A stretch of 64,000 nucleotides of DNA from Actinomycetes bacterium. Lineage in GTDB: Bacteria; Actinomycetota; Acidimicrobiia; Acidimicrobiales; Acidimicrobiaceae. Position 1 is the stretch's first letter. Every line of letters begins with the position of its first letter. The stretch lies in the NCBI GenBank assembly GCA_021822605.1, contig JAKAQL010000002.1, positions 1 through 64,000 of the forward strand, written 5' to 3'. Shown piece by piece: positions 1 through 64,000 of this stretch. Below the pieces are notes generated by a model, which was not told the origin of the DNA, searched no databases, and saw nothing but the letters and a program-made list of their open reading frames with translations. A program made the translations under genes and the position numbers.

Positions 1-118
1 GCTCCATGACGATCTCCTGGCGAACCTTGTCTCCGTAGCGGACCGAGCGCACGAGCTGATACTTGATATAGGTAGTACCAGTAACCCGGTTCTTCGTATC
101 CTTCGCCCTGATGAACAT
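1..118 (-). CDS. IS1634-like transposase, N-terminal fragment (cut by window edge)
   Basis: A minus-strand reading frame starts with ATG at 118 and runs off the left edge. It encodes about 39 residues beginning MFIRAKDTKNRVTG, with YIKYQLVRSVRYGDKVRQ further on. This resembles the opening of IS1634/IS4-superfamily transposases, which start with a short basic beta-strand region and a 'YxLVxSVR..DKVRQ' stretch. It is too short for the ORF track. The DDE catalytic core would lie outside the window, so whether the element is intact cannot be judged. Confidence 0.6.
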   Translation of the reverse strand, partial: MFIRAKDTKNRVTGTTYIKYQLVRSVRYGDKVRQEIVME

Positions 119-146
119 TGCTGCTAAACATAGCTGCTCTCATACC

Positions 147-164
147 CTGTCACAGCCATGACAG
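147..164. repeat. Small inverted repeat CTGTCA-N6-TGACAG upstream of the transposase
   Basis: CTGTCA at 147-152 is mirrored by TGACAG at 159-164, just upstream of the transposase start. It could be part of the terminal inverted repeat of the insertion sequence, or a binding site. The opposite end lies outside the window, so the element boundary near 164 is only a guess. From 165 to 346 there is GC-rich sequence with short hairpins (for example CCTCC-CA-GGAGG) and no gene that I can support. Confidence 0.3.
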
Positions 165-346
165 CACACCCAATAATCGTTAGGGCACTACATTCACCAT
201 CCCCGCCGACCACTGAGCAGGGAATCCCTCCCAAAAACCCTCCCAGGAGGGCCCAAACCGGGCAAAATAATCCCCAATCTGGGCCATCCGGGGCCTGGTT
301 TAGCCCTGTTTTGGGGGGGGTAATCGAAAGTTGGGCCAGGCCGCCC

Positions 347-2599
347 CTACGAATTCTGCGCCGCGATGGCGGTGTAGACATGCTGTGGACTCATGGGTAG
401 GTCGATATGGCGGATGCCGAGGTGAGCCAGGGCGTCGATCACCGCGTTCCAGACGGCCGGCGTTGCGCCGATCGTTCCCGACTCGCCGATTCCCTTAGCA
501 CCAAGCGGATTCATGAAGGTTGGCGTCTCTTGATGGAAGAGGTTGAAGGAGGGAAGTTCGGCGGCGGAGATCATCGAGTAGTCCGCAAAGTTGGGTGTGA
601 GCGGAGTGCCATCGGCTCCGTACTGGAACTCCTCCAGGAGTGCCTGAGCTGCTCCTTGGGCGATGCCACCGTGGAGTTGTCCCTCCGCCAGCAGTGGGTT
701 AAGGATCTTGCCAGCATCGTCGACGGCGGTGAGACTGACCAGTTTCACCTTGCCGGTCTCAACATCGACTTCGACGACGGCGAGGTGTGCCCCAAAGGGG
801 TAGGTCGCGTCGGCTGGCGCAAAGTCCAGGGTCACGTCCAGTGGCTGGTCCATCTCGCGTGCTCGTTTGGCAAGTGTTGTCCAATCAAGGCTTGTCGAGG
901 GGCTCCCCTGGACGAATGCGCCAATGGAACTGAGTTGGATATCGGCCTCGCTGGCTTCGAGGGTGGCGGCTGCAACACGCTTGGCCCGGAGAGCAAGTTC
1001 ATGGGCAGCACCAGAGACGGCAGCTCCACCCGTTTGGAGTGATCGAGAACCGAAGGTGCCAACGCCACGTGGAACCAGATCGGTGTCACCGGTGATGACC
1101 CGCACCTGATCAAGGTCGACTCCTATCTCGTTGGCTACGAGCATTGACCAGGCGGTGGCGTGTCCTTGTCCATGGGGCGAAGTGCCAGAGTAGGCGACGA
1201 TGGCACCGTCATCTTGCACCTCGACCCTGCCGTACTCGCTCGATCCACCTCCATTCGTGACCTCGACGTAGACCGCGATCCCGATACCGAGTTGGAGGGG
1301 GGCGGCTGCGGATCGCCGCCGCCGTTGTTCGTCACGGAGCGGTACGTAACCCGCAACTTCGCAGAGGTTAGTCAAGGCTTTGGCGTAGTCGCCGACATCG
1401 TAGTTGGCCCCGGTCGGGGTGGTGAGGGGGAAGGCGTCTTTGGGAATAAGGTTTCGTAAGCGCAGTGCGACAGGGTCCATCTCGAGTTGGGCGGCGAGGC
1501 GGTCCATCATACGTTCGATAGCCGCGGCGGCCTCTGGTCGCCCAGCTCCGCGATAGGCGGAGATCGGGGTGGTGTTAGTGGCCACTGAGACGTAGGAGGT
1601 CTCGACGTTTGGAATCATGTAGGTGCCAGGGGCCATCAGGCAGGTGAGGGTGGGGAGGAGGGCGCCAAAGGCCGGATAGGCACCGCTATCTTGCACGATG
1701 TGCATGCGGTAGCCAACGAGTTTGCCGTCGTTGGTCGCGCCGAGCTCAAGATACTGGACTTGGGCACGTCCATGGACGAGTCCAACCATCGAGCGAGAAC
1801 GGTCTTCGTGCCAGGTCACTGGTCGGTTGAGTTTCAGCGCAGCCGCAGCGATCGCGACATCCTCGGGGTACACCGTCACCTTTGCGCCAAAGCCACCGCC
1901 AACATCCTGTGCGCGCACGACAATACGCGACTCGTCGGTATTGAGGCACTTCACCAGGGTTCGCTTTAGCCCATGAGCCGACTGCGTTGAGGAGTACACC
2001 ACGAGGCGACCATCTGGTGTGGGAACGGCAGCCATCGCTCGCGTCTCTAGTGAGCAGGGCGCCAGGCGTTGGTTGATGAGGCGCTCGGTAACGATCACAT
2101 CTGCCCCTGCAAAGAGGTCCGGATCCTTGGTGGCGGCGCTGCTTGCAAAGACGTTTGTGCTTCCGGGGAAGAGGGTGACGAGATCCTTCATTGACTCCTC
2201 TGGGTCGATGAGGGCCTCGAGAGGGGTGAAATCTGCAAAGACCAGCTCAGCTCCATCAAAGGCCGCCTGTGGGGTCGTGGCAAGGACGAGTGCGTATGGC
2301 TCGCCGACATAGCGTACACGATCGGTGGCGAGCACTGGACGAGCACACTCCGGTCGGTCGCGTATGGCCGGTGCGATTGGACTGACGTCAAGGTCGGCGG
2401 CGCACAGAACGTGGACTACATCGGGAAGGTCAAGAGCGTCCTCTGTCGTGACGCGTGTGAAGGTGGCATGGGCGAAGGGTGAGGTGACAAAGCAGGCATA
2501 CAGTGGGCGATCGAGGCTCAGGTTGGCGACGTATCGACCCTCCCCTCGCAAAAGTGATGGGTCCTCTTTCCGAACGACGCGGCTACCGAGAATGCTCAT
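347..2599 (-). CDS. Xanthine dehydrogenase family, molybdopterin-binding (large) subunit, form II CoxL-like
   Basis: This 750-residue protein is the molybdenum-hydroxylase large subunit type (CO dehydrogenase, aldehyde oxidase or xanthine dehydrogenase). An N-terminal a/b-hammerhead begins MSILGSRVVRKEDP. The cofactor loop GGGFGAK lies near residue 240 and AYRGAGR near residue 350. A C-terminal GIGESG carries the conserved catalytic glutamate. Form I CO dehydrogenase has AYxCSFR, so the AYRGAGR loop marks this as form II, whose substrate is usually not proven to be CO. The medium (FAD) and small (2Fe-2S) subunits are not next to it, so it must find partners elsewhere or be an orphan. The start has AAGGAAG upstream. 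Confidence 0.88.
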   Translation of the reverse strand: MSILGSRVVRKEDPSLLRGEGRYVANLSLDRPLYACFVTSPFAHATFTRVTTEDALDLPDVVHVLCAADLDVSPIAPAIRDRPECARPVLATDRVRYVGEPYALVLATTPQAAFDGAELVFADFTPLEALIDPEESMKDLVTLFPGSTNVFASSAATKDPDLFAGADVIVTERLINQRLAPCSLETRAMAAVPTPDGRLVVYSSTQSAHGLKRTLVKCLNTDESRIVVRAQDVGGGFGAKVTVYPEDVAIAAAALKLNRPVTWHEDRSRSMVGLVHGRAQVQYLELGATNDGKLVGYRMHIVQDSGAYPAFGALLPTLTCLMAPGTYMIPNVETSYVSVATNTTPISAYRGAGRPEAAAAIERMMDRLAAQLEMDPVALRLRNLIPKDAFPLTTPTGANYDVGDYAKALTNLCEVAGYVPLRDEQRRRRSAAAPLQLGIGIAVYVEVTNGGGSSEYGRVEVQDDGAIVAYSGTSPHGQGHATAWSMLVANEIGVDLDQVRVITGDTDLVPRGVGTFGSRSLQTGGAAVSGAAHELALRAKRVAAATLEASEADIQLSSIGAFVQGSPSTSLDWTTLAKRAREMDQPLDVTLDFAPADATYPFGAHLAVVEVDVETGKVKLVSLTAVDDAGKILNPLLAEGQLHGGIAQGAAQALLEEFQYGADGTPLTPNFADYSMISAAELPSFNLFHQETPTFMNPLGAKGIGESGTIGATPAVWNAVIDALAHLGIRHIDLPMSPQHVYTAIAAQNS

Positions 2600-2767
2600 G
2601 GGATGGACTTCCTTTCTGTATATCGGTGCGGCAAATGCATACGAGATTGCGCCTCCAGGACGCGGGAGGAGTTCTGCGTCCGGGGCGCGGGAGCGGCGTG
2701 CATACGGCGCGGAGTAGGCGGCAACGACGAGAGGAGCACTGAAGTACCGGCGGTGTCCTGGTCGTTG

Positions 2768-5771
<3,004 letters not shown>

Positions 5772-6231
5772 GTCAACAGGCTACCGCCTCGCGGCGTTGG
5801 GGGTATGACCGTGTCTTTCTTGATGTGGATCCATCGTCGTTACGGCCGGTGTTTCCTTGGCGTCGGGTATCTCGCCGAATAGAACTGAGCAGTTCACAAG
5901 CGTCATCCTACGAGACGGGCCCATGGCGCTTGAGCGACCGTCGAAGGAGAGCCGATGCCCCTCGCCACGGAGGCTTTCTCTCGGCATCACCGATGGATGC
6001 GTTCACTCACACCTCCCAAAATCGCTACAGCCAATATGGGCACCACCTGTATCAGTGAACGTCACGAGATGGTGTGGATACCTGCTCGACATTTGTCTCT
6101 TGGCCCAAGGCGCCGACAAGCCCCGTCCTTCAGGGCCGAGAGGATGTCACCCGCTTACCATCTCCATGGTTCGCGGTTCAAGAGGTAGCGCGATACAGCC
6201 ATGAGTTCGGAGTGCATGGTTTGTGCATGGT
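5772..6231. other. Intergenic, about 460 bp, no supported gene
   Basis: Short ORFs here (for example 5857-6204) have no recognisable family and poor start sites. The region holds the upstream side of mazG and the downstream side of the lipoprotein gene, which ends in a tandem 11-bp repeat annotated separately. Confidence 0.5.
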
Positions 6232-6233
6232 TT
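6212..6233. repeat. Perfect tandem 11-bp duplication at a gene end
   Basis: GTGCATGGTTT occurs at 6212-6222 and again at 6223-6233. The second copy overlaps the stop codon of the minus-strand lipoprotein gene (6232-6234). It resembles a slipped-strand duplication and is one of several at gene termini in this window. Confidence 0.75.
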
Positions 6234-7485
6234 AGACGTGGGTCGGGAGCGGAAAGATCTGGGTCCAGTGGGCGCCGGCATCTATAGTGGCCCAGACAAC
6301 AGGGCGCAGTTGGCGGTGGCTGAACTTCGAGACCGTTAAGAAGCCGTGCGTCAGCGAGCGAAACGCGATAGTGGTTCCACCGACAGCGAATTGAGGTGCG
6401 AGAACAGGGGCGACGTTCACAAAGGAGGCCCCACCGTTCGTGGTCAGCTGCAGAGTGGCCCCGGTCTCTTGTGGATTGACAACGAGCCGATAGGCGTCCT
6501 GGGCGTTGACGGGTGCAAAGGCATCCCCGCTCGTTCCTGATGGCCACCAAAACCTTTTGAAGTGGCTGGTGAGTGTCTTGGCGCGAAGTTGGCTCACGAG
6601 CATCCCGGTAGGACAGCTCGCCCAGATGGCTGGCGTACGAAGACGGAGGGTGCAGGCTGTGACAGAACCAAGCGATGGCCGCGCGAGATCCACGATGGGT
6701 GCGTTGTTCGACGCGCTCTCCAATAGCTGCGGGGTGGCGGTTCGAGGCCCTGTTGGGTTTGCCAGCACGATCACCGTGGATCCCTGTGCGCTGAGCGATG
6801 GTTGCTCCAGGAATGGATAGGGAAGCGTCGGCAGGGGCAGCTGGGTCCTCGTGACCCGATCAGAGCTGAGTGATCGGCGTTCCAGGGCATAGCTGGTACA
6901 GGCGTTTGCCCCATCAAGATCCCTGCAGATGCCGATGAGGTCGACAAGTGAATGGGTGGTGAATGCCCCAGCAAGCACTTGATCATGTGGTGTCTTGATC
7001 AACTCCCACCGGGCGCCGCCATCGGTGGTGAGGTACAGGGCGGCCCTGATCGATTTGGTGCGGTACTGGGTGAAGAGTGCAAATCCATCTTGGCGATTCG
7101 CAAATCGATAGCTCGTGACGACGGTACCGTATTTCTGATTGAACCCAAAGTGACTGAGCGTGATCGTCTGCCAGCCCTCTGGTCGAAGATTGGAGCTGAG
7201 CACGCTTGTTGCCATCGCCGGACAGGATGTGCTGGCACAGGCGACGGCACCGATCACGACGATACGGTTACCGGTCTGTGAGATGACACTCTGTGTGGGT
7301 GTGAAGGTGTGCGAGATGCCCGGATTGACTACACCAATAATCTGGGTGGGCAGTGTCTCGTCGTGGGGCGTTGGGGAGACTCCTTGTGCTTTTGTCGACC
7401 CACCGCATGCCGCAAGCAGCAACGCGCTCACCACGGAGGTGATGACCCACGCTCGCCAGCGGACGAGACCCGGTTGATGTGACAT
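6232..7485 (-). CDS. Lipoprotein with Asp-box (BNR-like) repeats
   Basis: A predicted exported lipoprotein of about 417 residues. From the ATG at 7485 (MSHQPGLVRW) there is a basic n-region, a hydrophobic stretch and the lipobox LLAACGG, so the mature protein would begin at Cys and be anchored outside the membrane. The body contains Asp-box-like motifs (LTTDGGARW, LTTNGGASF, ATIDAGAHW), which mark blades of sialidase- or photosystem-assembly-type beta-propellers. No catalytic residues for a glycosidase are evident. The ORF track start at 7560 would put 25 polar residues before the signal peptide, so I prefer 7485. Substrate unknown. Confidence 0.75.
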   Translation of the reverse strand: MSHQPGLVRWRAWVITSVVSALLLAACGGSTKAQGVSPTPHDETLPTQIIGVVNPGISHTFTPTQSVISQTGNRIVVIGAVACASTSCPAMATSVLSSNLRPEGWQTITLSHFGFNQKYGTVVTSYRFANRQDGFALFTQYRTKSIRAALYLTTDGGARWELIKTPHDQVLAGAFTTHSLVDLIGICRDLDGANACTSYALERRSLSSDRVTRTQLPLPTLPYPFLEQPSLSAQGSTVIVLANPTGPRTATPQLLESASNNAPIVDLARPSLGSVTACTLRLRTPAIWASCPTGMLVSQLRAKTLTSHFKRFWWPSGTSGDAFAPVNAQDAYRLVVNPQETGATLQLTTNGGASFVNVAPVLAPQFAVGGTTIAFRSLTHGFLTVSKFSHRQLRPVVWATIDAGAHWTQIFPLPTHV

Positions 7486-8157
7486 GAGAGCATTGTAATC
7501 CGAACAGTTTGCGCCATCTCGAAGAGAGGGCCTGTGCCGTCGCAGTGACGGTTCGCCCACCGCACCGACAGGTTAAGCCGACGTTGGCTCCTACCCATTT
7601 ACCTGAGGACCGTACGTGCCACCCGGTACTGGGCTTGCGAGGTACGGGATCGGTCGACGTGCGCACCGCCATTGCTCGTAACAATCTGGCAGCGTCGTTG
7701 TGATAGGTAGGGATTGGCGACCCGGTACTCATCGATGACGGGAGTGGTTTCGATTGATCTGATAGATCACCCTCCTGGTCCGTGACCGAGGTCGAGTCTG
7801 TCACTAGGAGGAGCGGTCACAGCGGGGCTTGTCATAGAAAAGGAAGCCGATCAGGATCGTTCTTGGTGGGCCGGGATGGTCTGAGGTCTGGTGCTACAGG
7901 GCATTGATGGGCTGCCCCGGTCCTGGGCGCGGCGGCGAACCAGACGATGTCGACAAGTCCGGTTGCGACCTCTCCAGCACTACTGGGCTCCCCGGGACGG
8001 CTTGATGCAGGCTGATTGCTCGAGACGACGCGCCGGAAAGTACCGTTTCACCAGGGCAAAAGTCTTTCATCAAATGTTTAAGTTTTGGAACAAATGATCC
8101 GAGAACTTAGCTCTGAGACCCGATACGGTCTTAGAGCATGGGTGGAGGAGGAGTCGG
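7486..8157. other. Intergenic, about 670 bp, no supported gene
   Basis: Only shadow ORFs with arginine-rich, low-complexity translations occur here. AT-richer sequence around 8060-8110 may hold a promoter for the zinc-ribbon/manB genes, but I cannot point to clear -35/-10 boxes. Confidence 0.45.
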
Positions 8158-8382
8158 GTGGATGCGTTATGCCCTGTATGTCGCGAGAAGGAGCTCGTCA
8201 TCATCGAGCTCGGTGTCGGCGATCACGAGGTGGTGTTGGTGAGCTGTGCTGCCTGTGGTAGCCGATGGTGGCGTCGCGATGGGTTTGCAACACAGGTTGG
8301 CGAGGTCGTAGAGTTGGCTGCTTCGACTGCGCGCTCGGGCAGTAGAAGAAAGAGCGGAAGACCAGCAAAGACCGCTTCATAG
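8158..8382 (+). CDS. Small zinc-ribbon protein
   Basis: A 74-residue protein with GTG start at 8158, preceded by GGAGGAGG at good spacing. Two cysteine pairs, CPVC near the N-terminus and CAAC about 25 residues later, are arranged as a zinc ribbon, followed by a basic tail ending GRPAKTAS. In mycobacteria the gene upstream of manB in the same place (the Rv3258c/Rv3259 neighbourhood) is also small and uncharacterised. Function unknown; a nucleic-acid-binding or regulatory role is only a guess. Confidence 0.65.
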   Translation: MDALCPVCREKELVIIELGVGDHEVVLVSCAACGSRWWRRDGFATQVGEVVELAASTARSGSRRKSGRPAKTAS

Positions 8383-8620
8383 CGTCATCGGTGCTGACAG
8401 TCAGGTCGCCGTAGCCGCGAGGTGAGTGCCATGATGCGTCGCGGATCTCGATCATTGGCCGCTGTTCATCGTCAGCGGTTCCCATTCTCTGCTAGGATCG
8501 CCAGTGTTTAGTAGGTCAGTGAGTTGGCTAGACTGCACTAGTTTGGTCCCGCTGCACGGCCGTGATGGCGGGTTCATGCGTTTGAACGGTCGTCGTAGCG
8601 AAAGAGGGTAAATCCGGCTG

Positions 8621-9982
8621 ATGAGCGATATTTTCAAGGCCTATGATGTTCGGGGGATTGTACCAGACGAACTGAATGTGGACTGGGCACGTGCAATTGG
8701 TGCGGCCTTCGCTCAGGTTGTTGGCGCTCACCGAGTGCTTGTGGGTTACGACATGCGACTCTCCTCTGATTCCTTGAAGTCAGCCTTGATAGAGGGCCTG
8801 AACACTGTTGGTGTTGACGTCATCGATCTTGGACTCGTCTCCACTGATCTTCTCTATTTCGCGAGTGGCAAACTCGATCTTCCTGGGGTAATGATCACCG
8901 CCTCACACAACCCGGGTAACTATAACGGCATCAAGTTCTGCCGCGCAGGTGCGAGCCCGGTCGGTGCAGAAAGTGGCCTTGTCGAGGTACAGGAGCTTGC
9001 CTCCAAGTTCATGACCACCTCTATCCCTACCCGGGCTGTCCCGGGAACTTCCGAGATTCGTTCGATGCTTGATGAGTACGTCGCCCATGTGCGATCTTTT
9101 GTGGATGTCACCAAGCTTCGTGGCCTCAGGGTCGTTGCTGACACCGCCAATGGCATGGGTGGTTTGATCGTTGGACCGGTCTTTGACGATCTTGGTATCA
9201 GTCTTGAGGTGATGTACGGGGAGTTGGATGGGTCGTTCCCCAATCATCCGGCCGATCCAATCCAACCAGAGAACCTCGTCGATCTCAGGGCGAAGGTACT
9301 CTCGATGGGGGCTGATGTTGGGTTAGCCTTTGATGGTGATGCCGACCGTGTCTTCCTCGTCGACGATAAGGCTGCCCCGGTCTCTGGATCGACCACGACG
9401 GCGCTGATCGCACGCAGGATCCTCAGCCGTTTCCCGGGTGAGACGATCCTCTATAACTTGATCTGCTCAAAGGCGGTACCAGAGGTGATCACAGAGGCTG
9501 GTGGAGTTGCGATTCGTACTCGTGTTGGCCATTCGTTCATCAAGGCCGAGATGGCCCGCACCGGAGCAATTTTTGGTGGAGAACACTCTGGCCACTACTA
9601 CTTCCGCGATAATTTTCGGGCTGATTCCGGGATGATTGCGGCACTGACGGTCCTCGAGGAGATCGCCATCCAGGGATCGTCTCTCTCAGAGATGCGGACA
9701 TCTCTAGAGCGTTACCCGGACTCTGGAGAGGTGAACACCAAAGTCCAGGATACCGCCGCAGTCCTTGCGTTTGTCGAGAACGCCTATCAGGGACGCGCCG
9801 TGGCCGACCACCTTGATGGATTAACGCTCGACTTCGGCGACTGGTGGTTCAATCTTCGACCCTCCAATACTGAGCCTCTTTTGCGCTTGAATCTTGAGGC
9901 TCCTACCGATGATGAAGTGTCGCGGCGATCCCATGAGGTTCTTGCTGTCGTGGCAAAGGCCGATTCGGAGGTGGTTCGATGA
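8621..9982 (+). CDS. manB: Phosphomannomutase/phosphoglucomutase
   Basis: An alpha-D-phosphohexomutase of 453 residues that moves phosphate between C6 and C1 of mannose or glucose phosphates, feeding GDP-mannose and nucleotide-sugar synthesis. All four family sites are visible: the phosphoserine loop TASHNPGNYNGIK, the Mg site DGDADR, the sugar-recognition loop GGEHSGHYYF and the phosphate site RPSNTEP. It starts a coupled series with the Trm112-like and SIS genes. Its products would be used by the mannosyl/glycosyltransferases of actinobacterial envelopes. Confidence 0.95.
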   Translation: MSDIFKAYDVRGIVPDELNVDWARAIGAAFAQVVGAHRVLVGYDMRLSSDSLKSALIEGLNTVGVDVIDLGLVSTDLLYFASGKLDLPGVMITASHNPGNYNGIKFCRAGASPVGAESGLVEVQELASKFMTTSIPTRAVPGTSEIRSMLDEYVAHVRSFVDVTKLRGLRVVADTANGMGGLIVGPVFDDLGISLEVMYGELDGSFPNHPADPIQPENLVDLRAKVLSMGADVGLAFDGDADRVFLVDDKAAPVSGSTTTALIARRILSRFPGETILYNLICSKAVPEVITEAGGVAIRTRVGHSFIKAEMARTGAIFGGEHSGHYYFRDNFRADSGMIAALTVLEEIAIQGSSLSEMRTSLERYPDSGEVNTKVQDTAAVLAFVENAYQGRAVADHLDGLTLDFGDWWFNLRPSNTEPLLRLNLEAPTDDEVSRRSHEVLAVVAKADSEVVR

Positions 9983-10218
9983 CACTTGCCCCAGACTTTG
10001 TGGCGATCCTGGCCTGCCCGGTCGATCACGAGCCGCTGCTCTATCTCGAGGCTGAGAACGTGCTGTATAACCCACGCCTGAAGCGCAAGTATCGTATCGA
10101 AGATGATATCCCTATCCTCCTGATTGAGGAGGCTGAACTCGTCGATGACAAGGAGCACGTCCGGCTCTTGGAACTGGCTTCCGATAGGTCACCGCAGATA
10201 GAAGGAGAAGATTCCTAG
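9979..10218 (+). CDS. Trm112-like (UPF0434) small protein lacking the usual cysteine pair
   Basis: A 79-residue protein whose ATG overlaps the manB stop (ATGA). The pattern FVAILACPVDHEPLLYLE...RKYRIEDDIPILLIEEA follows the Trm112/UPF0434 fold, in which a zinc ribbon is made by CPVC and a later cysteine. Here only the first cysteine remains (CPVD) and no other cysteine is present, so zinc binding is probably lost. Trm112 proteins activate methyltransferases; this one may be structural or partner with a neighbour. Confidence 0.75.
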   Translation: MTLAPDFVAILACPVDHEPLLYLEAENVLYNPRLKRKYRIEDDIPILLIEEAELVDDKEHVRLLELASDRSPQIEGEDS

Positions 10219-11256
10219 GTGTACGTGGATTCACAGGGCATGTGGGAGGCTACCCGAATGCTTCCCGAACAGATGGAGGCGGCACTTTCTCAGGTTGCCT
10301 CGGTGTGCGATCTCCCTAACAAGGACCATATTGAACATGTCGTTGTCGTAGGGATGGGAGGAAGCGGGATTGCCGGTGATGTCGCGCTCGCAGCTGCTGC
10401 TCCGTATATGTCAATCCCAGTCACAATCGTCAAGGGATACGAACTCCCTAGCTATGTGGGGCCGCACTCATTGGTGATCGCCGTATCATTCTCCGGAAAT
10501 ACCGAGGAGACTCTTGAAGTAGTTGCTCATGCGATCGATCACGGGGCTAAATGCGTCGCGGTGACTTCGGGCGGTGAGCTTGCCCGATTGGTGGGGGAGC
10601 GAGGACGCTGTGTCGTCGGCGTCGATGGGCGCATACCGCAACCAAGGGCTGCCTTTGGGGCACTGTCGGTATCGGTCCTCGGCATTCTGGACCAGGTGGG
10701 ACTCTTTAAGGGCGCAACGGGGTGGATCAATCTCGCTATCGCGCGCCTGAAGGAGCGACGAGATGAACTCGATACTCCTGATTCGATGGCCAACGCTATC
10801 GCCGCTGAGCTAACGGGTACGCTTCCTATCATCGTCTCCTCTGCTCCGCTCGGCCAGGTCGCGGCGATGCGCTGGAAGGCACAGATCAATGAGAACGCGA
10901 AGGCTCCGGCGTTCTCCTCGGTCTATCCCGAGGCTTGCCATAACGAGCTGGCGGGATTCGAAGCGTATCCTGACCTGTTCTCGCGAGATCTCTCTCTGGT
11001 GATTCTTCGCCATGACTATGAACACCCTCAGATTGCCCGTCGCTACGAGTTCACGATGAAGACGATTGGTCCTCGACTCGCACACTGCATCGAGATTGAG
11101 GGTCACGGTGTTGGCGAGCTAGCAAACCTTTTTGACCTGACCTTTGTCGGCGACTATGTCGCCCTTTCGCTCGCTGGTCAGCTTGGAGTTGATCCTGGAC
11201 CGATCGTGGTGCTAGACGGCGTCAAACGGTTCTTGGCAGGCACCGCCACCGAGTAG
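10219..11256 (+). CDS. SIS-domain bifunctional phosphoglucose/phosphomannose isomerase family
   Basis: A sugar isomerase-like protein of 345 residues with GTG start immediately after the previous stop (TAG|GTG). It shows GMGGSGIAGD, the phosphate-binding VSFSGNTEETLE and the catalytic-region YPEACHNELAGFE. The last resembles the archaeal and actinobacterial bifunctional PGI/PMI enzymes that interconvert fructose-6-P with glucose-6-P or mannose-6-P. In the manB context it would supply mannose-6-P. Mycobacterial counterparts at this position are less well defined, so the exact substrate is inferred. Confidence 0.85.
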   Translation: MYVDSQGMWEATRMLPEQMEAALSQVASVCDLPNKDHIEHVVVVGMGGSGIAGDVALAAAAPYMSIPVTIVKGYELPSYVGPHSLVIAVSFSGNTEETLEVVAHAIDHGAKCVAVTSGGELARLVGERGRCVVGVDGRIPQPRAAFGALSVSVLGILDQVGLFKGATGWINLAIARLKERRDELDTPDSMANAIAAELTGTLPIIVSSAPLGQVAAMRWKAQINENAKAPAFSSVYPEACHNELAGFEAYPDLFSRDLSLVILRHDYEHPQIARRYEFTMKTIGPRLAHCIEIEGHGVGELANLFDLTFVGDYVALSLAGQLGVDPGPIVVLDGVKRFLAGTATE

Positions 11257-11361
11257 GTCGCTAGCTGGGATCGTCATCGCCACCATAGCCGTGCTTCTCA
11301 CGGTTCTTACCACACCATCGGGTAGAGTGGATGACACCATCAAAAGTTGTACAAGTAGTAG

Positions 11362-12690
<1,329 letters not shown>

Positions 12691-12722
12691 GACTGTTTGG
12701 TGTGAGTCTTGGTGTGGCTAGG

Positions 12723-12941
12723 ATGAGCGTTCCCGACATTCCTTTTGTCGATCATCGAGCTCCAGCAGAAATCAAAGAGTGGGCAATTCTCCCTGCGCAA
12801 GATAGTGTTGGCCCTGTCAATGTTGGCTCTGTCAACACCGATGCAGTTCATAGCGGAGTTGCTAGCACAGATCTTGCAGGCACAGATCTTGTAGGCACAG
12901 ATATCGTCAAGACAGATGCTTTTAGTCGAACGAGTAGGTAG
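12723..12941 (+). CDS. Possible small protein with pentapeptide-like repeats
   Basis: A weakly supported 72-residue ORF (ATG 12723, MSVPDIPFVD) between ahcY and hpf. Its end consists of five-residue repeats, STDLAG-TDLVG-TDIVK-TDAFS, encoded by a 15-bp tandem DNA repeat. It has no recognised family. The start has no clear ribosome-binding site. It could be real, or simply a reading frame through a slipped repeat in the hpf leader. Confidence 0.3.
   Translation: MSVPDIPFVDHRAPAEIKEWAILPAQDSVGPVNVGSVNTDAVHSGVASTDLAGTDLVGTDIVKTDAFSRTSR
12866..12925. repeat. Four tandem 15-bp units
   Basis: Units CACAGATCTTGCAGG (12866), CACAGATCTTGTAGG (12881), CACAGATATCGTCAA (12896) and GACAGATGCTTTTAG (12911). 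The first two differ at one base and the others are progressively diverged. They lie in the leader of hpf. Confidence 0.8.
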
Positions 12942-12955
12942 AAGGAGAGGGTGAG

Positions 12956-13507
12956 ATGCAGATTGAGTATCGTTGTAAGGGCTGTGCGATCAGCGATGAT
13001 TCGAGATCTCTGATCGAGGATAGGGTTCGTCGTCTCAGCAAGTACCTCGGAGAGGTCGACCGGGCAGAGGTATTCTTCGAACGCTCTCAAAATCCTGCGC
13101 AGAGTGACAAGGTTCACGCAGAAATCACGCTACGGTTGGCGAGTACGGTTGCTCGTGCAAAGGGCGCCGCTGACGATGAGTTAGCCGCCTTCGATCGAGC
13201 AGAGCACAAGCTGGCACACCAGCTCGAGAAGCTCAAGGGTCGCCTCTTGGCCCGCAGCCACCCACACCATCGATCGGACAAGGTCGCGGACCCCTCGCAA
13301 CTCGACGAGGTCCCCCAGATCGCCCGCTCCAAGGCTTTCGAGCTCGAGGTGTTGGACCCCGAGACGGCCGCGGTTCGTATGGAGTTGTTATCGCATTCGT
13401 TCTATTTGTTCATCAATGCACTCACTGATCGTTCAGCAGTCGTCTATCGCCGAGGAGATGGCTCCGTTGGATTAATAGATCAGGCAGAGGCTGCCGATCT
13501 TTCGTGA
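12956..13507 (+). CDS. hpf: Ribosome hibernation-promoting factor, long form
   Basis: A 183-residue HPF/RaiA-family protein that dimerises idle 70S ribosomes into 100S particles. The N-terminal beta-alpha domain (MQIEYRCKGCAISDD...VHAEITLRL) is followed by a linker and the C-terminal dimerisation domain (KAFELEVLDPETAAVRMELLSHSFYLFINA), so this is the long form. The start is preceded by AGAAGGAGAGG. hpf directly upstream of secA is the standard actinobacterial order. Confidence 0.95.
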   Translation: MQIEYRCKGCAISDDSRSLIEDRVRRLSKYLGEVDRAEVFFERSQNPAQSDKVHAEITLRLASTVARAKGAADDELAAFDRAEHKLAHQLEKLKGRLLARSHPHHRSDKVADPSQLDEVPQIARSKAFELEVLDPETAAVRMELLSHSFYLFINALTDRSAVVYRRGDGSVGLIDQAEAADLS

Positions 13508-13555
13508 GGGACCAAGGCTAGACTGCTGTAGTGCTTGGAGCCACCGGGAGTTGAT

Positions 13556-16285
13556 ATGGGTATAATCGATCGAGTTTTAAAAACTGGTGAAGGCAAGAAG
13601 GTAAAGCGGCTTGCTGACGTCGTTCCTCTGATCAATGAACTCGAGCCTGAGTTTGAGGTGTTGAGCGACGACGAGCTCAGGGCGAAGACGGACGAGTTTC
13701 GAGATCGTCTCGATGCTGGGGAGACGTTAGAGGATCTCCTGGTCGAGGCCTTTGCCACCGTCCGTGAGGCGGCGAAGCGTGCCATCGGTCAACGTCACTA
13801 CGATGTCCAACTCATGGGAGGTATGGCTCTTCATTTTGGATGGATCGCTGAGATGAAGACCGGTGAAGGAAAGACGCTCGTCTCGACGCTGCCGGTGTAT
13901 CTGAACGCGCTTACCGGTCGGGGCGTTCACGTGGTCACGGTGAACGAGTATCTCGCCGCTCGCGACTCGGTATGGATGACCCAGATCTATGATCGGCTCG
14001 GAATCAGCGTAGGGCGGGTAACCGCAGACATCAGTGATCCCAAGCTCAAAGCAGAGGCGTATGCGCGAGATGTGACCTATGGAACCAACACCGAACTCGG
14101 TTTTGATTACCTCCGCGATAATATGGCTACCACCCTCGAAGATATGGTGCAGCGCGGGCACGCCTATGCCATCGTCGATGAGGTCGACTCTATTTTGGTC
14201 GACGAGGCTCGTACGCCGTTGATCATCTCTGGCCCGTCGGCTCAGTCGCCAGAGCTGTACTACAAGTTTGCAGGCGTGGCGCGTACCCTGAAGGCGGGAG
14301 TCGACTACGAGGTCGATGAGGAGAAAAAGATCGTCATGACCACCGAGGAAGGGATTGCCAAGGTGGAGAAGGCGCTCGGTATTGAGAACCTCTACGACAT
14401 CTCCGCGATGACCTATCTACATCAGTTGAATCAGGCGCTGCGCGCGAAGGACCTCTATAAGCGTGACAAGGATTACATTGTCGACAAAGGTGAGGTCAAG
14501 ATCGTCGACGAGTTCACTGGAAGAATTCTTGAGGGACGTCGTTGGTCGGATGGCCTCCATCAGGCGGTGGAGGCAAAGGAGCGGGTCCGGATCCAGGAGG
14601 AGAACCATACCTGGGCGACGGTCACCCTCCAAAACTACTTCCGTCTCTATGAGAAACTCGCAGGCATGACGGGTACCGCGGAGACGGAGGCGGCTGAGTT
14701 CGCTTCGACCTACCATTTGACCGTTGTACCTATTCCCACCAACAAGCCGGTGGTTCGCACCGACCATGGTGATCTCATCTTTAAGACTGAGGAGGCGAAG
14801 TTCAACGCCGTCGTCGACGATATCGAGGCCCGATTCGAACGAGGACAGCCCGTGCTAGTAGGCACCATCTCGGTGGCCAAGTCCGAGCTCCTCTCCAAAC
14901 TGCTCGGTGCTCGATCCATCCCGCACGCTGTACTCAACGCGAAACAGCATGCGCTCGAGGCCGAGGTGGTATCACAGGCGGGTCGGCTGCATGGTGTGAC
15001 CGTGGCGACCAACATGGCTGGTCGTGGTGTCGACATCCTTCTTGGAGGGAATCCGGATCGGCTTGCTCTCTCTGAACTCCTCAACAATGGGGTTGATCCA
15101 GAGAGTGAAGAGGGTCAGCAGCACTTTGCCGAGGCGCGTGAGAAGTATCTTCAGGTGTGCGCTGAGGAGGCCGAGCAGGTCCGGCAACTTGGCGGGCTTT
15201 ACGTGATCGCATCGGAGCGACACGAGTCACGACGTATCGACAATCAGCTTCGAGGTCGTGCTGGTCGTCAGGGAGATCCTGGGGAGAGTCGGTTCTATCT
15301 CTCCCTTGAGGATGAGCTGATGCGGCTTTTCGCCGGAGGTGGTGTCGTTAACTGGGTGATGAGCAAGGCCTTCCCGGAGGATCAGCCGATCGAGGCCAAG
15401 ACGGTCTCACGTGCTATCGAACGCGCTCAGGCAGCGGTCGAGGCGAAGAACGCTGACATTCGCAAGGATGTGCTCAAGTACGACAAGGTCCTTGACGAGC
15501 AGCGCAAGGTTATCTACGAACGCCGTCGAGAGATCATCGCTGGTGAAGATCTCGCTGAATTCACCGTCGCATCCCTTGCGAGAGTGATCGACCGGCTCGT
15601 GGAGACCTATCTCCCAACCGACTACGAGGATAACTGGAATCTCGATGAGCTGCTTGAACAGGTAGCGCTGTACTGGCCGACCGCCTTTGTCGCGGAAGAC
15701 CTCCATCAGGCGACGACAAAATCGCAAGTATCTGCCTCACTCCACGCTGAGGCACTCGAGTACTACCAGACGAAATCCGCAAGCCTCCCGGTGGGCCCGG
15801 AGGAGGAACCGGGGGCGCCAGCCCGCGAGATCGAACGACAAGTACTCCTATCGGTGGTCGATCAGCATTGGCGTGAGCACCTCATCGATATGGATTATCT
15901 GCGAGACGGGATCAACCTTCGTGCGATGGGGCAGCAGGACCCTCTAGTTGCATGGCAACAGGAGGGTTATGACATGTTCCAAGAGTTGATGAAGCGGATC
16001 GAGGACGATTACATTCGTTACGTGCTCCAGGTCCAAGTCGTTGGCCCGGAGACACGAGGTGTTGACCTTGCTCAGGCGTCCTATTATGGGGCGACTGATC
16101 CCGGTGACGTGAACCTCTTGGAGTCGTTCCAGGCCGCACAGAGCGCGGTGGCGGTGGCGGAGCGACCCATCGAAGAGGTAGAGGTGAACGCAACGCTCGT
16201 CAAGTCTGACGAGGAGCGAATTGGTCGCAATGATCCCTGTTACTGCGGCAGTGGACTTAAATACAAGCACTGCCACGGCAAGTGA
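13556..16285 (+). CDS. secA: Preprotein translocase ATPase SecA
   Basis: The motor of Sec protein export; 909 residues from the ATG at 13556 (GGGAG five bases upstream). The ORF track uses an upstream TTG at 13535, which I reject. Walker A MKTGEGKT lies near residue 100, DEVDSILVDEARTPL is the DEAD-type Walker B, and TGRILEGRRWSDGLHQA and GRAGRQGDPGESRF are helicase motifs. The C-terminus ends in a SecB/zinc-type motif CYCGSGLKYKHCH. It overlaps prfB by four bases. Confidence 0.98.
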   Translation: MGIIDRVLKTGEGKKVKRLADVVPLINELEPEFEVLSDDELRAKTDEFRDRLDAGETLEDLLVEAFATVREAAKRAIGQRHYDVQLMGGMALHFGWIAEMKTGEGKTLVSTLPVYLNALTGRGVHVVTVNEYLAARDSVWMTQIYDRLGISVGRVTADISDPKLKAEAYARDVTYGTNTELGFDYLRDNMATTLEDMVQRGHAYAIVDEVDSILVDEARTPLIISGPSAQSPELYYKFAGVARTLKAGVDYEVDEEKKIVMTTEEGIAKVEKALGIENLYDISAMTYLHQLNQALRAKDLYKRDKDYIVDKGEVKIVDEFTGRILEGRRWSDGLHQAVEAKERVRIQEENHTWATVTLQNYFRLYEKLAGMTGTAETEAAEFASTYHLTVVPIPTNKPVVRTDHGDLIFKTEEAKFNAVVDDIEARFERGQPVLVGTISVAKSELLSKLLGARSIPHAVLNAKQHALEAEVVSQAGRLHGVTVATNMAGRGVDILLGGNPDRLALSELLNNGVDPESEEGQQHFAEAREKYLQVCAEEAEQVRQLGGLYVIASERHESRRIDNQLRGRAGRQGDPGESRFYLSLEDELMRLFAGGGVVNWVMSKAFPEDQPIEAKTVSRAIERAQAAVEAKNADIRKDVLKYDKVLDEQRKVIYERRREIIAGEDLAEFTVASLARVIDRLVETYLPTDYEDNWNLDELLEQVALYWPTAFVAEDLHQATTKSQVSASLHAEALEYYQTKSASLPVGPEEEPGAPAREIERQVLLSVVDQHWREHLIDMDYLRDGINLRAMGQQDPLVAWQQEGYDMFQELMKRIEDDYIRYVLQVQVVGPETRGVDLAQASYYGATDPGDVNLLESFQAAQSAVAVAERPIEEVEVNATLVKSDEERIGRNDPCYCGSGLKYKHCHGK

Positions 16286-17385
16286 GTGACCTCAGTGACC
16301 GACTGGTGGCGCTTGAGGCTCGGCTTGAGGCTGCCCGTAGGTACCTAAAGATCGACGACGCTGAGGTCCAGCTCCAAGAACTCGAAGCTGAGATGGCTGC
16401 ACCCGAGTTCTGGTCCTCACCAGAGCAGGCCCAGGAGGTTTCGAGACGCTACACGCAGCTGCGCGAAGACGTTGCTCTTCTTGAGGCGATCGAGAGCCGT
16501 CTTTCTGATGCACGGATCCAGGTCGAGTTTCTGGACCAGGGTGATCTCGACTTCGCGGGTGAACTCGAGGAGAATCTCTCCTGGGTGAGCGCACGTCTCG
16601 CCAGCTTGGATATCCGAGCGCTTCTGTCGGGAGAGTTCGACGAGGGCGACGCGATTGCAGAGATTCATGCAGGTGCGGGAGGGACCGATTCCCAGGACTG
16701 GGCGGAGATGATGTTGCGTATGTACGAGCGCTATACAGGTGAGGCCGGGTTTAGCTTTGAGCTCGATGAGGTCACACCCGGCGGTGAAGCCGGCATTCTC
16801 TCTGCTACCTTTATCGTCAAGGGTAGATACGCCTATGGGCTTCTGCAGGCGGAGCGCGGGGTGCATCGCTTGGTTCGCATGTCACCTTTTGACTCACAAC
16901 ACCGACGACATACCAGCTTTGCCTCCTTCGAGGTGACACCGCTCATGGATGAATCCTTTGAGGTAGCGATCGATGACAAGGATTTACGCATCGATACCTA
17001 CCGTTCCTCAGGGGCGGGTGGACAGCATGTGAACGTCACCGACTCGGCGGTGCGCATCACCCATTTGCCGACCGGTATCGTCGTTTCGTGTCAGAACGAA
17101 CGATCGCAGTTGCAGAATAAGGCAAGGGCGATGCAGATTCTTGTCTCAAAGCTTGAACAACGACACCGGGAGGAGTTCCGCGCACAGATGAGTGCCATTG
17201 GTGGTCCTCAATCCGAGGTGAGTTGGTCGAACCAGATTCGTTCCTATGTCCTTGCGCCGTACCAATTAGTCAAGGATCACCGATCTGGTTACGAAGATCA
17301 TAATGTGGCCGAGGTTCTCGATGGACGGATTGGCCCATTTATACAGGCGTTTCTCGAATGGCGCCGATCGAATGACGGTGATTGA
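16282..17385 (+). CDS. prfB: Peptide chain release factor 2
   Basis: RF2 releases nascent chains at UGA and UAA. 367 residues with GTG start overlapping the secA stop (GTGA). The stop-codon reading tripeptide SPF is seen in RMSPFDSQHRRHTSF and the catalytic GGQ in SSGAGGQHVNVTDSAVR. The reading frame is continuous: there is no in-frame TGA and CUU-UGA slip near codon 26 (here RRYLKIDD), so the autoregulatory frameshift common in other bacteria is absent. This is the usual actinobacterial state. Confidence 0.97.
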   Translation: MSDLSDRLVALEARLEAARRYLKIDDAEVQLQELEAEMAAPEFWSSPEQAQEVSRRYTQLREDVALLEAIESRLSDARIQVEFLDQGDLDFAGELEENLSWVSARLASLDIRALLSGEFDEGDAIAEIHAGAGGTDSQDWAEMMLRMYERYTGEAGFSFELDEVTPGGEAGILSATFIVKGRYAYGLLQAERGVHRLVRMSPFDSQHRRHTSFASFEVTPLMDESFEVAIDDKDLRIDTYRSSGAGGQHVNVTDSAVRITHLPTGIVVSCQNERSQLQNKARAMQILVSKLEQRHREEFRAQMSAIGGPQSEVSWSNQIRSYVLAPYQLVKDHRSGYEDHNVAEVLDGRIGPFIQAFLEWRRSNDGD

Positions 17386-17481
17386 GACTCAGATCAGTCA
17401 TTCGGGTGTTAGGATATGTCCAGACGGTCGAGCCCTCTGCGCTTCGGTGTGTGGATCTGTTCGATGCAAAGGAGTTCTTGA

Positions 17482-18168
17482 GTGATCAAGTTTGAAAATG
17501 TCTCCAAATCTTATTCCAAGGGTAGCCCCGCCGTGCGGGATATCTCCTTCGAAATCGATCGTGGAGAGTTCGTCTTCCTCATCGGGTCATCTGGCTCAGG
17601 TAAAACGACGCTGATCAGGTTGATGATCCGCGAGGAGAAGCCAGATGATGGCACGATTTGGGTAGCTGGGAAGAATCTGGTGACCATGCCAAACTGGAAG
17701 GTGCCTCACTTCCGCCGCAACGTTGGCGTGATTTTCCAGGATTTTCGCCTGCTTCCCAACAAGACGGTAGCGCAAAATGTGGCCTTTGCCCTACAGGTCA
17801 TTGGTAAGCCAAACCGATTTATCGCGACGCAGGTGCCGCAAATCCTTCGCCTCGTAGGCCTAGAGGATAAGATGGAGCGGTTCCCACACCAGCTCTCCGG
17901 CGGCGAACAGCAACGGGTGGCAATCGCTCGAGCCTTCGTCAATCGGCCACTGATTCTCCTCGCTGACGAGCCGACTGGCAATTTGGACCCCGATACCAGT
18001 TGGGGTGTGATGAACCTCCTTGAGCGGATCAACCGTACCGGCACTGCCGTGGTGATGGCCACCCACGATGTTGGTATCGTCGACTCTATGCGGCGGCGTG
18101 TGATCGAGATCGACTACGGTCATCTCAGCCGAGATCAGGTTCGTGGCGTCTATGGGTTGGGTGTGTAG
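17482..18168 (+). CDS. ftsE: Cell division ATP-binding protein FtsE
   Basis: The ATPase of the FtsEX complex, 228 residues with GTG start. It shows Walker A GSSGSGKTTL, signature LSGGEQQRVAIARA and Walker B LLADEPTGNLD, the last typical of FtsE/LolD-class ABC proteins. FtsEX activates cell-wall hydrolases at the septum. The gene ends seven bases before ftsX. Confidence 0.96.
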   Translation: MIKFENVSKSYSKGSPAVRDISFEIDRGEFVFLIGSSGSGKTTLIRLMIREEKPDDGTIWVAGKNLVTMPNWKVPHFRRNVGVIFQDFRLLPNKTVAQNVAFALQVIGKPNRFIATQVPQILRLVGLEDKMERFPHQLSGGEQQRVAIARAFVNRPLILLADEPTGNLDPDTSWGVMNLLERINRTGTAVVMATHDVGIVDSMRRRVIEIDYGHLSRDQVRGVYGLGV

Positions 18169-18174
18169 CAGGCG

Positions 18175-19056
18175 ATGTCGATCAAGTACTTCGCCGCTGA
18201 GACCGGCACAAACCTGTGGCGTAATCGGCTTATGTCGCTTGCGGCCATTTTTACCGTGGCTATCTCACTTTCGCTGGTGGGTTCTGCTCTGTTGATCAAA
18301 CAGGGAGTATCGACGGCGACGGCCGAATGGAAGGGCAACGTGCAGCTGCTGGTCTTCCTACAGCCGAAAATCTCGCCAACCGAGTTCACCGCGGTGGAGG
18401 ATCAACTCCATCAACTCCCCGCAGTAAAGAGCTTCTCCTATGTTCCGCGGGCGCAGGCATATGCTGATTTTCGTCGACTTTTGGCCAATCAGCCCGACTT
18501 AGTCAACGCGGTACCGGAGTCTGCCGTTCCCACCTTCCTACGTGTCTCATTGGTAAATCCAGCCGAGACAAGAGCGGTGGCGGCCATCTTTCAGGGGCAA
18601 CCAGGTGTTGATACCGTCAACGACAATTTCTCGGCCATCAACACTATCACGACGGTCTCGAATGTGGCGCAGACGGTGATCCTCGCTGTTGCGATCATCC
18701 TGCTCGTGTCGGCTGCGGTACTGATTTTGAATGTTATCAGGGTGGCGATCTTCTCACGGCGAAGAGAGGTGGCGGTCATGCGATTGGTGGGCGCGACGAA
18801 CTCCTTCATACAGATTCCCTTCATGCTCGAGGGGCTCGTACAGGGCTTGATCGGGGCGCTCGTCGCAACTGGCGTGGTGATCCTTGTGAAATCGCTCATC
18901 GGCTACGCGATATCCCATTTTCACATGCATCTCCTTGAGGGGTTCGTGCTGACGAGTCACAACTTGATTGAGACGATCGCTGTGATCGTCGTAGCCGGGG
19001 TCGTGGTGGGAACACTTGGTTCCACCATCGCGGTGCGTCGTTTCCTGGCTGCCTGA
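18175..19056 (+). CDS. ftsX: Cell division membrane protein FtsX
   Basis: Permease-like partner of FtsE; 293 residues. One membrane helix lies near residues 18-40, followed by a large extracytoplasmic loop (about 45-165) that contacts wall hydrolases or their activators. Three further helices lie in the C-terminal half (VILAVAIILLVSAAVLIL, IPFMLEGLVQGLIGALVA and the end). The sequence SRRREVAVMRLVGATNSFI is the conserved cytoplasmic segment of the family. Confidence 0.95.
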   Translation: MSIKYFAAETGTNLWRNRLMSLAAIFTVAISLSLVGSALLIKQGVSTATAEWKGNVQLLVFLQPKISPTEFTAVEDQLHQLPAVKSFSYVPRAQAYADFRRLLANQPDLVNAVPESAVPTFLRVSLVNPAETRAVAAIFQGQPGVDTVNDNFSAINTITTVSNVAQTVILAVAIILLVSAAVLILNVIRVAIFSRRREVAVMRLVGATNSFIQIPFMLEGLVQGLIGALVATGVVILVKSLIGYAISHFHMHLLEGFVLTSHNLIETIAVIVVAGVVVGTLGSTIAVRRFLAA

Positions 19057-19543
19057 TAGCACGCCGTTCTTGGGAGGCCGTCGTGGCACCGCAACCCCTT
19101 GTGATGGCGCCCAAACCTGTGTCGGACCGTGATCTTGATCGCTCTCTGTTGTGGGCGTGTTCTGTTTCGCTCTACGTGTGTTGTCGCCGCGCCACCAGGA
19201 CCCAGGGGATCGTGACCTGGTAGCCGCCGGTCGCGGTAGATCGACCTCTGTGGGCTCTCCTGCGGAAAATGGGAGGTTGGTGCCCTTGCCCGCCGTGTTG
19301 AGCCCTCCAGGTGCCGGCACTGGTACCCTCTTGGCCGATGGGTGTTGTGTGGGGGAGCTGGTGAAGTGCACCCAAGCCCCAAGCACCCTCGCGATCGGTC
19401 CGAGGATGATACTCCATCTTCCTGTGGTCGCTTCACCTTCCTGTGCCCGCTTCAGGTACTCAGGCTTCTCGGATCACGGTGAGGCATAGTTGGCCGCCAC
19501 TGACGTGAGTATCTTGACTTGAGTACGCCGAGGTGAATACAGG
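19057..19543. other. Intergenic, about 490 bp, no supported gene
   Basis: The ORFs on both strands here (for example 18957-19436 minus and 19151-19489 plus) have arginine/proline-rich translations with no family resemblance. They behave as shadows. The region separates the ends of ftsX and the convergent tmRNA gene. Confidence 0.5.
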
Positions 19544-19573
19544 AATGGGACCACCTTGTCAGGTAGTCCCATT
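19544..19573 (-). terminator. Hairpin downstream of tmRNA, possible terminator
   Basis: AATGGGACCACC at 19544-19555 pairs with GGTAGTCCCATT at 19562-19573 (one mismatch, six-base loop). No long T tract follows on either strand. A second hairpin lies between it and the tmRNA end. Confidence 0.45.
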
Positions 19574-19581
19574 CGATCCGC

Positions 19582-19599
19582 TCCGATATTGCTATCGGA
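19582..19599 (-). terminator. Second hairpin just after the tmRNA 3' end
   Basis: TCCGATA-TTGC-TATCGGA forms a perfect 7-bp stem ten bases beyond the mature tmRNA 3' end. It may protect or help process the 3' trailer, or act with the next hairpin as a terminator. Confidence 0.4.
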
Positions 19600-19607
19600 C
19601 TTGTGCC

Positions 19608-19954
<347 letters not shown>

Positions 19955-20004
19955 TTTCGGTTACCCATCTTAGTCGGTTAGACGGGGAGAGGCGAATACG
20001 GCAA

Positions 20005-20505
20005 TTATCGATACTCTGCGTGGAGTCGCCTCATCTCCATAGCTGCATCACGCTCCTGGAGGACATGGCGTTTGTCATAGGTGGTTCGTCCACGGGCGAG
20101 GGCGAGTTCAACCTTGGCGAGTCCATTTTTGAAGTAGACCGATAACGGAATCAGTGCCAGGCGATCCTGTTCGAGTTTGCCGGTGAGGCGGTCGATCTCA
20201 AAGCGATGGAGCAGGAGGCGGCGGGTGCGCTCTGGACTGAAGGCGCCAAAACCAGTTGCTTGGGCATAGCTGGCGATGTTCATCTTAAGGAGAAGCACCT
20301 CGCCACCCTCAATGCGAGCGTAGGAGTCGCGTAGCTGCACACGGCCTGCACGAAGGGACTTGACCTCTCCGCCAACCAGTTCGATTCCTGCCTCAAAAGA
20401 CTCCAGAATCTCGTAGTCATGACGGGCACGACGGTTTTGGGCCACGACTCGGTTGCCAAAGCTGGCAGCATCCGGTGTCTTCTTTTTTTTGGTACTTCGA
20501 GGCAT
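20005..20505 (-). CDS. smpB: SsrA-binding protein SmpB
   Basis: The protein partner of tmRNA, 166 residues. It shows NRRARHDYEILESFEAGIEL, GGEVKSLRAGRVQLRDSYARI and the C-terminal GRTTYDKRHVLQERDA, all conserved in the family. The N-terminus is lysine-rich (PRSTKKKKTPD). The order smpB-ssrA on one strand places both trans-translation components together, 50 bp apart. Confidence 0.97.
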   Translation of the reverse strand: MPRSTKKKKTPDAASFGNRVVAQNRRARHDYEILESFEAGIELVGGEVKSLRAGRVQLRDSYARIEGGEVLLLKMNIASYAQATGFGAFSPERTRRLLLHRFEIDRLTGKLEQDRLALIPLSVYFKNGLAKVELALARGRTTYDKRHVLQERDAAMEMRRLHAEYR

Positions 20506-20556
20506 TATCAGTCACAATCTAAGGGCGGGCGGGTTTCGGTGGGTACGCTGGTCACG

Positions 20557-20979
20557 ATGGTGGAGATGCAGACCCTAACCCGAGACATCATCCTAGCGCA
20601 TTGCACCCAGGAGTACCCGCTCGAGGCGTGCGGACTGCTGATTGGCGATGAACGTGGAGTGCAACAGGTGTTTCCAGCGCGCAATGAAGCACGCTCTGCT
20701 CGAGTCTTTGTGGCAGATCCCCATGATGTTCTCCTCGCCCGCGAGTCGGCTACTGCCCAGGGGTTAAAGGTTGTCGGCGTCTATCACTCGCACACCAACT
20801 CTGAGGCCTACCCGTCCCCAACGGACGTGGCACAAGCTCCTGACCCATCGTGGTACTACGTGGTGGTCTCCTTGGCGCGCCCACTGGCAGAGTTACGGTG
20901 CTTCGCGATCAAAGAGGGGCAGGTCAAGGAACTTCGAATTGGAGAGCCAGTCACGTCGCCGTCTGGTCCCGAATCGTGA
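20557..20979 (+). CDS. JAMM/MPN metalloprotease, Mec family
   Basis: A 140-residue JAB1/MPN domain. The JAMM zinc motif is complete: the upstream glutamate in EYPLEACGLLIG, then GVYHSHTNSEAYPSPTD (His-x-His, Ser and Asp). Bacterial members remove a peptide or cysteine from a ubiquitin-like sulfur carrier; in Mycobacterium Mec (Rv1334) works on CysO with CysM. Here the neighbours murI, rph and rdgB match the mycobacterial order, but cysO and cysM are missing and an FMN enzyme takes their place. The ORF track start at 20419 is too early; ATG at 20557 or 20566 is likely. Confidence 0.85.
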   Translation: MVEMQTLTRDIILAHCTQEYPLEACGLLIGDERGVQQVFPARNEARSARVFVADPHDVLLARESATAQGLKVVGVYHSHTNSEAYPSPTDVAQAPDPSWYYVVVSLARPLAELRCFAIKEGQVKELRIGEPVTSPSGPES

Positions 20980-22151
20980 CGGTGCCATGGCTCGCCCGTG
21001 AGCTAGTCATTGAGGCAGCTGATAGCCTTGATGAGCCGACTGCCGACTACTTTTTTGGCGCTGCCGATCGGCAACATCTGATGAGGCAGAACTATCGAGC
21101 CTGGCAGCGGTTTGCACTTGCGCCGACCTACCTGGAGCGGCCCGTTGCAGTCGATGACGCCATTAGTTTCCGAGGTCGCACACTTATGTCGCCGCTGGTG
21201 GTGGCACCAGTCGCCTTTCAATCGTTGCTCAATCCAGCTGGTGAGCCTGGACTAGCCTTTGCGGCCGGGGTGGCGGGCTTTGGCTATACCATCTCCACTC
21301 GCTCAAGCCGGAAGCTTGAGGCGATTGCGGAGGCCTTCAACCTTGGCCAGCGTATCGAGGGCCATGAGATCGAGGGACTTCGGCCCGAGTATCAGGAGCT
21401 GTTGCGTGGCTTGGAGGACCATCGGCGCGGTGAACTCTGGCTTCAGGTCTATCAGACACAGAATCCCGCTTTTGTCCGTCAACTCCTCGCGACCGGTGCG
21501 CGGGTGGGGGTGAGGGCGGCTGCCTTAACCATCGACACTCCCTATTTAGGGGCGCGTTACCGCGACCAGGTGCATGAGTTCTCACCCATGCGACGATTGC
21601 AAGAGCTACTCGCCTCCGAGGACCGAGATGGCCCTGCCTTCGGGGCTGGCTTTGGCCCTGATGCGATCGATCAAGTCCACGATCTCGATCTCCCTGCTTT
21701 TTTCAAAGGATGTCTTGAGCATGGATTTGATCCCATGTTAAAGGGGGTCCTCTCACTTGGCGACCTCGACTCGATCGAGGGATTCCATCATGTGCCAGTG
21801 GTGACCCCTTGGGTATCCAATCACGGCGGGCGACAGAGCGATCTTCTCCCAACGACCGCCGAGGCGCTCGCCTTGTTCGCCGAGGAACGTCCTGAGGAAG
21901 AGTTTGTGGTCGACGGCGGCATCGCTCACCCGACGGATGCCCTCTGCGCGCTGGCGTTGGGGGCGCGAGTGGTTGCGCTCGGCCGTGTCGTGATGGCCGC
22001 CTACGCAGTTGGAGGCGTACTCGGAGCAATCGAGTACTTGCTTGAATTTCGGAGCCAACTTCGCCAGCAATTGGGCATTCTGGGCTATAGGGGGCTCGGA
22101 TCGATTCCTCGGGCTTTTGTGCTGCCCAGACGCTTGGATGGGTGTGACTGA
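20976..22151 (+). CDS. FMN-dependent 2-hydroxy-acid oxidoreductase
   Basis: A 391-residue TIM-barrel flavoenzyme of the lactate oxidase, lactate monooxygenase and glycolate oxidase family. The GTG at 20976 overlaps the JAMM gene stop (GTGA). The active-site segment WVSNHGGRQSD holds the catalytic His and Arg. FVVDGGIAHPTDALCALALGARVVALGR is the FMN phosphate region, though it departs from the usual DGGIRRGTDV. The long insertion with EFSPMRRLQELLASEDRDG suggests the lactate 2-monooxygenase-like branch. Substrate unknown. Confidence 0.85.
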   Translation: MTVPWLARELVIEAADSLDEPTADYFFGAADRQHLMRQNYRAWQRFALAPTYLERPVAVDDAISFRGRTLMSPLVVAPVAFQSLLNPAGEPGLAFAAGVAGFGYTISTRSSRKLEAIAEAFNLGQRIEGHEIEGLRPEYQELLRGLEDHRRGELWLQVYQTQNPAFVRQLLATGARVGVRAAALTIDTPYLGARYRDQVHEFSPMRRLQELLASEDRDGPAFGAGFGPDAIDQVHDLDLPAFFKGCLEHGFDPMLKGVLSLGDLDSIEGFHHVPVVTPWVSNHGGRQSDLLPTTAEALALFAEERPEEEFVVDGGIAHPTDALCALALGARVVALGRVVMAAYAVGGVLGAIEYLLEFRSQLRQQLGILGYRGLGSIPRAFVLPRRLDGCD

Positions 22152-23130
22152 CGTGCGTGACCGACCCGAGGTGAGCCAAGCCCAAACTGAGAACCAAGAC
22201 GAGCTGCTCCTTGAGACAAGGGAGGTCATCGCTGTTTTTGACTCAGGTTTTGGTGGACTGAATATTCTCGGGGCACTCCGTGATCTGCTGCCTGGTGAGC
22301 ATTTTGTCTATCTAGGGGATTCGCAACGCTCTCCGTACGGAGATCGTGAACCCACTGAAGTTCTTCGGTTTTCGCTGGAGATTTTTTCCTACCTCCGGAG
22401 TCACTATCGAGTCAAGTTGGTGGTCGTCGCGTGCAACACTGCGTCGGCGATTGCGCTTGAGACCCTCAAAGCCATGAGCGATGTGCCAGTCGTGGGCGTC
22501 ATCGACGCTGCGGTTCGAGCTATCGGGCAAGCGACACAAAACTCTCGCGTCGGAGTCGTTGGGACCACAGCGACCATCGCCTCTGGGGTCTATCAGCGAC
22601 GTTTAGCGCATGAGTCGGTCACGGCGATCGCCTGCCCTGGACTTGTCGACTACGTCGAGGCAGGTGCCATCGACGATCCCGCTCTCGTTGACCTTATGGG
22701 AACACTGCTAAGGCCGCTCAAGAGAGCCGGGGTAGATACGTTGCTGCTGGCCTGTACGCACTACCCGTATCTTGGCGCTCAATTTCGGGCGGTGCTTGGT
22801 GATGGGGTCATGCTGATCTCGAGCGGCGAAGAGATGGCCTTTGAGGTTCGGGAGTTGCTGACACAGAGCGGTCAGGCTGCGAGTCGGCGAGCGGTGGCGG
22901 AGCCGGTGACGTTTTTATGTACGGGATCGGTCATCGATTTCCAGGAGGTTGGGCGACGGCTCTTTGACGGCGCTCTCGACTCGGTAACCCATGTCAAGGT
23001 GGATTCGATGCGGGAGCACGCCGAGATCGCATCGACACGGGTGCTCGATAGCAATGGGCAAGAGTATGCAGACCGGGGTCGTCGACGATCTGAGGATGAA
23101 AGGAAGTGCACAAGTGGCCAAGCGTCATGA
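22138..23130 (+). CDS. murI: Glutamate racemase
   Basis: Makes D-glutamate for peptidoglycan. Both catalytic cysteines are present: VVACNTASAIA and LLACTHYPYLG. The substrate loop VFDSGFGGLNIL lies near residue 33. From ATG 22138 it has 330 residues, longer than the usual ~270 because of a polar N-terminal extension and a basic C-terminal tail. GTG at 22153 is an alternative start. It overlaps both the preceding oxidoreductase and the following rph. Confidence 0.93.
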   Translation: MGVTDVRDRPEVSQAQTENQDELLLETREVIAVFDSGFGGLNILGALRDLLPGEHFVYLGDSQRSPYGDREPTEVLRFSLEIFSYLRSHYRVKLVVVACNTASAIALETLKAMSDVPVVGVIDAAVRAIGQATQNSRVGVVGTTATIASGVYQRRLAHESVTAIACPGLVDYVEAGAIDDPALVDLMGTLLRPLKRAGVDTLLLACTHYPYLGAQFRAVLGDGVMLISSGEEMAFEVRELLTQSGQAASRRAVAEPVTFLCTGSVIDFQEVGRRLFDGALDSVTHVKVDSMREHAEIASTRVLDSNGQEYADRGRRRSEDERKCTSGQAS

Positions 23131-23848
23131 TCAACGAGATCCATCTGAGCTTCGCGAGGTAGCTATCACGTTGGACTACACGGAGATGGCGCTTGCGTCG
23201 TGTCTCATCGAGGTGGGCAAAACCAAGGTGATCTGTAGTGTCTCTGCAGAGGATCGGGTGCCTCCCTGGCTCCGTGGCAAGGGCTCCGGATGGCTCACGG
23301 CGGAGTATGCGATGTTGCCTTCAGCGACGCGTGAGCGCACGGCGCGGGAGGCCGTACGTGGGAAGCAGGGCGGGAGGACCGTTGAGATCCAGCGGCTCAT
23401 CGGGCGTTCGTTGCGGTCCTCAATCGACCTGCGTCGGTTGGGTGAGATCGAGCTCATCGTCGACTGTGATGTGATCCAAGCCGATGGCGGTACCCGCACC
23501 GCATCGATCACCGGTGCATCCTTAGCCCTTCGGCTGGCGCTCAAGCGCCTGGAGAGAGCGGAACGGGTGCGGGCAGGAGTTCTCATGAGTGCACTTGGTG
23601 CGATCTCTGTTGGCATCGTGGACGGTCAACCCGTGTTGGATCTCGATTACCGAGAGGACTCCTCCGCGGAGGTCGACATGAATGTGGTGATGAACCGTGA
23701 GGGTGAGTATGTCGAGATTCAAGGAACCGCGGAGGGCGCGCCGTTTACGAAATCACACCTGGTTGATCTGCTCAAGCTCGCCGAGTTCGGCATCAAGGAG
23801 CTGATCACGCGTGGTGATGAGGCACTCGCTGCCCATGGTGAGCTCTGA
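23114..23848 (+). CDS. rph: Ribonuclease PH
   Basis: A phosphorolytic 3'-5' exoribonuclease that trims tRNA 3' ends; 244 residues, normal for the family. It shows ELREVAITLDYTEMALASCLIEVGKTKVICS, then YAMLPSATRERTAREA and QADGGTRTASITGAS, the conserved catalytic core. I chose the GTG at 23114 because AAAGGAAG lies upstream at good spacing and MAKRHDQRDPSELR fits the family start. The ORF track start is far earlier. It overlaps murI by 17 bases. Confidence 0.95.
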   Translation: MAKRHDQRDPSELREVAITLDYTEMALASCLIEVGKTKVICSVSAEDRVPPWLRGKGSGWLTAEYAMLPSATRERTAREAVRGKQGGRTVEIQRLIGRSLRSSIDLRRLGEIELIVDCDVIQADGGTRTASITGASLALRLALKRLERAERVRAGVLMSALGAISVGIVDGQPVLDLDYREDSSAEVDMNVVMNREGEYVEIQGTAEGAPFTKSHLVDLLKLAEFGIKELITRGDEALAAHGEL

Positions 23849-23857
23849 GGAGGAGCC

Positions 23858-24448
23858 ATGAGCGTCATCGAGCTTGGATTGGTGACCAGCAACTCCGACA
23901 AGTTGGCTGAGATCGCCAGCCTGTTGCCAAAAGGGTATGAGATCGTGCGCCTCGATGTCGGCGAGGTCGAGGAGACGGGTTCGACCTTTGAGGAGAATGC
24001 CGCACTCAAGGCGATCGCTGGGCTGAGAGACTGTGCCATTGCGCTCGGCGAAGACTCTGGGCTAGAGGTCGAGGCGTTGGGCGGTGCTCCTGGTGTCTAT
24101 TCGAAGCGCTATGGGAACTCTGACCCTGCGCGGATTGAGCGACTCCTCGGCCAATTGCAGGGGGTCGAGCCCCGACAGGCACGATTTGTGACGGTGATTG
24201 CGTTAGCGCGTCGAGGAGGGGTGACGGAGCTGTTTCGTGGAGAGGTCCAGGGAACGATCTCATCGGCACCATGCGGCCGGAATGGCTTTGGATACGATCC
24301 CGTCTTTGTCCCCGACGAGGGTGATGGTCGGTCCTTTGCACAGATGACACGACAGGAGAAAGGGCACATCTCCCACCGAGGCCGTGCTCTGGCCGCCCTG
24401 GTGCAACGACTACGAAGCGCCTCTGACCTCGGTAGTGAGAATGGCTAG
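23858..24448 (+). CDS. rdgB: Non-canonical purine NTP pyrophosphatase, RdgB/HAM1 family
   Basis: Hydrolyses dITP, XTP and similar bases to keep them out of DNA; 196 residues. LVTSNSDKLAEI forms the N-terminal phosphate loop. EDSGLEVEALGGAPGVYSKRY and GFGYDPVFVPDEGDGRSFAQM are the signature blocks, and KGHISHRGRAL closes it. GGAGGAG precedes the ATG. The rph-rdgB pair is widely conserved. Confidence 0.96.
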   Translation: MSVIELGLVTSNSDKLAEIASLLPKGYEIVRLDVGEVEETGSTFEENAALKAIAGLRDCAIALGEDSGLEVEALGGAPGVYSKRYGNSDPARIERLLGQLQGVEPRQARFVTVIALARRGGVTELFRGEVQGTISSAPCGRNGFGYDPVFVPDEGDGRSFAQMTRQEKGHISHRGRALAALVQRLRSASDLGSENG

Positions 24449-24502
24449 TCGAGGTACGGGCCGGTCTCGATGTCGCGATCAGAGACGGAGTGCCAGCTGT
24501 CT

Positions 24503-24587
24503 TGGTGCGGGCGGGGAGACTCGAACTCCCACGTCTCTCGACACAAGGACCTAAACCTTGCGCGTCTGCCAATTTCGCCACGCCCGC
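24503..24587 (-). tRNA. tRNA-Leu, anticodon UAG
   Basis: An 85-nt class II tRNA read on the minus strand with encoded CCA. Acceptor GCGGGCG pairs with CGCCCGC; D-arm TGGCGAAATTGGCAGACGC; anticodon stem CAAGG/CCTTG around loop TTTAGGT (anticodon TAG, reads CUA). A variable arm follows, then the T-arm GGGAGTTCGAGTCTCCC. Confidence 0.95.
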
Positions 24588-24709
24588 TTCGGTGGTGATC
24601 CTAGCGGATGAGATGCGCGATCGGTTCCATCCATCGTGAGGACAAGATGAGGTGCGTTACCTTGAGCGAGTGAACTTTGCCGGTCGCTCGTCCGATTAAC
24701 CTAGATCCT

Positions 24710-25342
24710 ATGGATCATACTGACCTCACTGCCGGTTCTATCGCTGACCTGAAGGATGCTGCGAGCGTCGATCGGGGTGGCGACGTCTATCAGCAACTGC
24801 TGAAGGAGCGAATTGTCTTCTTGGGATCGGAGGTCAATCAGGTCACTGCGAACGCGATCTGTGCCCAGCTCCTTCTCCTTGCCGCAGAGGATGCTGAGAG
24901 GGATATCTCCTTTATCATCAACTCTCCTGGTGGCTCCATCTATGACGGCCTAGCCATCTACGACACGATGCAATACGTGAGCTGCGATGTTTCGACGATC
25001 ACGATCGGAATGGCTGCATCGATGGGGCAGTTCTTGCTCTGCGCCGGTGCTCATGGCAAGCGGTTTGCGCTGCCGCATGCGCGTATTTTGATGCATCAAC
25101 CGCTTGCACAGATGCAGGGTCAGGCGGCGGATATCGCTATCCAAGCTGAGCAGATCATGTATCTCAAGCGTCAACTCGCTGAGCGCATCTCCTTCCACAC
25201 CGGTCAGCCGGTGGAGAAGATCCAGGCTGACTCAGAGCGAGACCGTTGGTTCACCGCCGATGAAGCTCAGGAGTATGGTTTCATCGATCAAGTGATCCGG
25301 ACGAACTCCTACGGTGCCCCAGCTAGCGGGTCCAACTCCTAG
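24710..25342 (+). CDS. clpP: ATP-dependent Clp protease proteolytic subunit
   Basis: A serine protease core of the Clp machine; 210 residues from the ATG at 24710. The catalytic triad is visible: Ser in [13 protein letters not shown], His in [10 protein letters not shown] and Asp in [26 protein letters not shown] is the handle region. The ORF track begins 11 codons earlier. It is not next to clpX or tig here, so this may be one of several ClpP paralogues. It overlaps the ABC permease by one base. Confidence 0.95.
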
Positions 25343-26283
25343 TGAAGACCGACCACTCCGGGCCGGTGCCTGAACCCTCGGGTTATCAGCGCGATCGGGA
25401 GCTGCCGATCCATCTTGTTCGACCGTCGATGACGGTACCGCAGCGGATTGCGAATATCTGGAGGTACCGCGATCTGCTGAAGGACCTTGTCGCTAAGGAG
25501 ATCAAGGTCAAGTACAAGGACTCAGCGCTTGGATTTATCTGGAGTCTCCTGAATCCGGCGATGTTCATCCTTATCTATTACATCGTCTTCCAAAAGATCC
25601 TGAAAAACGGTATTCCGCTGTTCGCGATCTACTTGGCTACGGGACTCTTGGCGTGGAACCTGTTCCAGTCGGGTGTCCTGGGCGCAACAGGTTCCGTGGT
25701 CAACAACAGCGGGCTCGTGAAGAAGGTCTCGTTTCCGCGAGAGATCTTGGCACTCGCGTCGGTCGGTTCTGCCTTCATCTTCTTTCTCTTCCAGACGGTG
25801 GTGTTGGCGATCTTTCTCATCATCTTTCGGGTTGCTCCGAGTCCGCACTTTGTCTGGCTCGTCCCCATCGCGCTGCTCGCGCTCTTGATGTTCGCCTCGG
25901 CCTTGGCGGTGCTGCTCTCAGGGATCAACGTCTATCTCCGCGATATGCAACACCTCATGGAGATCCTGCTACAGGCTTGGTTCTGGGCGACACCGGTGGT
26001 GTACCCGTTTATGGAACTTTCCAAGCAGCTCAAAGCACACGGTTTGACCTGGCTTTATCTTGCCAATCCGACGACGCCGGTGGCGCTTACGTTTCAACGC
26101 GCCTTCTATGTCAAGGCGAATCCGCTAGGTACGAATGGATCGATTGTCCATATACTTCCAAGCTATGGTCCTATGTGGTATTTGGCGGTCCTCGGGACCA
26201 TCGTCGTCCTGAGTTTTATATTCTTCCTGGTCTCTGTCTATATTTTCGGTCGCCTGGAAGGAAACTTTGCAGAGGAGTTGTAG
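25342..26283 (+). CDS. ABC-2 type polysaccharide export permease (Wzm-like)
   Basis: The membrane half of a polysaccharide/teichoic-acid ABC exporter; 313 residues, GTG start sharing one base with the clpP stop. An N-terminal cytoplasmic segment (NIWRYRDLLKDLVAKEIKVKYKDSALGFIWSLLNP) is diagnostic of Wzm/TagG proteins. About six membrane helices follow, separated by NVYLRDMQHLMEI. With the next gene it would move lipid-linked glycans across the membrane. Confidence 0.92.
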   Translation: MKTDHSGPVPEPSGYQRDRELPIHLVRPSMTVPQRIANIWRYRDLLKDLVAKEIKVKYKDSALGFIWSLLNPAMFILIYYIVFQKILKNGIPLFAIYLATGLLAWNLFQSGVLGATGSVVNNSGLVKKVSFPREILALASVGSAFIFFLFQTVVLAIFLIIFRVAPSPHFVWLVPIALLALLMFASALAVLLSGINVYLRDMQHLMEILLQAWFWATPVVYPFMELSKQLKAHGLTWLYLANPTTPVALTFQRAFYVKANPLGTNGSIVHILPSYGPMWYLAVLGTIVVLSFIFFLVSVYIFGRLEGNFAEEL

Positions 26284-27512
26284 TGTCGACTGCAGTCGAA
26301 GTAGTGTCGGTCTCGAAGACCTTCCGGCTTTTTCAGGAGAAGTACACCTCCTTGAAGGAGAAGGCTATCCACTTGGGCAAGGTACCTCACGAGGTCTTCC
26401 CGGCACTCTCTGACATCAGCTTTGAGGTCGAGCAAGGGGTAACCCTTGGTCTACTCGGTCACAATGGTTCGGGTAAGTCGACGCTCCTCAAATGTATCGC
26501 TGGTATCTTGACGCCCTCTGCGGGTGAGATCCGGATCAGGGGCCGCATCGCAGCGATGTTGGAGCTCGGTGCTGGCTTTCACCCCGACCTCTCGGGGCGG
26601 GCGAACATCTATCTCAATGCAGCTCTGATGGGTCTATCCCGTAAAGAGGTCGATGCACGCTTTGATGCGATCGTGGAGTTCTCTGAGCTGGGTGGTTTCA
26701 TCGACAATCAGGTCAAGTTCTACTCCTCGGGAATGTATGCACGCCTTGGCTTCGCCGTAGCCGTCAACATGGATCCCGATATCCTTCTCGTCGATGAGGT
26801 GCTCGCGGTCGGAGACGCCAACTTCCAGCTCAAGTGTCTGGCCAAGATTCGCGAGTTCCAGGAGGAGGGTCGGACGATCATCTTCGTGTCGCACTCGCCG
26901 GATCTCGTCCGGGCGGTCTGTTCGACTGCGTTCGTTCTTGACCATGGTCGACTGGTCGGTCAAGGTCCTACGGCTGAGGCGGTAGCACTGCTCCAGAAGT
27001 TCCAACTCTCCGGTTCTGGCCTGAACCACGATCCAAGCACCGAAGATCATCGACTTGAGGCCGCTATCAGCCGCGATATTCATATCAGCTCCATGATGAT
27101 CAACGGTGTCGATGCGGACCGGGGGGTTGAACTCGCAGCGATGAGCCAGGTGGAGTTGGCGGTGGTGATCGAAGACGTCGCGTCGGCTGCGGGTGCTTGT
27201 CATGTCGAGGTACTCTTCTATAGCCCCGCAGGGGTCGCCTTGATCCGTGCTCACACTCGAGAGATGGAGATGGAACCGATCATCGTTCGTGGAACCGTCG
27301 AGGCCGTCGTGCAGTTCAGCTCTCTTCCGCTCGCGGTGGGGTCCTATTCGATCCAGGTGAACCTCTATCATCCTCAGAGTGGCATGATGATCGAGAGTCG
27401 CCGCTGGGATAACGGTATTATGATCGTCGGTGGTCAAAAAGGCGTTGGAGGTCTCATCGCGGCGGAGGCGAACGTCTTTGTCAATGAGGTCTCGAGCCGA
27501 CACTTCCTCTAG
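26283..27512 (+). CDS. Polysaccharide ABC transporter ATP-binding protein with C-terminal carbohydrate-binding-like domain (Wzt-like)
   Basis: A 409-residue ATPase; GTG at 26283 shares one base with the permease stop, so I reject the ORF track start at 25653. Walker A GHNGSGKSTLL, the Wzt-type signature YSSGMYARLGFAVA in place of LSGGQ, and Walker B DILLVDEVLAVGD are present. Residues beyond about 250 form an added beta-rich domain (from RDIHISSMMINGVDADRG), as in Wzt proteins that recognise the finished glycan end. Export pathway partner of the permease. Confidence 0.92.
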   Translation: MSTAVEVVSVSKTFRLFQEKYTSLKEKAIHLGKVPHEVFPALSDISFEVEQGVTLGLLGHNGSGKSTLLKCIAGILTPSAGEIRIRGRIAAMLELGAGFHPDLSGRANIYLNAALMGLSRKEVDARFDAIVEFSELGGFIDNQVKFYSSGMYARLGFAVAVNMDPDILLVDEVLAVGDANFQLKCLAKIREFQEEGRTIIFVSHSPDLVRAVCSTAFVLDHGRLVGQGPTAEAVALLQKFQLSGSGLNHDPSTEDHRLEAAISRDIHISSMMINGVDADRGVELAAMSQVELAVVIEDVASAAGACHVEVLFYSPAGVALIRAHTREMEMEPIIVRGTVEAVVQFSSLPLAVGSYSIQVNLYHPQSGMMIESRRWDNGIMIVGGQKGVGGLIAAEANVFVNEVSSRHFL

Positions 27513-27668
27513 CGGGTCGATGCCGCCAAGCTGCGCACACCTTGGCGAGCATGGGCTGACCTGGTGGGCTATTTTCGGAGGGTTTACCTTGAGTACGCCA
27601 GCTCAAGTGGGCCTGCTGGCCGGAGCTCACTCAGGTGGGTCCAGTGTGAGGGCTCAACCAGCGCGCAG

Positions 27669-28802
27669 TTATTGGAGGAAGGCGAGGTAGCGGTCGATGA
27701 TCTGCTCCCAAGAAAAGTGGGCCATCGCATAGGCTTTGCCACGCTGGCCGAGCGTCGTGGCAAGTGTGGCATCGGTCGCCATGAGTTCGATCGCGCTGAG
27801 CAACTCCGACGCGGTGTGAAAGGCGATGCCTCCGCCGGAGCACTCGATCTGTTCGACCAGGACTGGGTTGAAGCCGTTGACGATGAGCGCAATACCGGCC
27901 CCCATCGCCTCGATGGCGACGAGAGAGAAGGACTCATAGCGTGAGGCGATGACGACGGCCCGTGCATGTCTAAGTAACGCGTTGCGCTGTGCGTCGGAGA
28001 CGATGCCCGGGGTCTCGACGCCAGGTGGAAGCCTGACGGGCTCGACAAGAGGGCCAGCCATAATGAGTCGTAAGGTGGGTTGGGTGTTGCGGTAGAGCTC
28101 GGTGAGAAGGCGACTACCCTTGTCGGCCTGTAGACGCCCGAGCGCAAGCAGGTAGGGTGCTGAATCGGGTGTGGAGCCAGCGTGGTCATCGGGCACCGGT
28201 TGATCGAGCCCCAAGGGCAATACCAGCTGGCGTGAGGCACCAATCAGAAAGAGCTGATTGAAGAGCTCTGCCTCAGCGTGGGTCTGGAAGACAATCCTGC
28301 GGGCGAGCGGAACGAGATCAGCATAGATTGCGCTAGCCAATATCGGCTCTGGGTGAGCAGCTGGATGGAGCACGGATCGTGCTGGCTTCCAGCGGAGGGC
28401 ATGCAGGTTGGGCCAGTACAGGAGAGGGTAGCTGATCACCCGATCAGGGTCGAGCCGATCGAGGAGCGCCTCGAACCCATCCAGGAGAGGGCCCTGGTCG
28501 GCTAGGAACTGATCAGCCGTCATGCCGGCAGGGAGTCGCCCGGTGGCCAACACCTTTGCATGGACGGCTGAGAAGTTCTCGAGACGGGGTCGGTGTACCC
28601 GCAGGCGGTGAACGATGACTCCATCCTCGGAGACGGTTTCGGCGGGTAGAGAGTTCTCCCACTCCATCGTCGTTGCGGTCGAGGTGATCACCTCGACGCG
28701 GTGACCACGGCTAGCAATCCGGGTCGCATAGGAGCGTACTGCAGTCTCAGCACCACCGACGATAGCTTGACCGTAGCGCGGCGTGACAAAGACGAGATGC
28801 AT
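27669..28802 (-). CDS. Glycosyltransferase family 4 protein
   Basis: A retaining GT-B glycosyltransferase of 377 residues. The N-terminal loop FVTPRYGQAIVGGAETAVRSYA is the acceptor-side glycine-rich motif; YLLALGRLQADKG and the E-x7-E motif in SRYESFSLVAIEAM are the donor side. I moved the start from 28856 to the ATG at 28802, which shares one base with the stop of the upstream gene. The donor sugar is unknown. It is the last gene of a coupled minus-strand operon. Confidence 0.88.
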   Translation of the reverse strand: MHLVFVTPRYGQAIVGGAETAVRSYATRIASRGHRVEVITSTATTMEWENSLPAETVSEDGVIVHRLRVHRPRLENFSAVHAKVLATGRLPAGMTADQFLADQGPLLDGFEALLDRLDPDRVISYPLLYWPNLHALRWKPARSVLHPAAHPEPILASAIYADLVPLARRIVFQTHAEAELFNQLFLIGASRQLVLPLGLDQPVPDDHAGSTPDSAPYLLALGRLQADKGSRLLTELYRNTQPTLRLIMAGPLVEPVRLPPGVETPGIVSDAQRNALLRHARAVVIASRYESFSLVAIEAMGAGIALIVNGFNPVLVEQIECSGGGIAFHTASELLSAIELMATDATLATTLGQRGKAYAMAHFSWEQIIDRYLAFLQ

Positions 28803-29887
28803 CACACCACCTCGGTGTCGGTCAGCCTGCGTATCGCCTCTACCATACGACCCCACACGGCGTTGTTGTCGAATAGTTTGATCCGCTCCGCACCGCGATC
28901 AAGGAGCTGACTACGAAGAGGCTCTTGGCTGGCGAGTTTGGCAGCGGTGGCGGTGGCAAGCGGATCATGGGGAGGCACGATGAAGCCGGCATCGCCAACG
29001 GTCTCTGGAATGGCTGAGGAGCCAACGGCGACTACGGGAAGCCCGAGTGACATCGCCTCGAGTAACGGAGCGCCAAAACCCTCGTGGAGTGAGGCGGAGA
29101 CGAAGATACGAGCCACACGATACTGGTCTCCGAGGTAGCGGGCACGTAGGCCGCCGGTGAGAAAGTGAACCCGATGTCCGATCCGAAGGTCGATAGCACG
29201 TTGACGGAGACCGAGGAGGTAGTCCGGATGAAAGGGACGCCCAACGAGTGTAAGGGAGCTATCCTCGCCGGTGAGCTCTCGATACAGGGCGAAGGAGGCG
29301 AGGAGGTCCTCCTGGGCTTTGTTGGGAACCAACCGACCCACAAAGAGCCAATCTGTCGGGGATCCACGATGCTCCCAGCTCCGCTGGAGCCGGGTGAGCC
29401 GACCGGTGGTCTCTCCGTTCTTGAGGTCGTCGTAGTGGGCGAAGAGGCCGACGGTTGCTACGTCATTCGCGCCGTAGCTGACAAGCTCCTCGGCGTTGAA
29501 TGCTGACACCGATAGACAACCCATCGCCTGGTGAACGAGGCGCGCTAGCTGTTGTCTGGCGCGTCGTTGCGCAATGGCGGTATCGGGGTCCCAAGCAGTG
29601 AAATACCTCTCGGGGGTGATGTTGTGATAGTACAACAACGTCCGCCCCTGAGCGAGCATTGAGGGCGCAAGCGCGGAGAAGTTCGCGTAGTGGTAGATCA
29701 GCACATCCTGGGGTCCAAGGTTCATCTCCTCGACCGGTGTTGCGTGCATTGGATCCGATCGCTTCCGATCCTCAACATAGATACGGCTGTTCGAGTCCGT
29801 GAAGTGAAGTCGATGCTGGAGTTCACGGGCGCAGTTGCCGACGGCGTCGTGGGGCAGGAGGACGGGTACGAACTGGTGGATAGTCAT
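28802..29887 (-). CDS. Glycosyltransferase family 4 protein
   Basis: A GT4-type enzyme of 361 residues. N-terminal half begins TIHQFVPVLLPHDAVGN; the donor half shows WLFVGRLVPNKAQEDLL and the E-x7-E motif HEGFGAPLLEAM. Its stop and start overlap both neighbours (1 base and ATGA). It resembles the adjacent GT at 29884-30942 (both have FVGR.xPNK and ASLHEGFG), so the two probably arose by duplication and add successive sugars. Confidence 0.88.
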   Translation of the reverse strand: MTIHQFVPVLLPHDAVGNCARELQHRLHFTDSNSRIYVEDRKRSDPMHATPVEEMNLGPQDVLIYHYANFSALAPSMLAQGRTLLYYHNITPERYFTAWDPDTAIAQRRARQQLARLVHQAMGCLSVSAFNAEELVSYGANDVATVGLFAHYDDLKNGETTGRLTRLQRSWEHRGSPTDWLFVGRLVPNKAQEDLLASFALYRELTGEDSSLTLVGRPFHPDYLLGLRQRAIDLRIGHRVHFLTGGLRARYLGDQYRVARIFVSASLHEGFGAPLLEAMSLGLPVVAVGSSAIPETVGDAGFIVPPHDPLATATAAKLASQEPLRSQLLDRGAERIKLFDNNAVWGRMVEAIRRLTDTEVV

Positions 29888-30942
29888 GGCGTGCCTACTA
29901 GTTGCTCGATGAGGCGCTGGTAACGGTGTTGTTGCGGCTCTGGATCAAAGGCACGGAGCCGGGTGAGCCCTCGCTCGATGAGTCGTGCTCGGACCATGGC
30001 ATCGTTGTGGAGGGTGTGAGCTGCTAGTGCAAAGGAGAGTGGGTCCTCCTGTTGGAGGAGCCAGCCAGCGCTGCCTACAGTCTCGCTCACCGCTGAGGTT
30101 GCGAGTGCGAGCACCGGAGTCTGGTGGGCAAAGGCCTCGATAAAAGGGAAGCCAAAACCCTCGTGGAGCGAGGCGCTAGTAAAGAGGCTCGCTCGCCGGT
30201 ACTCCTCGGTCAATGCCGATGGATCCAGGCCTGAGAGCAGCCGGACGGAGTCGCAGAGTCGGTGGAGAGCGATGCTCTCCTTGATGGCCGCGAGATAGCT
30301 TCGTGAGGCGGTCGATCCGACGAGGGTGAGCGTCGCGTCGCGGTCAAAGAGCTGGTGATAGAGGGCAAAGGCCTCGATCAGGAAGAGTTGATGTTTGTTG
30401 GGAAAGATGCGGCCGACAAAAAGCCAGTGCGAGTGGGTGGAGTCGATCTCGGGTGCTGGTTTGCGCCCTTGTTGGGGTAGCTCGAGGAGCGGAGGCGCGA
30501 TCAAGGGGTGAAGAAAGCCGAGTTCGAAGAGGTCAACGGCGTTGTAGTGGGAAACAGTGAAGGCTCGTTGGGTCGTTTGGGCGAGCCCACCGATCTCGCG
30601 CCGCGCCTGCCAGAGTACCCGTGCGATCTCAGGCTCGAAGGGTTTGGCCAGTGCGTGAGGCGTGACGTTGTGATAGTTGATCAGCACCCGTGGTCGATCC
30701 CGCAACCAGTCGGCGATGCGGGAGTTGGTGCTGGCCTGATAGAGGTACCACACCCCCTTTGGTGGCCGATGGCGCAGCTCGGCAAAGGGGGTGGCGCACC
30801 CGGAGACGGCTTCATCAAAGTCATCGGCGTAGATGGCGGTCTCGTAACCCAACTCGCGCAGCAACGTATCGAGGCGACGGGTGTGGGTGCCGATCGCATC
30901 GTAGGTCGCAAAGGACGGGATGAGTTGAAAGATTGCGCTCAC
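29884..30942 (-). CDS. Glycosyltransferase family 4 protein
   Basis: A GT4-type enzyme of 352 residues with GTG start overlapping the upstream stop (GTGA). It begins AIFQLIPSFATYDAIGTHTRRLD. HWLFVGRIFPNKHQLFLIEAF and ASLHEGFGFPFIEAF are the donor-binding and E-x7-E motifs. NYHNVTPH in the N-domain matches YYHNITPE in the neighbouring GT, supporting a paralogous pair. Confidence 0.88.
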   Translation of the reverse strand: MSAIFQLIPSFATYDAIGTHTRRLDTLLRELGYETAIYADDFDEAVSGCATPFAELRHRPPKGVWYLYQASTNSRIADWLRDRPRVLINYHNVTPHALAKPFEPEIARVLWQARREIGGLAQTTQRAFTVSHYNAVDLFELGFLHPLIAPPLLELPQQGRKPAPEIDSTHSHWLFVGRIFPNKHQLFLIEAFALYHQLFDRDATLTLVGSTASRSYLAAIKESIALHRLCDSVRLLSGLDPSALTEEYRRASLFTSASLHEGFGFPFIEAFAHQTPVLALATSAVSETVGSAGWLLQQEDPLSFALAAHTLHNDAMVRARLIERGLTRLRAFDPEPQQHRYQRLIEQLVGTP

Positions 30943-31871
30943 CGATCGAGCCTCGTGAGGGCGGTATCGACGTCGATCATCTGCGTGGCGGTCGTCAAGC
31001 CAGCCTCACGACACAGGAGAGTCCATGCCATTGCGGTGATTGGTCCCCCCCGGAGCGCGGCGATCGCATTGAGTTCCCTTGCGGTGGCAAGGATAGAGGG
31101 TTCGTGGTGGATGAGCAATATCGGGCCACCATCGATCACGATGCGGCGAGCCTCAGCGAGTGCGGCACGCTTGAACCAGATGGGTGAACACTCAAGCTCC
31201 ACGCCGCGCAGGACTATTCCTCCTAGCGAAGCGTCCGCGCAGTGTTCGAGGTGCCAGAGGAGAGAGCTATTCCTGATGTCGAGCCCCTCGGTCGCCGCCC
31301 GATCAGCGAGCACTGGGTCTTCAATCTGACCATAGGCGAGGTCTGGGACACCTATGGTGAGCCGCTTGAGGAGCTGGTCCTGTTCGGCGGCGGCCACCAA
31401 GATGGGTTGGTCGATTGGGGATCGTGTCAGCGCTTCAAGAGCCGCCTCCTCTGTGAGCGCATTCGCGGGGAACCGGCCAAAGGCCTGGCCGAGCGCGAGG
31501 TGGGGTGCGATCCGGTCAAGACGTTGTTCCTGTTCTACGAGACGAAGCTCAAGGGCGTTCAAGAGCCCTACCGTCTCGAAGGTGAAGTTGTTGATCTGCT
31601 GGGTGATGTAGGTAAGGTACCAGCCAATCCCGGCCTTGATCGTGCGCTTGAGGTAGCTCACGCCGGGTTTTTGGGAGGCGGTCGGAACCGCGGTATCGAT
31701 ATAGGAGGTCGCCTCGAGGTTGAAGAGGCGATCCTTGATCGAATCAAACCGAAGGCGAGGCTTGAGCTCGTTCATGACCTCACCCATTCGTGCCTCTAGG
31801 GATGGAGGGATGACGCCGCTGCGGCGTAGCTTGACCATCTCGCGCTCCAGGCGCTCCCTCAGATCCTCCAC
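30939..31871 (-). CDS. Glycan-locus protein with coiled-coil N-terminus and degenerate methyltransferase-like C-terminus
   Basis: A 310-residue protein; GTG start with GGGAGGT five bases upstream. Residues 1-60 are charged and helical. A middle part (SYLKRTIKAGIGWYLTYITQQINNF) followed by a heptad-like ALELRLVEQEQRLDRI resembles the connector found before SAM methyltransferase domains in O-antigen clusters. The expected glycine-rich SAM loop is absent: the corresponding stretch is QPILVAAAEQDQLLKRL. It may therefore be a scaffold or chain-length factor rather than an enzyme. First gene of the GT operon. Confidence 0.55.
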   Translation of the reverse strand: MEDLRERLEREMVKLRRSGVIPPSLEARMGEVMNELKPRLRFDSIKDRLFNLEATSYIDTAVPTASQKPGVSYLKRTIKAGIGWYLTYITQQINNFTFETVGLLNALELRLVEQEQRLDRIAPHLALGQAFGRFPANALTEEAALEALTRSPIDQPILVAAAEQDQLLKRLTIGVPDLAYGQIEDPVLADRAATEGLDIRNSSLLWHLEHCADASLGGIVLRGVELECSPIWFKRAALAEARRIVIDGGPILLIHHEPSILATARELNAIAALRGGPITAMAWTLLCREAGLTTATQMIDVDTALTRLDR

Positions 31872-32142
31872 GTGAGACCTCCCATTATCCTTGTTCGGTC
31901 GATCTTAGTTGTGCTCGCGCCAAGTGGCCATGGACCTCATCTACGATCCCTTGGTCTGGAGGTGAACTCGCTCTCGGTGACGGTTCACTCACCGCTTGTG
32001 CTAGCGTGAAGGGGGTTGGTGTTCTCTGGGTCGACATCGCGTCTAGGCGTGAGTCGCCAGAGTCAAGTTGAGGGACGGGTGTTCCGATGACTGAGGGCAT
32101 GAGAACGGTAGCTGCGATGAGCAGATCGCGGTGGTGTGACTG
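31872..32142. other. Divergent promoter region between glycan operon and SpoIID gene
   Basis: About 270 bp between the divergent GT operon and the SpoIID gene. It must hold both promoters, but I see no convincing -35/-10 pair or riboswitch. The ORF at 31885-32160 minus lacks a recognisable product. Confidence 0.4.
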
Positions 32143-35100
32143 ATGCGGCGTGGGATTCACTCCAAGAGATCATCATTTGTCCTTCCATCAGGACGGACGA
32201 GTGCCATGCTTGCCGCAGGAACGCTGGTTGGTCTCGTGCCGGCAGTTGTACTCCTTCCTGCCACGAGCTATGCCAGCAGTGCTTCTCTGACCTTCACTGG
32301 CTACGGGGTTGGATCAGGCGACGGTGCCAGCCAATTTGGCGAGGCCGGCTATGCAAGTCAAGGCCAGCTCACCTATCAACAGATTCTCGCCCACTTCTAC
32401 GGTGGCACCACGTTGACCACCACCAATGACCGACTGATCACGGTGTGGCTTACCCAAGGAACGGGTCGGGCGGCGACGGTGGTGGACGCCGGGGGCCTCG
32501 TGGTCAACAACGTCACGGTAGCACCGAATACGCCGATACAGGTATCCGATGCCGGGGGTACGATCTCGATCAGTCAGGGAGCGAGTGCGAGTGGTTGTTC
32601 GGCTCCCTCCGCGTGGACTCCGCTCACCACCACGACAGGCTCCCTCACCATCAGCCCGGTCAACCTGGAGCCGCTGGGCTCCATGATCGACGAGACACAG
32701 AATCAAGCCCTCGCGTGGTGTCAGCCCGGCGGTACTGTCGAGTACGTGCGAGGTAGTCTTGGAGTGACCGATAATGGGCAGGGACAGCAAGTCCTGACGA
32801 ACACGCTTGGTCTCGAATCGTACGTCCGGGGTGTCATCGGGAACGAGATGCCAGTGGTCTGGGGGACACTCGGGAGTCCCGGTCCGCAGGGCCAGGCCTG
32901 GGGCTTCCAGGCACTCGAAGCACAGGCGGTTGAGGCGCGAACCTACGCTCTGGCCGTCGGGAACTCCTACCCTTTTGCACAGATCTGTGACTCTGACTAT
33001 TGCCAGGTCTATGGCGGTTTCAATACTGGTCAGACGAGTCAAGCTCGCGCACTCATCGACGCAGCCCAGACAGACACCGCCGGCCAAATCCTCGAACAAG
33101 CCTCAGGTGCCCCCGCTTTCACGCAGTACTCCGCCTCCGACGGGGGTTATACGGCAGGTGGCGATTTTCCGGCTGTTCCAGACCCCTATGATGCGGGCTG
33201 CTATGCCTCGATCTGTGACCCCTGGGATCCATGGAGTCAGACGGTTGGACTCTCCTCGCTCCAACAGGCCTTCTCGCAGGTGGGTACTGTGCAGGGGTTG
33301 AATGTCCTGCAGCGTTCAGGTAATGGGACCGATGGTGGACGCGTGCTGTCGATTCAGGTGGTGGGATCGAGTGGTTCCTCCACCGTCACGGGTGCACAGT
33401 TCGCCTCGATGCTCGGTCTCGACTCCGACTGGTTTAGTGTGAGTGGTCCGATAGCGATCAACAACGATGGCAATGGCTCGCCACCTGCACAGCCCTCCGG
33501 GTCAACCGCCAGCTCCGGTATCGTGGTCGCCTCGGCGGATGGTGGTACAGCGGCCGAGGATGGAGCGACCGACCTCGGCAGCACCTACACCTACGGCATC
33601 ACCGGTCTGACTGGTTCGCGTCCCCTCAACGCCCCAGTCGTCGGGGTGGCTTCGACTCCCGATGGGAAGGGCTACTGGTTGGTCGCCGCCGATGGTGGTG
33701 TCTTTGACTTCGGGGACGCCCACTTCTACGGCAGCACCTACACCTACGGCATCACCGGTCTGACTGGTTCGCGTCCCCTCAACGCCCCTATCGTCGGCAT
33801 CGCCTCGACGACCAACGGCGATGGCTACTGGTTGGTCGCCGCCGATGGTGGTGTCTTTGACTTTGGAAACGCAACCTACCAGGGGTCGGCCTATTCGAAG
33901 GGCTTCACCGGCCTCACGGGAGCCCATCCACTCGCAGCGCCGGTCGTCGGCATCGCCTCGACCCCGAACGGCAACGGCTATTGGCTTCTCGAGGCCAACG
34001 GCACCGTTCTCTCTTTTGGTGATGCGGGAAGCTATGGTCAACTCAGCGCATCAGCCAACATCGTCGGCATCGCCTCGACCGCTGATGGTCAGGGGTATTG
34101 GCTTCTCGGTGCGAACGGAGCAGTCTACGGTTTTGGAGACGCCGCATCCTATGGATCGTTGAATCTGAGTGGTCAGACGGCGAGGGCGGTATCGATCGTC
34201 ACTGCGCCGAACGGCACCGGCTATAGCATCATCCTCTCCAATGGTCAGGTGGTAGGTTTTAATGGCGGGCCGAGCTCTCCCGCACTGGGTCCAACAACGA
34301 CCGGTCATGGGGCTCCGGTGGTCGCTGCCGCAATCCTGGGCGATCCAGCTCCAGGAACGCCACCGGTCATCAACGAGGGCAACACCGCCAGCTCCGGTAT
34401 CGTGGTCGCCTCGGCGGATGGTGGTACAGCGGCCGAGGATGGAGCGACCGACCTCGGCAGCACCTACACCTACGGCATCACCGGTCTGACTGGTTCGCGT
34501 CCCCTCAACGCCCCAGTCGTCGGGGTGGCTTCGACTCCCGATGGGAAGGGCTACTGGTTGGTCGCCGCCGATGGTGGTGTCTTTGACTTCGGGGACGCCC
34601 ACTTCTACGGCAGCACCTACACCTACGGCATCACCGGTCTGACTGGTTCGCGTCCCCTCAACGCCCCTATCGTCGGCATCGCCTCGACGACCAACGGCGA
34701 TGGCTACTGGTTGGTCGCCGCCGATGGTGGTGTCTTTGACTTTGGAAACGCAACCTACCAGGGGTCGGCCTATTCGAAGGGCTTCACCGGCCTCACGGGA
34801 GCCCATCCACTCGCAGCGCCGGTCGTCGGCATCGCCTCGACCCCGAACGGCAACGGCTATTGGCTTCTCGAGGCCAACGGCACCGTTCTCTCCTTTGGAG
34901 CGGCCCAGAACTATGGGGATATGAGTCAGACAACGACGGTACGATCCAAATTCGTTGGGATCGTCGCCTCCGCTACTGGCGACGGTTACACTCTCCTGAC
35001 TACAGATGGGGCTACCTATGGCTTTGGCGATGCTCCATCGACAGGCTCCATCGAGGCCAACCCGTTAGCGGTGGCCATCATCCGTGGCCCCGGCGGCACC

Positions 35101-35226
35101 GGCTATAGCATCATCCTCTCCAATGGTCAGGTGGTAGGTTTTGATGGCGGTCCGAGCGCTCCCGCACTCGGTCCCACAACGACCGGCCATGGAGCGCCGA
35201 TTATCGGTGGTACGGCCATCAGCTAG
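32143..35226 (+). CDS. Secreted SpoIID/LytB-domain protein with two tandem propeller-like repeat modules
   Basis: A 1027-residue exported protein. A signal peptide (SGRTSAMLAAGTLVGLVPAV, cleavage after about SYA) is followed by a SpoIID domain (about 80-440). That domain includes GLESYVRGVIGNEMPVVW, where the Glu is the expected lytic-transglycosylase catalytic residue, and TQYSASDGGYTAGG. The C-terminal 560 residues are two copies of a 293-residue module made of GYWLVAADGGVFDFG-type blades, ending GYSIILSNGQVVGF. The module resembles repeats common in actinobacterial surface proteins. Role: likely wall-remodelling or glycan-binding at the surface, next to the glycan exporter. Confidence 0.85.
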   Translation: MRRGIHSKRSSFVLPSGRTSAMLAAGTLVGLVPAVVLLPATSYASSASLTFTGYGVGSGDGASQFGEAGYASQGQLTYQQILAHFYGGTTLTTTNDRLITVWLTQGTGRAATVVDAGGLVVNNVTVAPNTPIQVSDAGGTISISQGASASGCSAPSAWTPLTTTTGSLTISPVNLEPLGSMIDETQNQALAWCQPGGTVEYVRGSLGVTDNGQGQQVLTNTLGLESYVRGVIGNEMPVVWGTLGSPGPQGQAWGFQALEAQAVEARTYALAVGNSYPFAQICDSDYCQVYGGFNTGQTSQARALIDAAQTDTAGQILEQASGAPAFTQYSASDGGYTAGGDFPAVPDPYDAGCYASICDPWDPWSQTVGLSSLQQAFSQVGTVQGLNVLQRSGNGTDGGRVLSIQVVGSSGSSTVTGAQFASMLGLDSDWFSVSGPIAINNDGNGSPPAQPSGSTASSGIVVASADGGTAAEDGATDLGSTYTYGITGLTGSRPLNAPVVGVASTPDGKGYWLVAADGGVFDFGDAHFYGSTYTYGITGLTGSRPLNAPIVGIASTTNGDGYWLVAADGGVFDFGNATYQGSAYSKGFTGLTGAHPLAAPVVGIASTPNGNGYWLLEANGTVLSFGDAGSYGQLSASANIVGIASTADGQGYWLLGANGAVYGFGDAASYGSLNLSGQTARAVSIVTAPNGTGYSIILSNGQVVGFNGGPSSPALGPTTTGHGAPVVAAAILGDPAPGTPPVINEGNTASSGIVVASADGGTAAEDGATDLGSTYTYGITGLTGSRPLNAPVVGVASTPDGKGYWLVAADGGVFDFGDAHFYGSTYTYGITGLTGSRPLNAPIVGIASTTNGDGYWLVAADGGVFDFGNATYQGSAYSKGFTGLTGAHPLAAPVVGIASTPNGNGYWLLEANGTVLSFGAAQNYGDMSQTTTVRSKFVGIVASATGDGYTLLTTDGATYGFGDAPSTGSIEANPLAVAIIRGPGGTGYSIILSNGQVVGFDGGPSAPALGPTTTGHGAPIIGGTAIS
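33505..34013. repeat. 509-bp direct repeat, copy 1
   Basis: Appears identical to 34384-34892 at an offset of 879 bp (293 codons), so the reading frame is kept. The copies first differ at 34014 versus 34893 (T/C) and before 33505. Near-zero divergence over 509 bp indicates a recent duplication or ongoing gene conversion. Confidence 0.9.
34384..34892. repeat. 509-bp direct repeat, copy 2
   Basis: Second copy of the 509-bp repeat. Beyond it the two modules are only similar, though the last stretch (GYSIILSNGQVVGF...PALGPTTTGHGAP) is again nearly the same. Confidence 0.9.
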
Positions 35227-35306
35227 CCCTGCTGTCGTCGTTGTTAGACCACCATTGTGAGATCCCCGAGGGGTGCTACCGTTCTGGGGCGGCCCTGCAG
35301 GCCGTC

Positions 35307-35372
35307 TGCCTCTCAGCAGGGTTGCCTCTCAGCAGAGGTGCCCATCAGTAGAGGTGCCTTCTCAGCAGGGGT
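35307..35372. repeat. Four imperfect 16-17-bp tandem units after the SpoIID gene
   Basis: Units TGCCTCTCAGCAGGGT (35307), TGCCTCTCAGCAGAGGT (35323), GCCCATCAGTAGAGGT (35340) and GCCTTCTCAGCAGGGGT (35356). They fill the short gap between the convergent SpoIID and dprE2-like genes. A small hairpin CGGCC-CTGCA-GGCCG precedes them at 35290-35304. Confidence 0.75.
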
Positions 35373-35377
35373 GGCGT

Positions 35378-36139
35378 TCAATACGGTAGCCGTCTGGCAA
35401 GAGAGCGCGGGAGGTGTCGATAGATCACCATGATCGGCTGCAGTATCCGAGGACTCCACACGATGCTGGCCCTTCGGGTGATGCCACGGACGATGTCGCG
35501 GGCGACACGATCCGACTCGGTGCTGAGGGGAGGCCGTGGTCGTCCCCTCGTCATCGCGGTGGTGACAAATCCTGGTCGGACGACCAGGACCTGTACCCGC
35601 GGGTAGAGGCGATCCGCGAGACCGAGGCTAAACCCGTCGATTCCGGCTTTGGCAGCCCCGTAGAGGTAGTTTGTTTGTCGCACTCGTTCGCCCGCCACCG
35701 ATGAGAGGACGACGATGAGCCCGTGCCCTTGTTGTTGGAACCGATCTGCGCAGCGTGTCAGCGCCATCGCAGGACCGGTAAAGTTGACGGAGATCGAGAG
35801 CGCCACCTGGCTAGGGTCCTGTTCGTCCGCTGGCTGGGTGCCGAGCCAGCCAGCCGCCATGATGACTGCATCGAGGGGCCGGAATCCCTCGAGCGCCTCT
35901 TGGATTGCAGGGTCGACCATCGCTATATCCGCGAGGTCAAGGGATTGTATCTCGACGGCAAGCTCTGGATAGGCCTTGAGGAGTTCTGTGCGGGTTTGTG
36001 TCAGTGAGGGCGCGTGTGGGCCAAGAAGAAGGACGGATCGAAGCGAGGAGGCACCAAGTCGTAGCAGCAGCGCGCGGGCGATCTCTGATCCACCTCCGAT
36101 GACGAGCACGTGTTCAGGTAGGCCGCGGCTATCGAGCAT
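35378..36139 (-). CDS. SDR oxidoreductase, DprE2-like (decaprenylphospho-ribose 2'-epimerase reductase subunit)
   Basis: A 253-residue short-chain dehydrogenase. The cofactor loop VLVIGGGSEIARAL differs from classical TGxxxGIG in the manner of DprE2. VVLSSVAGERVRQTNYLYGAAKAG holds the catalytic Ser, Tyr and Lys, and VLVVRPGFVTTAMTRG follows. DprE2 reduces the keto intermediate to decaprenylphospho-arabinose for arabinan synthesis. No DprE1 flavoprotein is in the window, so the assignment rests on sequence pattern alone. Confidence 0.75.
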   Translation of the reverse strand: MLDSRGLPEHVLVIGGGSEIARALLLRLGASSLRSVLLLGPHAPSLTQTRTELLKAYPELAVEIQSLDLADIAMVDPAIQEALEGFRPLDAVIMAAGWLGTQPADEQDPSQVALSISVNFTGPAMALTRCADRFQQQGHGLIVVLSSVAGERVRQTNYLYGAAKAGIDGFSLGLADRLYPRVQVLVVRPGFVTTAMTRGRPRPPLSTESDRVARDIVRGITRRASIVWSPRILQPIMVIYRHLPRSLARRLPY

Positions 36140-36222
36140 GAGCGTTCTTAGTGGGGTGTCGATCGAGCGGGATAGGGGTTGTGGCCCCGATGGTGGGGTT
36201 GGGGAGGCCAGTCGCTGGCGCG

Positions 36223-37212
36223 CTAGGCACGGTTGTCCAAGTCAAAGTCGGCCTCGATCCGGTCGTAGTCGGTGGCGCTTGATCGATCTGAGCCCAAGAG
36301 CGCGATCGCTGCGTCTGTCGCGCTGGCCACCAACGGGGGTGCGATCTGCGACAGGGCGATGCCGATCAAAATCAGGTAGCTGATGTGCACATCATTGGCG
36401 TGGTTAAAGACGATCGGGATGATCGCGAGCGCGAGGATGGGGGGGCTCTCGATGGCAAATCTCGTGACGAGCACGAGGGTGAGGAGTATCGTCACCAGCA
36501 CCACAAAGTTGGAGTTGAGGGTGAGAAAGAGAAGGATGGTGAGCTCGATTGCCCCAAGGATGGCCAACGCGGTCCAGCTGAGCTGGCGGACACCACGAGC
36601 CTTGGGTGCGTTTGCGTTCTCGACGGCCGCAACAAAGAGTGGGGGTAGCACGGCGAGTGGCGAATGGACGAGCCACACGGCGAGCACCATAGTCCCGAGG
36701 GAGCCGACAATGATGATTGTCGATCGGAGGGTGACCGGTATCGGAGAGGCGGGTCCGAGACCTGGACGTTCGGTGATGACGACGAAAAGGATTGGTAGCC
36801 CCATGAAAACGATGACTGCTACGACATAGAGTGGCGAGACGAGGTGGAGGTAGACGGGCAGGAGGCCTGCAGAGAGGGCCGGGAAGGCAGGGACCCGGAA
36901 GAAGAGTATCGCCCCGAGGATGGCGGCCAACGTGATGACGATCTGGGCAATCAGGTCCACCGGCAGGTAGCGTGCAACCTCAACGCCGAGAAAGGCCGCC
37001 CCGCAGATCACGAGGTAGAAGGGGATAGGCCCCTTTCGCCACTCGTCAATCTGAAAAAAGATCAGACCCGTCGTGACGGCTCCGACCTCGGGGACCACCA
37101 TGGTCTGCTCATGGAAAACGGTGACGACGATCGCCATCATCGCCACCGTGATGAGGACGACGAGACCCCGTAGCCAATGACCCTCGCTCCAGTCGGCGGA
37201 GAGCCGAGTCAT
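36223..37212 (-). CDS. Polytopic membrane protein of unknown function
   Basis: About 329 residues with roughly nine hydrophobic segments. Examples are WLRGLVVLITVAMMAIVVTV, LIAQIVITLAAILGAILFF and AILGAIELTILLFLTLNS. A soluble acidic tail (SATDYDRIEADFDLDNRA) closes it. I recognise no transporter signature. I start it at ATG 37212, which overlaps the exonuclease stop as ATGA, instead of 37236, so the two are translationally coupled. Confidence 0.6.
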   Translation of the reverse strand: MTRLSADWSEGHWLRGLVVLITVAMMAIVVTVFHEQTMVVPEVGAVTTGLIFFQIDEWRKGPIPFYLVICGAAFLGVEVARYLPVDLIAQIVITLAAILGAILFFRVPAFPALSAGLLPVYLHLVSPLYVVAVIVFMGLPILFVVITERPGLGPASPIPVTLRSTIIIVGSLGTMVLAVWLVHSPLAVLPPLFVAAVENANAPKARGVRQLSWTALAILGAIELTILLFLTLNSNFVVLVTILLTLVLVTRFAIESPPILALAIIPIVFNHANDVHISYLILIGIALSQIAPPLVASATDAAIALLGSDRSSATDYDRIEADFDLDNRA

Positions 37213-37916
37213 AATCGCGTGGTATCGATTGGCCATCCCTTTGGGATGGTGATGGGTTCACCGTTGTGCTCACGGCGGTAGTCGTTCAGGTTGCGGAGCC
37301 ACTTGAGATGCTCGCGTTCTTGGAGTTGCATGAGAGTTGGGCCATCCATCTCGACAAGACGAGGATAGGCCTCGAGTTGACGGCGCGCAACCTCGATGGT
37401 GGCGCGAGCGTCGCCGAGTGCATTGTGCGCATTGTTAAGCTCTACCCCGTAGAACTCACAGAGGGCGTCGAGCTGTCTCGAGCCGCGCCGAGGAGCACTA
37501 AAAACACGGTCGATGACGTAGATGTCGAGGACTGGACCCCGCCATCCGACGTTGTAGAGGCCCTTCCCGAAGTGTCGTCGGAGCTGAGCGTCGACGATGC
37601 CAAGGTCGAAGGAGATATTCATTCCGATGAGTAACCAGCCTCGGCGACCAGCCTTCACCAGGTCATTGCCGATGTGCTTGAGGGCCTCTGGTAGGGGTTG
37701 GCCTTCGCGAGCGGCTTGTTCATCAGAGATCCCGTGTTTTGCGGTCGCCTCCGGTGAGATTGGTCGTGTCGGCGCGACAAGGCTGTAATCGTCGTGGATA
37801 CCATCCTGGCTCCACCAGGTCAGAGCATAGGATACCGGCTCATCGTCGATGAGAGAGAGGCCAGTGGTTTCGAGGTCAAAGCCGAGGAGGTTGGTGGTGG
37901 CTAGCATCATGTCCAT
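37209..37916 (-). CDS. DnaQ-like 3'-5' exonuclease (DEDDh)
   Basis: A 235-residue DEDD-family exonuclease. Motif I GFDLETTGL, motif II NISFDLGIVDAQL and motif III HNALGDARATIEVARR give all four acidic residues plus the DEDDh histidine. It lacks polymerase III-specific features, so it is a stand-alone nuclease, possibly in repair. ATG codons at 37910 and 37907 are alternative starts. It overlaps the membrane protein gene. Confidence 0.87.
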   Translation of the reverse strand: MDMMLATTNLLGFDLETTGLSLIDDEPVSYALTWWSQDGIHDDYSLVAPTRPISPEATAKHGISDEQAAREGQPLPEALKHIGNDLVKAGRRGWLLIGMNISFDLGIVDAQLRRHFGKGLYNVGWRGPVLDIYVIDRVFSAPRRGSRQLDALCEFYGVELNNAHNALGDARATIEVARRQLEAYPRLVEMDGPTLMQLQEREHLKWLRNLNDYRREHNGEPITIPKGWPIDTTRL

Positions 37917-37947
37917 TCATACCGAGATGGCCGGGTCTTCATGTCGA

Positions 37948-39330
37948 TCAATCGGTCGATTCTTTGGGCACAAAATGGGCGCTAAAGTGCCTGAGCGCTG
38001 GCGGTTCCTTGGTGATGCGATAGCCGCGGAGCGAAGGGGCAATACTCAGGACCTCCGCACAGACCTCAACGACGTAGTCGATATGGCTCTGGGTGTAGGT
38101 GCGTCTGGGGATGGCGAGGCGCACCAGTTCAAGGGTGCTCGGATGTTCGCTACCGTCGGGAGCGCGTCCGAACATGACCGAGCCGATCTCGCAGCCGCGA
38201 ACCCCGCCGAGCTCATAGAGCGCGATCGCCAGTGCCTGGCCCGGGTACTCTAGTGCTGGGATGTGAGGGAGCAGGCGTCGAGCGTCGAGGTAGATCGCAT
38301 GGCCACCGCTCGGTCTCACGACTGGGAAGTCCATCTCCTCAAGCGCATCGCCCAGATAGGCAGTTGATGAGATGCGGTAGTGGAGATAATCATGAGATAC
38401 CGCTTCGCGGAGTCCCTGAGCGATGGCCTCTAGGTCTCTGCCAGCGAGACCGCCATAGGTTGGGAAGCCTTCGGTGAGAATCAGCATTGTTCGAGCCTGG
38501 TCGGCGATGGCGGTATCGTTGGTGGCGAGCCAGCCCCCGATGTTTGCCATTGGATCCTTCTTGGCGCTCATGGTCATACCATCGGCCCAGGAGTACATCT
38601 CATGTACGATCTCAGTGACCGACTTGGTGTGGTAACCCGGTTCGCGTAACCGAATGAACCAGGCGTTCTCGGCGAAACGACAGGAATCTAGATACAGCGG
38701 CACTCCAAATCGATGACAGAGCATACTGGTGGCACGGATGTTCTCCATCGAGACTGGTTGCCCACCACCAGAGTTGTTGGTCACGGTCAAGATCACGGCT
38801 GGGATGTCGCCCGCCCGCTTGGTGAGGAGCTGCTCGAGCGCCGCGATATTGATGTTGCCCTTGAAGGGCGCGCTCAGCTCAGGGTCGAGCCCCTCAGGGC
38901 AGGGGAGGTCGACCGCCTGGGCGCCGGTGTACTCGACGTTGGCTCGCGTGGTATCGAAGTGAGTATTAGCGGGAACGATCTTGCCCGGTCCGCCGAGTAC
39001 AGAGAAGAGGATGCGCTCGGCGGCACGCCCCTGGTGGGTCGGGATGATGTGCGCGAAGCCAAAGAGCTCATGGACGGCAGTCTCGAAGATCTCCCATGAC
39101 GGTGAGCCGGCATAGGACTCATCCCCGTGTTGGATAGCTGCCCATTGGTCGCGACTCATCGCACCGGTGCCCGAGTCGGTGAGCAGGTCAATCATCACGT
39201 TGCGCGCGGGTAGTTGGAAGAGGTTGTAGTGTGCGGCACGGATTGCCTCTTGGCGCTGTTCCCTCGTTGTCATCGGAATCGGCTCGACGGAGTGGATGCG
39301 AAATGGTTCGATGATCGTCTGATAAGCCAT
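37948..39330 (-). CDS. tnaA: Tryptophanase (tryptophan indole-lyase)
   Basis: A PLP-dependent lyase making indole, pyruvate and ammonia from tryptophan; 460 residues. The PLP lysine lies in ADGMTMSAKKDPMANIGG. Other blocks are IPTHQGRAAERILF, TVTNNSGGGQPVSM and DSCRFAENAWFI. Tyrosine phenol-lyase is very similar, but CEIGSVMFGR has Ile where phenol-lyase has the tyrosine-specific Arg (MERG). The C-terminal LRHFSAHF keeps the histidine of tryptophanase. No tnaC leader or permease is adjacent. Confidence 0.88.
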   Translation of the reverse strand: MAYQTIIEPFRIHSVEPIPMTTREQRQEAIRAAHYNLFQLPARNVMIDLLTDSGTGAMSRDQWAAIQHGDESYAGSPSWEIFETAVHELFGFAHIIPTHQGRAAERILFSVLGGPGKIVPANTHFDTTRANVEYTGAQAVDLPCPEGLDPELSAPFKGNINIAALEQLLTKRAGDIPAVILTVTNNSGGGQPVSMENIRATSMLCHRFGVPLYLDSCRFAENAWFIRLREPGYHTKSVTEIVHEMYSWADGMTMSAKKDPMANIGGWLATNDTAIADQARTMLILTEGFPTYGGLAGRDLEAIAQGLREAVSHDYLHYRISSTAYLGDALEEMDFPVVRPSGGHAIYLDARRLLPHIPALEYPGQALAIALYELGGVRGCEIGSVMFGRAPDGSEHPSTLELVRLAIPRRTYTQSHIDYVVEVCAEVLSIAPSLRGYRITKEPPALRHFSAHFVPKESTD

Positions 39331-39415
39331 GAGAGGATTCTAGGTCACCGCTGTCGCTTCTCCAAGCCTGTGGGTCGCGGTTTTGCCCCTCTCGATCTGG
39401 CGTAGGCTCGATGGT

Positions 39416-40765
39416 ATGGGTCTCAATGTACGTCGCCTCTATCGTTCGTCCTCAATGGTTCTTGGACTCACAGTTCGCAACTCTTTACGTCGGTTGCGGG
39501 TGAGGTTCACACCTGCGGCGGCTCGAGAGGCTGCATTGCGCAATGCCCGTATCGCCACCGCAGCGGATGTGCGGGCGCAGTTTGCGAACACTCGAGGGGT
39601 GATGACCAAGCTTGCTCAGATGGCAGGGTATCTGGATGCGGAGGTAGAGCCTGATCTTCGCGCCGCACTGGCGAGTTTTCAGCGTGACGCGCCGACGATG
39701 GATTTTGCCTTGGCTGAGGCCACCATACTCGCAGAGATCCCTGATTTCTATCGATTTGTCAAAGAGATCGACCCGATTCCGGTGGCGAGCGCATCCATCG
39801 GGCAGGTTCACCACGGTCGACTGCGCACCGGCGAGGAGGTCGCGGTCAAGGTCCAGTTTCCCGATGCGGCCACGTTGATGGGAGCGGATCTCGCCAATGC
39901 TGGGTTGGTCACTGGGGCGTTGAAGCTGCTCTTCCCCTCGATGGCGACGGGAGAGATGGCGGACGAGCTCGTCCTACGACTAGCGGAGGAGCTGGACTAC
40001 ACCAAGGAGGCGCGGCGGACGCAGACCTTTGCTGACTACTATCAGGATCATCCCCTGATCGTGGTTCCCCGCGTCTACTTTACTCTCTCCTCGCCTCACG
40101 TACTGGTAACCCAGTTCCTGCATGGGAGACGATTTGAGGAGGTTCTCGATGAGTCTCAACACGCTCGCGATGCCTATGGGGAGGTTCTCTTTCGCTTCGT
40201 CTTTCGCAGTCTGTATCGACTGTCGCTGTTCAACGGCGATCCTCATCCAGGCAACTACCTATTCTTCGATGATGGCCGGATCGGCTTTCTCGATTTTGGA
40301 TTTACGAAGGAGTTCACTCAGACCGAGATCCACCTCTTTGAGTCGATGATCCAGGCGATGGTGCTCGACCGGGATAAGCCGCGCTTTGCCAAGATCGTCT
40401 ATGCGGCTGGGCTCGTCACGAGGGACGATCTCGATCCGGATGCGATCGCTGACTTCTTTCGTGATTTCTACGACATCGTCGTCGAGGATCGTGAGTTCAC
40501 CGTGACCAGTGCCTATGCCAGTGCACTCCTGCGACACACTTTTGATCATTCCCATCCTGTCGCCAAATACCTGAATGTTCCGCGCGCATTCGTGGTGCTT
40601 CAACGGATCAACCTCGGTCTGTATGCACTGCTCGGCTACCTTCAAGCCACGGCAAACTGGCGTGCAATCGCCAGTGAGATCTGGCCATTTGTGGCCGCGC
40701 CCCCAAGCACTCCCATCGGGGAAGCGGAGGAACGTTGGCTACGACGGCACCCAGGGCAGCGGTGA
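39416..40765 (+). CDS. ABC1/AarF (UbiB-like) atypical kinase
   Basis: A 449-residue protein-kinase-like fold family member linked to quinone or lipid metabolism. Recognisable: SASIGQVHHGRL (the A-rich nucleotide loop), VAVKVQFP with the catalytic Lys, EELDYTKEARR, NGDPHPGNYLFFDDG and LDFGF for metal binding. The usual KxGQ motif is altered to MTKLAQMAGYLD. I start at ATG 39416; the ORF track uses TTG at 39383. Confidence 0.87.
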   Translation: MGLNVRRLYRSSSMVLGLTVRNSLRRLRVRFTPAAAREAALRNARIATAADVRAQFANTRGVMTKLAQMAGYLDAEVEPDLRAALASFQRDAPTMDFALAEATILAEIPDFYRFVKEIDPIPVASASIGQVHHGRLRTGEEVAVKVQFPDAATLMGADLANAGLVTGALKLLFPSMATGEMADELVLRLAEELDYTKEARRTQTFADYYQDHPLIVVPRVYFTLSSPHVLVTQFLHGRRFEEVLDESQHARDAYGEVLFRFVFRSLYRLSLFNGDPHPGNYLFFDDGRIGFLDFGFTKEFTQTEIHLFESMIQAMVLDRDKPRFAKIVYAAGLVTRDDLDPDAIADFFRDFYDIVVEDREFTVTSAYASALLRHTFDHSHPVAKYLNVPRAFVVLQRINLGLYALLGYLQATANWRAIASEIWPFVAAPPSTPIGEAEERWLRRHPGQR

Positions 40766-40817
40766 GGTCGACGGATGCAGTTGGGCTAAGGAAAGCTAAC
40801 TAGAGAACGTTCGAAAA

Positions 40818-40838
40818 CTTGAGTGTGTAAGACTCAAG
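40818..40838 (+). promoter_or_regulatory. HAIR operator (HspR binding site) upstream of hsp20
   Basis: CTTGAGT-GTGTAAG-ACTCAAG is a perfect match to the HspR-associated inverted repeat CTTGAGT-N7-ACTCAAG known from actinobacteria. It lies 88 bp before the hsp20 ATG, with a possible -10 box TATACT at 40847-40852. It implies that HspR represses this gene and that heat or unfolded protein relieves it. hspR itself is not in the window. Confidence 0.9.
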
Positions 40839-40925
40839 AAACCTTGTATACTTTGGAATAGATGCTGTGGTATTGGCATTGATAGGAGTGGGCAGCGGTG
40901 CTGCTCGTGAAGAAGGAGGTTCATA

Positions 40926-41345
40926 ATGGTTATGCGTGTTGATCCCTATCGGGAGTTCGATCGGATGTTCCAGTCACTGGTTCAGCGAGACGCACGAGCG
41001 GCGATGCCGGTCGATGCATTTCGGGTGAACGATACCTATGTGGTCCAGTTCGATCTTCCTGGTATCGATCCACAGAGGCTCGAGGTCACCGTGGAGCGCA
41101 ATGTCTTGACGGTGCGTGCAAATCGAGAGATCAAACACGAGGAACACGAGCAGATGGTCGTAGCGGAGCGGTTCAGCGGTTCACTGGAGCGTTCGATCTA
41201 TCTCGGTTCCGACCTCGATCCCCAAGGAGTGGTTGCCGACTACGCCGATGGCGTGCTGACGGTGTCGATCCCCGTCCACGAGGCGGCTAAACCTCGCCGA
41301 ATCGCTGTCAATCACCAACAGTCGACGACTGCGATCGGTGGTTGA
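40926..41345 (+). CDS. Hsp20/alpha-crystallin small heat shock protein
   Basis: A holdase chaperone of 139 residues. The alpha-crystallin domain runs from about residue 30 to 125: DTYVVQFDLPGIDPQRLEVTVERNVLTVRA, then the ADYADGVLTVSIPV block that ends the domain. GAAGGAGG precedes the start. A perfect HAIR operator upstream shows HspR control. Confidence 0.95.
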   Translation: MVMRVDPYREFDRMFQSLVQRDARAAMPVDAFRVNDTYVVQFDLPGIDPQRLEVTVERNVLTVRANREIKHEEHEQMVVAERFSGSLERSIYLGSDLDPQGVVADYADGVLTVSIPVHEAAKPRRIAVNHQQSTTAIGG

Positions 41346-41362
41346 GAGGAACCTATGGAAGG

Positions 41363-41392
41363 CCCCGGCTCATCCGTATCGGTGGGCCGGGG
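41363..41392 (+). terminator. Hairpin after hsp20, possible terminator
   Basis: CCCCGGC at 41363-41369 pairs with GCCGGGG at 41386-41392 around a 16-base loop, 18 bases after the stop. Only a short T run (TTTC) follows. Confidence 0.4.
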
Positions 41393-41459
41393 AATGTTTC
41401 GCGCGTCAGGGCTGCTGTAGAGGTGGCAGATATGAAAACAATAGCGAAGGGTGCACAGG

Positions 41460-42398
41460 ATGCGGATTGGACTGACTGGGAGCCATGGATTGATTGGATC
41501 GGCCCTCCGGGCAGCGCTTGTTGAGGGCGGTCACGAAGTAACGGTGATCGCAAGGTCGAGCGGCTCCTCACAACGTATCCGCCCCGTGGGAAGCGCGCCG
41601 AGTTCTTCCGAGCCTTTCTTTGATCCCGATGGTGGAGAGGGAGATCTTCGCGCACTTGAGGGCTATCAGGCCATCATTCACTTAGCAGGTGAGCCAATCG
41701 GTGATCATCGATGGGATGCACGGGTGCGCTCTCGAATCTACTCCTCCAGGGTCTATGGGACGCGATCACTCGTTGGGGCGTTGAAAGCCCTCGAGCAACC
41801 CCCAAGTACTTTATTGTTCGCCTCAGCTGCGGGCATCTACGGAGACCGAGGAGGTGAGGTGTTGACGGAGGAGTCAGCGTCTGGGACTGGTTTTTTGGCG
41901 AAAGTGGTCGGTGATTGGGAGGCTGAGGCGATGGCTGGTGAGTCCATCGCCAAGCGGGTGGTCTTGTTGCGCACCGGACTAGTCCTCGACCCAAAGGGTG
42001 GACTACTCGGACGGCTTCTGCCTCTCTTTAAGCTCGGTCTCGGTGGCCGTCTTGCCACTGGCGAGCAGTATATGAGCTGGATCACGCTCGAGGATGAGGT
42101 CCGGGCGATCCAGCACTGTCTTACAGAGGAGAAGGTCAGGGGTCCGGTGAACCTTGCAGCCCCTAACCCGGTTACCAACCGGGAGTTCACCAGCATACTC
42201 GCGGGAGCTCTCAGCCGTCCTGCGATCTTCACCGTGCCTGCAGGTGTGCTAGAACTGGTGCTCGGCAAGGAGATGGCGCGTGAACTGGCTCTCGTCTCCC
42301 AGCGTATCACTCCTCAAGTTCTCGAAGCCTCTGGGTTTTCTTTCTCCTCAACCAGGCTCGATGAGGCGATCGCGCCGCTTATCGCTACGACTCGTTAG
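41460..42398 (+). CDS. TIGR01777-family NAD-dependent epimerase-like protein
   Basis: An extended SDR of 312 residues, of the YfcH/TIGR01777 type. MRIGLTGSHGLIGSAL is the Rossmann loop; IIHLAGEPIGDHRWDARVRSRIYSSRV and FASAAGIYGDRG are signature blocks, with a C-terminal DUF1731-like part (VPAGVLELVLGKEMARELALVSQRI). Substrate unknown. I start at ATG 41460; the ORF track uses GTG 41451. Confidence 0.85.
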   Translation: MRIGLTGSHGLIGSALRAALVEGGHEVTVIARSSGSSQRIRPVGSAPSSSEPFFDPDGGEGDLRALEGYQAIIHLAGEPIGDHRWDARVRSRIYSSRVYGTRSLVGALKALEQPPSTLLFASAAGIYGDRGGEVLTEESASGTGFLAKVVGDWEAEAMAGESIAKRVVLLRTGLVLDPKGGLLGRLLPLFKLGLGGRLATGEQYMSWITLEDEVRAIQHCLTEEKVRGPVNLAAPNPVTNREFTSILAGALSRPAIFTVPAGVLELVLGKEMARELALVSQRITPQVLEASGFSFSSTRLDEAIAPLIATTR

Positions 42399-43030
42399 TA
42401 GTCCTGTTCTTCGAGAAGTTCCTGCATTCTTGTGGCGAGGGTGGTTTGGCCGAGCTGATTGAATGAGGCGATGACGGCTTTGCGATCTTCGGTAGGCTTG
42501 TTTTGGGAGAGCTTGCGGATGCCGTGCAGCTCTCTCACGTGGATCGTGAATCCGACGATGGCTTTGAGTTGGTTCTGTATGAAGTCGTTGGGGCTTTGAT
42601 CGGGGCTCCAACCGGCCGGCATGGGTGGTTCAAAGTGCGCGGTCAGCGTCGTGACCAGTGCCAGGAGTTCCTGGGGGTCGTCAAAGAACGCTATGGAGCC
42701 AGTCGCTTCGACCCGTGAGTAGTTCCACGTCGGTACGTGCTGCTGGTTGGTGGCGGTGCTCCGATACCATCGGGGTGAGACATATCCATGTTCGGCGCGG
42801 AAGACGGCGACCGCGTCCAGGTCGAGGCGCGATTGGTGCCACTGGGGGTTCGTGCGGGTGAGATGACCCTTGATCTGCAACTTCTCCCCGTCGTGCATCA
42901 CGAGCAAGGGTATCGCGGTGGTCAACGGTCCAGTGGGACCGACGGTAATCAGGTCTCCAAAGGGGTGCTGTTCGGCCATTGCGACTAGTGTTGGCGCATC
43001 ATCGGTGTAGAAGATCTTTGCAGGCGACAT
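42395..43030 (-). CDS. PaiB-type FMN-binding protein
   Basis: A 211-residue split-barrel flavoprotein of the PaiB family (known in Bacillus as a putative negative regulator). It shows KIFYTDDAPTLVAMAEQHPFG, GHLTRTNPQW, YVSPRWYRS and VPTWNYSRVEATG, the full PaiB pattern. There is no DNA-binding motif, so an oxidoreductase role is equally possible. Convergent with the epimerase gene, overlapping by four bases. Confidence 0.85.
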   Translation of the reverse strand: MSPAKIFYTDDAPTLVAMAEQHPFGDLITVGPTGPLTTAIPLLVMHDGEKLQIKGHLTRTNPQWHQSRLDLDAVAVFRAEHGYVSPRWYRSTATNQQHVPTWNYSRVEATGSIAFFDDPQELLALVTTLTAHFEPPMPAGWSPDQSPNDFIQNQLKAIVGFTIHVRELHGIRKLSQNKPTEDRKAVIASFNQLGQTTLATRMQELLEEQDY

Positions 43031-43122
43031 GCCATCACTCTAGCCACCCTCCAATGATCTGAGTGCAAGGCCGCCCGCGACCCGTGCCCCCTCTTTGGGT
43101 AAGTCCAGGGGCTCCCAGTAGG

Positions 43123-43944
43123 ATGGATGCCATGCCCCTCAGACGGTCGATCCATAGAGAGATCCTCAACGAGAACCCTTCAGCCCTAAGGTTGGTTACC
43201 ATTCATGGCGCAATGGATCGAGGCAACTCTTTTCGTCAGCTTGCCAGCTTGCTCCCCTCCGTTGAGGTTGTCATCTGGGATCGAGCAGGTTACGCTCGCT
43301 CGATTGAGGTTGCTCCGGCTGGGGTAGATGATCATCTGGCTGATCTTGCTGGGGTTCTCGACGAAAAGCCAGCGCTCGTGTTCGGACACTCACTTGGAGG
43401 TACGTATGCACTGTGGCTGGCGTCGCTTGGGCATCCTCACTTGCTCGGGGTATCGACCTTTGAGTCCCCGCTTCCCGGCGGCGCATGGTGGGGAGATGAC
43501 TGGGATATCGACCCGCACGAGGCAGCGTTGGGCCGAGTTCCTAAGGAGCGTTCGCAGGCTCTGGCGGAAGCCTTTCTGCGACGAATGATCTCTGACGCGA
43601 CATGGGAGCGCCTTCCGGAGCGTACGAAGGCCCTGCGACGGGCCGAGGGGTCGGCCTTCATTCTTGAGCTGGGTCAGCTCGTCGATGGGGGAGTGACCTT
43701 TGACCTCGATTCGATCAAGGTCGATGTCGTCGCTGGGATCTCTTCGCGTCCATCACGCCACCATCGCGTAGGGTTAGCCAAACTCGTAGACTCCGTTCAG
43801 GCCACCACCTACTGCGTGATGAACTCACGCCATGGTGTGCACCTGACTAATCCAGCTGCCATTGCAGAGATCGTCTCCCAGCAGCTCCTCGTCGACGAGG
43901 GCGAAGAAGCTAGGAAGACAACGCTACAGAAGACAACGCTCTAG
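43123..43944 (+). CDS. Alpha/beta hydrolase
   Basis: A 273-residue alpha/beta hydrolase fold protein. The nucleophile elbow is VFGHSLGGTYAL, the oxyanion region VTIHGAMDRGNSF and the late histidine MNSRHGVHLTNP. Substrate unknown. The start may be ATG 43123 or 43132. The C-terminus is extended by a repeated KTTLQ-KTTL, from a 15-bp tandem repeat that also continues past the stop. Confidence 0.82.
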   Translation: MDAMPLRRSIHREILNENPSALRLVTIHGAMDRGNSFRQLASLLPSVEVVIWDRAGYARSIEVAPAGVDDHLADLAGVLDEKPALVFGHSLGGTYALWLASLGHPHLLGVSTFESPLPGGAWWGDDWDIDPHEAALGRVPKERSQALAEAFLRRMISDATWERLPERTKALRRAEGSAFILELGQLVDGGVTFDLDSIKVDVVAGISSRPSRHHRVGLAKLVDSVQATTYCVMNSRHGVHLTNPAAIAEIVSQQLLVDEGEEARKTTLQKTTL

Positions 43945-43950
43945 AAGACA
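43914..43950. repeat. 15-bp tandem repeat at a gene end
   Basis: GAAGACAACGCTACA (43914), GAAGACAACGCTCTA (43929) and a partial third copy GAAGACAATTC from 43944. Two copies encode the last residues of the hydrolase and the third spans the stop and downstream sequence. Confidence 0.75.
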
Positions 43951-43960
43951 ATTCAGAGTA

Positions 43961-46900
43961 CTAGTTCAGTGGCTTGGAGACGGCGCGCTCGAGGATGTCG
44001 CTCTGTTCGAGGGCGTGCATCGCTGCTGACCCGGTTGCTGGCGATCCAGTGGCGACACGGGAGACGTGGACCAGTTGCAGGCGGTGTGCTCCAGACCGAT
44101 GGAGGCGCGCATGAGCGAAAGGCCAAGCGCCCATATTCTCCGGCTCCTCCTGCAACCAGACGAGCTCGGTCGCTGATGGATAGCTCTCGATCAGCTCGGT
44201 GATCTCACGCTCGGGCCATGGATAGAGCTGCTCAACTCGGACGACTGCGGTAGGAACAGAGGTGGTGCGGTCGCGTTGAGCAAGGGCTTCGTAGCCGATC
44301 TTGCCCGAACACAAAACGACACGCCGAACGTTAAAGCGTCCTGCCTGATCGTGTGCCCACTGCGGATCGTCCAGCAATGGCTGGAAGGACCCATTGGTGA
44401 AGGCCTCAACCGGGCTCCGTGATTGCTTGGCGCGCAGCAAGGACTTCGGGGTGAGGATGATCAACGGTCGTTGGCTGGTTCGCTCGACCTGAGCACGGAG
44501 GAGGTGGAACAGCTGCGCGGCATTGGTCGGGTTCGCAATCGTCATATTCGGTCCTGCTGCCAAGGAGAGGAAGCGCTCGAGTCTGGCTGAGGAATGCTCG
44601 GGACCCTGACCTTCGTACCCATGGGGTAACATCAAGGTCAGTCCCGACTCTTGTCTCCACTTGTCATGGGCGGCAGCGATGAACTGGTCGATCACGACCT
44701 GCGCACCATTGGCGAAGTCACCGAACTGTGCCTCCCAGATGGTGAGAGCCTTTTTCTGGATCAAGGAGTAACCGTACTCGAACGCCATGGCTGCGTACTC
44801 AGAGAGAGAGGAGTCATAGATCATAAACCGGCCTGGTACGACACCATCGGTTGGTGCCCCAGCGTCGTCGCGTATCGCAGCCAGCGGCTGGTAGGTCGCA
44901 CCGGTCTCATAATCATAGAGGGCGGCATGACGATGTGAGAAGGTTCCACGTCGCGAGTCTTGGCCGGAGAGGCGCACGTCATGACCATCGAGCATGACGG
45001 TGGCGAAGGCAAAGGCTTCACCGAGGGCCCAGTCCACCTCGCCCTCCGCGTAGAGCTCCGCACGTGTCTGGAACTGCTTGGCAAGCTTGGGGTGTAGCGT
45101 GAAGCCCGCTGGCGTTCGGTTGAGGACGTCCACGACATAATCGAGGCGCTCCTTGGCGATCCCAGTCTGGACGGTCTGCACCGCGACGTTTTGAGGTGGT
45201 GGCGCTGGCAGGTCAGTTGGCTTCGGAGGTGCGGCCTCCCGGGTCTCCACCAACGCCTGTTGGAGACGTGCAAGGTAGGCATCGAGTGCCTGCTCCCCCT
45301 CCTCCACGGTAATAGCTTTGGATCGGACCAGGCGCTCAAGGTAGAGCTTGCGCACCGAGGGTTGGGAGTCGATCACCCTGTACATCACTGGTTGGGTATA
45401 GCTTGGCTCATCACCCTCATTGTGTCCGTGGCGTCGGTAGCAGACCATATCGACGACGATGTCCTTATGGAAGGCCTCGCGATAGTCCATGGCAATCTGG
45501 GCAGCCCTCAACACCGCCTCGGGATCATCGCCGTTGACATGAATGATCGGGGCCTGAATCATCTTGGCGATATCACTCGCATAGACCGAGGATCGCGATT
45601 CATTCGGATTAGTTGTGAAGCCCACCTGGTTGTTGATCACGAGGTGAACCGTACCACCAGTTCGGTAACCGGGTAGTTGTGAGAGGTTGAGCGTCTCTGC
45701 TACCACTCCTTGTCCGGCAAAGGAGGCATCTCCGTGGACGAGAATACCCAGGACGGCAAACTCGAAGAGGTTGCCTCGAAGATCTTGACTGGCCCGCACC
45801 ATCCCCTCTACCACGCCGTCGACTGCCTCCAGGTGTGAGGGGTTTGAGGCGAGAGTGATGGGTACAGCGGTGCCATCGGGTGTGTAGTAGGTTCCCTCGA
45901 AACCCTTGTGGTACTTGACGTCTCCCGATCCCTGGACTGATGTGGGGTCTAGGTTGCCCTCGAACTCCTCAAAGATCATGCGATAGGACTTGCCGACGAT
46001 GTTGGCAAGCACGTTGAGTCGACCGCGGTGGGCCATGCCGAGTATTGCGGAGGTAATCGACGCGCGTACCCCTTGATTGAGGACCTCCGTCAGGAAAACG
46101 ATCGCGCTTTCCGCACCCTCGAGACCGAAGCGCTTCTGTCCGATGTAACGGGTTGAGAGAAACTTTTCGAACGCTTCAGCATCGTTGAGGGTGGTGAGGA
46201 TGCGGAGCTGATCCTCTTTGGTCAGGTTCGGGCGGACCCCCTCGACTCGGTTTTGAATCCAATGCTTCTCTTCGGGGTTCTGAATATGCATGTACTCGTA
46301 GCCGATAGAGCCACAGTAGCTATCGCGTAGCAGCTGCAAAATCTCTGCAAGACTCGCCTCGGTCGTCCCCGCGAGGCCATCGGTTAAAAAGACACGGCTG
46401 AGATCCCAAACGGTGAGTCCGTAGGTCTCTGGGTCTAACTCTGGACTCATCGTTGGCTTAACGAGGTTGAGTGGATCCAGATGAGCAAGCAGGTGACCGC
46501 GCACGCGGTAGTTGTTAATCAGAGTTTGGACGTGAATCTGCTTTTCGGCCCGCTCAGATGCGTCGCCGGTCAGGGATCCATGGTCGGGAGACCAGATAGC
46601 GGGCGGATATGCAATGTCAAGAGAGGAGAAGATCTCGTGGTAGAACCCGTCCTTACCTTCGAGGAGAGTGGCGGCATCAGCGAGGAACTGACCGGACTCC
46701 GCCCCTTGGATGATGCGATGATCATAGGTCGAGGTGAGGGTGACGGTCTTCGATATTCCCAGTTCACCAAGGGTGCGAGGATCAGCGGCACCGAACTCAA
46801 CTGGATAGCCAATCGCACCGACACCGATGATGGCACCTTGTCCATTCATCAGTCGTGGGATTGAATGTTCAGTGCCAATGGTCCCGGGATTGGTGACGCT

Positions 46901-47806
46901 GACCGAGGCACCCTGAAAGTCGTCAACGGTAGCCCGGTTCTCACGAACCTTCGCGATCAACTGATCGTAGGCGACGAGGAATTCATTGAAGGTTTTGGAT
47001 TCGATGTTCTTCAGGACTGGGACCATCAGCGTTCGCTGTCCGTCCCGACGGACGATGTCCACCGCGACGCCGAGGTTGATGTGGGTAAAGGTGCGAACTG
47101 AGGCCTCAACCCCATCGCTGGCAGGTACGAAGCTCGCGTTCATCCTGGGGTGTTTGGCGAGTGATTTGATGATGGCCCAGGTGATTAAGTGACCAAAGCT
47201 CACTTTCGGTCGGCCTTCACGACCCAGTTGGTTGTTGATGATGGATCGGTTGATCTCAAGTGCCTTTGCGGGTATCACTCGGACACTTGTCGCGGTCGGT
47301 AAGGTGAGGGATTGGTCCATATTGCGGGCGAGGGCGAGCGCGGCACCACGGAGCGGATTGAGGGTGGTGTCGTCAGATCCCGTGGGGGTGACTGGATTTA
47401 CCACCTGCGGTGGTGATGCGCTTGTCCGAGAGGTCGACCCATCGGCCAGTGTTCCAGTTGGCGTAGCGAACGGCGGCGTGGGTCGGTGGTTGCCGTTTGT
47501 TGCAGGAGGCGTCGTGTCGACTGTGGGTGCAGGGGTAATGTCGGAGGCAGAGTTGACGATGGGTTCGGGGCTGGCTGCAGTCTGTGTGGAGTTGTTGTGA
47601 TGAGTAGCGACAGCCTGTTCTGTGGAACCCTCGGTAGCGACGGCGTCAGTCACCGTCGAGTTAGCGAATCTCGGGCCGATATTGCGACTCTTGAAGTACT
47701 GCTGCCAGCTCGCTGGGACCGATTCTGGATTATCTCGGTAATGGTCGAGCATCTCCTCGACGAGCCAGTCATTGGGTCCAAAGTCAGTTTCAAAGGTATC
47801 TACCAC
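43961..47806 (-). CDS. kgd: Multifunctional 2-oxoglutarate metabolism enzyme (alpha-ketoglutarate decarboxylase/dehydrogenase E1-E2)
   Basis: A 1281-residue fusion typical of Actinobacteria. A short N-terminal helix (DWLVEEMLDHYRDNPESVPASWQQYF) and a low-complexity Thr/Pro linker lead to an E2 succinyltransferase core. That core has the catalytic STYDHRIIQGAESGQF. The thiamine-dependent E1 follows (HVNGDDPEAVLRAAQIAMDYR, YRRHGHNEGDEPSYTQP). No lipoyl domain is present, as in Kgd/OdhA. It converts 2-oxoglutarate to succinyl-CoA with partner subunits, or to succinic semialdehyde. The start is GTG at 47806. Its control by a GarA-type FHA protein cannot be seen here. Confidence 0.96.
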   Translation of the reverse strand: MVDTFETDFGPNDWLVEEMLDHYRDNPESVPASWQQYFKSRNIGPRFANSTVTDAVATEGSTEQAVATHHNNSTQTAASPEPIVNSASDITPAPTVDTTPPATNGNHRPTPPFATPTGTLADGSTSRTSASPPQVVNPVTPTGSDDTTLNPLRGAALALARNMDQSLTLPTATSVRVIPAKALEINRSIINNQLGREGRPKVSFGHLITWAIIKSLAKHPRMNASFVPASDGVEASVRTFTHINLGVAVDIVRRDGQRTLMVPVLKNIESKTFNEFLVAYDQLIAKVRENRATVDDFQGASVSVTNPGTIGTEHSIPRLMNGQGAIIGVGAIGYPVEFGAADPRTLGELGISKTVTLTSTYDHRIIQGAESGQFLADAATLLEGKDGFYHEIFSSLDIAYPPAIWSPDHGSLTGDASERAEKQIHVQTLINNYRVRGHLLAHLDPLNLVKPTMSPELDPETYGLTVWDLSRVFLTDGLAGTTEASLAEILQLLRDSYCGSIGYEYMHIQNPEEKHWIQNRVEGVRPNLTKEDQLRILTTLNDAEAFEKFLSTRYIGQKRFGLEGAESAIVFLTEVLNQGVRASITSAILGMAHRGRLNVLANIVGKSYRMIFEEFEGNLDPTSVQGSGDVKYHKGFEGTYYTPDGTAVPITLASNPSHLEAVDGVVEGMVRASQDLRGNLFEFAVLGILVHGDASFAGQGVVAETLNLSQLPGYRTGGTVHLVINNQVGFTTNPNESRSSVYASDIAKMIQAPIIHVNGDDPEAVLRAAQIAMDYREAFHKDIVVDMVCYRRHGHNEGDEPSYTQPVMYRVIDSQPSVRKLYLERLVRSKAITVEEGEQALDAYLARLQQALVETREAAPPKPTDLPAPPPQNVAVQTVQTGIAKERLDYVVDVLNRTPAGFTLHPKLAKQFQTRAELYAEGEVDWALGEAFAFATVMLDGHDVRLSGQDSRRGTFSHRHAALYDYETGATYQPLAAIRDDAGAPTDGVVPGRFMIYDSSLSEYAAMAFEYGYSLIQKKALTIWEAQFGDFANGAQVVIDQFIAAAHDKWRQESGLTLMLPHGYEGQGPEHSSARLERFLSLAAGPNMTIANPTNAAQLFHLLRAQVERTSQRPLIILTPKSLLRAKQSRSPVEAFTNGSFQPLLDDPQWAHDQAGRFNVRRVVLCSGKIGYEALAQRDRTTSVPTAVVRVEQLYPWPEREITELIESYPSATELVWLQEEPENMGAWPFAHARLHRSGAHRLQLVHVSRVATGSPATGSAAMHALEQSDILERAVSKPLN

Positions 47807-47993
47807 GCCTATTAAGTCTAGTCATCTTTCTTGGTCGATGAAAACTCCATACCGATCCACACTATTCTCACGATACTTCGGGGTATCCCGAAGGTTTCGA
47901 TGATCGGAACCGTCATGGGATCTGCGCCCTGGTTTCCGGTGCTGGCAACTGGTCCTGGTCAAGTATTGAACGCTGTGCGTCGAAGTTCTAAGA

Positions 47994-49241
47994 ATGGGTA
48001 ATGGAAGACCACGATTTGGTGTGATCGAGGGAATGGACACCGCACGTAACATCGAAACCAGGCGACAGGATGTCCTGCAATTGCGTGAATACGTCCGTAC
48101 TATTCTGACCGGCGAGCGCTCCTTTGCGATGCGTTTTCAATCGATCGCAAATGTTTTTGGACCTCGGGTGGTGGGCTACGAGATGCTCACGCGTTTTGAT
48201 GTACCGGCACCGGTTACACCGGATCAGATCTTTCTTGAGGCAGATGCGATCGGACTCGGTGCCGAGTTGGAGGCTCTCATCCTTGCGCGGGCCTTCAAGG
48301 AACGCCGCCGCGTACCTCGCGATTGCTTTGTCACCGTGAACGTGAGTCCGCATCTACTCGACCAACCGATCTTGCGAACGGTGTTCGATCGGGATCTCAG
48401 TGGCGTGGTGGTTGAGCTGACTGAACATGTGCGCGTAGTCGATGTGGAGGCGCTCCGTGATTCGTTGACCTGGCTGCGAGCGCGGGGTGCCCTCATTGCG
48501 ATGGATGATGCCGGATCTGGATACGCCGGGCTGCAGATGATTACCCAGGTTCGTCCAGATATCGTCAAACTCGATCGGGAACTAGTGAGCGATATCGACA
48601 CTGACGAAGTCAAGGCACTCATGTGTGCTTCGTTCGGGGACTTTGTGGGACGTCTGAATGGCTGGTTGCTCGCCGAGGGGGTCGAGACCCAGGCAGAGTT
48701 GGCTCGGGTGGTGCAGATCGGTGTGCCGCTGGTCCAGGGATGGGTCATTGGTCGGCCAGCTCTGCAGCCAGAGCCGTTGCGGGCCGACCTCGCTGAATGG
48801 CTGCATTCTTACAATGATTCCCGTCAGGTTCGAGTTGATTCTCTGTCAACCTTGATGGACCCCGTGGCGATCCAGTCAGAGACACCCGATGCAGCGCCGG
48901 GGGCGACATCGCTTGAGGATATCTCGGCGGGTGCATTGGGGGAAGCGGGCGCAAGATGTGCAATCTGTGTCCTTGGAAGAAATCAGGAACTGACGCGAGT
49001 ACTCGTCCCCGACCAAAGTGGATGGCGTGTTCTTGTCGGGTGCATGGTTGCGCACCCGGAGGAGGGAATCCGAGAGGTGGCGATTCGGGCGATCAATCGC
49101 CCGGTCGAGAGCCGGTTCGATCCGATTGTCTGTGTTGACGAGCAACGCAACCCCGTGGGGATCATCCGGATGGAGAGGATTGTCAGTTTTCTCGCTGACG
49201 TCTTCACTCAGGGCGGTCCGACGGTCGGGGGTGTCTGTTAG
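47994..49241 (+). CDS. EAL-domain (c-di-GMP phosphodiesterase-type) protein with C-terminal CBS-like region
   Basis: A 415-residue protein. The EAL domain spans about residues 45-270: GYEMLTRF (EML for EAL), VNVSPHLL, VVELTEHV, AMDDAGSGYAGL, KLDREL and LAEGVETQAEL. The acidic, Asn and Lys residues needed for metal and c-di-GMP are kept although several motif letters differ, so activity is plausible but not certain. The last ~120 residues, ending VDEQRNPVGIIRMERIVSFLADVF, look like a CBS-type sensor. Start at 47994 or ATG 48036. Confidence 0.82.
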   Translation: MGNGRPRFGVIEGMDTARNIETRRQDVLQLREYVRTILTGERSFAMRFQSIANVFGPRVVGYEMLTRFDVPAPVTPDQIFLEADAIGLGAELEALILARAFKERRRVPRDCFVTVNVSPHLLDQPILRTVFDRDLSGVVVELTEHVRVVDVEALRDSLTWLRARGALIAMDDAGSGYAGLQMITQVRPDIVKLDRELVSDIDTDEVKALMCASFGDFVGRLNGWLLAEGVETQAELARVVQIGVPLVQGWVIGRPALQPEPLRADLAEWLHSYNDSRQVRVDSLSTLMDPVAIQSETPDAAPGATSLEDISAGALGEAGARCAICVLGRNQELTRVLVPDQSGWRVLVGCMVAHPEEGIREVAIRAINRPVESRFDPIVCVDEQRNPVGIIRMERIVSFLADVFTQGGPTVGGVC

Positions 49242-49259
49242 GTCTGTTCTTGAGCCTTT

Positions 49260-49325
49260 GACTCGATTGAGCTCTATTGGGTCGGTGACTCGATTGAGTC
49301 CTCTTAGGTTGGTGACTTGATTGAG
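49260..49325. repeat. 27-bp tandem repeat between the EAL gene and aroK
   Basis: GACTCGATTGAG at 49260 and 49287 and GACTTGATTGAG at 49314, with similar 15-bp interiors, spaced exactly 27 bp apart. The last unit encodes the C-terminal LDSIKSPT of the convergent aroK. Confidence 0.8.
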
Positions 49326-49873
49326 TCAAGATGGTGCCGATAGGGCTCTGGCAGGAGAGCGACCAACCGTGCTAGGGTGTGGGCCGGCGTCTCGTCATCA
49401 TGTTCCTCAAGCGTGAGCGAGGCCATCGACTGGTAGGTCGAGATCCGGCTTTCGAGCAACGCTTCGAGATGTCCGCTCCGAGCGAGAGGCCGGTCGGCCC
49501 CGCCTTCAATCCGCTGTTTGGCGGTCGTTGGGCTGATCTTTAGGTAGACGACGTAGGTTGATTTCAGGAGTTCCTGTGTGGCCTGGTGTAAAATCGCGCC
49601 ACCACCGAGTGCGAGGACACTGCACTCACGCGCGGCGACGGTGGCGACCACTCGATGCTCGAGTTCGCGAAACTGAGGCTCTCCCAGCGTAGTGAAGAGG
49701 GTAGCGATGCGCTGACCGGTGGTCTCCTCCATGAGGACATCGCTGTCAAGAAAGGTTGCGTCGAGCTGCTGCGCTAGAAGTGCGCCAAGGGTACTCTTAC
49801 CGGCGCCCATGAAGCCAATGAGCACAACTTGGGGCCATCGAGGTGTTTTTTTGATGCTCGCTATTGCTCTCAT
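49304..49873 (-). CDS. aroK: Shikimate kinase
   Basis: Phosphorylates shikimate in aromatic amino-acid synthesis; 189 residues. P-loop GFMGAGKSTLG, shikimate-binding FLDSDVLMEETTG and FRELEHRV, LGGGAIL and the lid RPLARSG are all present. No other aro genes are adjacent. The last residues lie in the 27-bp repeat, so the C-terminus may vary between strains. Confidence 0.95.
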   Translation of the reverse strand: MRAIASIKKTPRWPQVVLIGFMGAGKSTLGALLAQQLDATFLDSDVLMEETTGQRIATLFTTLGEPQFRELEHRVVATVAARECSVLALGGGAILHQATQELLKSTYVVYLKISPTTAKQRIEGGADRPLARSGHLEALLESRISTYQSMASLTLEEHDDETPAHTLARLVALLPEPYRHHLDSIKSPT

Positions 49874-50377
49874 TCTCCGGTGTCAGTGGGTAGCTCTGTA
49901 GGATCATAACAGCTCATGCCCCACACGCACTCGTGAGCACCACGAGACACCAAACCTTTGTCGAAGGGCGACACGCGGTGATCCTCTCATATCGATGCGG
50001 CGGGTTGGTGGCGGAGATCGCACCGTTTTACGTGATGATGAGTCTTTACGTGATGATGAGTCGGCCTTTTTCGCTGCGTATCTTCCTACCTCTGCTGGGG
50101 CTGGGTCTATCCCTTTGCGCCTAGTTGGATCCCAAACTGGCCCATTAGCCCGACCGCGGCGGCAGGCAGGGCCTGACGACTTGCCTTTGGCGCTGAGGCG
50201 ACGTCGAGGATTTGGCGGGCGAGACTCCCTACGGCATGGCGCTGGTGCCCTGAAGGTCGCGCTCACCCCACCCCATGTACTCGAAAACCAATGTTTAAGG
50301 AAACCGGCAAGTGTGCCGAGGTTTTGGTGTGTCGTAACCAAGGTGCCTGCGCGGACAGGCTGGAGGAGCTAACAACG
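49874..50377. other. Intergenic, about 500 bp, with an 18-bp tandem duplication
   Basis: ORFs here (49904-50341 minus, 49995-50372 plus) are arginine-rich and unconvincing. An 18-bp direct duplication is annotated separately. No RNA gene is recognisable. Confidence 0.45.
50027..50062. repeat. Perfect 18-bp tandem duplication
   Basis: TTTACGTGATGATGAGTC at 50027-50044 repeats exactly at 50045-50062. Its length is in frame, giving YVMMS twice in one shadow reading frame. Confidence 0.85.
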
Positions 50378-50554
50378 ATGAAACGGTTCGCTTGCGGAGA
50401 TGTGATTGCCGGATGTAGCTGGACAGCACAGGTTGGCGATGAAACCGAATTGATGTCCATGATCGCTGATCACGTGGCCAAGGCACATGGTATAACGACT
50501 ATCGATGACGAAATCCTCGCCGTGGTGCGAGAGCATATCCAGCTCGTAAGCTGA
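50378..50554 (+). CDS. DUF1059 small protein
   Basis: A 58-residue protein. KRFACGDVIAGCSWTAQ with the two cysteines, and the ADHVAKAHGITTI segment, match DUF1059. GGAGGAG lies about nine bases before the ATG at 50378, so I reject the ORF track start at 50291. Function unknown; the family is common in actinobacteria and archaea. Confidence 0.85.
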   Translation: MKRFACGDVIAGCSWTAQVGDETELMSMIADHVAKAHGITTIDDEILAVVREHIQLVS

Positions 50555-50855
50555 GCGCGGGTGTAGTCTGTGTCGGCCCGGCAGCCTCGGTGCTGTGGTG
50601 AGGTGGGCGCAGCTGGCTTGGTGACAGCGGTGCTTCCTCAGGGTGATCAACGCAACCTTCGGAGCCACACTCAATCAGCGGCGCCCCCCGTGTTCCGGCT
50701 TCGCTACTGACGTGGGGGATGGAGACTGTTGCTGCTAGGGTGTCTGGTCGATAGTGGTAACCCTGGTGCTGGCAAATCCCTGTCAGGCAGGCTGTTCTGC
50801 CGAATGAGCCTGATCGGCTAGGGCTCCGGCTGGATAGGAGAGGAAGAGATCGACC
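50555..50855. other. Intergenic, about 300 bp, no supported gene
   Basis: It contains weak hairpins only. The minus ORF at 50499-50891 is a shadow that covers the start of the fabZ-like gene. Confidence 0.45.
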
Positions 50856-51287
50856 ATGACGTCCTATGATCCTCGGGAGTTCATCCCGCACCGTCCACCG
50901 TTTCTGTTGGTCGACCTGATCACCGAACTAAGTCCGGGTCTGTCGGGTCGTGGCAGTTATCGAGTGCCTGACGACCTTGCCATCCTCGCCGGCCACTTTC
51001 CGGGTAACCCTGTCCTGCCGGGGGTATACCAGGTCGAGGCCATTGCTCAACTCGGGGCCGCGGTGGTGTTGAGTGACGAGCGCTATGCAGGGTCCCTACC
51101 TCTTTTCGGAGGTATCGATCGGGCTCGTTTTCGACGCGTGGTTCGACCGGGTGAACTGCTTGAACTCACGATCGAGATGACGAGTGTGTCGGCACGCGCC
51201 GGCAAGGGACAGGGTCGTGCCACCGTGGATGGAGAGCTCTGCGCTGAGGTCAGCCTGTTCTTTATCATCGCACCTGCTGGGTCCTAA
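50856..51287 (+). CDS. FabZ-like 3-hydroxyacyl-[ACP] dehydratase
   Basis: A 143-residue hotdog-fold dehydratase. PHRPPFLLVDLI holds the active-site His, and GHFPGNPVLPGVYQVEAIAQLGA the Glu-bearing helix. It removes water from 3-hydroxyacyl-ACP in fatty-acid synthesis. GGAGAGGAAG lies upstream. It is followed one base later by the exonuclease III gene. FabZ and the related actinobacterial variants cannot be told apart from sequence alone. Confidence 0.87.
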   Translation: MTSYDPREFIPHRPPFLLVDLITELSPGLSGRGSYRVPDDLAILAGHFPGNPVLPGVYQVEAIAQLGAAVVLSDERYAGSLPLFGGIDRARFRRVVRPGELLELTIEMTSVSARAGKGQGRATVDGELCAEVSLFFIIAPAGS

Positions 51288-51288
51288 G

Positions 51289-52062
51289 GTGCGATTTGCA
51301 ACCTGGAACGTCAACTCGCTTCGCGCGAGGCGTGAGTTGGTCGCCCAGTGGCTCCGCGAGCATCAACCAGACGTCCTTTGTCTGCAGGAGACAAAGGTGA
51401 AGGATGCTGAGTTTCCGGAGGATCTCTTCGAGGACGCCGGCTACCACGTTGTCCACTGGGGCGTATCTGCCTGGAACGGAGTCGCATTGGTGACCCGTGA
51501 GCCGGTCGAGCAGTTCGGGCGTGGGATCGTTGACGAAGATGAAGAGGCGCGCTGTATCGTAGGGGTTGTCGAGGGTATTCATATCTTCTCGGTGTATGTC
51601 CCCAACGGTCGGGCCCTGGACGATCCTCACTATGTCTATAAACTGGAGTGGCTCGACTCGCTTCGTGAACGTGCGATCGCAGAGATGGAACTTGGCCCAG
51701 TGATCATCGCGGGGGATTTCAATATCGCACCTACTGATGCAGATGTCTACGACCGAGCTGCTCTCGAGGGTGCCACCCATGTCAGTGAACCCGAACGGTT
51801 GGCGCTGCGGAGAATACTCGATCTCGGCTTGTTTGATTGTGGGGCGACTCTCTCGGACCCGGCCGAAGGGCCTCACTTCACTTGGTGGGACTATCGTCAA
51901 GGAGCTTTTCGACGTGGTATGGGTATGCGTATTGACTTAGTCCTGGCCTCGGAGTCACTTCGTGCGAGTGTGCGCTCGGTAGCGGTCGATCGACTAGCTC
52001 GCGCCGCTCCCAAACCATCGGATCATGCGCCGGTCGTGGTGGAGTTCGAGCACAGGAGCTAG
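51289..52062 (+). CDS. xth: Exodeoxyribonuclease III
   Basis: An AP endonuclease/3'-5' exonuclease of 257 residues. FATWNVNSLRARR, CLQETKV, VYVPNGRAL, IIAGDFNIAPTDADV, RIDLVLAS and PSDHAPVVVEF match the Xth family in order. Start is the GTG at 51289, one base after the fabZ-like stop; the ORF track start at 51184 lies inside that gene. Base-excision repair. Confidence 0.94.
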   Translation: MRFATWNVNSLRARRELVAQWLREHQPDVLCLQETKVKDAEFPEDLFEDAGYHVVHWGVSAWNGVALVTREPVEQFGRGIVDEDEEARCIVGVVEGIHIFSVYVPNGRALDDPHYVYKLEWLDSLRERAIAEMELGPVIIAGDFNIAPTDADVYDRAALEGATHVSEPERLALRRILDLGLFDCGATLSDPAEGPHFTWWDYRQGAFRRGMGMRIDLVLASESLRASVRSVAVDRLARAAPKPSDHAPVVVEFEHRS

Positions 52063-53912
52063 CGAACTCGACTGAGCTCGCCCCAGAGGCGATCGATAAG
52101 TTCTGTTGACTCTCTCAAAAGTGGAGTAGTCACCGCCGCGGCGACCGATTCTCGATCGGAGGGATGGGAGCGAGAGAGCTTACGCAGATCGGAATCTGAG
52201 AGGACAAGATAGGAGGCGAGCTGACGCTCCTTGCCGACGGTGACGCGCCAACGATCGAGCCGTGTCGCAACGGAGGGGTTGTCAAGTGAGTGCAGAATGC
52301 GCGCCCGTGGCTCTGCCCCCTTGATATCGAGGTGAGCGAGCATCGACGATGGTCCGCGACTCGGTCTTGACCAGCTGATGGCGAGAGAGTCCGTCGCTCT
52401 TGTCATCGCAACGTATAGAAGCCGTTGCTCTTCGGCGAGTGCCTCCGCCGAGAGCCCGTGGCGTGACGGATAGCTTTTATCGCCAATACCCACAAGGTGT
52501 ACGTGGTGCCATTGGAGACCCTTTGCGCGATGGAAGGTGGTAATGCTCACCGCGTCTACCCCCTTCACCTGCAGTCCTCGCAGTAGCTCTTCGAGAGCAA
52601 AGTGATCGGAACGGGGATCCTGCCTGCGTAGTTCATTAGCAACCTCAAGCAGTATCCGTAGGTTGGTGGTCCGCTGTGGGGTTGATGAGATCAGTGTCTC
52701 CTCAACTATGTCGCAGATCTCCGTGATCTGGAGTCGTTCCATTCGCGCCCTTCGCATCAGCTCGATCACCTCCGGTGCTGAGGCGAGCGGAGTAAGGCCA
52801 AGGACGCTGTGGGGGATATCGAAACGACGAAAGGCGTCCTCGACAGGGGACAGTTGACGAATCGTTCGCGCAAGAATCGCCATTGAGGAGTAAGGGATGC
52901 CGCGATGATGCAGTTCTACTACCTTTCTGGCTACCTGCTGAGCCTCCGCCGTGACCGAGTCCGCCCCGACGAGGTCCGGAGCCTGACCCCCTTGACGATG
53001 GGCTCGGGCGTTCACCCCCAGGTCATCGGTGGTGATAGGACCGGCAGCTGCGACGAGGGCAGCGGTGCTGCGGTAGTTGGTCGAGAGTGTGACACGGGTG
53101 AGAGTCGGGATACGGCTTGGAAGTCGGGTCATCAGCGCCGGATCCGAACCGTTCCAGCCGTAGATCGATTGGTTTGGATCGCCGACGACGGTGAGTCCAG
53201 AGAGGTCCTCACCCATCCACCGCTCGATGAAGCGGAGTTGAAGAGGGTTGACATCCTGAAACTCGTCGATGTAGACCCATCGTGCCTGGAGTCGGAGTGC
53301 CTCGCCGACGCCGTCACTGCGTCCAACGACATCCGCCGCCAGGCGCACTACGTCGGTGAGGTCCATCAGGCGTTGGCGCGCTTTGGCGCGCTCGAGCGTT
53401 GCCAAAACGGTGATGAGTTCGGTGGGGTTGGGAAGGGCGATGAGCTCGGGACTAGCTTTGAGGCTTTCAGCATCGTGGCCAAGAGAGCGGAGACGTTCGA
53501 TCTCACCCATCACGCTACGGCGGCGCGCCTCAGTGAGGTGTAACCCTAGGTCGCTAAGGAGGACGTTTGCGTCGCTGATGAGATGGGGGAGCGGCCTGTT
53601 GAGCATGGCATAACCCTCGCGGACCAACCCAAGGGCGAGCGAGTGAAAGGTGCCGCATGCTGGTGCTGGTCCGTCCAGGAGGCCGTAGAGACGCCGTGAG
53701 ACCTCCCATGCGGCTGCTCGCGTGAAACTGATCGCTACCGTCTGCGTGCTGCGGTTGGCCTGAGTGGTGATCTGGTAGGCGATCCTGTGGGTGATGACGC
53801 GGGTTTTGCCTGAGCCAGCCCCAGCGACGATGAGCAATGGCGCTGGTGCTGTGACCGCAGCTCGCTGTTCGGCGCTCAAACCCTCCAGGAGTTGTTCCGG
53901 AGCTGTCATCAT
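52059..53912 (-). CDS. UvrD/Rep-type helicase (UvrD2-like)
   Basis: A superfamily 1A DNA helicase of 617 residues. GAGSGKTRVITHRI is Walker A, YIDEFQDVNPLQL motif II, GDPNQSIYGWNG motif III, STNYRST motif IV, TTFHRAKGLQWHHV motif V and LLYVAMTRATD motif VI. The tail RWRVTVGKERQLASYLVLSDSDLRKL resembles a short HRDC domain, as in mycobacterial UvrD2. It follows the radical SAM gene with no gap, so they are probably cotranscribed. Confidence 0.92.
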   Translation of the reverse strand: MMTAPEQLLEGLSAEQRAAVTAPAPLLIVAGAGSGKTRVITHRIAYQITTQANRSTQTVAISFTRAAAWEVSRRLYGLLDGPAPACGTFHSLALGLVREGYAMLNRPLPHLISDANVLLSDLGLHLTEARRRSVMGEIERLRSLGHDAESLKASPELIALPNPTELITVLATLERAKARQRLMDLTDVVRLAADVVGRSDGVGEALRLQARWVYIDEFQDVNPLQLRFIERWMGEDLSGLTVVGDPNQSIYGWNGSDPALMTRLPSRIPTLTRVTLSTNYRSTAALVAAAGPITTDDLGVNARAHRQGGQAPDLVGADSVTAEAQQVARKVVELHHRGIPYSSMAILARTIRQLSPVEDAFRRFDIPHSVLGLTPLASAPEVIELMRRARMERLQITEICDIVEETLISSTPQRTTNLRILLEVANELRRQDPRSDHFALEELLRGLQVKGVDAVSITTFHRAKGLQWHHVHLVGIGDKSYPSRHGLSAEALAEEQRLLYVAMTRATDSLAISWSRPSRGPSSMLAHLDIKGAEPRARILHSLDNPSVATRLDRWRVTVGKERQLASYLVLSDSDLRKLSRSHPSDRESVAAAVTTPLLRESTELIDRLWGELSRVR

Positions 53913-55262
53913 CTAGTGAGGTGCTGCTGGAGCCGCACAGCAGAACCAGGGTTCGCTCATAACGGCGGTGCTCGGCGCGCTCACCTTGGGAGTGCGGACA
54001 CACTGAGCAGAGAGGCCGTTTGCCTCATAGACCGCCGTGACGATCTGGGCGAAGGTGGTCTCGAAGCTGTCCTCACCGGCCTGGGCGGCTAGCTGATAGA
54101 GCCGATCGCGGAGACGAGGTAGACGTTCATCCTGGTAACGAACGGTATAGCCCATGACGCTGGCGTCGTAGGGGCCAAAGTCGGTCTCGTTGACCGGCAA
54201 CAGTGAGTTGGTGGGGGTGAGCAGTTCGATCGAGTACTGGATAGGTTCTACCACCTGAACGAGGTCTGATTCGACGATGAAGTCAACGATGTCTACCAGG
54301 TCGCCCATCGTGGTCCACGGGGTAAACGGCACGAAGGTCGGATGCATGGCGACGCCGTTGGCGTAGAGCAAATCTCTGGCGACTGACACGTCGGCTGCGG
54401 TGTGACCCTTGTCGAGGTGAGCGAGAACGTCGTCATTGAGACTCTCGACGGCGGAGATCACGAAGTTGACGTGACTCGCCGCCAACGTTGAGAGGAGGTC
54501 TCGATGGCGAAGAATCTCAGAGATTTTGGTGGTGATGTCGAAGGTGACCCACGGTGCCTTCTGAGCCAAGGTGGTGAGGACCTTCAGCGAGTGCTTCGGA
54601 GCGTTGAGGAAGTCAGGATCTCCAAAACTGAGATGCTGGGCACCAGCTTCGATCTGCGCGAGACCGTCCGCGATGACCGCCTCGGCATCGTTGATGGCAA
54701 TTCTCCCGTTCCAAATGGCAGCCACCGGACAATGGAGGCACCGATGTCGGCAGCCTACCGAGGTTTCAAGGTAGCCAGTGACAAGGTCTTGGTTGGCAAT
54801 CCTGACGCTGCGATAGCTATCGAGCCCCATGAGCGGTGTCCGATTGACACGGTACGCTCGTCGACCCGTCGCCTTTGGAATGCCAGGCTGGGCAGAGACG
54901 GAAGGGTGCTGTACCAGTGTCGCAAGTTCAGCAGCGGTAGCTCGGTTCAGCCAGAGTGCCGCCGGTGGATCCTGCAGTGATTCCTTCAACACGGTGGCAT
55001 AGAGCCCCACCACGATCAGCTGTCGTTCTGGTTGATCGTGATCAAGGGAGGCGAGCAGGTCCCTGGCGACGAGAGCGCCGGTCAACATCGGTGCGGTGAG
55101 GATGACCCGTGAAGCACGATTGATCGCTTCGATGGCGACTGAGAGTGGAGTCTTTGCCATGTCCAAAACCTCAAGGGAGCCCTCAGGTAGTTCAGCGGCG
55201 ACCTCGGCGGCAAGCTGGGGTTGGTGGCCGAGTTCGTAGGTGGAGATGAAGAGCACAGACAT
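53913..55262 (-). CDS. Radical SAM protein with CCAAP tail (CUAEP/CCAEP-tail type)
   Basis: A 449-residue radical SAM protein. The cluster motif is GCRHRCLHCPV (CxxxCxxC). N-terminal residues 1-140 resemble a Rossmann/B12-binding-like domain. The extreme C-terminus is SEPWFCCAAPAAPH. I recall an NCBIfam family 'CUAEP/CCAEP-tail radical SAM (seleno)protein', in which the tail has adjacent Cys-Cys or Cys-Sec. Here both codons are cysteine (TGC TGT). The function of this family is not known. It follows the ATP-grasp gene after nine bases and precedes the helicase. Confidence 0.8.
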   Translation of the reverse strand: MSVLFISTYELGHQPQLAAEVAAELPEGSLEVLDMAKTPLSVAIEAINRASRVILTAPMLTGALVARDLLASLDHDQPERQLIVVGLYATVLKESLQDPPAALWLNRATAAELATLVQHPSVSAQPGIPKATGRRAYRVNRTPLMGLDSYRSVRIANQDLVTGYLETSVGCRHRCLHCPVAAIWNGRIAINDAEAVIADGLAQIEAGAQHLSFGDPDFLNAPKHSLKVLTTLAQKAPWVTFDITTKISEILRHRDLLSTLAASHVNFVISAVESLNDDVLAHLDKGHTAADVSVARDLLYANGVAMHPTFVPFTPWTTMGDLVDIVDFIVESDLVQVVEPIQYSIELLTPTNSLLPVNETDFGPYDASVMGYTVRYQDERLPRLRDRLYQLAAQAGEDSFETTFAQIVTAVYEANGLSAQCVRTPKVSAPSTAVMSEPWFCCAAPAAPH

Positions 55263-55271
55263 AAGACCAGT

Positions 55272-56504
55272 CTACTGGTCAGAGTCCTCAGCGACAGGGT
55301 CGATGACGATGGTGAGGTGGGCGCTCGCCACAGCGAGGGAATGGCTCACGCTGGTGTGCGTCAACCCTTCTGCGAAAATGAAGCCAAGATAGCGATCGGT
55401 GAGAGGTGGCGGATAGACCAAGGTTCCTGGATTGACGGTGATCTCGACGCCTGTGATACCGCTGGTCGCCAGAGCCATATCGATACCCCTGACCTCGCGA
55501 AAAGTTCCCATCCTTGGCGTGGGGATCATATAGATGCCGACTGACCTATTGTGGCGTCGAATGGCGCTCCGATCTCCAAGAGCCCGTTGCAAAATGATAT
55601 CCTCAAGGCGCTGTCCATCACCGAACTGAATCGCTGCGGAGCAGCGACCGCCAATCGATCGTGGAGCGAGCTCCAGGATGGTCGCGCGCCCATTGGTAAG
55701 CCGTAGTTCCGCATGAACGGGCGTGTCTGCCAATCCAAGCGCACGAGCACCACGTTCTACCGCGTTCGTGAGTTCTCGTTGCTGTCCGGGTGCGAGCTTG
55801 GCTGGCCCGAGATAGGTCGACTCCCAAAAGTAAGGACCCTCGCCGATATCGGGTTTGGCAAAGATCATCAGGACTTCGAGATCCTCGCCGTTGAGAATGC
55901 CCTCGACGGCGAACTCGGGCCCCTCGACGTAGCTCTCGAGCAGTAGCGGTGCTGTCGGGTCGATGGCATCCTTGAGGATCTTCAGATCCTGCGCGAGGGT
56001 GGTGTTGGTAACCCGGATGACACCGCGAGAGGCCGTTTCATGCGGTGGCTTCACTATGAAGCTCTCCCCAAGGCCAGCAACGATCGCATCGATTTCGTAT
56101 TTGCTGACGAGCGAAAGGGACCCAAGCGTGGTGACCATGTACTTGGGCTGGCTGAGTTCGGCCTGGCCAAGTACCTCTCGAAGTGAGAGCTTGTCGACGG
56201 CACGCTCGACGGCTTGGGCTTTGCCGATCGTGAGACCGAGTTGGTCGCTAAGGGTTGCCGCGAGGCGCGTAGAGGTTTCGTCGATGCCGATCACGAGCGT
56301 TGGTGCGAGGTCGAAGAGGGTGTTGACGAGGAACGCCAACTCTTCCGGGGGTGGCGACATGCTGCTGACATGGAGACCGACGTCCCCGATGGGAACACTA
56401 GCGTCGGTGAGCAGGGTGAGTCGCATGCCTGTCCGCGCCGCCGCCTGTAGAAAGGCGTCGGCGCGGTAGCTCTCAGCCGGTACGACGAGGACGATGTGTT
56501 GCAT
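55272..56504 (-). CDS. ATP-grasp enzyme paired with the radical SAM protein
   Basis: A 410-residue ATP-grasp ligase-like protein of the BL00235/CARNS1 type. FIVKPPHETASRGVIRV is the ATP-binding loop, ESYVEGPEFAVEGIL and the metal site ILELAPRSIGGRCSAAI follow. Such enzymes join an acid to an amine through an acyl-phosphate. Substrate unknown. Pairing with the radical SAM gene suggests a shared biosynthetic or repair task. Confidence 0.87.
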   Translation of the reverse strand: MQHIVLVVPAESYRADAFLQAAARTGMRLTLLTDASVPIGDVGLHVSSMSPPPEELAFLVNTLFDLAPTLVIGIDETSTRLAATLSDQLGLTIGKAQAVERAVDKLSLREVLGQAELSQPKYMVTTLGSLSLVSKYEIDAIVAGLGESFIVKPPHETASRGVIRVTNTTLAQDLKILKDAIDPTAPLLLESYVEGPEFAVEGILNGEDLEVLMIFAKPDIGEGPYFWESTYLGPAKLAPGQQRELTNAVERGARALGLADTPVHAELRLTNGRATILELAPRSIGGRCSAAIQFGDGQRLEDIILQRALGDRSAIRRHNRSVGIYMIPTPRMGTFREVRGIDMALATSGITGVEITVNPGTLVYPPPLTDRYLGFIFAEGLTHTSVSHSLAVASAHLTIVIDPVAEDSDQ

Positions 56505-56612
56505 GTGTCTAGAATGGTACTACGAGTAAAGGTAATTGAGTTCGGTTCGACGGGTCGGCAGGCTGTCTGTTCGTCGGTTCGCCGCAAGAAGGCCACTTCA
56601 ACGAAGTGAGGA

Positions 56613-57239
56613 ATGGGAGCGATGAGCGATTTTAGAGTTACTGATGCAGCGGTGGGAGTCGTGCTGGATGCGCTGGCTGATGAGGGTACGACTGACGCAC
56701 TGGGGCTTTGGGTAGAGGTCGCTGGCAACGATGGGACTTCATTCATGTATGACGTCTATTTCCAAGAGTTGGCCCAGGTCGATTCCGAGGACTTACGACT
56801 GCGTTTTGGCGAACTGAGTGTGGTCATCCCTCGGGATTCCATCTCTCGGCTCGCCGGGGCAACTCTTGAGGTCGGTGCTGACGGGGAGCTCGCCATCACC
56901 AACCCGAACACTCCAACCCCTGAGGCAACGGACCTGCCTGATCTGGGACCGGAGGCACTCGCCAACGATCTCGCCCTCCGCGTCAACGCTATTCTCGAGG
57001 AGCAGGTCAACCCGGCGATCGCCGCTCATGGAGGTTACGCCGAGCTAGTAGGAGTCGTTGAGGAGCGTGCCTACGTTCTCATGGGTGGGGGCTGTCAGGG
57101 TTGTGGCTTGGCCGCCATGACGCTGTCACAAGGCATCGCGACAGCGATTCAGGATGCGGTCCCAGAGATTATCGACGTGGTTGATGTGACGAACCATGCC
57201 GCTGGCAATAATCCTTACTATCAGCCTGCCAAGAAGTAG
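56613..57239 (+). CDS. NfuA-like iron-sulfur carrier
   Basis: A 208-residue protein with an N-terminal degenerate IscA/HesB-like domain (about 1-95, lacking its cysteines) and a C-terminal NifU domain. The NifU part shows VNPAIAAHGGYAEL and GGGCQGCGLAAMTL, the CxxC that binds a 4Fe-4S cluster. It delivers clusters to apoproteins. Divergent from the ATP-grasp/radical SAM operon, so it could supply that enzyme. Confidence 0.87.
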   Translation: MGAMSDFRVTDAAVGVVLDALADEGTTDALGLWVEVAGNDGTSFMYDVYFQELAQVDSEDLRLRFGELSVVIPRDSISRLAGATLEVGADGELAITNPNTPTPEATDLPDLGPEALANDLALRVNAILEEQVNPAIAAHGGYAELVGVVEERAYVLMGGGCQGCGLAAMTLSQGIATAIQDAVPEIIDVVDVTNHAAGNNPYYQPAKK

Positions 57240-57894
57240 GCTGGTGTCACCCAAAGCGCACCCGTGAGAGTTCGCACTCGTTACGCGTCGCACTCGATAC
57301 GGTTGCGCGCGTTGGTGACCTTGGGGTATGAGTGGTCGTGATTAGACGAAAGGGCCGTCCGAAGTTGTTGGATGGGTCGTCTTCGGTGGTCCAAAGATGA
57401 GCGCCTGCGCCCCATCTTGGAGCCGTTACCCTGAAAGCCTCTGTTTGAGAGTCGGTAGGGGTTGGCTTGCGAATGACACCACACCTCTGTCGAAGTGTTA
57501 GTTAACTGCTGGTAGGGAATGTCGGCAGGCTCTGATGCGGGGGAGAAGCGGTTGACGAGGGTGGGCGTCGATCAATTCGGCCCGCGGGTGATCAAGGGAT
57601 CCGGGTGGGTCAGGGGGTTCATTCCCACTAGACCGCATAGAGAGACTGTCGGAGGCGTCATGTGTGCCCTGCGTTACGCGGACCGAGCAAGCCTGCCAGG
57701 CTGAGCTTTGGGCAGAACAGTGTTTGGTTGAGGCCATCCTGGGGTCGGCAGAGGTTTCCGTGACCGCACCTCCGTTGAGCACTGATGATCCTTCGGCGTT
57801 GTCGATACGTCACCCAAGCCGAGGATGTCGGTCACCCGGCCGACACAGCTTGTAGTAGTCCTAGTGGGCAACTGAACCAAGCTCCTATCGCGGG
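57240..57894. other. Intergenic, about 650 bp, no supported gene
   Basis: The longest ORFs here (57498-57782 minus, 57674-57961 minus) show no family resemblance. I looked for RNase P RNA and SRP RNA hallmarks and did not find them. A strong hairpin ends the region. Confidence 0.45.
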
Positions 57895-57924
57895 AAGGAC
57901 CCCGCCTGCAGAGGCGGGGTCCTT
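57895..57924 (-). terminator. Strong rho-independent-type hairpin after yceI
   Basis: AAGGACCCCGCCT pairs perfectly over 13 bp with AGGCGGGGTCCTT around GCAG. It lies about 40 bp beyond the yceI stop on the minus strand. No long T run is visible, as in many actinobacterial terminators. Confidence 0.8.
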
Positions 57925-57966
57925 CGCCCTCATTGATCGTGTACCGTTCGCGAGAATACACAGCTA

Positions 57967-58524
57967 CTATTGTGCCTTGGCGAGTTCAATCTCAAGAGTG
58001 ATGGTCACCTTGTCACCGACGACAACACCGCCGCCATCCACGGCTGCGTTCCATTCGATACCAAAGTCCTTGCGTGACAGCTCTCCGGTAGCGCTGAAGC
58101 CGGTGCGCACGCCACCATAAGGGTCGGCTTGCGTCCCATTAAACTCCAGATCGAGCTCGATTGGCTTGGTAATCCCTCGGATTGTCAGATTTCCAATCAG
58201 TTTCCAGTCGTCGCCGTTGGGGCGGATAGCAGTCGATGCAAAGTCGATCGTTGGGTACTTGTCGGATTCAAAGAAGTCAGCACTTTTCAAGTGGTTGTCA
58301 CGAGCCTCGTCCCTGGTCGTGATCGAGTTGGCCTCGATCGAGGCGGTGACTGAACTCTTGGTCACATCCTCGTCGATGGTGATGTTCGCGGTGAACTTTT
58401 CAAAGTGACCACGAACCTTCGAGACCATGAGGTGGCGAACGGTGAACTCCACACTCGAATGTGCGGGATCCAAGTTCCATGCCCCTGGCTCGATTCCTAG
58501 ATCCTTCGCCGACGTGCTTGCCAT
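57967..58524 (-). CDS. YceI-family protein
   Basis: A 185-residue lipocalin-like beta-barrel of the YceI family, thought to bind isoprenoids or quinones. WNLDPAHSSVEFTVRHLMVSKVRG is the signature start, and TIRGITKPIELDLEFNG and SRKDFGIEWN follow. No signal peptide is present, so it is probably cytoplasmic. GGAAAGGAAG lies before the ATG. Divergent from a marR gene that likely represses it. Confidence 0.93.
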   Translation of the reverse strand: MASTSAKDLGIEPGAWNLDPAHSSVEFTVRHLMVSKVRGHFEKFTANITIDEDVTKSSVTASIEANSITTRDEARDNHLKSADFFESDKYPTIDFASTAIRPNGDDWKLIGNLTIRGITKPIELDLEFNGTQADPYGGVRTGFSATGELSRKDFGIEWNAAVDGGGVVVGDKVTITLEIELAKAQ

Positions 58525-58560
58525 GTCTTCTTCCTTTCCGTTGTCTGTTAGACTGATGAG

Positions 58561-58579
58561 TTAATTGTAGACGAATTAA
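58561..58579. promoter_or_regulatory. Palindromic operator TTAATT-N7-AATTAA in the yceI/marR gap
   Basis: TTAATT (58561-58566) and AATTAA (58574-58579) form an inverted repeat across GTAGACG. It sits over the spacer and -10 of the yceI promoter, the expected place for MarR repression. MarR-family sites are commonly AT-rich palindromes of this size. Confidence 0.7.
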
Positions 58580-58591
58580 TTGCGGGTGCAA
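58564..58591 (-). promoter_or_regulatory. Probable yceI promoter
   Basis: Read on the minus strand: -35 TTGCAC (58586-58591), 16-bp spacer, -10 TACAAT (58564-58569). The transcript would start near 58557. It overlaps the palindromic operator. Confidence 0.65.
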
Positions 58592-58598
58592 CCATAAT

Positions 58599-59066
58599 AT
58601 GCAAGAGTGTGCGAATTCCAGAGTCCAGACAACTACCCTTGGGGCCTTCAGGTCCTTGTTGGGGGCCCACGCGCGGCTCTTATGGCAGCTTGACCTCCAA
58701 CTCAATGCGCGCCACGGGCTGAGTTTTGCCGACTTGGAGGTCATGTTGCATCTGGAGGCTGCCGAGGGGGGAGAGCTGCGCCTCTCTGAACTTGCGCAGC
58801 TCGCCTTATTGTCGCGGAGCGCACTTTCTCGAAGGGTAGATTCTCTGGTCGGACAGGGGTGGGTGCTGCGACGCAGCTGTCCTACCGACCGACGAGGGAC
58901 CTTTGCGGTGCTTACTGAGTCTGGTAGAGAGAAGCTGAAAGAGTCGGTGTCCACCCATGATGAGGTGCTGACAGAGATGTTGACTAGACAGCTTGCTGAT
59001 GGGGAGTTGAGTTCTCTGCGGGGAATGCTCGACCGAGTTCGCGAGGATCAGAGACAGCTCAGCTGA
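58599..59066 (+). CDS. MarR-family transcriptional regulator
   Basis: A 155-residue winged-helix repressor. LSFADLEVMLHLEAAEGGELRLSELAQLALLSRSALSRRVDSLVGQGWVLRRSCPTDRRGTFAVLTESG covers the helix-turn-helix and wing, with the DRRG turn typical of MarR. The ATG at 58599 lacks a clear ribosome-binding site, so the transcript may be leaderless or the start later. It probably controls itself and yceI. Confidence 0.9.
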   Translation: MQECANSRVQTTTLGAFRSLLGAHARLLWQLDLQLNARHGLSFADLEVMLHLEAAEGGELRLSELAQLALLSRSALSRRVDSLVGQGWVLRRSCPTDRRGTFAVLTESGREKLKESVSTHDEVLTEMLTRQLADGELSSLRGMLDRVREDQRQLS

Positions 59067-59274
59067 GTGGTGAAGGCCAAGAGACGTCGTGTCGGGTGGG
59101 TCGAAGCCCGGCCGCCGCGCACAGCTGGTCGATCTGCTGATTGGAGGAGGCGAGGCGACGTCCGATAGTAGACGCAGCGCCACACCCACTTTCTCTCCAG
59201 AAGGAAGCGTTCTTGCCTTGTGCTGCTGACGAGGCTTCCGGGGGAGAGGTTGGCCTGTCCTATTGCGGTCGAGA

Positions 59275-60024
59275 TTAGTCCATTGGCGTGGTGAAGGTCT
59301 CCCCAAACTTGGCAAGCTGGGCAGGTTCGAGGCCCAGTGCGACAAGATAATCGGCAACCGAGCCGTAGGTGTGTTGAAGGAAACTGAGCGTTTGGAGCGC
59401 GGTCTCGGGTGTAGACGCTACGACCGATGGTGGGAGGTCTTTCCAGCTCGCCTTGTCGATTTCAGGGTCGTTTGCTGCTAGCACACGGCGCAGCGCGTAT
59501 TGAGTGAGAGCATAGTCGGTGGCGACCTGAGCATCTGAGACTTGCGCTATCGCGAGTGTCAACATCGCCACGATTCCTGTTCGGTCCTTTCCGGCGGCGC
59601 AGTGAAAGAGAAGCGGCCAGTTATCAGGGTTGACTATAGCTGACATCGCCCCTCTGAGCGAGTCTGACTGGCTGGTAAGAATCGCACGGTACACCTTGGC
59701 GAGGTAATCGCGGTCCGTCCGATCGAGCTCGGATGCGACTGAAACATCGATGAGAGGCAGGTGGAGAAGTCGCTGGCCCTGGGTTGTCTCTACGTAGCCC
59801 TGCTGTTGTCGTTCCTCATCTGATCTGAGATCGATCACGGTCCGTAGGTGGAGTTTTGCAAAGAGTTGGCTCCTCGACCTATTGGAGAGGCGAAAGAATG
59901 CCTCCGATCTGAAGAGCAGACCTCTGCGAGTGGCGCGACCATCTATCGTTGTATAACCACCGAGGTCTCGGAGGTTATACAGGCCTTCCCAGGGAAGAAA
60001 TTGGCTGGGCAAATCAGTTGTCAT
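59275..60024 (-). CDS. Tyrosine phosphatase of the Y_phosphatase3 (PtpB-like) family
   Basis: A 249-residue phosphatase. The P-loop is FHCAAGKDRTG (HCxxGKDRT), and NLRDLGGYTTIDGRATRRGLLFRSEAF is the characteristic N-terminal block. Mycobacterial PtpB belongs here and removes phosphate from tyrosine or phosphoinositides. No signal peptide, so intracellular action or non-classical export. Neighbours give no hint of a substrate. Confidence 0.92.
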   Translation of the reverse strand: MTTDLPSQFLPWEGLYNLRDLGGYTTIDGRATRRGLLFRSEAFFRLSNRSRSQLFAKLHLRTVIDLRSDEERQQQGYVETTQGQRLLHLPLIDVSVASELDRTDRDYLAKVYRAILTSQSDSLRGAMSAIVNPDNWPLLFHCAAGKDRTGIVAMLTLAIAQVSDAQVATDYALTQYALRRVLAANDPEIDKASWKDLPPSVVASTPETALQTLSFLQHTYGSVADYLVALGLEPAQLAKFGETFTTPMD

Positions 60025-60116
60025 CGTTCTATGCTAGAGGCCGACCCCCCCCGGAGAGAGGAGGCCGGCCTGATGGTTAGTTCAGAAGAGTTGAGCGATC
60101 CTTCTTAGGTAGGGGC

Positions 60117-60659
60117 CTACCAGCCAGCTCCAGCCGCCGTGCTGTGCCAGCCGCTGCCAGCGGTGGTGCTAAGACTAGGCGCGGCTGCACACGTTGGTGC
60201 TGCGGTTGAAGATGGCATGCTGTAGTAGTAGGTCCCTGCTCCAGTTCCCTGCGCGACATCTTCGATTCCAAACATTGTTCCAGATGCCGCTGCTTCGCTG
60301 AGACAGACGTAGACTGGAGGGGTTGTGGCTGACCCACCTGTGGTGACGGTGATCGCTGCAGGCGTGGTCGTGCTACCGCTCGTACTAGCAGTGAGTGCTT
60401 TCGTGTAGGCGGGATCGAGCTGAATCAGTGCGGCGCTGTCGGCGTACTGTTGGTTGTTGGTATAGGCTACCGATTCTGAGGTCAAGAGGTTCCGTAGGTC
60501 GGTCTCTGCGGCCTTGTTCTGGGCCGAGGTGCGGGCTCCGAGGAAGGTTGGGATCGCGATCGCGGCGAGGATGCCCATGATCAGGATGACCACCATCAAC
60601 TCGATGAGTGTGAACCCGGACTCATCACTTTTTGTCAATTTCCGATAAATCTGAGACAT
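60117..60659 (-). CDS. Type IV pilin-like prepilin
   Basis: A 180-residue prepilin. The basic leader (SQIYRKLTKSDESG) ends at the cleavage point ESG|FTLIELMVVILIMGILAAIAIPTF, with Phe at +1 and Glu at +5. The mature part has a long Ser/Thr/Ala-rich region and two cysteines near the end (VCLSE, PTCAAAP) that may form a loop. I start at ATG 60659 with AAGGAG upstream; the ORF track uses 60695. Divergent from the pilD gene that would process it. Confidence 0.92.
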   Translation of the reverse strand: MSQIYRKLTKSDESGFTLIELMVVILIMGILAAIAIPTFLGARTSAQNKAAETDLRNLLTSESVAYTNNQQYADSAALIQLDPAYTKALTASTSGSTTTPAAITVTTGGSATTPPVYVCLSEAAASGTMFGIEDVAQGTGAGTYYYSMPSSTAAPTCAAAPSLSTTAGSGWHSTAAGAGW

Positions 60660-60845
60660 CCTTTTCTCCTTGCTGGCTTTCACGTCTCCGTGCACCGGTG
60701 TTCCGGTACCCCCTCTGCTTCGGCGCGCTGGGAGTGAAAACTTGAATGAAATTAACGCTAGGAGTGAGAATTATGTGTTGTGGGGGCCGACTGCTTGCTT
60801 GGGCACCATTCAACTCGACAGCGATTCCGTCCGAAGGCTCTAACC

Positions 60846-61592
60846 ATGGGTGTGGTAATCGGTCTTGTCTTTGGCCTGATCGGCGGATCGGCGCTGACGG
60901 CGCTGACCTTCCGGGTCCCTGCAGGTCTCCCGCTGGTGATGGATCGGTCAAAGTGCCCATCCTGTGCGCACCCGATTCGGGCTCGCGACAACGTGCCCGT
61001 GTTTGCCTATCTTTGGCTGCGAGGAAGATGTCGTGATTGTTCCGTGTCCATCCCCCTGCGTTACCCCCTGACCGAGCTTGCCGGTGGCGCGATCGGAGTG
61101 ATCGCCGCAATGTACCCGGTGGATTCGGTCGACAAGGTTAGCTGCGGTCTCGCACTCCTCGTTGGTCTTGGGGCGGCCTTGATCGATCAGAAGACCTACC
61201 GAATCCCGAATTCGCTCACCTACCCAACAGCAGTGCTTCTCGTGCTGCTCGGATTTGTGAATGCCTTGTTCTCTGGGCATTGGAGGGCCTTCACCGTCAC
61301 CGTAGTCCTGGCGATAGCGGTGCTCGCCTTCTTCGTTCTTCTGCGCTTGGTTTCGCGTGGTGGCATGGGCCTCGGCGATGCGAAGCTGGCGGCAGTGTTA
61401 GTTCTTGGGGTCGCTCCGTTCGGTGCCTGGAGTGTTGCGGTAGCCATTCTGGTGAGCTTCTTTGTTGGATCGGTGGTTGGGATCGCCTTGATCCTTGCGA
61501 AGCGGGCTAGCCTCCGGGCTCAACTGCCGTTTGGCCCGTTTCTCACCTTTGGGTTTGTTATTACTACTCTTGGTGTGGGTATTTTTCACTAG
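60846..61592 (+). CDS. Prepilin peptidase and N-methyltransferase (PilD-like)
   Basis: A 248-residue membrane aspartyl protease. The cytoplasmic zinc-type cysteines are CPSC and CRDC; the catalytic aspartates are in LGAALIDQKTYRIPN and GMGLGDAKLAAVL. Several membrane helices surround them. It cuts and N-methylates prepilins such as the one encoded next door. Start ATG 60846. Confidence 0.93.
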   Translation: MGVVIGLVFGLIGGSALTALTFRVPAGLPLVMDRSKCPSCAHPIRARDNVPVFAYLWLRGRCRDCSVSIPLRYPLTELAGGAIGVIAAMYPVDSVDKVSCGLALLVGLGAALIDQKTYRIPNSLTYPTAVLLVLLGFVNALFSGHWRAFTVTVVLAIAVLAFFVLLRLVSRGGMGLGDAKLAAVLVLGVAPFGAWSVAVAILVSFFVGSVVGIALILAKRASLRAQLPFGPFLTFGFVITTLGVGIFH

Positions 61593-61664
61593 CAGCGCAT
61601 TTACGGGTCAACTTTCTCGGCGTTCTGGTCGATAGGCTCTTGGGAGTTTAGCGAGGATTCAAGG

Positions 61665-63371
61665 ATGGAAAAACTCATACTCTTAGAGATCGGAGCATTC
61701 TCCATCAAGGCGTGCGAGATCGAGGTAGGTCGGCGGGCACGCCCACCGCTTTGGCTCGCACATCGCGTCTTACCCGATGGTGCCGGAGAGCATCCGGAGA
61801 GGGTAGTCGAGACCCTTCGTGGCCTCCTCCATGATGCAGGAACCCGAACGAAGGCGACTCGCCTGATCGTGACCGACCCGGATCTCGTCGTTAGAAGTCT
61901 CAATGTGCCGAGTTCAGACAGGAACGAACTCGAGATGACTTTTGGCTTCGCCATGACAGAGGTACTGCCACTTCCACTCGACGAGCTCGTAGTCGACTAC
62001 GAGACTGCTACCAAAGGGCGGTCCGCAAACCCAAATGTCATAATGGCTGGAGCTCCGAAGGCCATGATCGCTAAGGCTATCGATGTGGCGGAACGCAGCG
62101 GCCTACGTGTCGATTGGGTCGATGTCGGCCCGTTAGCAGCAGCTCGTGCTGTGAGTGCACTTTCACGGACTGAGGGCGATGGTTACTACCTAGTAGTGGT
62201 GGGTGCAACCACCACTACCATCGAGGTGGTCGTTGGCGATCAGCCGCAGCTCGTTCGCTCCATCAGGATGGGCGGCGAACTGATTACGCAGGAGATCGCG
62301 CGACGTCTGGAGGTCGCCTACGAGGCGGCAGAGGGTCTCAAGCGAGTGGTCGCCCTCCGAGTACCTGAGGAGAGCGACCAGCTGGATGGCTTCGTGACGG
62401 CGGATGGCATCGTCGCCGATGGCGTGCGTTCCATCGTTCAAGAGGTTGCCTCCTCGATCGATTACTTTGCTATTCAACGGGGCTACACCGATATCGACCG
62501 ACTGGTCCTCGTTGGTGGATCGTCGGCAGTCGAACAACTTGGCGTGGAGTTGGGTGACAAGCTCCAGCTCAAAGTAGAGCGACCGGGACCGCGTCAGGTG
62601 TTGCGACTCATCGAGGCTGACTCCTTTGTCGAGGACTCAACCAGTAACTGGGTCGAGATGACCGGCGCTGTGATGCGTGCACGCACCCACGAGAAGGGTG
62701 CCAAGCTCGTCAATCTTTTGCCTGCGCGGGTGCGGGCACGCCGTCAACGGCGACGTCAGTTCGCATTCCTGGGCGCGCTGGGTGCGGTGTTAGTGGGTGC
62801 GGGCGCACTGCTCACACTGCAGCGTTACCAACAGCTCCACCAGGCGCAGGAGGCACAAGCGTCGCTTGGGACCCAGCTCGGGGTGTTGACGGGGCAGATG
62901 TCTCGCTACGCACCGTATGGGACCCTTGCTGAGGGGGTTGCCACAGCGAGAGCGACACTCGCTCAACAGCTCAAGTCGTCGATTGATTTTCCACAACTGC
63001 TGGCGCAGATCGCTGGAGCTACTCCATCCGACTCGTGGCTGACGAGTCTGAGCATTCAGGCTCCGACAACCTCGACGGGGGGTACTTCGGGGCTAGCTGT
63101 CAGCTTTAGTCTTGAGGGCTGCTCGCAGCTCGCTCCTGCTCACTGGCTCAGCTCGATGAGTAGGCTCGATTTCTTAGCGAATCTCTGGGTCTCGTCATCA
63201 ACCCTTACTCCCTCGGGAAGCGGCGGGTCTTCGTCCTGTGGGGTCGGTGTACCCTCAGCCGAGATGGTTGAAGCTGGGATGACAACCTACCAGGGATCGG
63301 CCGTCATTTCGAATGACTTCGCCCAGTACCGTAGCACGTCCTACCTGCGGCAGCTGGGGGTGTCCTCGTGA
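61665..63371 (+). CDS. PilM-PilN fusion protein of the type IV pilus
   Basis: A 568-residue protein. Residues 1-340 are the actin-like PilM domain (LLEIGAFSIKACEIE, YYLVVVGATTTTIEVV, RLVLVGGSSAVEQLG). From about 345 the PilN part begins with KLVNLLPARVRARR, the conserved N-terminal NLLP box by which separate PilN proteins bind PilM. A membrane helix (FAFLGALGAVLVGAGALLTL) and an extracytoplasmic coiled region follow. In most bacteria these are two genes, so the complex is covalently joined here. Overlaps the next gene as GTGA. Confidence 0.85.
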   Translation: MEKLILLEIGAFSIKACEIEVGRRARPPLWLAHRVLPDGAGEHPERVVETLRGLLHDAGTRTKATRLIVTDPDLVVRSLNVPSSDRNELEMTFGFAMTEVLPLPLDELVVDYETATKGRSANPNVIMAGAPKAMIAKAIDVAERSGLRVDWVDVGPLAAARAVSALSRTEGDGYYLVVVGATTTTIEVVVGDQPQLVRSIRMGGELITQEIARRLEVAYEAAEGLKRVVALRVPEESDQLDGFVTADGIVADGVRSIVQEVASSIDYFAIQRGYTDIDRLVLVGGSSAVEQLGVELGDKLQLKVERPGPRQVLRLIEADSFVEDSTSNWVEMTGAVMRARTHEKGAKLVNLLPARVRARRQRRRQFAFLGALGAVLVGAGALLTLQRYQQLHQAQEAQASLGTQLGVLTGQMSRYAPYGTLAEGVATARATLAQQLKSSIDFPQLLAQIAGATPSDSWLTSLSIQAPTTSTGGTSGLAVSFSLEGCSQLAPAHWLSSMSRLDFLANLWVSSSTLTPSGSGGSSSCGVGVPSAEMVEAGMTTYQGSAVISNDFAQYRSTSYLRQLGVSS

Positions 63372-63943
63372 AGTTCACTCGGTCAACGATCACGACGGTC
63401 CTAGCCAGTGTGCTGGTCATCGTCGTTGGCGCAGGGTGGTACTTTGGTCTCTACTCGCCACTGACAGCTCATATTGCCAGCACTCAGGCCCAGGTGGGCG
63501 TGGATCAGACGCAACTCGCCAATGATCGCGTGCAGCTGGCGCAGCTTGTCGATGACAAACGCAGTGCGGCCCTCTTGCGCGCACAGCTTGAAGCCCTCAC
63601 CTCTGCCTTGCCGACGACATTCTCACTCGCGAGTTTCATCAGTCAGGCGGACGCAACCGCGAGTAAGGCCGGTGTCCCGTTGCTCCAAATCACCCCATCG
63701 CAGCCAGGTGCTGCGCCTAGTACCGTGACTAGCTCCGCAAACGTGCCAGGGGTCAGCTCGGTCGCTTTTACTGCGGAGGCGACGGGTACGTTTGTCGAGC
63801 TGATGCATTTTCTCCACGATCTCGATCATCTTGGGGAGTTGCTCAATATCTCGACCATCCAGCTCTCCGCGATCTCTGGTGGTGCGAGTGCGAACCCGAA
63901 GATCGATCTTTCCTTTACCGGCGCCGTTTACTACCGCAGTTAG
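63368..63943 (+). CDS. PilO-like type IV pilus assembly protein
   Basis: A 191-residue bitopic protein with GTG start. A membrane helix (TITTVLASVLVIVVGAGWYFGLY) is followed by a coiled coil (TQAQVGVDQTQLANDRVQLAQL) and a ferredoxin-like domain containing FVELMHFLHDLDHLGELLNISTI. PilO pairs with PilN to align the pilus machine. It is coupled to the PilM-PilN gene. Confidence 0.85.
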   Translation: MKFTRSTITTVLASVLVIVVGAGWYFGLYSPLTAHIASTQAQVGVDQTQLANDRVQLAQLVDDKRSAALLRAQLEALTSALPTTFSLASFISQADATASKAGVPLLQITPSQPGAAPSTVTSSANVPGVSSVAFTAEATGTFVELMHFLHDLDHLGELLNISTIQLSAISGGASANPKIDLSFTGAVYYRS

Positions 63944-63954
63944 GAGATGTGAAG

Positions 63955-64000
63955 ATGACCAGCATGGAGATTGCATCACTCCTGGAAGAGCCGGAGATCC
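63955..64000 (+). CDS. Start of a further pilus-cluster gene, cut by window edge
   Basis: ATG at 63955 with GGAGATG upstream, eleven bases after the pilO-like stop. Only MTSMEIASLLEEPEI is visible, so the family cannot be named. Position suggests another pilus assembly component. Confidence 0.5.
   Translation, partial: MTSMEIASLLEEPEI

What the first reader, a model, noticed from the sequence alone, without database searches (positions are those of the whole stretch)
53913..56504. ATP-grasp plus CCAAP-tail radical SAM pair, an uncharacterised enzyme unit
The sequence shows a BL00235-type ATP-grasp gene nine bases before a radical SAM gene whose last residues are WFCCAAPAAPH. Adjacent cysteines at an exposed C-terminus recall the CUAEP/CCAEP-tail family (selenocysteine-cysteine variants), whose function is unknown as far as I know. 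Inference: the tail is a redox or persulfide-carrying arm, or itself a substrate, and the ATP-grasp enzyme joins or activates a small molecule. Divergent nfuA could supply Fe-S clusters, and the helicase gene follows without a gap.
Basis: partly seen in the sequence, partly recalled or inferred. Interest (0 to 1): 0.75.

Follow-up and report, generated by a model that had tools for sequence, protein, structure and literature searches.

The report
Uncharacterised radical-SAM/ligase pair related to ArsL
Two neighbouring genes encode a conserved but uncharacterised enzyme pair, found in many bacterial phyla, that probably builds an unusual amino acid and joins it to another molecule; its nearest understood relative is ArsL, which makes the arsenic-containing antibiotic arsinothricin.

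Summary
A BL00235-type ATP-grasp gene lies nine bases before a radical SAM gene ending WFCCAAPAAPH; nfuA is divergent and a UvrD-type helicase abuts. The pair is not chance: in 41 related genomes both genes share presence/absence and order, and a divergent-NfuA / ATP-grasp / radical-SAM cassette recurs in several phyla. The tail is Cys-Cys or Cys-Sec in every intact tail read; all 27 distinct UGA forms have a SECIS-like hairpin. The window protein is a divergent relative of NCBIfam NF040546 (359.8 bits, cut-off 500), with CCAAP for CCAEP. [quoted passage not shown] several ArsL plasmid clusters also carry a BL00235-like ATP-grasp. Ars genes are rare near CCAEP cassettes; NfuA, once a whole SUF operon, and lipoate/PDH genes are found instead. 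Best reading: ArsL-like C-heteroatom bond formation on an atom held by the tail, then amino-acid ligation, NfuA serving the Fe-S cluster. The chemistry is inference (0.35); the cassette is well supported. The helicase is lineage-specific, probably incidental.

The parts
53913..55262 (-). Radical SAM protein, 449 aa: N-terminal Rossmann (B12-binding-like, no DxHxxG motif) plus radical SAM barrel plus Cys-Cys tail; divergent relative of NF040546, distant homologue of ArsL
54729..54752 (-). Radical SAM CX3CX2C motif (C171, C175, C178), invariant in the family
53928..53948 (-). Tail WFCCAAP (residues 439-445); C441 and C442 invariant as Cys-Cys or Cys-Sec in relatives
55272..56504 (-). ATP-grasp ligase, 410 aa, nearest solved structure L-amino acid ligase BL00235 (3vot); LAL_C2 C-terminal domain
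56613..57239 (+). NfuA-like Fe-S carrier (NifU domain with GGCQGCG), divergent; conserved partner of the pair
52059..53912 (-). UvrD/Rep-type helicase abutting the radical SAM gene; conserved neighbour only inside the window's own family, probably not part of the function

Best explanation
A two-enzyme biosynthetic unit with an Fe-S helper. The radical SAM enzyme is a relative of ArsL. [quoted passage not shown] The BL00235-type ATP-grasp enzyme then activates a carboxylate with ATP and couples it to an amine, giving a dipeptide or amide. NfuA supplies or restores the Fe-S cluster. Shown here: gene order, conservation, families, fold, tail, Cys/Sec exchange, homology to ArsL. Inferred: ACP transfer, identity of the acceptor atom, the order of the two steps, the role of NfuA.
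For: The two genes co-occur in 41 genomes apart from one weak single hit each, and are neighbours in nearly all. ATP-grasp directly upstream on the same strand in 38 of 80 loci from several phyla; present in 28 of 43 loci with at least 4 kb on both sides, NfuA in 30 of 43; repeated in a sample of Actinobacteriota. One genome has both in a single open frame. Homology to ArsL over 86-88% of the query at 33-38% identity, with shared E-G-x-Q-P, CX3CX2C and paired tail cysteines; ArsL is predicted to transfer ACP to As(III) (PMC8552651), with a 2024 enzyme study cited in PMC12159101. ArsL clusters of Alicyclobacillus, Priestia, Pantoea and Klebsiella plasmids also carry an ATP-grasp; the Alicyclobacillus one has BL00235 as its best solved match. 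The gene follows a SUF operon in one Ignavibacteriales genome. AF2 model pLDDT 92, AprD4/OxsB-like fold.
Against: No activity is reported for any CUAEP/CCAEP protein in the papers held. The branch to ArsL is long (1.84 changes per site), so the reaction may differ; the closest folds (AprD4, OxsB) use a 5'-deoxyadenosyl radical. Ars-type genes were found in only 4 of 120 loci and ArsM does not track the family, so arsenic itself is unlikely as the general acceptor. ArsL-associated ATP-grasps are only about 20% identical to the window one. A third of the loci with good flanks lack the ATP-grasp nearby. The position of the tail relative to the cluster could not be measured.
Confidence: 0.35

Rival explanations
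1. Same cassette, different radical: the enzyme makes a 5'-deoxyadenosyl radical and changes a carbon substrate; the Cys-Cys/Cys-Sec tail is a redox arm that delivers or removes electrons, as the C-terminal Cys-Sec of thioredoxin reductase does. The ligase then joins the product to an amino acid.
For: Closest folds are the 5'-deoxyadenosyl-radical enzymes AprD4 and OxsB; Cys/Sec exchange at one tail position with SECIS-like hairpins is typical of redox catalysis (established knowledge).
Against: The nearest sequence relative with a known reaction is ArsL, not these. The tail of ArsL also has paired cysteines.
Confidence: 0.3
2. A sulfur or Fe-S linked step: the enzyme consumes cluster sulfur or makes a small thiol/chelator used in Fe-S or lipoyl metabolism, and NfuA regenerates its cluster as it does for lipoyl synthase.
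For: NfuA conserved across phyla; SUF operon in L108; LipB-LipA-PDH downstream in Chloroflexota and aceE next to the gene in some Acidimicrobiia.
Against: Only five invariant cysteines, three for the SAM cluster and two in the tail, so the chain has no site for a full auxiliary cluster. The lipoate/PDH linkage is limited to two lineages.
Confidence: 0.15
3. An arsenic enzyme like ArsL, making an arsinothricin-type peptide.
For: ArsL homology and the shared ATP-grasp pairing; the window genome has an ArsM over cut-off.
Against: No ars operon, transporter or ArsN near the cassettes; ArsM over cut-off in only 5 of 26 family-bearing genomes; RCCLKC tail absent; ArsL model score 187 against a cut-off of 450.
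Confidence: 0.08
4. Unrelated neighbours without a joint function.
For: Some loci lack the ATP-grasp within the flank.
Against: Matching presence/absence in 41 genomes (p about 1e-11 ignoring phylogeny), fixed order across phyla, one single-frame case.
Confidence: 0.03

Closest known systems
CUAEP/CCAEP-tail radical SAM (seleno)protein, NCBIfam NF040546
   Same: Full-length match (residues 3-447 on positions 1-463 of 468), CX3CX2C, tail with paired Cys or Cys-Sec, same ATP-grasp and NfuA neighbours
   Different: The window protein scores 359.8, below the cut-off of 500; tail CCAAP not CCAEP; shortened after the tail; 11 CCAAP loci (window included) among the relatives read
ArsL (RCCLKC-tail), arsinothricin biosynthesis, NF040542
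   Same: Homologous over 86-88% of the length at 33-38% identity (Nitrospira query), same N-terminal E-G-x-Q-P and SAM motifs, paired cysteines at the C-terminus; several ArsL clusters also have a BL00235-like ATP-grasp
   Different: Tail RCCLKC; no ars operon near the window genes; 24-28% identity to the window protein; long separating branch
L-amino acid ligase BL00235 (PDB 3vot)
   Same: Best solved match of the ATP-grasp (2.6e-18 window, 6e-35 for the Nitrospira homologue), LAL_C2 domain, conserved ATP-grasp Lys/Glu/Arg positions
   Different: Conserved Cys in IGG-x-C, specific to the CCAEP-linked ligases in the alignment; substrates unknown
AprD4 / OxsB / MgmA type radical SAM fold (6fd2, 5ul4, 9ccb)
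   Same: Rossmann domain followed by radical SAM barrel, Z 23-25 over 350-409 residues
   Different: 11-16% identity; no cobalamin DxHxxG motif; no Cys-Cys tail of this kind known to me there

Membership tests
NF040546 CUAEP/CCAEP-tail radical SAM | Score over the curated cut-off (500 bits) | tested here: not met
   359.8 bits, E 2e-107; so a divergent relative, not a member by that rule
NF040546 CUAEP/CCAEP-tail radical SAM | C-terminal CUAEP or CCAEP tail | tested here: not met
   CCAAP: paired Cys and Pro kept, Glu replaced by Ala; the same in 11 loci of its clade
NF040546 CUAEP/CCAEP-tail radical SAM | Full-length alignment and tree position with the family | tested here: met
   Residues 3-447 aligned; groups with CCAEP sequences apart from ArsL (quick tree)
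NF040542 ArsL | Score over cut-off 450 | tested here: not met
   187 bits; no better hit in the genome
NF040542 ArsL | RCCLKC tail | tested here: not met
   Tail is WFCCAAP
NF040542 ArsL | Neighbouring ars genes (arsQ, arsM, arsR, arsN) | tested here: not met
   tblastn of ars-cluster proteins hits only 4 of 120 family loci (L047, L061, L098, L107); none of the four window neighbours is an ars gene
NF040542 ArsL | ACP transfer from SAM to As(III) | not testable with these tools
   Needs enzymology
L-amino acid ligase (BL00235-like) | ATP-grasp_4 plus LAL_C2 domains over gathering scores | tested here: met
   75.4 over 27 and 43.5 over 29.4 bits
L-amino acid ligase (BL00235-like) | Ligation of two amino acids | not testable with these tools
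   Needs enzymology
Cobalamin-dependent radical SAM | Cobalamin-binding DxHxxG motif in the Rossmann domain | tested here: not met
   No such motif in the N-terminal domain (sequence); cobalamin binding without the motif is not excluded
NfuA (TIGR03341) | Score over cut-off 269 and NifU CxxC domain | tested here: inconclusive
   91.4 bits against 269, but NifU domain 71 over 27 bits: NfuA-like

The most novel reading that the evidence does not exclude
A widespread, uncharted pathway in which an ArsL-like radical SAM enzyme forms a carbon-heteroatom bond (not on arsenic) on an atom held by a Cys-Sec/Cys-Cys tail, and a dedicated ligase turns the product into a peptide-like cofactor or thiol used in Fe-S or lipoyl metabolism.
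Probability: 0.2. Interest if true: 0.9.

Novelty: new variant of a known kind. Interest (0 to 1): 0.58.

Why it matters
A function-unknown selenoprotein/radical SAM family spread over many phyla gets a testable chemical hypothesis: its relation to ArsL and the repeated pairing with an amino-acid ligase point to a class of small molecules with a new carbon-heteroatom bond. A single SAM-cleavage assay would decide between the two leading mechanisms.

Tried and rejected
Literature: no held paper names CUAEP, NF040546 or RCCLKC, or links arsinothricin with ATP-grasp; two Haft papers on selenoproteins are not held. DUF169 has no known function in the papers opened. Arsenic as general substrate: ars genes rare near the family, ArsM not correlated. 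Helicase as a functional partner: adjacent only within the window's family. DUF169 as a core member: hits in about 14 of 26 family-bearing genomes and 4 of 15 others, and elsewhere in the window's genome, so at most accessory. The careful tree did not finish; the quick tree was used. Limits: genome-contig loci were found partly with the tail pattern itself, so tail conservation there is biased; the relatives set was found by the whole protein and is free of that bias, and the UGA forms cannot match the tail pattern. MAGs may be incomplete or mis-binned.

Full report
Observation. The radical SAM protein ends SEPWFCCAAPAAPH. NCBIfam gives NF040546 (CUAEP/CCAEP-tail) at 359.8 bits, under the cut-off of 500, and second ArsL (NF040542) at 187 bits. 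Pfam gives ATP-grasp_4 and LAL_C2 for the partner and a NifU domain for the nfuA-like protein.

Recurrence. In 41 related genomes, strong hits to the radical SAM protein and to the ATP-grasp protein fall in the same 26 genomes, and in nearly all they are neighbours in the same order; exceptions are a contig break (G019) and a 3.3 kb gap (G032) (Fisher p about 1e-11 without correction for phylogeny). Profile searches of these loci show a recurring arrangement, NfuA divergent from ATP-grasp then radical SAM: of 43 loci with at least 4 kb on both sides, 28 have the ATP-grasp, 30 NfuA, 15 DUF169, 8 aceE and 7 LipA; 38 of the 80 have the ATP-grasp directly upstream on the same strand. Regions around 20 hits in other Actinobacteriota give the same picture. 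In genome G018 both proteins lie in one open frame, a fusion or an assembly error. The helicase is adjacent only in the window's own family.

Tail. In relatives found by full-length search, all 25 readable tails are WFCC[AS][AE]P or WFC-UGA-SEP. Among the 80 contig loci, 63 are Cys-Cys and 17 have UGA exactly at the second cysteine; this set is biased because the scan partly used the tail. All 27 distinct UGA forms have a hairpin in the stretch just after the UGA, most with a CAGUU or CAGGU loop on stems whose letters change between lineages, as a bacterial SECIS would. SelB over cut-off occurs in 10 of 14 UGA genomes and 7 of 22 Cys-Cys genomes (p 0.04); the window's genome has no SelB over cut-off and has the Cys-Cys form, while G008 of the same family has both SelB and UGA. 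The window's clade has CCAAP and a shortened end. Only five cysteines are invariant: three of the CX3CX2C and two of the tail.

Relationship to ArsL. A tblastn of plasmids with the Nitrospira homologue returns ArsL/RCCLKC-tail proteins at 33-38% identity over 86-88% of the query. Alignment shows shared E-G-x-Q-P near the N-terminus, the SAM motif, several acidic and Pro-Trp positions, and paired cysteines at the end. ArsL is described as transferring the 3-amino-3-carboxypropyl group of SAM to As(III) (PMC8552651; a 2024 study of the enzyme is cited in PMC12159101). ArsL clusters on Alicyclobacillus, Priestia, Pantoea and Klebsiella plasmids also contain an ATP-grasp gene, while the Pseudomonas arsQLM cluster does not. 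The Alicyclobacillus ATP-grasp best matches BL00235 among solved structures, as the CCAEP-associated ones do, though it is only about 20% identical to the window's. In a quick tree ArsL is a separate, long-branched group and the window protein lies in its own taxonomic family's clade.

Fold. AlphaFold2 with 46 family sequences gives pLDDT 92 and pTM 0.91. Best PDB matches are AprD4 (Z 25.4), OxsB (23.8), CysS and the methyl-coenzyme M reductase methylase MgmA (23.4): a Rossmann domain of the cobalamin-binding type, without its DxHxxG motif, then the radical SAM barrel.

Surroundings elsewhere. In an Ignavibacteriales genome the gene follows two SufB/D-type genes, an ABC ATPase, an aminotransferase class V (SufS-type), a NifU_N (SufU-type), a FeS_assembly_P and a HesB-like gene, and precedes NfuA and the ATP-grasp. 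In Chloroflexota the pair precedes LipB, LipA and pyruvate dehydrogenase; in some Acidimicrobiia aceE is next to the radical SAM gene. Ars-cluster proteins hit only 4 of 120 family loci, and ArsM does not follow the family among relatives.

Mechanism. Shown: a conserved pair with a conserved NfuA partner, a BL00235-type ligase, an ArsL-related radical SAM enzyme, and a Cys-Cys/Cys-Sec tail. Inferred: ACP transfer to a soft atom held by the tail, then ligation of the resulting amino acid. Precedents for paired C-terminal Cys/Sec arms (thioredoxin reductase; MerA, which hands Hg(II) on) and the methionine-containing dipeptides made by BL00235 are from my own knowledge. An ACP transfer would give a methionine- or glutamate-like amino acid, a fitting substrate for such a ligase. 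The main rival is deoxyadenosyl chemistry with a redox tail; the two differ in one measurable product, methylthioadenosine against deoxyadenosine.

Verdict. A divergent clade of a known, function-unknown family. The cassette and the ArsL link make it more interesting than a plain annotation; the chemistry is unproven.

Noticed in passing
L127 (G018:C61) about 3145-5709, also L010: ATP-grasp and radical SAM proteins lie in one open frame of about 890 aa with no stop between them: a possible natural fusion.
   Followed up: partly
L108:370-10944: The radical SAM gene sits at the end of a SUF-type operon, followed by NfuA, an alcohol dehydrogenase and the ATP-grasp gene.
   Followed up: yes
L042, L044, L045, L049, L052-L054, L065, L066; L067, L068, L079, L081: LipB-LipA-pyruvate dehydrogenase genes directly downstream in Chloroflexota; aceE divergent from the radical SAM gene in some Acidimicrobiia.
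   Followed up: partly
L032:6672-7490, L090:11623-12324 and about 8 further loci: An unknown protein of 230-310 aa with several cysteines, without Pfam match in the one tested, downstream of the radical SAM gene.
   Followed up: partly
L115-L118 (Alicyclobacillus, Priestia, Pantoea, Klebsiella plasmids): Ars clusters with ArsL plus an ATP-grasp (and mostly ArsM), suggesting peptide-type organoarsenicals beyond arsinothricin.
   Followed up: partly
G000:C6:4711-5328: The window's genome carries a DUF169 gene away from this locus, although DUF169 is a frequent neighbour of the cassette elsewhere.
   Followed up: partly
window 60117-63371: Type IV pilin-like protein, prepilin peptidase-like protein and a PilM-like protein near each other, judged from sequence only.
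   Followed up: no
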